From: a virus
IMG/VR virus record: IMGVR_UViG_3300046501_000677
Span: 1-34,988 of that record
DNA length: 34,988 nt
Strand: one strand, 5' to 3'
Shown: positions 1 to 34,988 of the stretch, in pieces
Layout: each line of letters starts with the position of its first letter
How positions within the stretch are numbered: position 1 is the stretch's first letter
The notes under the pieces: model-generated
The model's input: the letters and a program-made list of their open reading frames with translations, nothing else
Told to the model about the DNA's origin: nothing
The model's database searches: none
Position numbers and translations under genes: made by a program

Positions 1-1071
1 CTATCTGGTCGGTTTCACAATCTCCCCCACACGGCGGTAAACGGTCTCTGTAATCCGCCTGTCGCTATGCCCGAGCAGCCGGCTGGCGTCCGCCAAATCA
101 TCGATTTCGCTTGCCGCCTTGGGCCTAATGTCCCGGAACTGAAAGCTCCTGATGCTCCCTGCCAGTGCTGAATCCCGATTCGCCAGTGCCTTTGACACTG
201 CGGCTTCCCTAGCATCATCGAACCGGTGACGCAGCATTACCTTGGTCAGATGTCGGCCGCTCTCGGTCACGATCAGATAAGGACTGATGACGCCCCTTGC
301 CCGGTGTGCCTCCAGCAGGCGTGCAATGAGCTGACCCAACCCGTTCAAAGCCTCTCCTGCCATTAACCTGATTTTCAGTTTCTTCGAGGTTTTGCCTTGG
401 GCAACCAACAGGAAACCGTCAGTTACGTCGGCAACACGCATCCTCAGCACGTCAGATGGCCGCTGACCGGTCAAATACGCAAGATCCATAGCATCACGCA
501 GCTCTGGCACTGCCTTGGAATAGACCGCATCCCAAATCTCCGGCGTGGCATAGAAGTCCCGAGGCACTTCCTTGTTTTTACGTACTCCGGTGGCGGGGTT
601 GACCATGGCGGTCACTCCCCACTCTCGGGCCATGTTGTAAATATGAGACAGCAACGCGATTTCCCTGTTGGCCCGGACCTTGGCTGTCCTGGCGTCTCGG
701 TACTGCGCGATGGCCTGCGGCGTGATTGCCTCTATAGGTGCGTCACCAAAAGCGTTGCGCAGCTGTTTAAGAGCCAACAGGTTCTCGCGCTGCGTACTCT
801 GTTTTTTGTTCGGAATCACATCCCGTTCGTAACGATCAAATAAGTGGTTCATGTGCCTGACGATCTTCGGTACCGGCTTGCGATCCAGCTTGGCCCATTC
901 CGATTTAGCAACGTCCAGGTCAACACCCAGAGGGATTTCGAGGCGCTTGCCTGTCGATAGATCTCGGCCGTCGTAGTAGTACCCGATCCAGATCTTGCCG
1001 CTTTTCAATTTACGAACCCGCCGCAACATCCTCGGCGGCAGGTCACGGTTAACAGTCTTTCTTGGCCGCAT
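1..1071 (-). CDS. int: Phage integrase (tyrosine recombinase), 356 aa
   Basis: Site-specific recombinase that would integrate and excise the prophage between attP and attB. The C-terminal catalytic domain is readable: Arg204 in AYLTGQRPSDVL, a Lys near 227, the second Arg in FRDIRPKAAS (Arg316, where the usual HxxR reads RxxR), His335 in LLGHSDRR and the nucleophile Tyr345 in ITETVYRR. The N-terminal half (about 70-165) looks like a SAM-like core-binding domain. The ATG at 1071 lies 3 bases after the stop of the DUF4224 gene, so it is the last gene of the early minus-strand operon. The stop codon is the first three bases of the window, so the attachment site just beyond cannot be seen. The missing His of box II is common in this Pseudomonas prophage integrase group and does not suggest inactivity. 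Confidence 0.95.
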   Translation of the reverse strand: MRPRKTVNRDLPPRMLRRVRKLKSGKIWIGYYYDGRDLSTGKRLEIPLGVDLDVAKSEWAKLDRKPVPKIVRHMNHLFDRYERDVIPNKKQSTQRENLLALKQLRNAFGDAPIEAITPQAIAQYRDARTAKVRANREIALLSHIYNMAREWGVTAMVNPATGVRKNKEVPRDFYATPEIWDAVYSKAVPELRDAMDLAYLTGQRPSDVLRMRVADVTDGFLLVAQGKTSKKLKIRLMAGEALNGLGQLIARLLEAHRARGVISPYLIVTESGRHLTKVMLRHRFDDAREAAVSKALANRDSALAGSIRSFQFRDIRPKAASEIDDLADASRLLGHSDRRITETVYRRVGEIVKPTR

Positions 1072-1074
1072 CCC

Positions 1075-1341
1075 TCAACCCACCCGCGACAAATCAAGCG
1101 TCCATGTCTCAGCCACCGCATTGGTTGCTGACGGGTTAACCCCGGCCAGTTTCAACCGCGCATACAGCCGCCCAACAATCGGCCGGCGTGCACCGGTAAG
1201 CACATACTTCCAGCCGTTCATATTCAGCCAGTCGATCTGCCTCGACGGCACTCGGTAGCCGGTGATCACGGCCAGCTCTTCGTCAGCCAGCGTTTCGCTC
1301 GACACCCGCAAATCCCCCATCACCTCGTCCCTTGCCTGCAT
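1075..1341 (-). CDS. DUF4224 domain protein, 88 aa
   Basis: Small protein with the pattern LADEELAVITGYRVPSRQ followed by IDWLNMNGW, which I recognise as DUF4224. This family is very often found directly upstream of phage integrases. No function is established; a DNA-binding or excisionase-like helper role is inferred from its constant position. An open frame extends upstream to 1437, but the start at 1341 has a good ribosome site (GGGAG, 8 bases before ATG) and avoids a long overlap with the preceding gene. A second ATG at 1320 with AGGGA upstream is a possible alternative start. It sits 3 bases before int. Confidence 0.75.
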   Translation of the reverse strand: MQARDEVMGDLRVSSETLADEELAVITGYRVPSRQIDWLNMNGWKYVLTGARRPIVGRLYARLKLAGVNPSATNAVAETWTLDLSRVG

Positions 1342-1358
1342 CTGCACAACTCCCTGCC

Positions 1359-1625
1359 TCAAATCATGTTCTTCATAAAGATCTGTTCCATCGCGGTGCG
1401 AGCACTCAGGGGCCGCAACCGCCGAGCGTCTACCCAAGTAGGGCGCCCCTTGCGATGGCGAATCCGCGCTCGTGATCCGTCAAACTCAAGAACGATGCCG
1501 CTCTTGATCCCCACGTAAAGGCTGCGCGGCGTCGCCCTGATGATCAGATAAACCACCGCGTCATTGACCCTGAAACCGTTTGTGGTAACGTCCCCGGTGC
1601 CGCTTGCTGGTTGTACTGCTTGCAT
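1359..1625 (-). CDS. Hypothetical phage protein, 88 aa
   Basis: A short protein I do not recognise. Its middle (DAVVYLIIRATPRSLYVGI, then VLEFDGSRARIRHRKGRPTWVD) looks beta-rich, and the basic RIRHRKGRP stretch would suit nucleic-acid contact; this is inference from composition. The ATG at 1625 has the ribosome site GGAG with 7 bases spacing. The 18 bases covering this initiation region are identical to those in front of the ATPase gene starting at 2513 (see findings). It lies in the early operon between the helicase-like genes and the DUF4224 gene. Confidence 0.65.
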   Translation of the reverse strand: MQAVQPASGTGDVTTNGFRVNDAVVYLIIRATPRSLYVGIKSGIVLEFDGSRARIRHRKGRPTWVDARRLRPLSARTAMEQIFMKNMI

Positions 1626-1647
1626 GGTGTTGCTCCTGGTAGTGGTC

Positions 1648-1677
1648 GGTATCGGGGAGGTGCAACTCCTCTATACC
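1648..1677 (-). other. Intergenic hairpin in the early operon
   Basis: In the minus-strand transcript, GGTAT..G.GGAG pairs with CTCC.C..ATACC around a small loop (10 pairs, two mismatches). It fills most of the 72-base gap between the ATPase stop at 1698 and the next start at 1625. No U-tract follows, so an attenuator or mRNA-stability element is more likely than an intrinsic terminator. This was folded by eye. Confidence 0.35.
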
Positions 1678-1697
1678 CCTAGATTTTCTTCAGCCGA

Positions 1698-2513
1698 TCA
1701 GTACGGCGTCGTTTCAAACAGCAACATGTCCTGAATCGCTTGCCTCACCAGCAGGCGCTTCGTTGGGCTCAGGCTCAACATCAGGCACAGGCAGTCCAGC
1801 AAAGACATCAACTGGCCGTAATTCCTAGCTTGGCGCTCGCTGATTTCGTCTTCGTATTCCTCCAGCAGCTCCAGGGTGTACGAAGGCATGCCTCGGCTGA
1901 AAATCTCGAAAATCTCCTTTTCGCAGTGTTTCGCCAGGCTGGCAAAGCACCCGGCTTGCCAGCAGGTCAGTTCTGTAATTGCTTCCACGCTCTTGGAAAC
2001 GGGTTCAGATGCGTAAAACCCAACCAGTTGTACGCGCAGGAGACGGTTTTCCAGCTCGTCGATGTCTGCGGAGTTACCACTGATTACCAGCGCCCCACGG
2101 AACGGAATCCGCACAGGCAACCCTTTCGGTGGCCGAACGAGGAAGGCACCGCCGTTGTACAAGTCCGACAGTTCGCGCCAATGAAAGGAGCTGCGTCGTT
2201 CGTTACTGACCTCGTACATCAGCACGTCACGCCCAAGGCTGGCCATCACCCGCGCGCGGCTGAAACAGGGGGCACCTTCTGGCACGCAAATCGGATGGGC
2301 ATGCCCTTGCAGCTTGCTCAGATAATTCAGCAATACAGATTTGCCACTGCCTGGCCGGCCTCTGACATTGAGTAGCGGAAAGCTCCCGTACTCGCGACGT
2401 ATCCGCTGCGCATGCTGCGCGCCCAGCCACCAGGCCAGCGCGACAACGCCCTGTGCTCCATAAGCGGTCCATAAATCATCAAAGCGGATGGCGTCTCTCA
2501 GTGTGTTTTGCAT
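1698..2513 (-). CDS. ATPase paralogous to the helicase domain of the adjacent primase-helicase, 271 aa
   Basis: P-loop protein with Walker A GRPGSGKS at residues 52-59. It aligns without gaps over about 57 residues with the C-terminal half of its upstream neighbour: LWTAYGAQGVVALAWWLG here against LWTSFGAKGVVALAFWFG there, with about 31 of 57 identical by hand count. The similarity continues through FHWRELSDLYNGG / FDWDELKDFFGGG, PFRGALVISGN / PFRGTIAMSQN, and QLMSLLDCLCLM / QMMALVDCLDLV. It lacks the zinc-finger, primase and Toprim parts. Strong ribosome site (AAGGAG) before the ATG at 2513; 22 bases after the primase-helicase. Probably acts with, competes with, or regulates the replicative helicase; the exact role is unknown. 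Confidence 0.85.
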   Translation of the reverse strand: MQNTLRDAIRFDDLWTAYGAQGVVALAWWLGAQHAQRIRREYGSFPLLNVRGRPGSGKSVLLNYLSKLQGHAHPICVPEGAPCFSRARVMASLGRDVLMYEVSNERRSSFHWRELSDLYNGGAFLVRPPKGLPVRIPFRGALVISGNSADIDELENRLLRVQLVGFYASEPVSKSVEAITELTCWQAGCFASLAKHCEKEIFEIFSRGMPSYTLELLEEYEDEISERQARNYGQLMSLLDCLCLMLSLSPTKRLLVRQAIQDMLLFETTPY

Positions 2514-2535
2514 GGTGTTGCTCCTTGGTTGAAAG

Positions 2536-5259
2536 TCATGCTTGAAACAGCCAGCACTTGACCGTCATGCAACGATCAAACATCTGGTTTTTTGTGGCCT
2601 GGGCAGAGCGCACAGCACTGTCCACGGCTTTGTTGCTCTCTATGAATTTGTGGCTGCGCGACTCCTTGAGCAGGGCGCGCAGCGTCGCTACGTCCGCCAG
2701 CTTTTGTTTGTGCTCGGCGGCGCGTTCTGCAAATTCGTTGAGGTTGATGGCGATAACGTCCGGCTTTTTGCTGTGGTTGACTTGTGGGCCTTCGCCCAGG
2801 CTCTCCAGGTACTCGTAGACCTCCCAGAAATCGGCCACTAACGCGTGATCGGAACTGATCGCCGTCTGCCGCTCAAGCGCCATTCGGATCAAGGTTTGCT
2901 GAGTCAATTCCCGCTGCTGCGCATTGAGCGGGCAGACAAGATCCAGGCAATCGACTAAGGCCATCATCTGGCTGTGATTCTTGATGATTCGCTCGATGCG
3001 TATCTCTTTCAGTCCACGTAGGCGTTGCTCATGGATAAGCACTCGTTCGGCAAAACGCTCCAGTACCTTCGCTTCGGCTTTCACCGCGAGCAGTAGGAAG
3101 TGACTTATGTCCTCCACCTGCAGCAGGTTCAGGTTGTCAGCCGCTGCACGGCCCTCGTCGCTCTGTTCCGGGCGATCGAAGTGCAGTTTCACAATGCGGG
3201 TGAGAATCGCCTCAGACGCGCTGATAGCCGCGTTCTGGCTCATGGCAATCGTTCCGCGAAAGGGCGGCTCATACGTTTCGTTACCGCTGGTTTTCATGCC
3301 TTTGGTACCCAGCGTGCCGCCGCCGAAAAAATCCTTCAGCTCGTCCCAGTCGAAGCTTTTGGCGTGCAGCTTGTCCGGCTCGTTGCGGTCACCCTCGATC
3401 ATCACTACCGGCATGTTCGAGACCTGCCCCATCGCCCGTTGACGGCCGGCTCGGGTCGATTTGGTCGGGTCAAAGCCTTCGTAATCGCGCCCGAGCAGCT
3501 TCCATAGAAAGGTAAGCAATGTGGTCTTGCCGGCACCGGCTTCTCCAGTCGCTTCCAGGAAGGGGAAGGACTTGTAGCGCTTGCGGATCTGCTCGGCGAA
3601 CAACGACCCGAACCAGAACGCCAGAGCCACGACGCCCTTGGCCCCAAAGCTGGTCCATAGCATGGGCAGCCAGTCAGTACGGTTGGCTTTGCTGTCCTGC
3701 TGAATGTGAATGCCGATCGACTTCTGCAGCGTCTTCAAGCGCAGCGGCCCGAACTCGAAAAAATCCTCGGCGTTTATCTGCGTGATGATGCCGCCACGTA
3801 CAGCCAGATCCCCATAGACATAGGTCTCGTACTCTCGGCTGTAGCCAATAAAGTCGATGGTCTTGACCGTCTTGATCTTGAACAGCTGCTTTTTCAGGAT
3901 CTGATCGAGCTGGTGACCGCTGCCGGTAAACACCGCACCAGGCGCAATATGAATCAGGCGTTTCTTGAACTCGCTTGCTGCTGAAATCTGCCCGCCGGTG
4001 AAGGTGTTCTTGACGCTGCCGCCATCGTGGGGAAAGTCCACCTGAAAGTAATACCAGGCCTCGTCCGTCACCTCGTTGCGTTGGTAATACAGCGCCTGCG
4101 GAAAACACTCGGCCAGTTCTGTCACAGATACGCATTCGGCCAGGGATTTGTCCCTGCGCTGGGCGTCATTCAGGAGCTGATCTTCGTGACGGTCCGACTC
4201 CTGGAGCTGTTCGACCTTCTTACTGTGCTTTTCTGAGTCCAACTTGAACCAGTACAGCCGGTTGTCGAAATTGAAGTGAAACTGCCGGCACTCGTCCCAC
4301 TTGTAGAGCAGCAGGCCTTTCTCCTCTGCGCGCTCGGCAATCAATACCGCGCCAAGGTGCCGAGCGTGGGCTAGGTCCTTCTTGATGCGCCGCGTGCGCT
4401 CCTGCTCGTCATCAATGAACTGCCAGCGCTGATGCAGATCGTTCCAGTCCACTTTGCGGCTATCGCGCTGCGGCACCAGCGCGGCCTCGCACACATAACC
4501 CAGCTCCTGGGCCAACTTCACCCAGCGCTTGGTGTAGCGATGCGCGCCGGGTTCGTTATCCAGAGCCCACACCAGCTTCGGCAGCTTGCCGCCACGCTGG
4601 CGGGCCAGCTCTTTCAACGACTCCTCCGGAAAGGCGTTGGACGACATTGCCGAAACCGCCGCCATGTCGTAATGCACCAAAGCGATGGCGTCGAAAATAC
4701 CCTCGACGATCCACAGCTCACTGATATTCAGCAGGTCGACGCAGGGCGGGCACCACCAAACCCCACGGTAAGATTCGCCGGTTTTGAAACGCGCTTTCAT
4801 CTTGCCGAAACGCTTGGGCCGATCGATCAGCCGTTCCCAGTAGCCGCCTTTCTCCAGCGTAAAGCGCACCGTCGCGCTGCCAGCATTCAGCTCCCGAGAC
4901 CAAAACTGTTCCTGGGTAAACCAACCCTGAATCAGGTCCAGCCGAAAGCCGCGGGCGAACGCCAGATACGCCCGCGCCGTGGCGGTCGGCTCTTTGTCCG
5001 AGGACGGCGCACGCTCGCTCCAGTCCTCAAACAGATCCTCATACACCTCCTTGATATGCCAGGTTTGCCCACAACGTTGCTGACGGCCGCACCGCAGCAC
5101 CCACGGGTTCAAATCGTGGGTGTACAACTCTTTCTTGCCGCATGCCGGGCACTTGCCGCCGCGCCGGAATTTGGCGTCCGAGCTGCAACGTTTAAGTCCG
5201 TAGTCCGCTTCAAGGCGCTGCAGGATCTGCTGGCGCAGCTGTTCTTGCATCTGGTTCAC
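2536..5259 (-). CDS. Toprim primase-helicase (replication protein), 907 aa
   Basis: Large replication protein. In order: a zinc-binding segment (CPACGKK with Cys37/Cys40, then Cys57 and Cys63 in RCGRQQRCG), a Toprim-type catalytic region (IVEGIFDAIAL with Glu186, and WALDNEPG with Asp234 and Glu236), a long linker, and a helicase-like P-loop ATPase domain with GEAGAGKT at 572-579. It should prime and unwind DNA for prophage replication, taking the place that the gene A/B module has in P2. The start is GTG at 5259, with an in-frame ATG at 5250. Neither has a good ribosome site, but a short upstream ORF overlaps the GTG (next entry), which suggests translational coupling. The C-terminal domain is duplicated as the next gene. 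Confidence 0.9.
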   Translation of the reverse strand: MNQMQEQLRQQILQRLEADYGLKRCSSDAKFRRGGKCPACGKKELYTHDLNPWVLRCGRQQRCGQTWHIKEVYEDLFEDWSERAPSSDKEPTATARAYLAFARGFRLDLIQGWFTQEQFWSRELNAGSATVRFTLEKGGYWERLIDRPKRFGKMKARFKTGESYRGVWWCPPCVDLLNISELWIVEGIFDAIALVHYDMAAVSAMSSNAFPEESLKELARQRGGKLPKLVWALDNEPGAHRYTKRWVKLAQELGYVCEAALVPQRDSRKVDWNDLHQRWQFIDDEQERTRRIKKDLAHARHLGAVLIAERAEEKGLLLYKWDECRQFHFNFDNRLYWFKLDSEKHSKKVEQLQESDRHEDQLLNDAQRRDKSLAECVSVTELAECFPQALYYQRNEVTDEAWYYFQVDFPHDGGSVKNTFTGGQISAASEFKKRLIHIAPGAVFTGSGHQLDQILKKQLFKIKTVKTIDFIGYSREYETYVYGDLAVRGGIITQINAEDFFEFGPLRLKTLQKSIGIHIQQDSKANRTDWLPMLWTSFGAKGVVALAFWFGSLFAEQIRKRYKSFPFLEATGEAGAGKTTLLTFLWKLLGRDYEGFDPTKSTRAGRQRAMGQVSNMPVVMIEGDRNEPDKLHAKSFDWDELKDFFGGGTLGTKGMKTSGNETYEPPFRGTIAMSQNAAISASEAILTRIVKLHFDRPEQSDEGRAAADNLNLLQVEDISHFLLLAVKAEAKVLERFAERVLIHEQRLRGLKEIRIERIIKNHSQMMALVDCLDLVCPLNAQQRELTQQTLIRMALERQTAISSDHALVADFWEVYEYLESLGEGPQVNHSKKPDVIAINLNEFAERAAEHKQKLADVATLRALLKESRSHKFIESNKAVDSAVRSAQATKNQMFDRCMTVKCWLFQA

Positions 5260-5288
5260 TGCTGCACCACTGAGACTGCGTTAAACAT
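5256..5288 (-). CDS. Possible 10-aa leader ORF coupled to the primase-helicase
   Basis: ATG at 5288 has a good ribosome site (GAGGTGG, 3-7 bases before) and encodes MFNAVSVVQQ. Its TGA stop overlaps the GTG start of the primase-helicase (GTGA arrangement). The large gene has no clear ribosome site of its own, so reinitiation from this ORF is a reasonable inference. It is too short to test by homology here. Confidence 0.35.
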   Translation of the reverse strand: MFNAVSVVQQ

Positions 5289-5364
5289 GGTCCACCTCAA
5301 ATTTCGGGCAAAGCTCACCCAAACCCATGGCAAATGGGGCAGGGCAGTAAGGGTTTAAGGGGTG

Positions 5365-5748
5365 TTACTGAGAAGTGTGATGCTGTGTCGAATGGCTCAA
5401 AGCGAGCAGGCCTCGGGGTAGCAGCCGTGCAGACACGCAGTATCGGTGCTGGGTGCGGGTATCAATCAGATGCACAACCCGAGCGCCAGGCGTGCGCAGC
5501 GCCTCTACAGCCACGCCACGTGCGGCACGTTCACGGCGGTGAGCGGCCTGCAGTTCTGTCCAGGCGTTATGCGTCAACTGCTGCGCCAGAAAGGTGGGCA
5601 CCTCCAGTGCGAACGCCAAGTGATGCACGCAGTTATCGAACAGCAAGTCAGAGTCCGCCAGGTACTGCGCTTCATGACGTTGCAGATAGGCATAGGCAGC
5701 GCGCTGCATGCTACTCCGGTAATCGTGGGACATCAGATGATGTTTCAT
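5365..5748 (-). CDS. Hypothetical phage protein, 127 aa
   Basis: I do not recognise a named family. The N-terminal half is predicted helical (SMQRAAYAYLQRHEAQYL, then a hydrophobic segment around LLFDNCVHHLAFALEVP). The C-terminal half is basic and rich in Arg and His. The ATG at 5748 overlaps the stop of the Ogr-like gene by 4 bases (ATGA) and has GGAG 8 bases upstream, so the two are co-translated. A 76-base gap separates it from the leader ORF of the primase-helicase. Position suggests an early or replication accessory role; no function is claimed. Confidence 0.65.
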   Translation of the reverse strand: MKHHLMSHDYRSSMQRAAYAYLQRHEAQYLADSDLLFDNCVHHLAFALEVPTFLAQQLTHNAWTELQAAHRRERAARGVAVEALRTPGARVVHLIDTRTQHRYCVSARLLPRGLLALSHSTQHHTSQ

Positions 5749-6047
5749 TGGTCTTGCTCCGTATCGTCAAATTGCTCCAGCAGATCAAGCTGGTCGTCCT
5801 TCTTCCGTGTATCTAGCAAAGCCTGCTTCCGGGTGCGCGAGAGCGCTTGCGGCACCACATTGATGGGCTGCGCCAAGCCGGAAGGGCTGAGCATGTAGTC
5901 AATCGTCTGGCTGCCACCGTAAGTCGCACCGCACACGAAGTTCTTGCACTGGTAGTACAGCGCCCGAAAACACGGGGTCTGACCCTCGGATGTGCGAATG
6001 ACAAGGGGGCCATAACAGGCAGGACAAACCAGCTTGTACGTACTCAT
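5745..6047 (-). CDS. ogr: Ogr/Delta-like zinc-finger late-gene activator, 100 aa
   Basis: Matches the Ogr/Delta family: VCPACYGPLVIRTSEG at the start (Cys8, Cys11), then LYYQCKNFVCGATYGG (Cys34, Cys39). These are the four zinc ligands with the family's CxxC..C....C spacing and the R.S and Y.QC.N..CG signature. In P2, Ogr binds a dyad upstream of the late promoters and recruits RNA polymerase through the alpha subunit. Three candidate dyads are present in this window. Unlike P2, where ogr lies beside D, this gene is inside the early operon, so early transcription would directly supply the late activator. The C-terminal tail is acidic (DDQLDLLEQFDDTEQD). Start ATG at 6047, 3 bases after the preceding stop, with a weak ribosome site. 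Confidence 0.9.
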   Translation of the reverse strand: MSTYKLVCPACYGPLVIRTSEGQTPCFRALYYQCKNFVCGATYGGSQTIDYMLSPSGLAQPINVVPQALSRTRKQALLDTRKKDDQLDLLEQFDDTEQDQ

Positions 6048-6050
6048 GCG

Positions 6051-6290
6051 TTAACGGGGTTCCATCAAGGTTCTGGCGGCTTGCAGTGATTCCATGGCTG
6101 TATCCAGGATCGTGCTAACGGTCGAGTAGTCGCCGAACTCCCGAGCGCGACGAACCTCATGACGCAGATCGATCAGATCGTGCTCATGGACCAGCAACAG
6201 CTCGTCAAACAGAGCCATCACGTCGTATGGCAAAACCAGTTTCTGCGGCATGCGCAAATCATCATGGTTTGCGAATTGAGCAACGTTCAT
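6051..6290 (-). CDS. Hypothetical phage protein, 79 aa
   Basis: Small, almost wholly helical protein (YDVMALFDELLLVHEHDLIDL, then EVRRAREFGDYSTVSTILDTAMESLQAARTLM), probably a helical hairpin or coiled coil. I recognise no family. Its ATG at 6290 overlaps the stop of the antirepressor gene by 4 bases, so it is translationally coupled within the early operon. Confidence 0.65.
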   Translation of the reverse strand: MNVAQFANHDDLRMPQKLVLPYDVMALFDELLLVHEHDLIDLRHEVRRAREFGDYSTVSTILDTAMESLQAARTLMEPR

Positions 6291-6904
6291 GGCATACCCC
6301 CTGCGAACAGATCATGGTTATCCGAGGGCGCTTGCCCACCCAACGGCGGAGCTGCACACCGGCCAACTGAATCCATCGGCGGGATCGGCAGCGCCAGTAA
6401 GTGGCAATGTTGACTCAGCTGGGCATGCAAGGTCTGACGCACCGCAGGCGATGTCTCTGCCTTCAATTTGCCCAGCAACACCGGCACCTGACGATGAATC
6501 GCCAGCTGCTGGCTCACCGTGAGGTACGCGGCACCGCGACTTTCCCGGGCTTGGCGCTCCATGGCGATGAAATAGCGCCGAACCTGCCGGCCTTGGTCGT
6601 TGTTTTCGACCATGGCGAGTTCTTTGGCCATGTCGAGGGTGAGGTGGTAGTCGATGGAGCGCCTGTCGCCGCCTCGGCTCTGATTTTGATTCGCCAAATC
6701 TGGCGTTTCAAAGCTGGTCCTTTTTACCGAAACCGGAGAGAAGTCTTCCCCTTCATCGAAGCCAAAGTGATCGATACGGCCTTTGATCCAATTACTGAAG
6801 TCGCGTCCGACACCAAGAAAACCGTGTAAATCCCGTGCATCACAGAGCTGCTGAAAACGCCCATTGAGCTCACCACTAAAAACCGGTACTAATGAAGTGT
6901 TCAT
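6287..6904 (-). CDS. AntA/AntB-type antirepressor, 205 aa
   Basis: The N-terminal domain carries the AntA/AntB pattern: ARDLHGFLGVGRDFSNWI, KGRIDHFGFDEGEDF, and DYHLTLDMAKELAMVENND followed by GRQVRRYFIAMER. Such proteins antagonise phage repressors by protein contact or set lytic commitment. The C-terminal part (about 130-205) is unrelated helical and proline-rich sequence. I chose the ATG at 6904; an in-frame TTG at 6922 directly abuts the preceding stop and would add six residues. It lies in the early operon downstream of the Cro-like gene, as expected for a lysis-promoting function. Confidence 0.8.
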   Translation of the reverse strand: MNTSLVPVFSGELNGRFQQLCDARDLHGFLGVGRDFSNWIKGRIDHFGFDEGEDFSPVSVKRTSFETPDLANQNQSRGGDRRSIDYHLTLDMAKELAMVENNDQGRQVRRYFIAMERQARESRGAAYLTVSQQLAIHRQVPVLLGKLKAETSPAVRQTLHAQLSQHCHLLALPIPPMDSVGRCAAPPLGGQAPSDNHDLFAGGMP

Positions 6905-6922
6905 CGTTCTAATCTCAGCCAA

Positions 6923-7111
6923 TCAAGATCTATTTGTTTGTACTGCATAAAGTGCGCGGCTACGCCCGCAAAGCTTCATAGCAGCTCGTCTCAGTCGTGC
7001 TTTAACAAGCCATTCCGCTGCTTGGTCAATGGTGCTTAGTTTCTGTGTGCTGCGGACACGCTCCAGCAATTCTTGCTCTTCATCGTTGTAGGTAAATCCA
7101 ACCTGATGCAT
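6923..7111 (-). CDS. Small hypothetical protein, 62 aa
   Basis: Short protein with FTYNDEEQELLERVRSTQ then STIDQAAEWLVKARLRR. A strand followed by two helices and a basic tail is suggestive of an Arc/MetJ-like ribbon-helix-helix fold, but no family can be named with certainty. Start ATG at 7111 with a weak ribosome site. It ends next to the antirepressor start. A DNA-binding role in early control is possible. Confidence 0.55.
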   Translation of the reverse strand: MHQVGFTYNDEEQELLERVRSTQKLSTIDQAAEWLVKARLRRAAMKLCGRSRALYAVQTNRS

Positions 7112-7137
7112 TTTCAGATGCTCATAAGGTGGTCGGC

Positions 7138-7329
7138 TCAGGAAACCGCCGCCGATAAAATGGACTCCGGAAGTAGAAGCTCACGAGCTTCGGTTAAGGC
7201 CAGCGCTCTTAATAACTGCGCCTTTTCCATACCGGTGTAATTAACTAATGCATTGATGAGGTCCTGCTCGTAGTCATCAAGACTTAGCGTTGAACGGTGC
7301 TTGCGGATTCGTTTTGCATCTTGGTACAT
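7138..7329 (-). CDS. Small hypothetical protein, possible ribbon-helix-helix, 63 aa
   Basis: Basic N-terminus (DAKRIRKHRSTLSLDDYEQDLINALVN) followed by a helix (GMEKAQLLRALALTEARELL). The strand, helix, short turn and helix order resembles a small ribbon-helix-helix DNA-binding protein; this is inference only. The ATG at 7329 lies within the 3' end of the Cro-like gene (46-base overlap in another frame), so translation is probably coupled. A purine-rich GAAAGAAA lies upstream. Confidence 0.55.
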   Translation of the reverse strand: MYQDAKRIRKHRSTLSLDDYEQDLINALVNYTGMEKAQLLRALALTEARELLLPESILSAAVS

Positions 7330-7580
7330 AGATTTATTTCTTTCGGGTTGGTGGAGGATTCGGGAGTGCTGCGGGCTATCAAACCGTCTTTGATACCGAG
7401 GAGAACAGCTGCGCGGTGAGCCTCTCCCCGGCGTCCTCGGCTCTGCCCACTCAGCACGGCGTAGACGGTGCTGGGGTTGAGATGATGCTGTTTAGCGAAT
7501 TCTTGGACCGATTGACCCCGCCTATCCAGTGCACCCCGTGCTTTCTGGCGGGCTTGATCGTAGGTGGAGGCGTTGTGCAT
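7284..7580 (-). CDS. Cro-like DNA-binding regulator (BcepMu gp16-like), 98 aa
   Basis: Helix-turn-helix protein. YDQARQKARGALDRRGQS then VQEFAKQHHLNPSTVYAVLSG and RRGEAHRAAVLLGIKDG matches the BcepMu gp16 family of phage regulators. It is the first gene of the early minus-strand operon and diverges from the repressor gene, so it occupies the Cro/Cox position of the switch. The ATG at 7580 has AGGAA 8 bases upstream; the open frame continues to 7670 but would then run across the operators. One operator half-site begins only 3 bases upstream of its start codon. The C-terminal 25 residues are likely disordered. Confidence 0.75.
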   Translation of the reverse strand: MHNASTYDQARQKARGALDRRGQSVQEFAKQHHLNPSTVYAVLSGQSRGRRGEAHRAAVLLGIKDGLIARSTPESSTNPKEINLCTKMQNESASTVQR

Positions 7581-7582
7581 AG

Positions 7583-7596
7583 TGCAGATTCCTGCA
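7583..7596. promoter_or_regulatory. Switch operator 1
   Basis: TGCAG-ATTC-CTGCA inverted repeat immediately upstream of the Cro-like start. It shares both half-sites and the 4-base spacer length with operator 2; the centres are 42 bp apart. Confidence 0.65.
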
Positions 7597-7617
7597 AGTT
7601 CATGTGGCGACAGGCAA

Positions 7618-7646
7618 AGAATGATGCAGAAAACTGCATCTGTAAA
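7618..7646 (-). promoter_or_regulatory. Predicted early promoter (Cro side) with embedded operator
   Basis: On the minus strand, a -35-like TTTACA (7641-7646) and a weak -10-like CATTCT (7618-7623) are 17 bases apart. The spacer is almost entirely operator 2. Repressor bound there would block RNA polymerase on the early operon. The -10 match is poor (3 of 6). Confidence 0.45.
7623..7640. promoter_or_regulatory. Switch operator 2
   Basis: Perfect palindrome GATGCAG-AAAA-CTGCATC between the divergent regulators, 25 bases upstream of the repressor start. Same TGCAG-N4-CTGCA core as operator 1. Confidence 0.7.
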
Positions 7647-7664
7647 TAGCGGAGATGAAAAATT

Positions 7665-8012
7665 TTGCACCTTTCAGAAAAAATCGGCGCTCGCTTGCAA
7701 GAAGAGCGCAAGCGCCTGGGCCTGAATCAGGAGCAAATGGCAGAAAAACTTGGCGTGTCGAAACGCACTCAGGCCGGATACGAGGCGGGTACCAGTGAGC
7801 CGGGGGCTATCTATCTGAGCAGGGCGGTAGGTGAGGTCGGCCTTGACGGGCTATACGTCATAACAGGTCATCGAACAGCTGATACTGTCGATACCCTCTC
7901 CGAGAAGGAAAGCATGATCGTTGAGCAATACCGCGCCATCGCCGAGAGCGATCAACTAGCTGTTCACCGCATCATCGGCGCAATGGCCGAGCTGGCAAAC
8001 CAGAAGAAATAA
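7665..8012 (+). CDS. Prophage repressor, XRE-family HTH, 115 aa
   Basis: Lysogeny repressor. The HTH spans about 4-58: IGARLQEERKRLGLNQEQ, MAEKLGVSKRTQAGYEAG, TSEPGAIYLSRAV. It is followed by a short helical tail (LSEKESMIVEQYRAIAESDQ). There is no S24 peptidase domain, so RecA-driven self-cleavage is not expected; the antirepressor may do the inducing. The start is TTG at 7665, supported by GGAG 10 bases upstream; the ATG at 7655 is out of frame. It diverges from the Cro-like gene with two operators between them, and a hairpin plus T-tract follows the stop. The tail resembles the next small gene. Confidence 0.85.
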   Translation: MHLSEKIGARLQEERKRLGLNQEQMAEKLGVSKRTQAGYEAGTSEPGAIYLSRAVGEVGLDGLYVITGHRTADTVDTLSEKESMIVEQYRAIAESDQLAVHRIIGAMAELANQKK

Positions 8013-8026
8013 GTCGATTTGATTTG

Positions 8027-8048
8027 GCCGGGAACGTCCCCGGCTTTT
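8027..8048 (+). terminator. Intrinsic terminator after the repressor gene
   Basis: GCCGGG-AACGTC-CCCGGC hairpin (6 GC-rich pairs) followed by TTTT, 14 bases after the repressor stop. Confidence 0.65.
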
Positions 8049-8111
8049 CCAGCCGCGTACTCTCAACTGCATGTAACTTCCATTTGGTATCTACTCAATG
8101 GAGTTGCACGC

Positions 8112-8291
8112 ATGCGGCCAGAAGTACACATCAAGGACGATCTTGATCGCACTGTGGAAAGAACGTCATATTTAAACCCTCAAGAACAGAAATTTCTTAC
8201 GCTATATCGAGAATTGTCCGAGTCGGATAAGGGCTACCTTATGCGCGTCGCTGAAGTGATGGCTTTAGTAAAAGCACCATCACTCAAATGA
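8112..8291 (+). CDS. Small protein resembling the repressor C-terminal tail, 59 aa
   Basis: No HTH is present. Residues LNPQEQKFLTLYRELSESDKG then YLMRVAEVMALV line up without gaps with the repressor tail LSEKESMIVEQYRAIAESDQL then AVHRIIGAMAEL, sharing L, E, the YR pair, ESD, R and MA. If that tail is a dimerisation element, this protein could pair with the repressor and modulate it. The ATG at 8112 has GGAG 8 bases upstream; an upstream open frame from 8019 passes through the terminator and is unlikely to be translated. It lies between the repressor and a lipoprotein gene, on the same strand. Confidence 0.6.
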   Translation: MRPEVHIKDDLDRTVERTSYLNPQEQKFLTLYRELSESDKGYLMRVAEVMALVKAPSLK

Positions 8292-8371
8292 ATGCCAGTT
8301 GTTGCTAGATCTGTTCGGCAGCATGTCAATTGGTCAGCGTGTCATAAATATGTATTGAGAGGAGTAACGCT

Positions 8372-8734
8372 ATGGAAATTTTAAGATGGGTCGTTGCATC
8401 GTGCCTTTGCTTTACGCTTTTGGCCTGTGGGAACTCAGAGCCTTCCCAGCCCAGGGCATCGAGCGCGGTCAATGTTCCGGGTATAATGGAAAAATTCACC
8501 ATCGTTTCGGACGAGTATCTTTTACACCATAAACGTACTGTAGAGGTGAATCTGAACGAAGAGATATCCGAAGAGCACCTGACTGCGCTAGCGAAAAGCA
8601 TCAAGACGGCGGCCAAGCAAAGCACTGATCGAACCTTCATTGGTTACCGGGTTTCAGGGTCAACCGAAGTGGGGTACTGGGCGACAACCCATTATAATCC
8701 GAACCTTGAAGTTAGGATCCTCCAGCGGTATTGA
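8372..8734 (+). CDS. Predicted lipoprotein, 120 aa
   Basis: N-terminal signal peptide with a lipobox: hydrophobic VVASCLCFTLLACG, lipidation at Cys19. The mature part (ISEEHLTALAKSIKTAAKQS, then RTFIGYRVSGSTEVGYWATTHYNPNLEV) looks like a small alpha/beta fold I cannot name. Strong ribosome site GAGAGGAG 7 bases before ATG. It is transcribed with the repressor strand and followed by a hairpin terminator, so it is probably expressed in the lysogen. Envelope lipoproteins in this position are often lysogenic-conversion or superinfection-exclusion factors; that role is inference. Confidence 0.75.
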   Translation: MEILRWVVASCLCFTLLACGNSEPSQPRASSAVNVPGIMEKFTIVSDEYLLHHKRTVEVNLNEEISEEHLTALAKSIKTAAKQSTDRTFIGYRVSGSTEVGYWATTHYNPNLEVRILQRY

Positions 8735-8749
8735 TTTTGTAGAAGTTGG

Positions 8750-8778
8750 AAGCAAGCCTTTTGTTACAGGCTTGCTTT
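8750..8778 (+). terminator. Hairpin terminator after the lipoprotein gene
   Basis: Perfect 9-bp stem AAGCAAGCC / GGCTTGCTT with a 10-base loop, 15 bases after the stop. The following T-run is short. The 209-base gap 8735-8943 that contains it shows no other gene. Confidence 0.6.
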
Positions 8779-8943
8779 GATCACATTCAAGCACCGAGCA
8801 AAAATTGAGGCTAAGCAAATGTATGATCGCCCGGCTTGGTTTGCCCGGTTACACCATCCACGCTTGGGTCCAGTTATAGCTTGCTGGTCGGCATGAGCTT
8901 TGGCCTGTCTACGACGTCGACCAACTGAAAAGGAGGGCGAGCA

Positions 8944-9198
8944 GTGCCCATGCATAACCCCCCGCATCCAGGGGAAATACTCCACGACATGCTACCTGAG
9001 CTTAAACTTCAAATCTCAGAACTGGCTGAACTACTGCAGTTCCCAGATGAAGAGATGTGGAAGATCTGTAATGGTCAAGCACCTATCAGTCTCGACCTGG
9101 CGCTTAGCTTGCAGCGCGCAGGCCTGAGCACAGCTGGTTTTTGGCTTAGGGTGCAAAGACGCTATGACGTTTGGCAGGCTGGTACGTTCCCAACCTAG
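8944..9198 (+). CDS. HigA-like HTH antitoxin without a visible toxin, 84 aa
   Basis: Begins MPMHNPPHPGEILHDML, the hallmark start of HigA-family antitoxins, followed by an HTH-like region (LQISELAELLQFPDEEMWKI, then ISLDLALSLQRAGLSTAGFW). Slightly shorter than a typical HigA, with a weakly conserved recognition helix. GTG at 8944 is supported by AAGGAGG at the ideal 7-base spacing; an ATG six bases later is the alternative. HigB normally precedes HigA, but the 209 bases upstream carry no HigB-like frame or recognisable remnant. It may be a solitary regulator or an anti-toxin against host HigB. Confidence 0.75.
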   Translation: MPMHNPPHPGEILHDMLPELKLQISELAELLQFPDEEMWKICNGQAPISLDLALSLQRAGLSTAGFWLRVQRRYDVWQAGTFPT

Positions 9199-9241
9199 GA
9201 GCAGATTCCTGAATAATTCTTGATCAAGCTCAGGTCAAAGA

Positions 9242-9276
9242 TTGACGAGTAGTAGGTTCTAGTTTATACAATGTAT
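9242..9276 (+). promoter_or_regulatory. Sigma-70 promoter and operator of the MazEF-like operon
   Basis: TTGACG (9242-9247), 17-base spacer, TATACA (9265-9270). The inverted repeat ATACA-A-TGTAT (9266-9276) overlaps the -10 and suits autoregulation by the antitoxin. The start codon follows at 9296 with AGGAGG before it. Confidence 0.65.
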
Positions 9277-9295
9277 CTACATTTCAGGAGGGTTT

Positions 9296-9550
9296 ATGGA
9301 AGTAAAAATTCAGCAGTGGGGCAACAGTGCAGCGATCCGCCTTCCGGCGACCGTGTTGAAGCAATTGAGTCTGGTGAGTGGCGATAGCCTGACACTGGAT
9401 GTGTTGCCCGAAATGATGACGCTCAAGGCTAAAAAGGTTAAGCCTCATTACCGCCTGGCTGATCTGGTCGGCCAATGTGATCTTGAGGCCCCGGAGCCAG
9501 CCGACTTGGCAGCGTGGAACGCGATGCATCCGGTGGGCCGTGAGCTATGA
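9296..9550 (+). CDS. mazE: MazE/ChpB-type antitoxin (SpoVT-AbrB fold), 84 aa
   Basis: The N-terminal swapped-hairpin DNA-binding domain is clear: VKIQQWGNSAAIRLPATVLK, then LSLVSGDSLTLDV, the MazE/PemI/ChpBI pattern. The acidic C-terminal tail (LEAPEPADLAAWN) is the part expected to wrap the toxin. AGGAGG lies 3 bases before the ATG, so initiation is efficient. Its stop overlaps the toxin start by 4 bases (ATGA), giving coupled synthesis. The dyad over its promoter fits autoregulation by the pair. Confidence 0.88.
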   Translation: MEVKIQQWGNSAAIRLPATVLKQLSLVSGDSLTLDVLPEMMTLKAKKVKPHYRLADLVGQCDLEAPEPADLAAWNAMHPVGREL

Positions 9551-9894
9551 AGAGGGCTAAATTCAACCGTGGTGACATCGTTCGCCTTAACCTCAACCCT
9601 ACCGCAGGTCGTGAGCAACAGGGGGATTTCAGGCCAGCGCTCATCTTGACTCCAGCCGTGTTCAACTCCATGGGGCTGGCTGTTATCGTGCCCATCACTC
9701 AAGGTGGTGACTTTTCCCGCCATGCGGGCTTCGCCGTTACCTTGAGCGGATCCGGGACCGAGACGCAAGGTGTTGCGCTGACTAATCAACTGCGCAGCGT
9801 GGACCTTGAGGCGCGCGGTGCGAAGCGGATAGAGGTAGTCCCTGAGGTTGTCATTGACGACGCACTGGCGCGTGTCCAGGCGATGTTTGAATAA
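9547..9894 (+). CDS. mazF: MazF/ChpB-type endoribonuclease toxin, 115 aa
   Basis: PemK/MazF-family mRNA interferase. FNRGDIVRLNLNPTAGREQQ then GDFRPALILTPAVFN gives the conserved N-terminal strands and the catalytic-region Arg; VIVPITQGG and VALTNQLRSVDLEARG complete the fold, with the conserved QLRSVD segment. Length is normal and no inactivating change is visible. It would cleave mRNA when freed from its antitoxin, giving addiction to the prophage or abortive infection. The next gene is convergent, with a hairpin between them. Confidence 0.9.
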   Translation: MKRAKFNRGDIVRLNLNPTAGREQQGDFRPALILTPAVFNSMGLAVIVPITQGGDFSRHAGFAVTLSGSGTETQGVALTNQLRSVDLEARGAKRIEVVPEVVIDDALARVQAMFE

Positions 9895-9908
9895 AGTTTT
9901 ATGCAATC

Positions 9909-9929
9909 GAGCGCGATAAAAACGCGCTC
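9909..9929. terminator. Hairpin between convergent genes
   Basis: Perfect 7-bp stem GAGCGCG / CGCGCTC with loop ATAAAAA in the 48-base gap between mazF and the membrane-protein gene. No T-tract on either side, so any termination would be weak. Confidence 0.45.
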
Positions 9930-9942
9930 ATCTTCGAATACT

Positions 9943-11091
9943 TCAATTCAATGATGCATTGAATATACTCAAATCCACTTTAGGTCTCGGCTTATACAGG
10001 GTGGGGGTGCACAGGCCGGGCTCAAAGAGATATTTCCCTCCGGAAATACGTGTGGCAGCAATCATTTTTCCCATAGGAAGGACTGAAATAAACAGATCCT
10101 TGTTGTCAGGAAATCCGCACGCTCTCCCATCCGCATGGAACGATGTCATCACTATTATATCTTGAAGGTCTGAATCAATACTTTCTGATCTTAGATATCC
10201 TTCCCATATTGCTAGTGAGAGCGTGGCGAAAAACCCCAGTCCAATGAAAAGCGTCATTTCGTGCTTCATAACTACCTTTTTCTTTTTCTTTGGGTAAGGT
10301 GTTAGCTCATGATCCGGGTCGAGAATAAAAGATAACCTGTACGAAATATTGCTAACTGCTGGGTGGTCTCTGAACATTAGTCGTATCAGATTCAAAGTCT
10401 GCAATAAATATGCAGCTGTCCCGATCATGACTGCAACAATCCACCATCCTGTTAGAGTGAAAATGAAAGTTATTGCTTTCTGGGCTAAGGGGAAATTTTC
10501 AGCCCTTGAGTTGGTGTATGTGACTATGCTGGCATCTGAGACTATGCCTAAAACATACGTGGCCGCCAAAGTAATTATCCCTATGCTCCACTTTGTCAGT
10601 GTGTAGTGTTTCTTAATAACGGGAATTACCTTTAGCTTTAGGAGGAAGAGAATAACTGGGATTATAGTTGTAATGGCAATAAAAAACAGGCGCACGGGCC
10701 TGCTGATGCTCACGCCGGCTTGAGTAAGGGCTGTTAATACATAAATAAAGCCTACTAGGACTATGAATAATAGACTTGTTAATTCAAGTGCGTCTGACTT
10801 CTTCAGGTGGTTGTATAGTGTTATCGTTTGACTGAATAGGTATTTTGGTCTCAGAATGTTTCTGTAGTTAAAAAGCTTTTTAGGTAGCGTCCCGAATAAA
10901 AAAATGAATACTTTGGAAGGCATGGTTAAAAGTACAAATTTCGAAGCTCGCTGGATCTTGGGGGTCTTGGGTGATGCAAGCACCCCAGAGGTAGCCGGAA
11001 GTATCAGGTATATGAGGGCTAGAATTAATGCTGTGCTTGGCATGCGTAACCTTAGATTCCTTGGTTTCGAATTTCTATCGGCTGCCGGCAT
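9943..11091 (-). CDS. Multi-pass membrane protein of unknown function, 382 aa
   Basis: I recognise no family. Hydrophobic segments lie near residues 18-38, 104-124, 133-153, 168-188, 207-232 and 279-297. A weaker one near 58-68 may be a further pass. A very basic loop (PYPKKKKKVVMKHE, about 266-278) precedes the last helix. The C-terminal 85 residues are soluble, with three cysteines or fewer and a FHADGRACGFPDN motif. Base composition is clearly more AT-rich than the tail genes, as for a recently acquired gene. It follows D by 11 bases on the same strand and converges with mazF. The ribosome site is weak. Superinfection exclusion or membrane-acting defence is a reasonable guess, not a finding. 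Confidence 0.75.
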   Translation of the reverse strand: MPAADRNSKPRNLRLRMPSTALILALIYLILPATSGVLASPKTPKIQRASKFVLLTMPSKVFIFLFGTLPKKLFNYRNILRPKYLFSQTITLYNHLKKSDALELTSLLFIVLVGFIYVLTALTQAGVSISRPVRLFFIAITTIIPVILFLLKLKVIPVIKKHYTLTKWSIGIITLAATYVLGIVSDASIVTYTNSRAENFPLAQKAITFIFTLTGWWIVAVMIGTAAYLLQTLNLIRLMFRDHPAVSNISYRLSFILDPDHELTPYPKKKKKVVMKHEMTLFIGLGFFATLSLAIWEGYLRSESIDSDLQDIIVMTSFHADGRACGFPDNKDLFISVLPMGKMIAATRISGGKYLFEPGLCTPTLYKPRPKVDLSIFNASLN

Positions 11092-11102
11092 GATTTCTTT
11101 AG

Positions 11103-12362
11103 TTAATCACTCATCTTTTGCCACTCCCTATCCACCGCCCGCTTAGCGCTCCCCAACCCACTATACAAATGCGCCAACCGCCTAGGCCTGCTCTGATCCC
11201 CAGCCGTCACGCTCTTCTCCTTGCCCGTTTTCTCATCCCGGTAATACGCAATCACCCCCGTGTAATCGCCGCCGCTGTTATCCGCGAGCTCGGCTACCGC
11301 GTCCTGTGGCAATTTGCTTTCCAGGCTCAGGCTCATGGTGTAGCCACTATCGGCGCTGAGGCTGTGTTGCACGTTGCCGCCGTACCAGATGATGGCGTCG
11401 ATGTCGGGTTTGATGCCTTGCAGGGTGTAGGTCAGTTCGGGAATTAGGTCGGGGCGACCTTTGGCGAGGGTGTAGGTCAGGGTTGCGCTGCCGCGTTGCA
11501 GGCGGTTCCATTCGCTGCGGGCGGCGCGTAGGGCGCTCGGTTGGTCGCTGTAGGTGTGGCGCAGGTCTTTGAGGTTGTCGCCGCCACCGGCGATGGCTTC
11601 TTGCTTCTGGGCGCTGTTCACATCGTAGAAGTAGGCGCGTACGCCGTCGTAGCTGTCGCGGTCAGCCTGCAGAAAGCTGTGTTGGTCGCCATCGGCACGG
11701 GTCAGGGTGATGTGGGGCAGGTCAAGGCCGCTGACTGTCTTGCCGCCGTTGCTGGGCATGAAGATCAGGTTGCCGGCTTTGACGGTGGCCACCGCGTCGT
11801 ACTCTTCGCCCAGGCGGGTCAGCAGGTTGGCGTCGGACTCGTTGGCCTGGTCCAGTTGCAACACGGCCAAGCCGTCCAGTTCGCCGGCGATGGTGGCGGT
11901 CAGGTCGTTGGCGATAGCGATATCCCCCAGCACGTCGCCCACGGTGCTGTTGCTCCAGCTGCGTTCGCGTTTGGTCTTCAGGCCTTTGCGCAGGTCTGCC
12001 GATCGAGCGCGGATGCTCAGCACATCGGGCGCGCCGCTGTGCTCGGTTTCGTCGACGGTGTAGGTACCTTTGTCGACCAAGCCGGTGTCGCTCCAACCTA
12101 ACCACAACCGAATCACTGCGCCACGAGGCGGAATAGCCAGCAAGCCGTCATGGTCGCTGAGGCTGATGCTCAACTGGTCGGCTTCCATGCCTCGGTTGTC
12201 GGTCAAGTCGAGGCTGATCAGGCGCGGGCTGATGAGCTTGGCAATGTCATTACCGTCCACGGTAATGCGAAATGCGGGGGCAGGGTGGCTGGTTCCCTTG
12301 CGGACCTGGTCGGCGGTGTCTCGGATAAAGCCAGTGACCTTATCCAGCGCTTCGCCTATCAC
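11103..12362 (-). CDS. D: Baseplate hub / late control protein gpD, 419 aa
   Basis: P2 gpD family. It forms the baseplate hub that carries the tail tube and spike (equivalent of T4 gp27/gp44). Typical features: PAFRITVDGNDIAKLISPRL at the start, then LISLDLTDNRGMEADQL, LWLGWSDTGLVDKGTY and IWYGGNVQHSLSADSGYTM. The GTG start at 12362 overlaps the U stop by 4 bases (GTGA). It is the last P2-type late gene before the accessory membrane gene. Confidence 0.92.
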   Translation of the reverse strand: MIGEALDKVTGFIRDTADQVRKGTSHPAPAFRITVDGNDIAKLISPRLISLDLTDNRGMEADQLSISLSDHDGLLAIPPRGAVIRLWLGWSDTGLVDKGTYTVDETEHSGAPDVLSIRARSADLRKGLKTKRERSWSNSTVGDVLGDIAIANDLTATIAGELDGLAVLQLDQANESDANLLTRLGEEYDAVATVKAGNLIFMPSNGGKTVSGLDLPHITLTRADGDQHSFLQADRDSYDGVRAYFYDVNSAQKQEAIAGGGDNLKDLRHTYSDQPSALRAARSEWNRLQRGSATLTYTLAKGRPDLIPELTYTLQGIKPDIDAIIWYGGNVQHSLSADSGYTMSLSLESKLPQDAVAELADNSGGDYTGVIAYYRDEKTGKEKSVTAGDQSRPRRLAHLYSGLGSAKRAVDREWQKMSD

Positions 12363-12799
12363 AGCAGCTTCCTGGCGATGTTCATACCGGTACTGGTTGC
12401 CGCGCCGAGCATGTCTACCAGGCCGTCATCGATGCGTTTCAAGCTCAAGGTGAATTCGATACGGCGGGGCGTGCCGTCGCGAAAGAACAGCGTTCTGGTT
12501 TCGCTGATGCTCTCGATCACCCACAGCCCGTAAATCCGGCCGCTGCCTTCGACCATGGGCCAGGCTTTGCCGGTATCGGCCATCAGGCGTAAGGCGTCGA
12601 GGCTTAGCGCGCTCCCGGCCAGTTCTGGCAGGATCACGCCCGGTAGGGTGATGGCGTCTTCGCCACGGCCCAGGAACTGCCGTGCTGGTTGTGCGCCTAC
12701 TCGATTACTGCTGGGGTGACGCCAATCCGTCTGGCGTTGCATCTCCTGGTACGCGGCGGTGTGAAGGCTGAAAACGAACATGCCCAAGGCAAGCATCAT
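12359..12799 (-). CDS. U: Tail protein gpU, 146 aa
   Basis: P2 gpU family, a tail protein of the tube end. ALGMFVFSLHTAAYQEMQRQ at the N-terminus and WPMVEGSGRIYGLWVIESI are characteristic, as is RRIEFTLSLKRID near the C-terminus. Normal length. It lies 6 bases after T and overlaps D, in the standard T-U-D order. Confidence 0.92.
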   Translation of the reverse strand: MMLALGMFVFSLHTAAYQEMQRQTDWRHPSSNRVGAQPARQFLGRGEDAITLPGVILPELAGSALSLDALRLMADTGKAWPMVEGSGRIYGLWVIESISETRTLFFRDGTPRRIEFTLSLKRIDDGLVDMLGAATSTGMNIARKLL

Positions 12800-12805
12800 G
12801 TGGGG

Positions 12806-15358
12806 TTACTCCAGATCCTGAAGGCTGCTGCGACGGCGGGCTGATTTCTCGCTGTCGATGCGTGCCAGCTCTGCACGCACGGCGCGGGCGATGGCTTGCG
12901 GGTCCATGCCTTGGGCCGCATGGATGTTGATTTCATAGGTGTCGCTGCTGGAATACGAAGCTATGCCGGCACTGGCAACCGGTGGGCGGTCATCGATGGC
13001 CAACGCCGGGGTAACGGCTGCGCCCAGGGTCAGTGCTCCAGCGGCGGTAAGTTGTTTGCCCAGGCTGGCAACGGCGTTGAGCGGTCCGTTCTCGCCGTCC
13101 TCCAGGCCTTGAGTCAACCCGGCCATGGTGAAACCGCCCAGCTCAGCGAATACCCGGGAGGGGCTGTGGATGCTGAGTTTTTCCTTAAACCAGCCGGTGA
13201 GGCCATCGGCAATTTCCCCGATCTTGTCTTTGACCAGGTTGTATTTTTCGGTTATGCCCGAGAGCAGTCCATCAATCAGCATGCCACCGAAATCCGTAAA
13301 TTTGCCTGGCAGCTCGATCCCGAAATAGCTCAGCACTCCAGCGAAGGCGCTGTAGAACAAGCCCAGCGGGGAGAAGTTGGCCAACGTCGCCAGGATGCCG
13401 CCGATCCCGCCGTTAAACCCTGCGGTGATTTCCGCCCAGATCCCTTGGAAGTAAGGGACGATCTTGTCCCAATACTGGTAGATCACAAACGACGCCGTAC
13501 CGATGGCAGTGATTGCCAGGCCGATCGGGTTCATGAGCAAGGCGCGGCCCAGCAGCACGATGGCTTTGGTCACGAAGGGCAGGGCGTTTTTGCCGAGGTT
13601 CCAGAACAGTCCGATCAGTTTCGGCAGCCGGATGCCAACCTGAGCCAGCATCAGGCGCAGCACCAAAAACGGGCCGAAGATCCCGGCCAGTGTCAGCGCC
13701 AACGCCCCAACCCCTGCTGCCAATGCGGCCACGATAGCGGCACCTTTGACCAGCCCAGCAACAAGCACCGGGTTTTCTGTCGCCCAGGCCTTTACGCTGC
13801 GTATGATTTCGGTGAAGGACTGGACCAAGCCGCGCATGGTGCCGTTCTGCTGGTCTTGCAGCTCAATGCCCAGGTCTTCCCAGGTACTGGTCAAGGTCTT
13901 CAGGTCGCCCTTGAGGTTGTCCATTTTGACTTTGGCGGTTTTAGAGGACTCACCCTGGGACCCACGTAGCGTGGCAATCATCTTCTGCAGATCGCCATTG
14001 CCTGCCTGCTCCACCAACTGCGCCATGCCCTTTACCGCTTCTTCCCCGGCAATGTCCTTGAGCAAGCCGCCACGCACGGCGGTACCCATGCCTTTGGTCT
14101 TGTCGTAAATCTCTTTGAGGATATCGGGCATGGCGCGCAGGTTGCCGTTGGCGTCTGCTGTTTTGATGTTGAGCTTTTCGAGGGCCTTTTCTGCGGCTTT
14201 CGGCGGTGCTGCAAGTCGGTTCATGATCGAGCTGAGTGCAGTACCGCCCATGCTGCCCTGCAAACCCGCATCGCCGAGCTTGCCTGCCATGGCGGCAGCG
14301 GTCTCCAGATCCACGCCATAAGTTTTAGCCATGGGCGCGGCGTATTTCATGGTTTCGCCAAGCATGCGCAGGTTGGTGTTGGAGCGGGTGAAGGTACCCA
14401 CCAACACATCACCGAGCTTGTCCATTTCGGCTGCGCCTAGGCCTAGGCCCGACATAATGTTAGAAGCAATGTCGGCAGTTTCTGCAAGTTCGCTACCATC
14501 CGCAGAGGCCAGATCCAGCATCCCAGGCATTGCAGCTTTGATCGCCTTGGGATCAAACCCGGCCATGCCGAGATAGCCCTGTGCATCTGCTGCTTGGCCT
14601 GCGGTGTACTGTGTCGAACCGCCCAGCTCTCGGGCCTGATTACGCAGGCCTTTGAGGTCGTCAGAGTCTTTGTCTAGCCGCGTGACAGCTTGCACATTGC
14701 TCATGCTGGCATCGAACTCAAGGCCAGGCATCAACATCTTTGCCCCGCCATACAGTGCTGCGCCGCCAGCTGCCATACCCGCTGCGCCTTTGCCCGCCAC
14801 GCTGCCGGCCATTTGCTGCGCCCTCTGATAATCCTGCGTCGCACGGGTGGCCTGTTGCTGTTGGCGAGCCAAGGTTTCCAGGCGCTTGCGCTGGGTGTCC
14901 AGTTGGGCGTTCGTACTGGAGATGTCCTGCCTCAACCGTCGTTCGTGTTGCCCCAGTTCACGAGTGCTCACACCGGCCGCTTGCAGTGTCTGCCGCATCT
15001 GCTGAAGCTTTTGCGTCTGGCTGGTTTCCTGCGCGGCGAGCTGCTGCAGGTTGCGTTTGGCTTGTTCGAATTCCCGCGCCATTGCCCGTGTCGGGTTCTG
15101 GGTTTGGGCGATGGTCTGGCCCAGTTGCTGAGTGCGCAGTCGGGCAGCATCCAGTGCCGAACCTGTGGCGTTCAGGCCCCGTTTCAGTTCGCCGAAGCCG
15201 CTCAATTGTTTCTGGGTATCGTTGAGGTGCTTCAGGCGCTCACGGGTTGCCTTGAGTGCGTGCGCGGTCTGCGAGGATTGACGTTGTACGCCACGCAGCG
15301 GCGCGGTTGCCTTGTCGATCGTATTGAGCAGCACGCGCAGTTGAAGAGTGTTAGCCAT
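12806..15358 (-). CDS. T: Tail tape measure protein gpT, 850 aa
   Basis: Sets tail length and is ejected ahead of the DNA. The N-terminal 180 residues are coiled coil, rich in Gln, Arg and Leu. They are followed by the phage tape-measure core (FDASMSNVQAVTRLDKDS, then GSTQYTAGQAADAQGYL and GLQGSMGGTALSSIMNRL). Membrane-like segments occur around VLVAGLVKGAAIVAALAAGV and the next 100 residues. Its ATG overlaps the end of the E' frame by 8 bases, as in P2. Confidence 0.93.
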   Translation of the reverse strand: MANTLQLRVLLNTIDKATAPLRGVQRQSSQTAHALKATRERLKHLNDTQKQLSGFGELKRGLNATGSALDAARLRTQQLGQTIAQTQNPTRAMAREFEQAKRNLQQLAAQETSQTQKLQQMRQTLQAAGVSTRELGQHERRLRQDISSTNAQLDTQRKRLETLARQQQQATRATQDYQRAQQMAGSVAGKGAAGMAAGGAALYGGAKMLMPGLEFDASMSNVQAVTRLDKDSDDLKGLRNQARELGGSTQYTAGQAADAQGYLGMAGFDPKAIKAAMPGMLDLASADGSELAETADIASNIMSGLGLGAAEMDKLGDVLVGTFTRSNTNLRMLGETMKYAAPMAKTYGVDLETAAAMAGKLGDAGLQGSMGGTALSSIMNRLAAPPKAAEKALEKLNIKTADANGNLRAMPDILKEIYDKTKGMGTAVRGGLLKDIAGEEAVKGMAQLVEQAGNGDLQKMIATLRGSQGESSKTAKVKMDNLKGDLKTLTSTWEDLGIELQDQQNGTMRGLVQSFTEIIRSVKAWATENPVLVAGLVKGAAIVAALAAGVGALALTLAGIFGPFLVLRLMLAQVGIRLPKLIGLFWNLGKNALPFVTKAIVLLGRALLMNPIGLAITAIGTASFVIYQYWDKIVPYFQGIWAEITAGFNGGIGGILATLANFSPLGLFYSAFAGVLSYFGIELPGKFTDFGGMLIDGLLSGITEKYNLVKDKIGEIADGLTGWFKEKLSIHSPSRVFAELGGFTMAGLTQGLEDGENGPLNAVASLGKQLTAAGALTLGAAVTPALAIDDRPPVASAGIASYSSSDTYEINIHAAQGMDPQAIARAVRAELARIDSEKSARRRSSLQDLE

Positions 15359-15470
15359 TACCGCTGGCGCTCCTGACCCGCGCCCGCTCGCGCCAGTCCA
15401 TCAGTTCTTGCAGGCACAGCCGGTCCATGTCAGCCGGTGCCCAATGGAAAACCATGGCCAGATCGGCCAT
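15351..15470 (-). CDS. E': GpE/E' tail assembly chaperone extension, 39-aa frame
   Basis: Short frame encoding MADLAMVFHWAPADMDRLCL then QELMDWRERARVRS, the P2 GpE (E') signature. It lies in the -1 frame relative to E. From the slippery site at 15521-15527 the -1 frame is open all the way into this segment, so the main product should be the E+E' fusion (151 residues, from 15805 to 15351). The internal ATG at 15470 could also allow independent translation. It overlaps the T start by 8 bases. Confidence 0.88.
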   Translation of the reverse strand: MADLAMVFHWAPADMDRLCLQELMDWRERARVRSASGNG

Positions 15471-15478
15471 GGCGTCTT

Positions 15479-15805
15479 CTACGCAACGAGGGACGCGTCC
15501 GTCTTCGCCGACTTCTGCAACAAAAAACCGACGACCTTGCCGCCGATTGCCAGCAGGTCGGCCGGGTCCAGGTTCGCAACTTCAGGGGCGGTCAGGCCGG
15601 GGTTACTCAGGCGCGGTATGACCTTGATCAGGCTGGCCACGTCGAGTTGGATCAGCTCGGCGAGCTGGATGCCGCGCAACTCCCCAGAGCTCGGTTTGCG
15701 CAGGGTGATCTGTGCGATTTCAGTTTTGCCGCGCTTTACAGGGGTATCGAGGGTGATGGTGTTGTCGTCCGGGCCTTGAATGGCTGCGGTGTCTTCGACT
15801 GTCAT
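15479..15805 (-). CDS. E: Tail assembly chaperone gpE, 108 aa
   Basis: P2 gpE family chaperone that binds the tape measure protein during tail assembly. Recognisable parts: ITLDTPVKRGKTEIAQITLR, KPSSGELRGIQLAEL and LTAPEVANLDPADLLAIGG. Near the 3' end, GGT TTT TTG contains the heptamer T TTT TTG in the correct phase for -1 slippage. A fraction of ribosomes should therefore make the longer E+E' protein. It lies 24 bases after FII. Confidence 0.9.
   Translation of the reverse strand: MTVEDTAAIQGPDDNTITLDTPVKRGKTEIAQITLRKPSSGELRGIQLAELIQLDVASLIKVIPRLSNPGLTAPEVANLDPADLLAIGGKVVGFLLQKSAKTDASLVA
15521..15527 (-). promoter_or_regulatory. Programmed -1 frameshift site of gene E
   Basis: Heptamer T TTT TTG on the minus strand, in phase with E. 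After slippage the next codons read GTT GCA GAA GTC with no stop until the end of E'. The same heptamer type is known in P2 gene E. Confidence 0.85.
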
Positions 15806-15829
15806 AGTGCTGTTCCAGATTCAGGGTTA

Positions 15830-16345
15830 TCAGATGCCGAGGGCGCTGCGCTGTTTTTCCAGCATGTCCACGCCGTTAACCTTTTCGATGAAGTTGAGCA
15901 GATCGATTTCGATGATTTCCTCACCGTCCACGGTCAGCTTGTAGTAACTGCAAGTGGTGGTCATGCCGTGCTCGGTGTCTTCGCCGGGTTGGGCATCGCC
16001 CATTTCGATGGTCTCGTGCCGGCCGCGAACCACAATCTCGACTTGGCTGTCTTCGCCGGTGTCGTCCTGCTGGAAAAATCCGGTGAAGCGCAGGGGCACA
16101 CCCGCAGCTTTGGTCGCGCCGAACTGGCGAAGGGAGATCAGATCCAGCCCGCCGGTTTTCCATTCCAGCTGGATACCGTCGTCCGAGAAACCCAGATCAG
16201 CCTTCACCGGCCCGTTCATGCCGCCGCCTCGGTAGCTTTCCATCTTGCGACCGAGCGAGGGCAGAGTGACGGTCTTGGCGACGCCCAAGTAAGCGTTGCC
16301 GTCGTTGAACAGGTTCATGTTTTTCAGTTTGCGTGGCAGAGCCAT
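15830..16345 (-). CDS. FII: Major tail tube protein gpFII, 171 aa
   Basis: P2 FII family, which builds the inner tail tube. MALPRKLKNMNLFNDGNAYL then VAKTVTLPSLGRKMESYRGG is the family N-terminus; YYKLTVDGEEIIEIDLLNFI is the conserved C-terminal part. Normal length. GGAGCGCC lies before the ATG at 16345, 15 bases after FI. Confidence 0.95.
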   Translation of the reverse strand: MALPRKLKNMNLFNDGNAYLGVAKTVTLPSLGRKMESYRGGGMNGPVKADLGFSDDGIQLEWKTGGLDLISLRQFGATKAAGVPLRFTGFFQQDDTGEDSQVEIVVRGRHETIEMGDAQPGEDTEHGMTTTCSYYKLTVDGEEIIEIDLLNFIEKVNGVDMLEKQRSALGI

Positions 16346-16360
16346 GGTCGGGCGCTCCGG

Positions 16361-17530
16361 TTAGCTGTTGATGCGGCTGGCGAAGTCCACCAGGTAGCGG
16401 TCGGTGATGCGCTGGCGCAAGGTCAGGTCTTCAAGCGGCGGGACGGGGGTGTAGTCGTAATCCAGGTAGAGCTTGCCGGCCTTGAGGGTGTCTTTGTCGT
16501 TGATGTCATCCGGATACCAGCATTGGCCGTCGATGATGTAGCCCTGGGCTTTCAGCTCGCGAAACTTGGCGTTGATACCTTCGATGATGTCCCGCACCAG
16601 TGAGGGATGCATGGGCTTATCCATGGCCCACATGTGCGCCTCGGCCATAGTGTCGGCAAGCACCTGCGCGGTGCGGGTGTAGTTCTCAAAGGCAAACAAC
16701 GGGTCATCGGAACAGGTGCGGCTGCCCCAGAAGCGGAAGCCGCCTTCGTTGATCAGCGTCGTGACTTCGTTGCCGTTGAGGTAGTTGGCGTCGGTGGCCG
16801 GGTTCTGCAGATCCCAGAACACATCGGCACTGATGCCGGTGACGCCATTTACCGCGACGTTAGAAAGGGTTTTGTGCCAGCCGGTTTCCTGATCGATCTT
16901 CGCGCGTAGGCCCAGTGCCCGTGCGACTGCTGGGGCATCCACTGTCGAGTTGCTGACGGTGCTCCAGTTCTGAAACTCCGGCCAGATCACCATGGCTTCC
17001 CGAGCGCCGAAGTTCTTGCGATAGGCAACGGCTTCCTCTTTGGTTTTGCAGCCCCAAGCGCTGACATAGGCAAAGGCGCGCAGCTGTTGAGCAACCGCCA
17101 CCAATGCGGCCGCAACCGGCTGGCTGTCAAGCCCTGGCACGCCGAGGATGCGCGGTACCAACCCAAGGCGCGACTTGGCGGCCAGTAGCGCTTTCATGCC
17201 GGTGTATTGCCCTGTGGGAGAGGTGCCGCCGATCAGCGCGCTGGTGGTTTCTGCCTCGTCTTCACCTTCTTGAACGCGCACGACAATAGTCATGGGTTTA
17301 GTCTGGTCGGCGATTGCCTGGAGGCTGGCAGCCAGTGTGCCCTTGGTACCGGCTTTGGCGATGGCAGCTTGCACGTTGGTTAGCAGGACGGGAGTGTTGA
17401 GCGGAAAGGCTTTGGGGTCCGCATCAACGGCGGTACAGACCATGCCGACGACAGCGGTTGAAACGGTGCGAATCGGTCGCGTGCCCTCGTTGATTTCGAG
17501 GACCCGCACGCCGTGAAGGTAATCGGCCAT
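16361..17530 (-). CDS. FI: Contractile tail sheath protein gpFI, 389 aa
   Basis: P2 FI family sheath. It begins [20 protein letters not shown], and later has [40 protein letters not shown] and [20 protein letters not shown], all typical. The open frame extends to 17593, but the start at 17530 matches the family N-terminus. An Ogr-type dyad centred 83 bases upstream marks it as the first gene of the FI-FII-E-T-U-D operon. Confidence 0.94.
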
Positions 17531-17601
17531 GGGGTGAGCCTGTGCAGTTTGGAGATACTGCACAGGGTGCAACGGATTAACCAACGCTACCATTAGATGA
17601 G

Positions 17602-17624
17602 TTTGTAGTCGTTTTGCCTACAAA
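17602..17624. promoter_or_regulatory. Ogr-type activator dyad before FI
   Basis: TTTGTA-N11-TACAAA. The same TTGTA-N11-TACAA arrangement occurs before V and between O and P. It lies between the DUF4062 stop and the FI start and corresponds to the P2 F promoter. Confidence 0.75.
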
Positions 17625-17649
17625 GCCCGCATCGGTTGATAGGTAAGGG

Positions 17650-18987
17650 TTACTTAACCGAAATGGGGATGTTGATTATTTTCTCTTGTTTGAATTGCTC
17701 ACAGATGATTTTTATTTCGACTGTGCCTTGACCTTTTTTCATAGGTATGAGTATCAGTTTGTTCTCGCCGATTGAAACGTCTAATGTGTGCAGCAGGGAT
17801 TTGAGATATATCTTGATTTGATTGTCTTTATTGGTGCTGATGGATCTGTTTATATTGACGTCTGTTAAATCTGGAGGTGTAAGCAGAGAAGGGAGGCTTC
17901 GATATGTTTTTAACATCGAGGCGCTGAAAACGGCTGCCGATCCAAGCATCATATTCTGGTGTTTAATAATTGGTGAAATCGGTACAGGGGATTCAGGTGC
18001 TTCAGATCTGGCCGTATCGATGGCCTTACCTATTTTGACTAAGTCCGGGAAACTGATGGTTATATTGATGTCGCTAGCTTTGACTAGTCCGATATTCTTT
18101 ATGTTGAAAGTCAGCGACAAAGAGGATGTGGTCAATGATTTGTGAAACAACAAATCTTGAAGGTATTTTTCAAACACTTCTGTCGAGGGTAGACTTGAGT
18201 TGTATTCTTCGATCTCTCTTTCGCTAATGTGCTGCGGGAATACTCCGTGAGACATTGCTACGTGGTGCAGTGACTGTTTGCTAAAGGGCTTGGGCAGCGT
18301 TAAGTCGGTAGATGCGTCATGCTCAACTGCATCGAGGGTAATCTCCACACCTTCATTGACCTCAACAACTATATCTGGAAGCGCCTCATTCGCAAGAGAC
18401 TCATAGTAGGCAAGCTTCTGTCTCAAATCGCGATTTTCTGTACTGAGCAGTGTTAGCTCTGCCAGTATTTGCTTTGAATTATCTTCCTGGGTTCTTTTCC
18501 AGCCGAGGCGGGGCATTCTCTTAAATGTTTTGGGTAGTGCTACCGCGACTTTTGTAGCAAGATCGTCGGTTGTCCCCCAGAACTCGCACATTTTATTATT
18601 CTTGGCCTTAGCAATGAAAGCTTCAAGCCTGGCATTTATATCAGGATCACTTTCTCGCTCTGCAGCCAGTGTCGGGATATCCCGCTCACGTATGAAAGAT
18701 AGCACCGGTATGCCTTTTGCTACCGCGTAATCAAATTCTTTCTCAGTGAAACTAATTCCTTCCTCTGTGACGCTGCCGTAGCGGTGGCCAATTATCAACA
18801 AATAATAGTCACTTACGTCAATGGTTTCGGTAATGATTTCCCATTGTTCAGAATCTCCAGCGCTGAACATTTCCATTCCAATAGGGAAGTGGTGAAGATT
18901 GAGAATGGTTGCTGTGATTTTACTTCTTACAGACTCAAGGTCTCGGAAGGTTGAGCTGATGAATATTTGATACTTAGCGTCTTCCAT
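17650..18987 (-). CDS. DUF4062 domain protein, putative defence effector, 445 aa
   Basis: The N-terminal 95 residues match DUF4062: YQIFISSTFRDLESVRSKI, PIGMEMFSAGDSEQWEIITE, SDYYLLIIGHRYGS and SFTEKEFDYAVAKGIPVLSF. This fold resembles TIR/Sir2-like nucleotide-binding domains, and the conserved Glu in TEKEF sits where a catalytic Glu would be. A coiled coil follows (about 172-200), then about 240 residues I cannot assign, ending in beta-rich sequence. ATG at 18987 (GGGGA upstream) fits the domain start; an upstream ATG at 19038 is possible. Base composition is AT-rich compared with its neighbours. It has its own promoter-like sequence and lies between G and FI, where P2 carries fun(Z). Confidence 0.85.
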   Translation of the reverse strand: MEDAKYQIFISSTFRDLESVRSKITATILNLHHFPIGMEMFSAGDSEQWEIITETIDVSDYYLLIIGHRYGSVTEEGISFTEKEFDYAVAKGIPVLSFIRERDIPTLAAERESDPDINARLEAFIAKAKNNKMCEFWGTTDDLATKVAVALPKTFKRMPRLGWKRTQEDNSKQILAELTLLSTENRDLRQKLAYYESLANEALPDIVVEVNEGVEITLDAVEHDASTDLTLPKPFSKQSLHHVAMSHGVFPQHISEREIEEYNSSLPSTEVFEKYLQDLLFHKSLTTSSLSLTFNIKNIGLVKASDINITISFPDLVKIGKAIDTARSEAPESPVPISPIIKHQNMMLGSAAVFSASMLKTYRSLPSLLTPPDLTDVNINRSISTNKDNQIKIYLKSLLHTLDVSIGENKLILIPMKKGQGTVEIKIICEQFKQEKIINIPISVK

Positions 18988-19017
18988 TACATTCCCCGCT
19001 GGGATGGCTTTGTGCCT

Positions 19018-19045
19018 ATTATCTATGTAGAAGCACAAAGCGCAA
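19018..19045 (-). promoter_or_regulatory. Predicted promoter of the DUF4062 gene
   Basis: Minus strand TTGCGC (19040-19045), 16-base spacer, GATAAT (19018-19023), 31 bases before the ATG at 18987. It would allow expression from the silent prophage. Confidence 0.5.
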
Positions 19046-19100
19046 CGGTTCGATTCTCATTTTCAAGCAGGATCGCGACGAGGTCGGTGCGAGGTTGCTC

Positions 19101-19952
19101 CTAAAGAACGCTCACAAGCTTCCCCGCAATCCACTCCGCAACTTGCGGCACAACGGCGTTTCCGCCAGCGAAAGCCTCTGCAAGGTTGGCCTCATCCAGT
19201 CCGAGGCAAAGCCCATCATTTTCAGACGCTCGCTGCCGCTCAACCATCTGATCCCATCGGTTCGGCTCAGCGACGAAAGTGGTGCAGCCCAGAGTGATTC
19301 GCCCTGGGGCGTTGTCTGCCAGCAGAGTATTGGCAGCCCATGCATCCGCGGGGCGTGGCCACTGGATCGAGCCAGACGCTGGAGATATTGCGTCCACTGG
19401 CGCGGCGTCAGCCAGCAGCTCCATGGGGGGCATTTGTCGATGACCGGCGACCAGGAATATGCGGCGACGTTGCTGGGGGACTCCGAAATATTGAGCATTA
19501 AGCACTCGCCAAAATCCCACATACCCGCAGTCCGCAAGGGCCCGGATGACTGTCTCAAAGTCTTCGCTATCGTTGACAGCGAGCAGGTTAACGACGTTCT
19601 CAAGGACCACCCAGCGAGGTTGTATTTCTTTGAGGATGCGTATGACTTCCCAGAAAAGGCCGCTGCGTTCGCCGCGTAGTCCGCGCTTGCCCTGGTTGTT
19701 ACGGTTGGCCCCGGCGATGCTGATGTCCTGGCAAGGGAATCCCCCAGTGATGACATCGACGGGCGAAAGGTTGTGAGCGCCGCATTGGCGCACGTCTTGG
19801 AGCTGCTGGGCGTGCGGAAATCGATCGGCAAGGACAGCCCGGTTAACAGGGTTGAGTTCAACTTGCCAGGCGGTGCGATAGCCTGCGTTTTCAAATCCGA
19901 CATCGAAACCTCCTATGCCTGCGAACAGGCTTCCAATGGTTGGCTGTGGCAT
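19101..19952 (-). CDS. dcm: DNA cytosine-5 methyltransferase, 283 aa
   Basis: All key C5-methyltransferase motifs are readable: motif I SLFAGIGGFDVGFENAGY (SAM binding), motif IV GGFPCQDIS with catalytic Cys74, motif VI LENV (118-120), motif VIII PQQRRRIFLVAG, and motif X GGNAVVPQVAEWI. The region between VIII and X that holds target recognition is short (about 90 residues), so the specificity cannot be read. No restriction endonuclease is adjacent. The start codon lies inside the 3' end of the com gene (40-base overlap) and has only a weak, distant ribosome site. This fits Com-dependent translation as for Mu mom. It probably methylates phage DNA against host restriction. Confidence 0.93.
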   Translation of the reverse strand: MPQPTIGSLFAGIGGFDVGFENAGYRTAWQVELNPVNRAVLADRFPHAQQLQDVRQCGAHNLSPVDVITGGFPCQDISIAGANRNNQGKRGLRGERSGLFWEVIRILKEIQPRWVVLENVVNLLAVNDSEDFETVIRALADCGYVGFWRVLNAQYFGVPQQRRRIFLVAGHRQMPPMELLADAAPVDAISPASGSIQWPRPADAWAANTLLADNAPGRITLGCTTFVAEPNRWDQMVERQRASENDGLCLGLDEANLAEAFAGGNAVVPQVAEWIAGKLVSVL

Positions 19953-20119
19953 TGCGGGGTGGGTGTTCCTGGATGCAGATGCTCACGGCGTTCTGGCAGG
20001 AGGCTCGCGGCCTTCAAGTGGTTCAGTGTCCGGCAGCGCGGGCACTTGATCTGTAATTCGATAAAGCCGCTTGCGGCGGCGAGTTTGCGGCTGCAATGGC
20101 CGCAGCGGATGTCTTGCAT
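19913..20119 (-). CDS. com: Com-family zinc-finger translational activator, 68 aa
   Basis: Matches Mu Com: MQDIRCGHCSRKLAAASGF then IELQIKCPRCRTLNHLKA, with the paired CxxC motifs of a small zinc finger. Mu Com binds the mRNA at the start of the overlapping mom gene and opens its ribosome site. Here the overlapping downstream gene is a cytosine-5 methyltransferase. The start at 20119 matches the family N-terminus; an ATG at 20131 would add four residues. The C-terminal third has unusual composition because it is also the leader of dcm. Confidence 0.85.
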   Translation of the reverse strand: MQDIRCGHCSRKLAAASGFIELQIKCPRCRTLNHLKAASLLPERREHLHPGTPTPQCHSQPLEACSQA

Positions 20120-20173
20120 GTGCAAATCCATTTGCGAATGTTCAGGTTTCGACGAACCGCGAGTCTTTGAACG

Positions 20174-20617
20174 TCATGATGCCAAGGCGGCAAGCCAGCC
20201 AGGCGGGGTGGGTCTCGACTTATTTTTAGGGAAGGTTTCAAGCTGTGGCCACTCCCGTAGAGCTTGCCGGTGGGCCTGGAGTTCTGCGTATTGAGTCTGG
20301 GTGAGGGTGGTTTCAGGGCGATTCTCGACCTCATCTCTGTGCCTGAGCACCATGGCATCTGTGCGCGAAAGCTGAGCATCGCGCCATGCTCGTTCCAGCG
20401 TTTCAAGCTGTTCGAGAGTCATGGACGGTGGGTCGATCAGCTCCGGATAGCCATCTGCTCGTGCGGCCATTTTCTTGGGGCTGCTCCCCAAGTCATCAAG
20501 TAATGCTTGCCATGCGCTAGCGGTGACTTCGACAACATCGTCTGGCATCTCCGAGCCGTGCATCTCTCTGGTGTAGGCGCCGAGCGTGGAAGGGCTGAAA
20601 TATACATTTTCACTCAT
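20174..20617 (-). CDS. G: Tail fibre assembly chaperone (gpG-like), 147 aa
   Basis: Caudovirus tail fibre assembly family. The N-terminus MSENVYFSPSTLGAYTREMH, a central GYPELIDPPS, and the C-terminal block LREWPQLETFPKNKSRPTPP are typical. It should fold and attach the C-terminal domain of the H fibre. The ATG at 20617 has GGGAG 7 bases upstream; the frame is open further, to 20653. It directly follows H, the usual fibre-chaperone order. Confidence 0.8.
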   Translation of the reverse strand: MSENVYFSPSTLGAYTREMHGSEMPDDVVEVTASAWQALLDDLGSSPKKMAARADGYPELIDPPSMTLEQLETLERAWRDAQLSRTDAMVLRHRDEVENRPETTLTQTQYAELQAHRQALREWPQLETFPKNKSRPTPPGWLAALAS

Positions 20618-20619
20618 GG

Positions 20620-22164
20620 TTACACTCCCACCGCACGCCAAAGTACGCCCCATCCGGGCTGTGTACTGCCGTCGGCATTTTGTACGCGAATAGTGCAGCC
20701 AGTGCTTTTTACTGATCCATTAATGACGCATCCTATTAACCCTGCTGTGCCGTTGTGCAGGACACAGATGTTTCTCATCGCGACGGGGAAGGCCATTGGG
20801 AAGGTGATGTAAACATAGCCGTTTGCGTCGCACTGCCCCGTGCCCCATTGCTCTATGGCTCCACCTGGTTGCTTGTAGCCGCTCGACATATTGCGTACCG
20901 AGAAAGCCGGAGAATATTTAAGGGCGGCGTCGCCTCCTTCAAGGATCCAGCCGTTGGCGTCGTCGGCGCGCCGGAAAATAGCCATAGAGGACGGCGTAAG
21001 TGAGATAGAACCTGAAGCGCCTGACAGCGTATGAAGCGCTTGACCACTAAAAGGGGCAGCGGTTAGGACACCAGTGGCACGGGATAGCACCGTGATCAAA
21101 CTACCCGGCGGTACTGCTTTGCCATCTGGAAGCGTGATCGTTGCTGTCGTACCTGTAATGGAAACCAGCCGTCCAACGTCGGCTGACGTTAGCGCCACCT
21201 TATCTTTGTACATCACTGAGTCGGAGTAACTTCCTTGGTTTCGTATCACAAATTCGGTAGTCGCGAGCGCTCCGGAACTGTTGAACCGCGGTGGAGTGTT
21301 CGCCGTTGGATTAGTCAATGCGGGTGACTTCAGAGGGGCGAAACCCGCAGAAACGTTTTGAAATTTCAGGGCAGTCGTGCCGACAACGATTGGCCCGTCG
21401 GTAACCAGTTGCCATCGAGTGTCAGCCTGAGTCGCACCTTGTTCGACAGATACCAAGAGCGCCGAAGTGACTTCGCTATTGTTGTTGGTATCAGGACTAC
21501 GCTCCCAGATGTTTGGGTTTGCGATATAGATGCCATTTTCTTTGGTCACCGTTTGGTTTTTCACGAGTACACGGTCACCGGCCACAAGCTTCTGGGTATC
21601 TAGAACATGAAGCCCCGCTAGATTGATATTGGCGGTAGTAGCTAATCGCACCGACTGTTTGTTATCGAGCTTGAACAGCTGCTCAGTGATTCGGGAGTCA
21701 ACATATTCGCGCGTCGCCAGAACCACGCTTGGATCGATCTTGAGCACAACGTTGGCGGTACTGCTGATGATAAAAGTCATCCGCACGACCTGTGTTCTCC
21801 CGGAGCCCTGGCCGAGCAAGGGTTTGTAGCTCGGCGCGCAGTTGGAAACCGCGACTAGATCGCCGTCAGCATCATATAGGCCGACTTCACGCACCCACCA
21901 ACCTCCGACATCTGCGGGGATGACCTGCTCAGCGATCACTAGACCGGGATTCTTTGCATCGGTAGTCAGCTGATTGAGCGGCGCGCGGCGGCGCTCTTTT
22001 ATCAGTGCAGTTTGCAGACGGTCTGGAATGGGGTCGCGGCCATTGGCATCACCCACACCCATCTGGGTGATCTTCCACGGGATGCCGAGTGCATCCGCGT
22101 TGGCTTGCTTGGCTTCGCCTACGGCAGTGAGGATGGCTAAGAATTGAGACTTGTGGTCAATCAT
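20620..22164 (-). CDS. H: Tail fibre protein gpH, 514 aa
   Basis: Receptor-binding fibre. The N-terminal 150 residues are the conserved baseplate-attachment part (FLAILTAVGEAKQANADALG, WWVREVGLYDADGDLVAVSN). The middle has ADTRWQLVTDGPIVVGTT and a FNSSGALATTEFVIRNQGSY stretch. The tip (PGGAIEQWGTGQCDANGYVY, ITFPMAFPVAMRNICV, ending WGVLWRAVGV) resembles the gp53-like fibre-end domain. The tip is the host-range determinant and varies between relatives. The start overlaps gene I by 4 bases. Confidence 0.9.
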   Translation of the reverse strand: MIDHKSQFLAILTAVGEAKQANADALGIPWKITQMGVGDANGRDPIPDRLQTALIKERRRAPLNQLTTDAKNPGLVIAEQVIPADVGGWWVREVGLYDADGDLVAVSNCAPSYKPLLGQGSGRTQVVRMTFIISSTANVVLKIDPSVVLATREYVDSRITEQLFKLDNKQSVRLATTANINLAGLHVLDTQKLVAGDRVLVKNQTVTKENGIYIANPNIWERSPDTNNNSEVTSALLVSVEQGATQADTRWQLVTDGPIVVGTTALKFQNVSAGFAPLKSPALTNPTANTPPRFNSSGALATTEFVIRNQGSYSDSVMYKDKVALTSADVGRLVSITGTTATITLPDGKAVPPGSLITVLSRATGVLTAAPFSGQALHTLSGASGSISLTPSSMAIFRRADDANGWILEGGDAALKYSPAFSVRNMSSGYKQPGGAIEQWGTGQCDANGYVYITFPMAFPVAMRNICVLHNGTAGLIGCVINGSVKSTGCTIRVQNADGSTQPGWGVLWRAVGV

Positions 22165-22769
22165 GGGTACACGTCCAGGGTATCAATACAGTGCTCGGCA
22201 CCGGTCATGCCGATGCGTCCGACGACTTCGATGTCACGTTGTGCGGGTGGGTAAACGTCGGTCTGGTCACCTTCCGAGAGGCAAGCCCCGACGTGGATCT
22301 GGCCACTGGTTTCCAGGCTGATGGCCAAGCCCGTCAGGTGGCGGCTGAGGGGTTTGGCATCGTCAATCAGCCAGGTCAGCTCCTGATACATCTCTTCGGT
22401 AATACCGGTATCCAGCACGCCAACGGTCAGTTGGAAGGTGCCAGGTGTGGTCGGTGGTGTTTCCTCCCACCATTCCCGGACCTCGATCAGGAAACCTAGC
22501 GGTTCGACCACCCGGCGAAGCGCGCCAATGGTGCCTTTGCGCGAGTGGACGAAGTGCGCTGAACGGATGGTCGAGCGCTTGGCAGACTCAGGCCAGCGGC
22601 TGTCCCACCGGTCTACCGAAAACGCCCAGGCCAGGTACGGCAGCAAAGGAGCAGGGCAGGTATCAGGGTTAGACAACTCACGTAGCGGAATGGGCGTACG
22701 CTGGATCTGCGCCAAGGCGCGGGCGGCTAAGCGTTCCAGCGGTGTGGCATTGCCGGGGAGCAGGCTCAT
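22161..22769 (-). CDS. I: Baseplate protein gpI, 202 aa
   Basis: P2 gpI family. LLPGNATPLERLAARALAQI, LPYLAWAFSVDRWDSRWPES, RKGTIGALRRVVEPLGF and WWEETPPTTPGTFQLTV are characteristic. It links the baseplate wedge to the tail fibres. It overlaps J by 4 bases and H by 4 bases, giving a tightly coupled W-J-I-H series. Confidence 0.94.
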   Translation of the reverse strand: MSLLPGNATPLERLAARALAQIQRTPIPLRELSNPDTCPAPLLPYLAWAFSVDRWDSRWPESAKRSTIRSAHFVHSRKGTIGALRRVVEPLGFLIEVREWWEETPPTTPGTFQLTVGVLDTGITEEMYQELTWLIDDAKPLSRHLTGLAISLETSGQIHVGACLSEGDQTDVYPPAQRDIEVVGRIGMTGAEHCIDTLDVYP

Positions 22770-23680
22770 GACGATGCTCCCAACTTGATATCGATACCCG
22801 TGCAGTAAGGTGCCTGTTGCAGGCTGGCAGTGATGTCCTTCCAGCCATGGAGCACTACTTTACGCACGCCCTCGACATGGAGCGCGGCGTGAAGTGCAGA
22901 GGCGGAGAGCTCCATGCCCAGCCGTCTGCGCTGATGTACAAAGGCGCGCAAGCGCTTTTGGGCGGCTGCCAGAATGGGTTCCGACTCCGGGCCAATGTTG
23001 GTAAGGTGCAAAGTCGCTTTCACCTGATAACGCACTACCTCCGCACCACGGACCTTCAGGCGGTCAGCGACAGGCCGACGGTCTTCGTCGCTCAGGTAGC
23101 GCCCGACAACCGATAGCAGATCCTCCGGGCAGGCCCCGTCTCCCACCACTGATTGCACAGTTACGACCACCTCAGCGGGCTTGGGGCTATCGGCTGTTGC
23201 GTCCGCCACCCGGCCATCAGCTGCGCGGGCGTGAAATATGTAGCTGTTGCGTGGCCCTGCGGTGCTCAAGCCTTCCCAAGCCATTTGGGCCCGCTCACGA
23301 AGGCTGTCATCGCTTTCCATGATGCGCGGCTGCGGCGGCGAGGCCTTCGGGTTGCTTGGCTGAATGACCAGGCGTTTGACGTTGTAATTGGCGGCCAACT
23401 GCTCTAGGTCAGAGCCTTCAGCGCTGGACAGCAGGTTTGCCAGGGCGGCTTCGTTCACCCTTTGCCGCCAGATCATTTCCCTATAGGCGTTCTCCTGGAG
23501 CAGCTTGTTTAGCGGCTCAGACTCCAGCGCTAGCCGTGCGGCTATCTCCGCTTGTTCGTCCTGTGGCCAGAGGCTGATGGCGTGAGCTTTGCGTTCGTTC
23601 AGAATCTGCTCATAGTCCAGCTGTTCGACCACTTGCGGCGGTGGCAGCTGGCTGAGGTCGATGGCGGCAAAGGTATTCAA
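22766..23680 (-). CDS. J: Baseplate wedge protein gpJ, 304 aa
   Basis: P2 gpJ family (T4 gp6 equivalent). Conserved parts are the N-terminal AAIDLSQLPPPQVVEQLDYE, then YREMIWRQRVNEAALANLLS and SLRERAQMAWEGLSTAGPRN, followed by the VEVVVTVQS-type strand and C-terminal hub-binding region. Its start overlaps W by 4 bases. Normal length with no defects seen. Confidence 0.94.
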   Translation of the reverse strand: MNTFAAIDLSQLPPPQVVEQLDYEQILNERKAHAISLWPQDEQAEIAARLALESEPLNKLLQENAYREMIWRQRVNEAALANLLSSAEGSDLEQLAANYNVKRLVIQPSNPKASPPQPRIMESDDSLRERAQMAWEGLSTAGPRNSYIFHARAADGRVADATADSPKPAEVVVTVQSVVGDGACPEDLLSVVGRYLSDEDRRPVADRLKVRGAEVVRYQVKATLHLTNIGPESEPILAAAQKRLRAFVHQRRRLGMELSASALHAALHVEGVRKVVLHGWKDITASLQQAPYCTGIDIKLGASS

Positions 23681-24021
23681 ACACTACCTCCGAGTTGCAG
23701 TGGGATGCTCATGCTCAGCGGTTCATGGCTGTCGATGACGCTGCAGTGCAGATCCAGCCCGGATTTCCCTTCCTGATCGGCACCCAGCAGCTCCATGTGG
23801 CTCAGGCGTATGCGAGGCTCCCAGCGCAGTAGCGCCATGGCCGTGGCGGCATAGACCCGCAGCCGGGTGAAGTCATTGAACGGATCATCGATCAGCTCGG
23901 GTACCAGGCTGCCGTATTCGCGGCGCATGACACGTGTCCCTATTCGAGTGGTGATTATGTCGGTGATCGATTGGCTGATACTTTCTCGCCTGCTCAGGCT
24001 GCCCCCGGTGTGCCGATTCAT
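23677..24021 (-). CDS. W: Baseplate wedge protein gpW, 114 aa
   Basis: P2 gpW / T4 gp25 family. SISQSITDIITTRIGTRVMR then REYGSLVPELIDDPFND, with the EPRIRLSHMEL block near the middle, is diagnostic. It nucleates sheath polymerisation from the baseplate. It overlaps V and J by 4 bases each. Confidence 0.94.
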   Translation of the reverse strand: MNRHTGGSLSRRESISQSITDIITTRIGTRVMRREYGSLVPELIDDPFNDFTRLRVYAATAMALLRWEPRIRLSHMELLGADQEGKSGLDLHCSVIDSHEPLSMSIPLQLGGSV

Positions 24022-24620
24022 TGCGGCGGGCTCGTCGGAGCACCGAGGTTGCCCACGTGCACGTGCTTAACCAGGCTGATGCCGGCGGCGACCACATCAG
24101 CGGACACGGAGACTTTGCCGGTAACGGTTTGGTTGCCTGTCTGGCTGTAGCTACCGGTTTGGGTGAAGTTGCCTTTCTGGGTGTAGTCACCTTCATGGGT
24201 GACCGGCCCGACAAGGTGAATACCGCCGCTGCTGATCAGCTCAGTGCTACCGCCCGCAGGCAGTTGCGCCCGCAATTGGTGAGCCACGCTGTCGTACTCG
24301 ATCACAGCGCCGTCCTGATACGTGCGGCGGTGTAATCCCACGCGGTCGCCGTTGGCTGGAATCGTATCGCTGTAGATGCCCGTGATCACCACGGCGTTTC
24401 CAAGTTGGCCGGATGGGCTGAGCAGCAAGACTTGTTCGTTTTTGGTGGGTGGATCCCAATCGACATCAGCTCCCGCGCGCAAGACGAGCCACGGCAGCCA
24501 ACCGGTGGTCAGGCCACCGGTTTTAACGCGGACACGCGGGGGCTTCATCTGGGTTTCGGCAATGGTGCCGAAACGGATGAGGTTTTCGATAAGGCGGGCG
24601 AGGGTGGCTGTGTCGTTCAT
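24018..24620 (-). CDS. V: Baseplate spike protein gpV, 200 aa
   Basis: Membrane-piercing tail spike. An N-terminal OB-fold region (PPRVRVKTGGLTTGWLPWLV) is followed by a repetitive beta-helix stem in which a short unit ending in TG or KG recurs (YTQKGNFTQTGSYSQTGNQ). The C-terminal KHVHVG carries the HxH motif that binds iron at the spike tip in P2. It is the first gene of the V-W-J-I-H-G operon, with an Ogr-type dyad centred 57 bases upstream. No ribosome site precedes its ATG (see findings). Confidence 0.93.
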   Translation of the reverse strand: MNDTATLARLIENLIRFGTIAETQMKPPRVRVKTGGLTTGWLPWLVLRAGADVDWDPPTKNEQVLLLSPSGQLGNAVVITGIYSDTIPANGDRVGLHRRTYQDGAVIEYDSVAHQLRAQLPAGGSTELISSGGIHLVGPVTHEGDYTQKGNFTQTGSYSQTGNQTVTGKVSVSADVVAAGISLVKHVHVGNLGAPTSPPQ

Positions 24621-24667
24621 GCCGCCAATGGTGGCGGGAGTGCAGACAGGATGCAGCTAGTGGGGGC

Positions 24668-24686
24668 TGTAGATCTTGGACCTACA
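24668..24686. promoter_or_regulatory. Ogr-type activator dyad before V
   Basis: TGTA-N11-TACA, same architecture as the FI and O/P sites. It overlaps the last bases of the ribbon-helix-helix gene, showing that the insertion stops right at the promoter. Confidence 0.7.
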
Positions 24687-25014
24687 AAGGTTTAGAGCGC
24701 TTGTCCCAGTAGGCTTTTATCGTTTCCAGGTCTGTATGTCGGCCCGCGTCAATGTCAGCCAGTCCCTCGGCAATTGCGACCTGGTGCCAAGATGCTTTTC
24801 CGAGTACTGCCTGAACCTCTTCATCGCTGGCGAAATCACCGGCATCCGCTTCCGCTACAGCACGCTGGAGCTCAGCGATTTGCTCTTGCTCGCGTTCCAG
24901 GTAGATTCTCAATGCCTCCAGCGCGAGGGTTGACTCGTCACGTCCGGTTCTTTGTGCCATTAGTGCCAAGCGATTGGCGAGATCGGTAGGGAGGTCAAGG
25001 GTGATTTCGTTCAT
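24682..25014 (-). CDS. Ribbon-helix-helix antitoxin-like protein with duplicated C-terminal module, 110 aa
   Basis: The N-terminal 45 residues are a ParD/CopG-type RHH domain (ITLDLPTDLANRLALMAQRT, then STLALEALRIYLERE). The C-terminal part contains two related modules: RAVAEADAGDFASDEEVQAV (about 51-70) and IAEGLADIDAGRHTDLETIK (about 81-100), each shaped like the toxin-binding tail of ParD antitoxins. No ParE/RelE toxin is adjacent on either side. The ATG at 25014 begins the RHH domain; the open frame extends to 25167 without similarity. It is divergent from the 48-residue gene and YafO pair. Confidence 0.75.
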   Translation of the reverse strand: MNEITLDLPTDLANRLALMAQRTGRDESTLALEALRIYLEREQEQIAELQRAVAEADAGDFASDEEVQAVLGKASWHQVAIAEGLADIDAGRHTDLETIKAYWDKRSKPL

Positions 25015-25107
25015 AGCGATGCACCGTGTTCGTAAGCGGTTGATTCGTGCTGAGCGGGAATGGAAAGCGTCTATGGTCCATGATGAGCCTTCATCCCTGT
25101 GAAGGGC

Positions 25108-25113
25108 TATAAT
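25108..25113 (+). promoter_or_regulatory. Isolated consensus -10 element
   Basis: Perfect TATAAT on the plus strand, about 110 bases before the 48-residue gene. No convincing -35 at 16-18 bases upstream. It may be a second promoter of the YafO operon. Confidence 0.3.
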
Positions 25114-25159
25114 GGGCCCGTTCCCGACGACGGAATATCTAATTTTACCCTGTCGCGAT

Positions 25160-25188
25160 TTGCTCAATAATGATTATTGGAATAAGCT
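25160..25188 (+). promoter_or_regulatory. Promoter with palindromic operator of the YafO operon
   Basis: TTGCTC (25160-25165), 17-base spacer, TAAGCT (25183-25188). The spacer holds the perfect palindrome CAATAAT-G-ATTATTG (25165-25179). This is the expected layout of an autoregulated toxin-antitoxin promoter. Confidence 0.6.
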
Positions 25189-25222
25189 TTTAGGCATGAA
25201 TACACATCCTCTGGAGGCTTCC

Positions 25223-25369
25223 ATGGCCACCACCAAGAAAACTGAAAAGCCACGTAAGAAGGTCATCAGCAATCAGCTGACATACCTCGACGTTCGTCAG
25301 GCCGCTCGTGACGGACAACAGGCGTTTGAGACGTTTGTCATCACTGGCAAGCTACCTGTATCCAAGTAA
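25223..25369 (+). CDS. 48-aa basic protein, candidate antitoxin partner of YafO
   Basis: Encodes a lysine-rich N-terminus (MATTKKTEKPRKK) followed by VISNQLTYLDVRQAARDGQQ and AFETFVITGKLP. The only known YafO partner I can recall, YafN, is a Phd/YefM-type protein of about twice this length; no such fold is evident here. GGAGG lies 5 bases before the ATG at 25223, and the toxin starts 6 bases after its stop, with only a weak site of its own. That is the usual antitoxin-first arrangement. Function is inferred from position and size. Confidence 0.65.
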   Translation: MATTKKTEKPRKKVISNQLTYLDVRQAARDGQQAFETFVITGKLPVSK

Positions 25370-25375
25370 GATCTG

Positions 25376-25798
25376 ATGCCTGCGGTCAAAGTCTCCGAGC
25401 TATTTCAGCGAACTCATAATTGGCAAAATTTCTACGCACACTTCTACAACTACAAAGTGTGCGATGAGCTGCCCGACATATTTGGCCGCGACGAAGAGCT
25501 TGATCTGAGCGAGATGCATCATATTCATCTAGCGAGCGATCTTGAAACCCAGACACGCTGGGCTGGGGCCAAAAGCCAGTTTTACCGAACGACAAAGCTC
25601 AACGATCCCGATAACGACAATTGGCTGATATACGCCTATGACGACTATCGGGATGAGTATCTGCTCCTGACGATCATCGGTCCTGATGCTCACAGCCGTG
25701 CGGAGTGGGGTTCGTTTTTACGTAACATCCACAGTGAGATCGTTCAGCCATGGGTACTGGGTCGAGTGTCTTACCCTGATCCAGACGACGAAATCTAA
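25376..25798 (+). CDS. yafO: YafO-family toxin (ribosome-dependent endoribonuclease), 140 aa
   Basis: Shares the YafO core: FYNYKVCDELPDIFGRDEEL, then HHIHLASDLE, QFYRTT and YRDEYLLLTIIGPDAHSR, followed by a basic-aromatic end (EIVQPWVLGRVSY). The LPDIFGRD and HIHLA blocks and the LL..I..P..H segment match E. coli YafO as I remember it. E. coli YafO cleaves mRNA on translating ribosomes. The TAA stop overlaps the stop codon of the convergent S gene by 2 bases. No truncation is visible. Confidence 0.82.
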   Translation: MPAVKVSELFQRTHNWQNFYAHFYNYKVCDELPDIFGRDEELDLSEMHHIHLASDLETQTRWAGAKSQFYRTTKLNDPDNDNWLIYAYDDYRDEYLLLTIIGPDAHSRAEWGSFLRNIHSEIVQPWVLGRVSYPDPDDEI

Positions 25799-26253
25799 GC
25801 TTGTAAGTGCTTCAGCAAGCCATCCCGCACCAATTCCAGCTCCCGCCCCGTTAACCCCAGCATCTCCCGCCGTGCGTAACCCACGTCCTTGGCCCCAGGT
25901 TCGGCCCTGTCCCTCAACCCGTACTGGTGAACCCGCGCTATCCTGGCAATGCGGCCTGTAAACCCAACGCTGATCGCGTTGCCGTCGCCCCTGGCCTTGA
26001 GATAGCGGGCCGTGCGCAGCTTTGCGAACATCGCTGCTTTACGCTTGATGCGGCCCTGTTTGCTGCGCAGGTCGCGTTGCTTGCGCGGTACGTAGGGCGT
26101 GCCGTCGGGGTTTTGCTGGCGGGTGATGCGTTGCTGCTGGCTGCGGCGCAGTTGTTGGGCGAGGGTCCGGGCCAGTCTGTTGCGGGCGTCTGGCTGCAGT
26201 TGGCGGAGCAGCGGCGCAGCCCAGTCTTCAAGGGCAGTCAGGTTGTCAGTCAC
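25795..26253 (-). CDS. S: Tail completion protein gpS, 152 aa
   Basis: Phage virion morphogenesis family (P2 gpS). VTDNLTALEDWAAPLLRQL, GTPYVPRKQRDLRSKQGRI and SVGFTGRIARIARVHQYGLR are typical. I chose the GTG at 26253, which matches the family N-terminus and overlaps R by 8 bases. The frame is open to 26340 but that part lies inside R. It helps complete the tail for head joining. It is the last gene of the O operon before the inserted toxin island. Confidence 0.9.
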   Translation of the reverse strand: MTDNLTALEDWAAPLLRQLQPDARNRLARTLAQQLRRSQQQRITRQQNPDGTPYVPRKQRDLRSKQGRIKRKAAMFAKLRTARYLKARGDGNAISVGFTGRIARIARVHQYGLRDRAEPGAKDVGYARREMLGLTGRELELVRDGLLKHLQA

Positions 26254-26695
26254 GAATCTGATACCCGCTGCCTGGCGCTTGGTCGTAGTCGCTGTATTGA
26301 GGATCTGGTGGGCGCTTGAGGTCGAAGCTGCCGTCATCACGTGTTTTGACGATCACTCGTTCAGTGAGCGGCAGGGTAATGCTCATGTCTACCTTGCTCT
26401 GATCGATGACATCCGCTTCAAAGCGAATGCCTTCTGCAGACTTGTCCAGGTTAGTGAGCAGTTCAGATTGATGAACACGCACCCAGCCCAATAGGGGCAA
26501 CATGATGCTGTCCGGATGACCAGCGAAGTCGGTGAGGATGATCTGCAGTTGGTAGCCATATTCAAACGAAAGGCTGGCGGCTGCGGTGCAACGGATTTTG
26601 CCGTTGTCGATGAAGATCAGCAGCCGGTCGGGGTTTTGCTTGAGGTCAGGCACGCACTCCAGGAGGTGAGCGCGCAGGCTGTCGGGCTTATTCAG
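26246..26695 (-). CDS. R: Tail completion protein gpR, 149 aa, apparent CTG start
   Basis: P2 gpR family: NKPDSLRAHLLECVPDLKQN, PDRLLIFIDNGKIRCTAAAS, FEYGYQLQIILTDFAGHPD. The family N-terminus begins at a CTG (26693-26695) with a perfect AGGAGG 6 bases before it. The only other in-frame ATGs are far upstream inside Rz1 and Rz, or about 60 residues downstream. Translation from CTG is therefore likely. It overlaps the Rz1 stop by 8 bases, so coupling from Rz1 may help. Confidence 0.85.
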   Translation of the reverse strand: MNKPDSLRAHLLECVPDLKQNPDRLLIFIDNGKIRCTAAASLSFEYGYQLQIILTDFAGHPDSIMLPLLGWVRVHQSELLTNLDKSAEGIRFEADVIDQSKVDMSITLPLTERVIVKTRDDGSFDLKRPPDPQYSDYDQAPGSGYQIRD

Positions 26696-26948
26696 GGGCT
26701 GCCTCCTGGGACTGATAAACCATGTCCACCTGCGCCGCGCATTCAGCCCAGGCGTTTTCAATGATGTCCTGATCATCGAGCATGACGCCGTTACTGCTCG
26801 GTTGTGTCGCCGGCAACTGGCAGGGCACCACGGCCGGACATCCACTGATGATAAGCATCGGCGCCGGTGAGGGCGGGGCGCTGACGCAGCCGGCGAGCCA
26901 AGTCAGGTAGAGGCTGAGCAGCCCAGTCTTGCAGTTCTTTATTTTCAC
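26688..26948 (-). CDS. Rz1-like outer-membrane spanin lipoprotein, 86 aa
   Basis: Signal peptide with lipobox (LSLYLTWLAGCVSAPP, lipidation at Cys21), followed by a proline-rich mature part (SAPPSPAP). It starts inside the Rz gene in another frame and extends beyond its end, the classic Rz/Rz1 overlap. It would span from the outer membrane to Rz and fuse the membranes at the end of lysis. P2 equivalent lysC. Confidence 0.85.
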   Translation of the reverse strand: MKIKNCKTGLLSLYLTWLAGCVSAPPSPAPMLIISGCPAVVPCQLPATQPSSNGVMLDDQDIIENAWAECAAQVDMVYQSQEAAPE

Positions 26949-27243
26949 GTTTCAACTCCTCGATCTGCTGTTGCCGGCTGGCCAGGCTTTGGCGCAATTG
27001 GTTTTGGGTGGTACGAAGGCGGGTTTGTGCCTGGCGCTCGTCATTCAACGTGTTAAGCAGTGTTTCCGCGCTTAGGCGGTGTCGCTCGGCGGTTTCTTGG
27101 GCGGTGGCTTCTCGCCCGATAGCGTGTCGTGTCGCGCTATCGGCCAGCTTGATGCGTTGCTGCTGGGCCCAGAGCAGCAAGGCCAATGAACCCAGCAACG
27201 CCAGGCCATAAACCAGTTGGCGCAGGCTGCTGATAGCCGTCAT
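26791..27243 (-). CDS. Rz-like inner-membrane spanin (LysB-like), 150 aa
   Basis: One N-terminal membrane helix (LVYGLALLGSLALLLWAQQQ) followed by a long periplasmic coiled coil (ETAERHRLSAETLLNTLNDE, QTRLRTTQNQLRQSLASRQQ, QIEELKRENKELQDW), then the DLARRLRQRPALTGA tail typical of LysB/Rz. It overlaps the muramidase stop by 4 bases. Partner of the Rz1-like protein. Confidence 0.9.
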   Translation of the reverse strand: MTAISSLRQLVYGLALLGSLALLLWAQQQRIKLADSATRHAIGREATAQETAERHRLSAETLLNTLNDERQAQTRLRTTQNQLRQSLASRQQQIEELKRENKELQDWAAQPLPDLARRLRQRPALTGADAYHQWMSGRGALPVAGDTTEQ

Positions 27244-28082
27244 TGCGTGGCCTCGTGATCACAAGTGCATGTGCTGTAGCGTTCAAAGGCCTGCTGGAGC
27301 CTGAGGTGGTAACGATTGCAGGCGTATTGAGGGCCGTTGTAAATGCGGGCAAAGTCAGCCCAACGGCGGGCCTTCAAGGCGTCATGCAGTTCGTTGTCTG
27401 TTTGCAGGAAGGTCACGAATGCTTTGAACTGCTGGGATTCGCTGGCTTCCATGCACGCGACGAAAGCTTGCACACTGTCATGGCCAAGCCGACGCCAGTG
27501 AAAGCCCATGATCTGAAACGCACCCCAGGAGGTGGATTCCAGCGCTGCGCTGTCATCAATTCGGCGCGCCTTGGTCAGGCGCTGGTGTTCGCTATTGCCA
27601 CCGGCATAACCGCCAGGTGTCGGGTTGATGATGTCGGGATGCAACGCGGCCAACACATCAGCGTGGCGCTTTAGTCCTGATGGGCTGTCCTGGTCATGGC
27701 CAACGGTAGTTATCTGGCGGTACATGATGTGCCGCTCAAACAGTACAACCGGCTTGCCGTTGTCGAGGAAGCCTCTGCCCCGTGACTCGATTTCATTGAC
27801 CGCATAGACGGTGGCCAACGGCACCCCAAGACGCGTGGCGGCCTCGCCCAGGTCCGCATGTTTGAGTAGCTTGCTGCAATCTGTACCGGCAAGAGTGGAG
27901 AGGGTTTTGGGACCGGCGATGCCATCGGCGACCAAACCTACTTTGAGCTGGTAGGCGCGGACGGCGCTTTGTGTGGCGGCGTCGAACGAGCCATCAGGGA
28001 CCAGATTGGCACCGTGCCGATTGAGGTTTATTTGCAGCTGACGTACTGCGTCTGAGTGGTTTCCAAAGCGCAGGATAGTCAT
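27240..28082 (-). CDS. Endolysin: peptidoglycan-binding domain plus N-acetylmuramidase, 280 aa
   Basis: Residues 8-64 form a peptidoglycan-binding repeat (SDAVRQLQINLNRHGANLVP, DGSFDAATQSAVRAYQLKVG, ADGIAGPKTLSTL). From about 88 on is an N-acetylmuramidase (DUF3380-type) domain: YAVNEIESRGRGFLDNGKPV with the likely catalytic Glu, LFERHIMY, ESTSWGAFQIMGFHW and FARIYNGPQYACNRYHLRL. No signal peptide, so it depends on a holin. The ATG at 28082 has GAGG upstream and overlaps the holin-like stop by 4 bases. Confidence 0.92.
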   Translation of the reverse strand: MTILRFGNHSDAVRQLQINLNRHGANLVPDGSFDAATQSAVRAYQLKVGLVADGIAGPKTLSTLAGTDCSKLLKHADLGEAATRLGVPLATVYAVNEIESRGRGFLDNGKPVVLFERHIMYRQITTVGHDQDSPSGLKRHADVLAALHPDIINPTPGGYAGGNSEHQRLTKARRIDDSAALESTSWGAFQIMGFHWRRLGHDSVQAFVACMEASESQQFKAFVTFLQTDNELHDALKARRWADFARIYNGPQYACNRYHLRLQQAFERYSTCTCDHEATQ

Positions 28083-28357
28083 GTGCGCGGCCTCATCAAT
28101 GCCGCGACATTGCCTTGGGATCGGTAAATCAAAAGGCACATCAGAACACTCGATAACGCATGCCAAAGGCTCACGGGTGGGCGATAGAGCAGGATTTCCA
28201 GGCCGCACAGGCTCAGCGCCGCGCCAAACAGGCTGGCGAACAGCGAGACCCCGCGCCGATACCGCGCCTGGCCTCGGTAGTAATACGCCAGCCGTAGCGC
28301 GCCGAGCAGATAGGCCGCAGCGGTGATCATCGGGACCACCAACGTGAAGAGGGGCAT
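28079..28357 (-). CDS. Putative three-helix holin, 92 aa
   Basis: Three hydrophobic segments: VVPMITAAAYLLGALRLAYY, GVSLFASLFGAALSLCGLEI and LWHALSSVLMCLLIY, with basic loops, as in the putative 3TM holin family (Phage_holin_3_7). It should form the membrane lesion that releases the muramidase. It lies between another membrane protein and the endolysin, each in close contact. Confidence 0.85.
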   Translation of the reverse strand: MPLFTLVVPMITAAAYLLGALRLAYYYRGQARYRRGVSLFASLFGAALSLCGLEILLYRPPVSLWHALSSVLMCLLIYRSQGNVAALMRPRT

Positions 28358-28358
28358 A

Positions 28359-28712
28359 TCAGCTACCCCCTCTTAATCTGCGCAGGATCTCCAGCAGGTC
28401 TGCTTTCTCGATCCAGAGCATGGATTTGATGCTCAGCGGGATAACCACCAATGCACAGGCGAACGCCGCGCCGCCACTTGTCAGCACTGGGGCCAAGCGC
28501 AACGCCGTAGGAGCGAACAGGTAGCCTACGCCTGATGACAGCATTAGCGAGCCAATCCGCTGCCAGGCTTTGAGGTCATGTTTGGTACTGGTCACCAACC
28601 AGGCTCCCAGGACTGCGCCGAACAGCGCGTCCCCGTCGATGATCGGCACGGCACTTGCCAGCCCCAGGCCCATCAGCAACCCGGTGATGGTGCTCGATGT
28701 CGGGTCAGCCAT
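28359..28712 (-). CDS. Second holin-like membrane protein, 117 aa
   Basis: Hydrophobic segments at about 8-26 (ITGLLMGLGLASAVPIIDGD), 29-40, 54-72 and 77-97 (SGGAAFACALVVIPLSIKSM), with a basic C-terminal tail (LLEILRRLRGG). It resembles the putative phage holin family found beside X (Phage_holin_8). The ATG at 28712 has GGAG 9 bases upstream; an in-frame ATG at 28727 directly touches the X stop. It may be a holin, antiholin or co-holin. Confidence 0.8.
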   Translation of the reverse strand: MADPTSSTITGLLMGLGLASAVPIIDGDALFGAVLGAWLVTSTKHDLKAWQRIGSLMLSSGVGYLFAPTALRLAPVLTSGGAAFACALVVIPLSIKSMLWIEKADLLEILRRLRGGS

Positions 28713-28727
28713 AGGACGCCGCTCCAT

Positions 28728-28937
28728 TCAATTCCATAGGTTCACCATGTGCCGGTTGGGCGCGCTGGGCTGTACATCGGGCAAGCTGACGAGGGTGCCG
28801 TGTGGCAATACCGGGCCAAGGTCAGCCAGCCCCGGATTGGCTTGCAACACCGATTCGGTTACGCCTGCGGTGCGCCCGTAATGTCGCCAGCAGATGGCGT
28901 CCACGGTGTCGTGCTGTTGCGCTAGAACGGTCGCCAT
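28728..28937 (-). CDS. X: Tail protein gpX, 69 aa
   Basis: LysM-like tail protein of the P2 gpX family: MATVLAQQHDTVDAICWRHY, GRTAGVTESVLQANPGLADL, LPHGTLVSLPDV. It overlaps L by one base in an ATGA arrangement. The start at 28937 matches the family; the open frame extends to 28991 inside L. Confidence 0.92.
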   Translation of the reverse strand: MATVLAQQHDTVDAICWRHYGRTAGVTESVLQANPGLADLGPVLPHGTLVSLPDVQPSAPNRHMVNLWN

Positions 28938-29398
28938 CAAATCAACTCCACGGTGCTGCGGCCCAAGCCCAGAAAGTCCCGAATGGCCCAACGCTGGTCA
29001 CGGCGGTATTCGTCGACGGTCGGGGTCAGGTCTTCGGCGTTTTGCTTGCCGCTTCGGGTGCTGTCGTAGTTGCGATAGCGCTCGCAGACTTCGGCACTGG
29101 TGGCGACGTGGACTGCACGCAGATACAGATGCACGCGCTCGGATGTACTGCGCACCTTGTCGGCAGGAACATCGGTGAGCGTTCGGTAGCCGTTGGCTTG
29201 CTGTTCGACGCGCCATGCTCCCAGCTCACGATTGACGTTGATGGTCGCTGCTATAGCGGCGGTTTCGAGCCGCGCAAGGCTGACACTGGCGTCGATGCGC
29301 TGGGCTGCGCGCAAGGCGTCTAGATCGATGGACGGCCAGAAGGCGTCGCTGTTGATATGGCCGCTCACGGTGGGGCCGCTGGCGATGAATCCACTCAT
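28937..29398 (-). CDS. L: Head completion/stabilisation protein gpL, 153 aa
   Basis: P2 gpL family. INSDAFWPSIDLDALRAAQR, SLARLETAAIAATINVNREL and DQRWAIRDFLGLGRSTVEL are typical. It seals the filled head before tail attachment. The 114-base gap before it carries a hairpin. Confidence 0.92.
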   Translation of the reverse strand: MSGFIASGPTVSGHINSDAFWPSIDLDALRAAQRIDASVSLARLETAAIAATINVNRELGAWRVEQQANGYRTLTDVPADKVRSTSERVHLYLRAVHVATSAEVCERYRNYDSTRSGKQNAEDLTPTVDEYRRDQRWAIRDFLGLGRSTVELI

Positions 29399-29431
29399 GG
29401 GGTTTTGCTCTGTCGGTAGTCGCCGGTGGTC

Positions 29432-29470
29432 GGGGCAAAGCGGGCCAGCAAATCGTTGACCGCTTGCCCC
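29432..29470 (-). other. Hairpin in the M-L gap
   Basis: GGGGCAAAGCGG and CCGCTTGCCCC form an 11-bp GC-rich stem with one bulged base around a 16-base loop, in the only sizeable gap (114 bases) of the O-S operon. No T-tract follows. It may set relative mRNA levels of M and L. Confidence 0.4.
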
Positions 29471-29512
29471 GAGCCGGCGGGGTGCGTGGGACGCTCGGTT
29501 AGCCGCGTTCCT

Positions 29513-30214
29513 CTAGATAGAAGGCGCGGTGTGTTTTTTCAGCAGGCGTTCGGCGCATTCCAGATCCTTCTTGCCGCCGCAGCTGCTGTGTAGGTCGATG
29601 GCGCGCTTGAGTAGGTCGATACCGGCCTGAATCTGCCCAGGCTGACCGGGTTCATCGACATCGATCCCCGCGAGCATGGCGCGGCCCGTTGCCAGGTACA
29701 ACTTGGCGCGGGCCTCATCGGGCATGTCTTGTTCGTCAGTCAGTTTTAGAGTGCGTTGCAGGACTGGCCTGTCGAACGACTCGCCGGTTTTCTGTGCCTT
29801 GAGCGCTGCCGTGGCAATCTCTTCGGCAACAAGGCATCCGGTGGTTCGCTCAAAGCGATCGGGCATCAGCAACTTGTGCTCAAGCACGTAATCCGCGATG
29901 TCCAGCGCGCCGCCGTAATCCCCAGCGTCGATGCGCCAGACCATGATCGTCGTCATGACTTCATCCTGGGCACCTTTGCCGGAGGCCAGAACGCCTTGCA
30001 CATAAGGGATGTATTCGGGCAGCAACTGGCGCTTGAGTTCAGCCTTGCCCTGGTTGGACTGCACCTGTTTGAGGCGCAGCCTGTCCTGGAGCAACTGATT
30101 AAGCTGATGCTCGTAAGCGGTCGCGCCGGCCATGGTTTGCAGGGGCGTGGTCTTGGCTGACTCCATGGCTGCACGAACGCGGCGCTGGTGAGCTTGGGCA
30201 AGGCTGAGGACCAT
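29513..30214 (-). CDS. M: Terminase small subunit / endonuclease gpM, 233 aa
   Basis: P2 gpM family. SLAQAHQRRVRAAMESAKTT near the start, then LLQDRLRLKQVQSNQGKAEL, MVWRIDAGDYGGALDIADYV and IDLLKRAIDLHSSCGGKKDL. It works with P to cut cos ends and drive packaging. It lies 2 bases after N. Confidence 0.92.
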   Translation of the reverse strand: MVLSLAQAHQRRVRAAMESAKTTPLQTMAGATAYEHQLNQLLQDRLRLKQVQSNQGKAELKRQLLPEYIPYVQGVLASGKGAQDEVMTTIMVWRIDAGDYGGALDIADYVLEHKLLMPDRFERTTGCLVAEEIATAALKAQKTGESFDRPVLQRTLKLTDEQDMPDEARAKLYLATGRAMLAGIDVDEPGQPGQIQAGIDLLKRAIDLHSSCGGKKDLECAERLLKKHTAPSI

Positions 30215-30216
30215 GG

Positions 30217-31236
30217 TTATTCCTGCTCTGGCGCGTCAACGGCTTTGATGTTTTCCAGCAGGCAGCCCATGCCGTATTCCTCGACCACGTAGGCTTCGTT
30301 GGACGATTCAAAGTTGCTGATGCGGTTCCACTCCGGCTCCTCTTTGAGGTAGCGACGGCGTGCGCCGATCTGCCAATAGAGCGACAGGTTGGCCAGCGGT
30401 GTGATCAGCATTGCGCCTTCCGGGATGTATGGCACTTCATACAGCGGCAGGCCGCCAACCCGGCGTTGAGCAATGATCAAGTCACTGGCCAGCACTTCAG
30501 TGGACTCTTGCTGCTTGTTCACCAGGGCCAGGAACTTGTCATGCACCAGCTCGCGCCCGGTGAGCACCACCAGCCCCGGATTACGGCGGTACCAAGGATC
30601 GAGCAGCTGGATGGAGTCATAAACCAAGGCGTCGATGTTTTCGAAGTCGCCTTTTTTGCCGATGCTGATCCGGCCTGCAGTCTTGCCGTCTTTCATGACT
30701 CGATCTGGCGCGTGGGTGCGGTATTGCTGCATCCACCCGATGTTTACGTCTTCGAGCAGCGGATGCTTGTCGCGGTCGGTCTGGCCCGCAGCCTCGGTAC
30801 CGTAGAAGCCGATCTGAATACGGTCCAGCGCCTGGCGTTGGGCAATGGCTGCTGACAGGCGCGTCTGGAAGTCCGGGAACTTGGCCCAGGCGTCGAGTTG
30901 CTTGTAGGTGACAAAGGTGTCGAAGTCGGTCTTTTCGGTTTTGTACTTGTCCGAAGACAGGGTGCCGATGCTGCGTGGCTTACGCGGGTTCTGTGCCGTA
31001 TCGGTACGGCTGGCTACCGTGCTGCCGACGCCTAACCCGACCTTTTCGCCTTCCTGTTCATCCACGCCGATGATGTTGATCCTGCTCAGGAAATCGCTGG
31101 ACTCCTGAATCTTGGTTTCAAGGCGCTGCTGGATGGTCGGCTCGACGTTGAACGTTGCGGTGGCAGACTCGACACCGTTGAGCTTGGCGACCTGGCCGCT
31201 GTAGGCGCTGAATAGTTTTCGTGTGTCGTTACGCAT
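30217..31236 (-). CDS. N: Major capsid protein gpN, 339 aa
   Basis: P2 gpN family, HK97-like fold. RNDTRKLFSAYSGQVAKLNG, EPTIQQRLETKIQESSDFLS, GTLSSDKYKTEKTDFDTF and HPLLEDVNIGWMQQYRTHAP are diagnostic. The N-terminal 30-odd residues are removed by the O protease in P2. ATG at 31236, 28 bases after O. Confidence 0.95.
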   Translation of the reverse strand: MRNDTRKLFSAYSGQVAKLNGVESATATFNVEPTIQQRLETKIQESSDFLSRINIIGVDEQEGEKVGLGVGSTVASRTDTAQNPRKPRSIGTLSSDKYKTEKTDFDTFVTYKQLDAWAKFPDFQTRLSAAIAQRQALDRIQIGFYGTEAAGQTDRDKHPLLEDVNIGWMQQYRTHAPDRVMKDGKTAGRISIGKKGDFENIDALVYDSIQLLDPWYRRNPGLVVLTGRELVHDKFLALVNKQQESTEVLASDLIIAQRRVGGLPLYEVPYIPEGAMLITPLANLSLYWQIGARRRYLKEEPEWNRISNFESSNEAYVVEEYGMGCLLENIKAVDAPEQE

Positions 31237-31263
31237 GGAGTGCTCTCGCTAAAAAGGGCGATA

Positions 31264-32097
31264 TCAATATTCGGTCAGGATGGTGGGCGCGCCACCTGAG
31301 GCAACGGGACGCTGTTGCTGGTTGTGATCCTGGGTGTTGCCGAGCTGGGTTTTCAGTTCGCTGAAATCGGCGTTGAGCTGCTGCAGCTGGTGGCGCAGAT
31401 CTGCTGTGGTGCGCTGCTCTGCGGCGAACTCATCGGCCAGCTCTTTGCTGTGTTCAGCAACCGCTTCCAGGGCCTTGCCCATGGTGGAGAACTCGCCGTC
31501 GTCGCGGTTCTGTTTGGTTTTGAACAGCTCTTGAATGTTGTTCAGCAACTGCGCGCCGAGGCTGGGTTTGTCTTCGATTTCCTCGAAAATCAACTCCGTC
31601 TCTTCCGCAAGGGTGAACAAGTTGTCAGGCGATTGTTTGCGGGCTCTGAGCGGGCTGGCTTCAGGGTTTTGCGCCGAGAAGGCGAGCATTTCGGTCCCTA
31701 GACTGGCCGGAGTGTCGGTGACGCCCAAGCCCATCAGGTAGGCCTTCCCGGAGTCGGCGAACTTCTCCCGAACTTCGATGCTCGTGAACAGCTTTTGCTT
31801 ACGGGTGTTGACCATGCTGACCAGATCGTCAGTGGGCTGGATCTGTGCGAACAAGGCGCGGACCTTCTTGCCATCGATCTCTACGTCATCAGCCTTGACC
31901 GCCAGGATGTCGCCGTAGGCGCGAAACGGCGAGTCGGGCAGGGTGCCGCGAATGTGCTCCAACCACACCCGTGCGCCGTATTTGCTCGGGTTGTAGGTGG
32001 CGGCCATCTGTTCAATCCAGTCGCGCTCGATGCGCCGGCCATCGGTGGTCGCCCCTTCAACGGCCACGCGGAAAAACTTGCTGCGGAATTTTTTCAT
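31264..32097 (-). CDS. O: Capsid scaffolding protein and protease gpO, 277 aa
   Basis: Serine protease at the N-terminus with a scaffold at the C-terminus. Asp19 (EGATTDGRRIERDWI), His48 (VWLEHIRGT) and Ser106 (KLFTSIEVRE) correspond to the P2 gpO triad Asp19-His48-Ser107. The scaffold part (about 150-260) is helical and rich in Glu and Gln (EFAAEQRTTADLRHQLQQLN). GAGGA 6 bases before the ATG. It is the first gene of the O-S operon and diverges from P across a 153-base control region. Confidence 0.94.
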   Translation of the reverse strand: MKKFRSKFFRVAVEGATTDGRRIERDWIEQMAATYNPSKYGARVWLEHIRGTLPDSPFRAYGDILAVKADDVEIDGKKVRALFAQIQPTDDLVSMVNTRKQKLFTSIEVREKFADSGKAYLMGLGVTDTPASLGTEMLAFSAQNPEASPLRARKQSPDNLFTLAEETELIFEEIEDKPSLGAQLLNNIQELFKTKQNRDDGEFSTMGKALEAVAEHSKELADEFAAEQRTTADLRHQLQQLNADFSELKTQLGNTQDHNQQQRPVASGGAPTILTEY

Positions 32098-32183
32098 GCC
32101 GGGTCCTCAATGCGGTGAACGCGTAATGCGTGGCAATGAGGTGCATGGTCGTGACGGGGGGCTGAAGCGGCAACGAAGGCACG

Positions 32184-32204
32184 TTGTAGAGGGCAGGGTT
32201 ACAA
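32184..32204. promoter_or_regulatory. Ogr-type activator dyad between O and P
   Basis: TTGTA-N11-TACAA in the divergent gap. It is centred 57 bases before the P start codon and 97 bases before the O start codon. Only one dyad is visible, although P2 has two divergent promoters here; it might serve both. Confidence 0.7.
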
Positions 32205-32250
32205 GGAGGCGGGGTATAGAGTAGCGGCGCATGTCGGCAGCATCGCCGCC

Positions 32251-34008
32251 ATGAACATGACTGAACTATTACCGATCGATGCCCGCCGCCAGGCCAAGTT
32301 TTTGTACTGGATGGGCTGGCGCGTCTGCGAGATAGCCGAGGCTACCGGCGAGAAGGAAAAAACACTACACAGCTGGAAGGCCCGTGACGAGTGGGACCGC
32401 GCCGATAATGTAGAGCGAATTGGCGGTGCTTTGGAAGCCCGCCTGGTGCAGCTCATTCTCAAGGATGGCAAGACCAGCGGCGATTTCAAGGAAATCGATC
32501 TGCTGCACCGTCAGCTCGAACGGCAAGCGCGCATCCAACGTTTCCAGAGCGGTGGTACTGAAACCGACCTCAACCCGAATCTGGCGAAGCGTAACGAAGG
32601 CCCGAAGAAGAAAACCCCGAAAAACGATATCAGCGAAGCGCAGATTGAGCAGCTGACGGAAGCGTTTCTGGATGGTTGTTTCGACTATCAGAAAGACTGG
32701 TACCGGGCGGGCAATCAACGTACCCGCGTGATCCTGAAAAGCCGTCAGATCGGTGCGACCTACTACTTCGCCCGTGAGGCGTTCATTGATGCGCTGGTGA
32801 CCGGGCGTAACCAGATATTCCTGTCTGCTTCGAAGAATCAGGCCTATCTGTTCCGTGGCTACATTCAGGCATTTGCCCGTGAAGTGATCGGCGTCGAATT
32901 GACTGGCGACCCTATCGTTTTGCCCAACGGCGCAGAACTGTTTTTCCTCGGCACGAATGCGCGGACTGCACAGGGCTACCACGGCAATTTTTACTTTGAT
33001 GAGTTCTTCTGGACCTTCAAGTTTGAGGAGTTAAACAAGGTTGCCTCAGGCATGGCCATGCACAAGAAGTGGCGTAAAACCTACTTCTCTACGCCTTCCA
33101 GCATGGCCCACGAGGCCTACACCTTTTGGACCGGCGAGCGCTTCAACAAGGGCAAGCCGGCCGCGCAACACACCAAGGTCGATGTGTCCCACGGCGCGTT
33201 ACAGCAAGGGCGTTTCTGTGAGGATCGGCTGTGGCGCCAGATCGTCACCATCCTCGACGCGGAGCAGGGCGGCTGTGACTTGTTCGACATCGAAGAGCTG
33301 CGTCGGGAATACAGTCCGGAGGCCTTCGCTAACCTGCTGATGTGCGAGTTTGTGGACGACGGCGCGAGTATCTTCCCGCTGAGCATGCTGCAGCCGTGCA
33401 TGGTTGATAGTTGGGTGGAGTGGGCCGAGGATTTCAAACCATTCGCGATGCGCTCGTTTGGCGATCGGCAGGTTTGGATCGGTTACGACCCTGCCGAGAC
33501 CGGCGACTGTTCCGGGCTGGTTGTGGTCGCGCCGCCGCTGGTACCGGGCGGTAAGTTTCGCATCCTGGAGCGGCATCAGTTCCGGGGCATGGATTTTGCC
33601 GCGCAGGCCGCCGCGATCAAGGCTGTTTGTGGACGATTTTGGGTGACCTACATCGGTATCGACGTGACCGGCTTGGGGAGCGGCGTGGCGCAGCTGGTGC
33701 GCCAGTTCTTCCCGAACGTAACCAGCTTCAGCTATTCCCCCGAGGTCAAAACCCGTCTGGTGCTCAAGGCCTACGACGTGATCCACAAAGGCCGCCTGGA
33801 ATTCGACGCCGGCTGGACCGACATGGCTCAGTCATTGATGGCCATCCGCAAGACCGTAACCGCTGGCGGTCGGCAATTCACCTATACCGCAGGGCGTAAC
33901 GACCAAACCGGCCATGCCGATCTGGCGTGGGCGCTCTTTCACGCATTGCATAACGAACCGCTGGAAGGGCAGACCACTGCCAACACCGGACGCATGGAGA
34001 TTTATTGA
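32251..34008 (+). CDS. P: Terminase large subunit ATPase gpP, 585 aa
   Basis: P2 gpP family. An N-terminal HTH (RRQAKFLYWMGWRVCEIAEA) is followed by the packaging ATPase: Walker A KSRQIGAT (163-170) and Walker B NFYFDEFFW (246-254). The nuclease region has VWIGYDPAETGDCSGLVVVA. No ribosome site precedes the ATG at 32251; a second ATG follows two codons later. It overlaps Q by 4 bases. Confidence 0.95.
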   Translation: MNMTELLPIDARRQAKFLYWMGWRVCEIAEATGEKEKTLHSWKARDEWDRADNVERIGGALEARLVQLILKDGKTSGDFKEIDLLHRQLERQARIQRFQSGGTETDLNPNLAKRNEGPKKKTPKNDISEAQIEQLTEAFLDGCFDYQKDWYRAGNQRTRVILKSRQIGATYYFAREAFIDALVTGRNQIFLSASKNQAYLFRGYIQAFAREVIGVELTGDPIVLPNGAELFFLGTNARTAQGYHGNFYFDEFFWTFKFEELNKVASGMAMHKKWRKTYFSTPSSMAHEAYTFWTGERFNKGKPAAQHTKVDVSHGALQQGRFCEDRLWRQIVTILDAEQGGCDLFDIEELRREYSPEAFANLLMCEFVDDGASIFPLSMLQPCMVDSWVEWAEDFKPFAMRSFGDRQVWIGYDPAETGDCSGLVVVAPPLVPGGKFRILERHQFRGMDFAAQAAAIKAVCGRFWVTYIGIDVTGLGSGVAQLVRQFFPNVTSFSYSPEVKTRLVLKAYDVIHKGRLEFDAGWTDMAQSLMAIRKTVTAGGRQFTYTAGRNDQTGHADLAWALFHALHNEPLEGQTTANTGRMEIY

Positions 34009-34988
34009 TGAGTAAAGCCGTTCAAACCGCCGCCCAGCCTGCGGGCGTTGAAGTTTTCAGCTTTGGCGAACCGACGCCGGTATTGGCTGGGCAGGAGATG
34101 TTCGACTACCTGGAGTGCGGGTTTAACGGCCGCTGGTACGAACCACCGCTGGCCCTAGACGGCCTGGCACGCTCAGTCCGCTCCAGCGTGCATCTGCATT
34201 CTGGGCTGATGTTCAAGCGCAACATGCTGAGCAAATCATTCATCCCGCATCCGCTGCTATCCCGCGCCGCCTTCGAACAGTTCGCCCTGGACTACCTGTG
34301 CCTGGGCAACGCTTACCTGGAAACCCGCCGTTCAATGCTCGGCAAAACCCGCGAACTGGTACCGCCCCTAGCGAAGTACATGCGCGTAGGCCGAGACGGC
34401 CGCTACTTCATGGCCCAAGGCTGGAACCAGGTGCACGAGTTTGAACCGGGCACCATCTTCCACCTGCGCGAAGCCGACCTGCACCAGGAGGTCTATGGCG
34501 TGCCCGAGTGGATCTGCGCCCTGCAATCGGCGCTGCTCAATGAGGCTTCAACGCTGTTTCGCCGCAAATACTACGAAAACGGCAGCCACGCTGGTTTTAT
34601 CTTGTATCTGACAGATCCCGCGCAGAACGAAGCTGATATCGATGCACTGCGTAACGCACTGAAGAACGCTAAGGGCCCAGGGAATTTCCGGAACCTGTTT
34701 GTGTACTCGCCAAATGGCAAGAAGGATGGGTTGCAGCTGATACCGGTCAGTGAGGTTGCGGCGAAGGACGAATTCAACTCGATCAAGAATCAGACGCGGG
34801 ATGATGTGCTGGCTAGCCTCCGGATACCGCCGCAGTTAATGGGGATTGTGCCGCAGAATGCCGGGGGATTTGGGTCGATTAAGGAGGCTACTGAGGTTTG
34901 GGTGGAGAATGAGTTGGGGGTGATACAGGGGCGGTTGATGGGGGTGAATGATTGGGTTGGGGAGGGGGTGGTTGGGTTCATTGGGTGA
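34005..34988 (+). CDS. Q: Portal protein gpQ, 327 aa, with unusual 3' end
   Basis: Phage portal (PBSX/P2 Q family). VFSFGEPTPVLAGQEMFDYL, WYEPPLALDGLARSVRSSVH, QFALDYLCLGNAYLETRRS, FHLREADLHQEVYGVPEW and TRDDVLASLRIPPQLMGIVP are typical. It forms the dodecameric vertex through which DNA is packaged. The last 25 or so residues (RLMGVNDWVGEGVVGFIG) are glycine- and valine-rich. They end earlier than the roughly 340 residues usual for P2 Q. The stop is the final codon of the window. Confidence 0.92.
   Translation: MMSKAVQTAAQPAGVEVFSFGEPTPVLAGQEMFDYLECGFNGRWYEPPLALDGLARSVRSSVHLHSGLMFKRNMLSKSFIPHPLLSRAAFEQFALDYLCLGNAYLETRRSMLGKTRELVPPLAKYMRVGRDGRYFMAQGWNQVHEFEPGTIFHLREADLHQEVYGVPEWICALQSALLNEASTLFRRKYYENGSHAGFILYLTDPAQNEADIDALRNALKNAKGPGNFRNLFVYSPNGKKDGLQLIPVSEVAAKDEFNSIKNQTRDDVLASLRIPPQLMGIVPQNAGGFGSIKEATEVWVENELGVIQGRLMGVNDWVGEGVVGFIG

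Follow-up and report, generated by a model that had tools for sequence, protein, structure and literature searches.

Introduction

AAA+ rings such as the clamp loader and ORC contain non-hydrolysing subunits that still supply arginine fingers. P2-like phages, including Pseudomonas phage Dobby and Stenotrophomonas phage Smp131 (orf39), encode Toprim primase-helicases of the PHROGs family phrog_1139. SCCmec Cch (DUF927) and SaPI Rep are MCM-like, self-loading helicases, and Cch forms hexamers (5dgk; PMC7581432). In phage P2, the exclusion genes old and tin lie in a variable region beside the replication gene A (PMC9122126). Cluster K mycobacteriophages carry start-associated sequences, which are short directional AGGAG-containing repeats found where many accessory genes, unrelated to each other, start (PMC3203893).

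We analysed a 34,988-nt virus record (IMG/VR IMGVR_UViG_3300046501_000677, positions 1–34,988, hereafter the window). It is a P2-like Pseudomonas prophage record containing tail, tape measure, sheath, terminase, Ogr/Delta and integrase families, with the host judged from its relatives. Next to its full-length primase-helicase gene lies a gene for a stand-alone AAA+ domain that shares a homologous AAA+ core and the same operon position with the phrog_1139 primase-helicases of P2-like phages, but lacks their zinc, primase and Toprim parts and their C-terminal domain, belongs to a family in which residues of a conserved, presumed DNA-contact loop are replaced, and forms its own group in trees. 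Cch and SaPI Rep provide the best structural match for the models of this domain and of the primase-helicase part; they are complete motors, whereas the stand-alone is a lone, partly motor-degenerate domain adjoining a complete helicase. Some members of its family resemble the clamp loader and ORC subunits in having lost Walker motifs and kept the arginine, although they are phage replication accessories known from sequence and a model. The surrounding region resembles the old/tin hotspot of P2 in carrying variable accessory genes just downstream of a replication gene; unlike that hotspot, it lies between primase and integrase in Pseudomonas phages. A start motif in this region is similar to the cluster K sequences in its single orientation and its occurrence at many gene starts, but differs in sequence, phage group and position. 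Our search of the open-access literature turned up no earlier case in which a truncated helicase paralogue takes part in exclusion.

Results

A lone AAA+ domain beside a complete primase-helicase

The stand-alone gene (Table 1) opens with an ATG preceded by a Shine-Dalgarno sequence (AAGGAGCAACACC-ATG), 22 nt after the stop codon of the gene for the 907-aa primase-helicase. The two proteins align by BLASTP over 268 aa with 34% identity (E=4e-34, residues 534–799 of the 907-aa protein), and by our own count 31 of the first 58 aligned residues (53%) are identical. PHROGs assigns both to phrog_1139 'DNA primase', where the stand-alone matches only profile positions 511–777 of 895 (E=2.2e-34). Searches for Toprim and zinc domains found none in the stand-alone protein; the Toprim domain is confined to the 907-aa protein and also accounts for the PADLOC DRT match of the latter. 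A sequence-only reading of this DNA had noticed the homology to the upstream protein, the identity of about half of the residues in the first aligned block and an intact Walker A without primase or zinc parts, and all three observations are borne out. Its description of the homologous part as the last third holds for the AAA+ core only, since the C-terminal ~108 residues are absent from the stand-alone, as is the zinc/Toprim part.

The AlphaFold2 model of the stand-alone protein (41-row alignment; pLDDT 89.8, pTM 0.90) confidently predicts a Cch/MCM-like AAA+ fold: the closest PDB structure is 5dgk, the Cch helicase of SCCmec (TM 0.68 by query length, E=5e-6), followed by MCMs. A model of residues 500–907 of the primase-helicase (pLDDT 86.5) matches 5dgk (E=1e-10) and SaPI5 PriRep1, and predicts a further folded C-terminal domain that is missing from the stand-alone. 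Searching solved structures by sequence with the stand-alone yielded no real relative; matches to Midasin are whole-chain scores in which no single stretch is significant. PADLOC gave no defence assignment and no convincing family (best mad8, E=0.012). The family has no Pfam model above cut-off and no NCBIfam match, and it is apparently unannotated so far.

Table 1 Features of the stand-alone gene, the primase-helicase gene and the accessory region in the window
Feature	Position	Strand	Basis
Tyrosine integrase, far side of accessory region	1..1071	−	PF00589, phrog_1
Next accessory gene, 88 aa (MQAVQPVS...), begins at second repeat	1359..1625	−	no NCBIfam match
Second exact copy of start-associated repeat, at start of next gene	1620..1637	−	exact 18-nt direct repeat
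Stand-alone AAA+ domain protein, 271 aa	1698..2513	−	intact ORF; BLASTP to 907-aa protein; purifying selection; AlphaFold2 model
Arg157, presumed arginine finger of stand-alone	2043..2045	−	position after motif C in MCM/Cch-like fold
Glu101, presumed Walker B acid of stand-alone	2211..2213	−	alignment
Walker A GRPGSGKS, residues 52–59 of stand-alone	2337..2360	−	sequence; intact
Start-associated repeat AGGAGCAACACC-ATG-CAA at stand-alone start	2508..2525	−	exact 18-nt direct repeat
Full-length Toprim primase-helicase, 907 aa, GTG start	2536..5259	−	PHROGs phrog_1139, 1224 bits; Toprim_2
AAA+ part of primase-helicase, residues 534–799, homologous to stand-alone	2863..3660	−	BLASTP
Walker A GEAGAGKT, residues 572–579 of primase-helicase	3523..3546	−	sequence; K invariant in 138 relatives

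The stand-alone family recurs beside primases of Pseudomonas prophages

Viral contigs were scanned with the primase in a first pass and the neighbourhoods translated; in the smaller part of the loci, a stand-alone follows the primase directly on its downstream side. Besides near-identical copies, these are 54% to 32% identical to the window protein. A profile built from them (A1) matched 60 viral-contig loci, of which about ten among the weakest contain full-length primases only, and 10 loci in genomes, Pseudomonas throughout. About 70 relatives of the stand-alone were recovered overall, all from Pseudomonas where a host is named; locus counts include near-duplicates, and prevalence figures come from samples. 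Absence of the pair in all relatives, which would have counted against the sequence-only reading, is not seen: the stand-alones lie nearly always immediately downstream of a full-length phrog_1139 primase-helicase on the same strand. By ORF classification of the loci, the stand-alone gene starts no more than a few tens of bases beyond the end of the primase, apart from a small number of loci (L124, L125, L127 and some with one intervening short gene).

Among 299 Pseudomonas genomes, 63 contain any family member and, by our own count, 11 contain an intact stand-alone, each adjoining a primase; one further copy (G186) is truncated, with a frame that breaks off once about 63 residues have been matched. 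Of 369 genomes sampled at class level, 7 contain a member, the sole stand-alone being that of the reference Pseudomonas genome itself. No stand-alone match was obtained in 50,697 phage records, and every candidate copy in named phages or plasmids proved to be a full-length primase. Four of 16 genomes with a stand-alone also hold a prophage with a related primase (30–75% identical) and no stand-alone; the gene thus does not bar relatives from lysogenising. Separately, a second subgroup of stand-alones has wholly lost Walker A and retains an intact ORF beside the primase (L139:8175-9011, L142:3988-4815 and L195 (G140)).

The stand-alones are not recent duplicates of their neighbours

The sequence-only reading took the stand-alone for a duplicate beside its parent, and proposed a phylogeny of both domains as a check. 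When 40 stand-alones were placed in one tree with 26 primase ATPase domains, a single branch divided the two sets (99/98; 98% of bootstrap trees). The split persists (100/99) in a tree extended with more divergent stand-alones and with outgroup primases from Escherichia, Microcystis, Halomonas, Azospirillum, Sphingomonas and other phages or plasmids, so that the stand-alones form their own group apart from all primase-helicases. In line with this, the phrog_1139 membership of the stand-alone is not reflected in a grouping with full-length members, on long branches that leave the rooting uncertain. Mean identity of the stand-alones is 29.7% to their own neighbour vs 28.7% to distant primases; because they are no closer to the one than to the other, the neighbour is not the parent. 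The tree split and the equal distance together rule out a recent duplication of the neighbouring gene. Either the split between stand-alones and primases is old, or the stand-alone branch evolves so fast that the root is obscured. Since stand-alones were found only in Pseudomonas and primases are widespread, long-branch effects are a real caveat on the rooting.

Stand-alones are selected, diverge fast and are exchanged as a unit

The stand-alones are under purifying selection. Pairwise Nei-Gojobori estimates (about 217 pairs in each set, the pairs not being independent) gave a median dN/dS of 0.17 for stand-alones vs 0.03 for the primase ATPase domains of the same phages, and values of 0.04–0.05 for the window stand-alone against its closest relatives (L001–L003). 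The earlier view that the protein is used rather than decaying stands on these values; the argument from its retained Walker A does not generalise, because intact relatives have lost the lysine.

In pairs whose primase domains are >93% identical, the identity of the stand-alones ranges from 36% to 96% and is <45% in 98 of 217 pairs. Conversely, loci L086 and L093 have stand-alones that are 85% identical and primase domains that are only 46% identical. The distance matrices of the two proteins still correlate (Mantel r 0.38), and inheritance is therefore partly joint. Breakpoints emerge when near-identical primases with and without the stand-alone gene are compared: L073 and L076 share 97% identity as far as +193, diverge over the stand-alone gene and return to collinearity at +1491/+526. 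The stand-alone is an accessory, fast-evolving gene that is exchanged as a unit.

ATP-site residues are repeatedly lost and one arginine is kept

We compared motifs in 46 stand-alone representatives with those of 138 primases, assigning the arginine finger and the loop by alignment and fold class, and counted losses on a tree built without the motif columns. All 138 primases carry the Walker A lysine, the Walker B glutamate and the sensor-1 asparagine. Among the stand-alones, the lysine is present in 40/46, the Walker B position is glutamate in 40/46 (the acid is lost in 5/46) and the asparagine is kept in 28/46, with minimum numbers of changes of 3 (lysine), 3 (acid) and 8 (asparagine). Arg157, presumed to be an arginine finger acting on the neighbouring subunit, is found in 46/46 stand-alones and at the corresponding position in 138/138 primases, with no change on the tree. 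The complete set of ATPase motifs is present in the window protein but is not conserved across the stand-alone family. The window's stand-alone may still bind and hydrolyse ATP, since it keeps all four ATPase residues.

MCM/SF3-like helicases carry a DNA-binding hairpin between Walker B and motif C. Five residues lie in this stretch (K127, N131, T133, E135 and Q146); 136–138 of the 138 primases carry them, and most or all stand-alones have another residue in their place. The replaced residues likely belong to a DNA-contact loop, and from their location we infer a lost grip on DNA.

A shared start sequence marks the accessory region

The exact repeat at the stand-alone start and at the start of the next gene comprises the ribosome-binding site and start of each. 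The consensus common to accessory genes is AGGAG[AC]A[AG]CACC-ATG-CAA. A scan with AGGAG[AC]A[AG]CACC-ATG, allowing one mismatch, in 139 loci (1.71 Mb, some near-duplicate) yielded 214 copies; every one is in coding-strand orientation and lies beyond the primase on its downstream side, with 0 on the reverse strand and 0 in 0.70 Mb upstream of the primase. The motif precedes (i) stand-alones, (ii) a 98–103-aa P-loop protein, (iii) an ~88-aa family, (iv) a DNA-methyltransferase-like family and others. It may favour exchange or serve translation alone. This shared start sequence also provides an entry point for studying the exchange of accessory genes among these prophages.

A promoter scan found no promoter-like site, the count being not clearly fewer than in shuffles, so that the scan says little. 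Given this result and the 22-nt gap, the stand-alone is probably co-expressed with the replication gene as part of its operon, which does not point to an effect in the resting lysogen.

Two further accessory proteins were observed in the region. The P-loop mini-protein (MQVHVITGDAGTGKTTKL...; L012:9758-10051 and about 28 more loci, start motif present) often occupies the slot right after the primase and has no convincing family match. A 558–728-aa protein, cytosine-5 DNA methyltransferase-like by eye, occurs in about 40 loci (e.g. L077:11516-13504). In the window, a short stretch at 1132–1240 matches the region of the excisionase gene in Pseudomonas phage F10 and relatives at 74–77% identity.

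Possible role of the stand-alone domain

We tentatively favour, at somewhat under an even chance, a non-motor AAA+ subunit that would attach to the rings of primase-helicases and dampen their activity, the target being its own or a competitor's ring. The stand-alone would be an exchangeable accessory gene product of P2-like Pseudomonas prophages, a lone Cch/MCM-like (DUF927-type) AAA+ domain that probably no longer acts as a DNA motor. It would retain a ring-forming fold and an arginine reaching into the ATP site of a neighbour, dock in or on the AAA+ ring of a same-family primase-helicase and slow or stop that ring, most likely with an effect on competing elements in the same cell or in tuning the phage's own replication. 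We infer the arginine-finger and DNA-loop roles, the mixed ring, the inhibition and the identity of the target from the patterns described above. A ring fold and arginine that are kept while the protein's own ATP-site residues are repeatedly lost fit a non-catalytic subunit in another protein's ring, and the most likely class of partner is the primase-helicase, which is always close by. The proposals of the sequence-only reading on mixed rings and jamming still fit best, chiefly because no stand-alone compared has lost the presumed arginine finger; the conserved arginine could instead be structural. The diversity of the stand-alones is not accounted for by mixed rings with the neighbour, since the stand-alones diverge and the primases beside them show high conservation. 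A gene that is accessory, diverges fast and is exchanged as a cassette suits competition more than core replication. Three points speak against a simple poison of relatives: the presumed target is conserved although the stand-alone diverges, expression probably goes with the replication operon, and four of the 16 genomes with the gene also contain a related primase whose prophage has no stand-alone.

An independent AAA+ ATPase with an unrelated accessory role and no contact with the primase-helicase, for instance a homo-oligomeric defence or host-takeover protein, is unlikely. The deep separation from the primases, the lost DNA-loop residues and the absence of a better match to the own neighbour would suit such a protein, but primase-helicase synteny was seen in essentially every case found (searches ran partly via primase neighbourhoods; the profile A1 searches and the 299-genome Pseudomonas search did not rely on them), and a self-sufficient ATPase would hardly be expected to lose Walker A, as some members have done. 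A decoy that mimics the primase-helicase ATPase domain and absorbs a defence protein of the host, or a factor from a satellite or competitor, that targets this helicase would account for the kept fold, the lost motor parts, the fast divergence and the cassette exchange. We regard it as about equally unlikely: at about 30% identity the stand-alones have diverged far from the domain to be imitated, and a matching defence was not identified in this analysis. Slightly less likely again is a helicase loader or ring remodeller that opens or loads the ring of its neighbour and on which carrier phages depend to replicate efficiently. Its position adjoining the primase-helicase, the apparent co-transcription and an AAA+ ATPase with Walker A intact in most members agree with loading; the majority of relatives with 72–75% identical primases, however, have no stand-alone, stand-alones are swapped between unrelated primases, and Walker A is lost in several lineages. 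A functionless, decaying partial duplicate of the neighbour, for which the one truncated copy speaks, is highly improbable, as the gene is intact in about 70 loci, its dN/dS is well below 1, which already contradicts decay, and it does not derive from its own neighbour.

If the dampening subunit that we favour is right, the stand-alone would be a naturally occurring inhibitor or governor of rings formed by primase-helicases, and an AAA+ protein of this kind is predicted to depend on its arginine finger more than on its own ATP-binding lysine. A broader picture, which we consider doubtful, is an exchangeable gene array marked by the start sequence and often led by a motor-degenerate helicase subunit that would poison or retune primase-helicase rings as a non-motor subunit supplying only an arginine finger. 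If true, it would represent a replication-level weapon or governor derived from a replication enzyme.

Other genes of the window

Four further observations concern the remainder of the window. Two overlapping small ORFs of 84 and 115 aa at 9296–9894 (+) are MazE/MazF-type toxin-antitoxin-like by eye. A 382-aa, apparently multi-membrane-spanning protein without a PHROGs match (9943–11091, −) adjoins a tail gene. A DNA methyltransferase (phrog_116; 19101–19952, −) is encoded among the tail genes, and a 462-aa phrog_9489 protein (17650–19038, −) lies between the tail sheath and methyltransferase genes.
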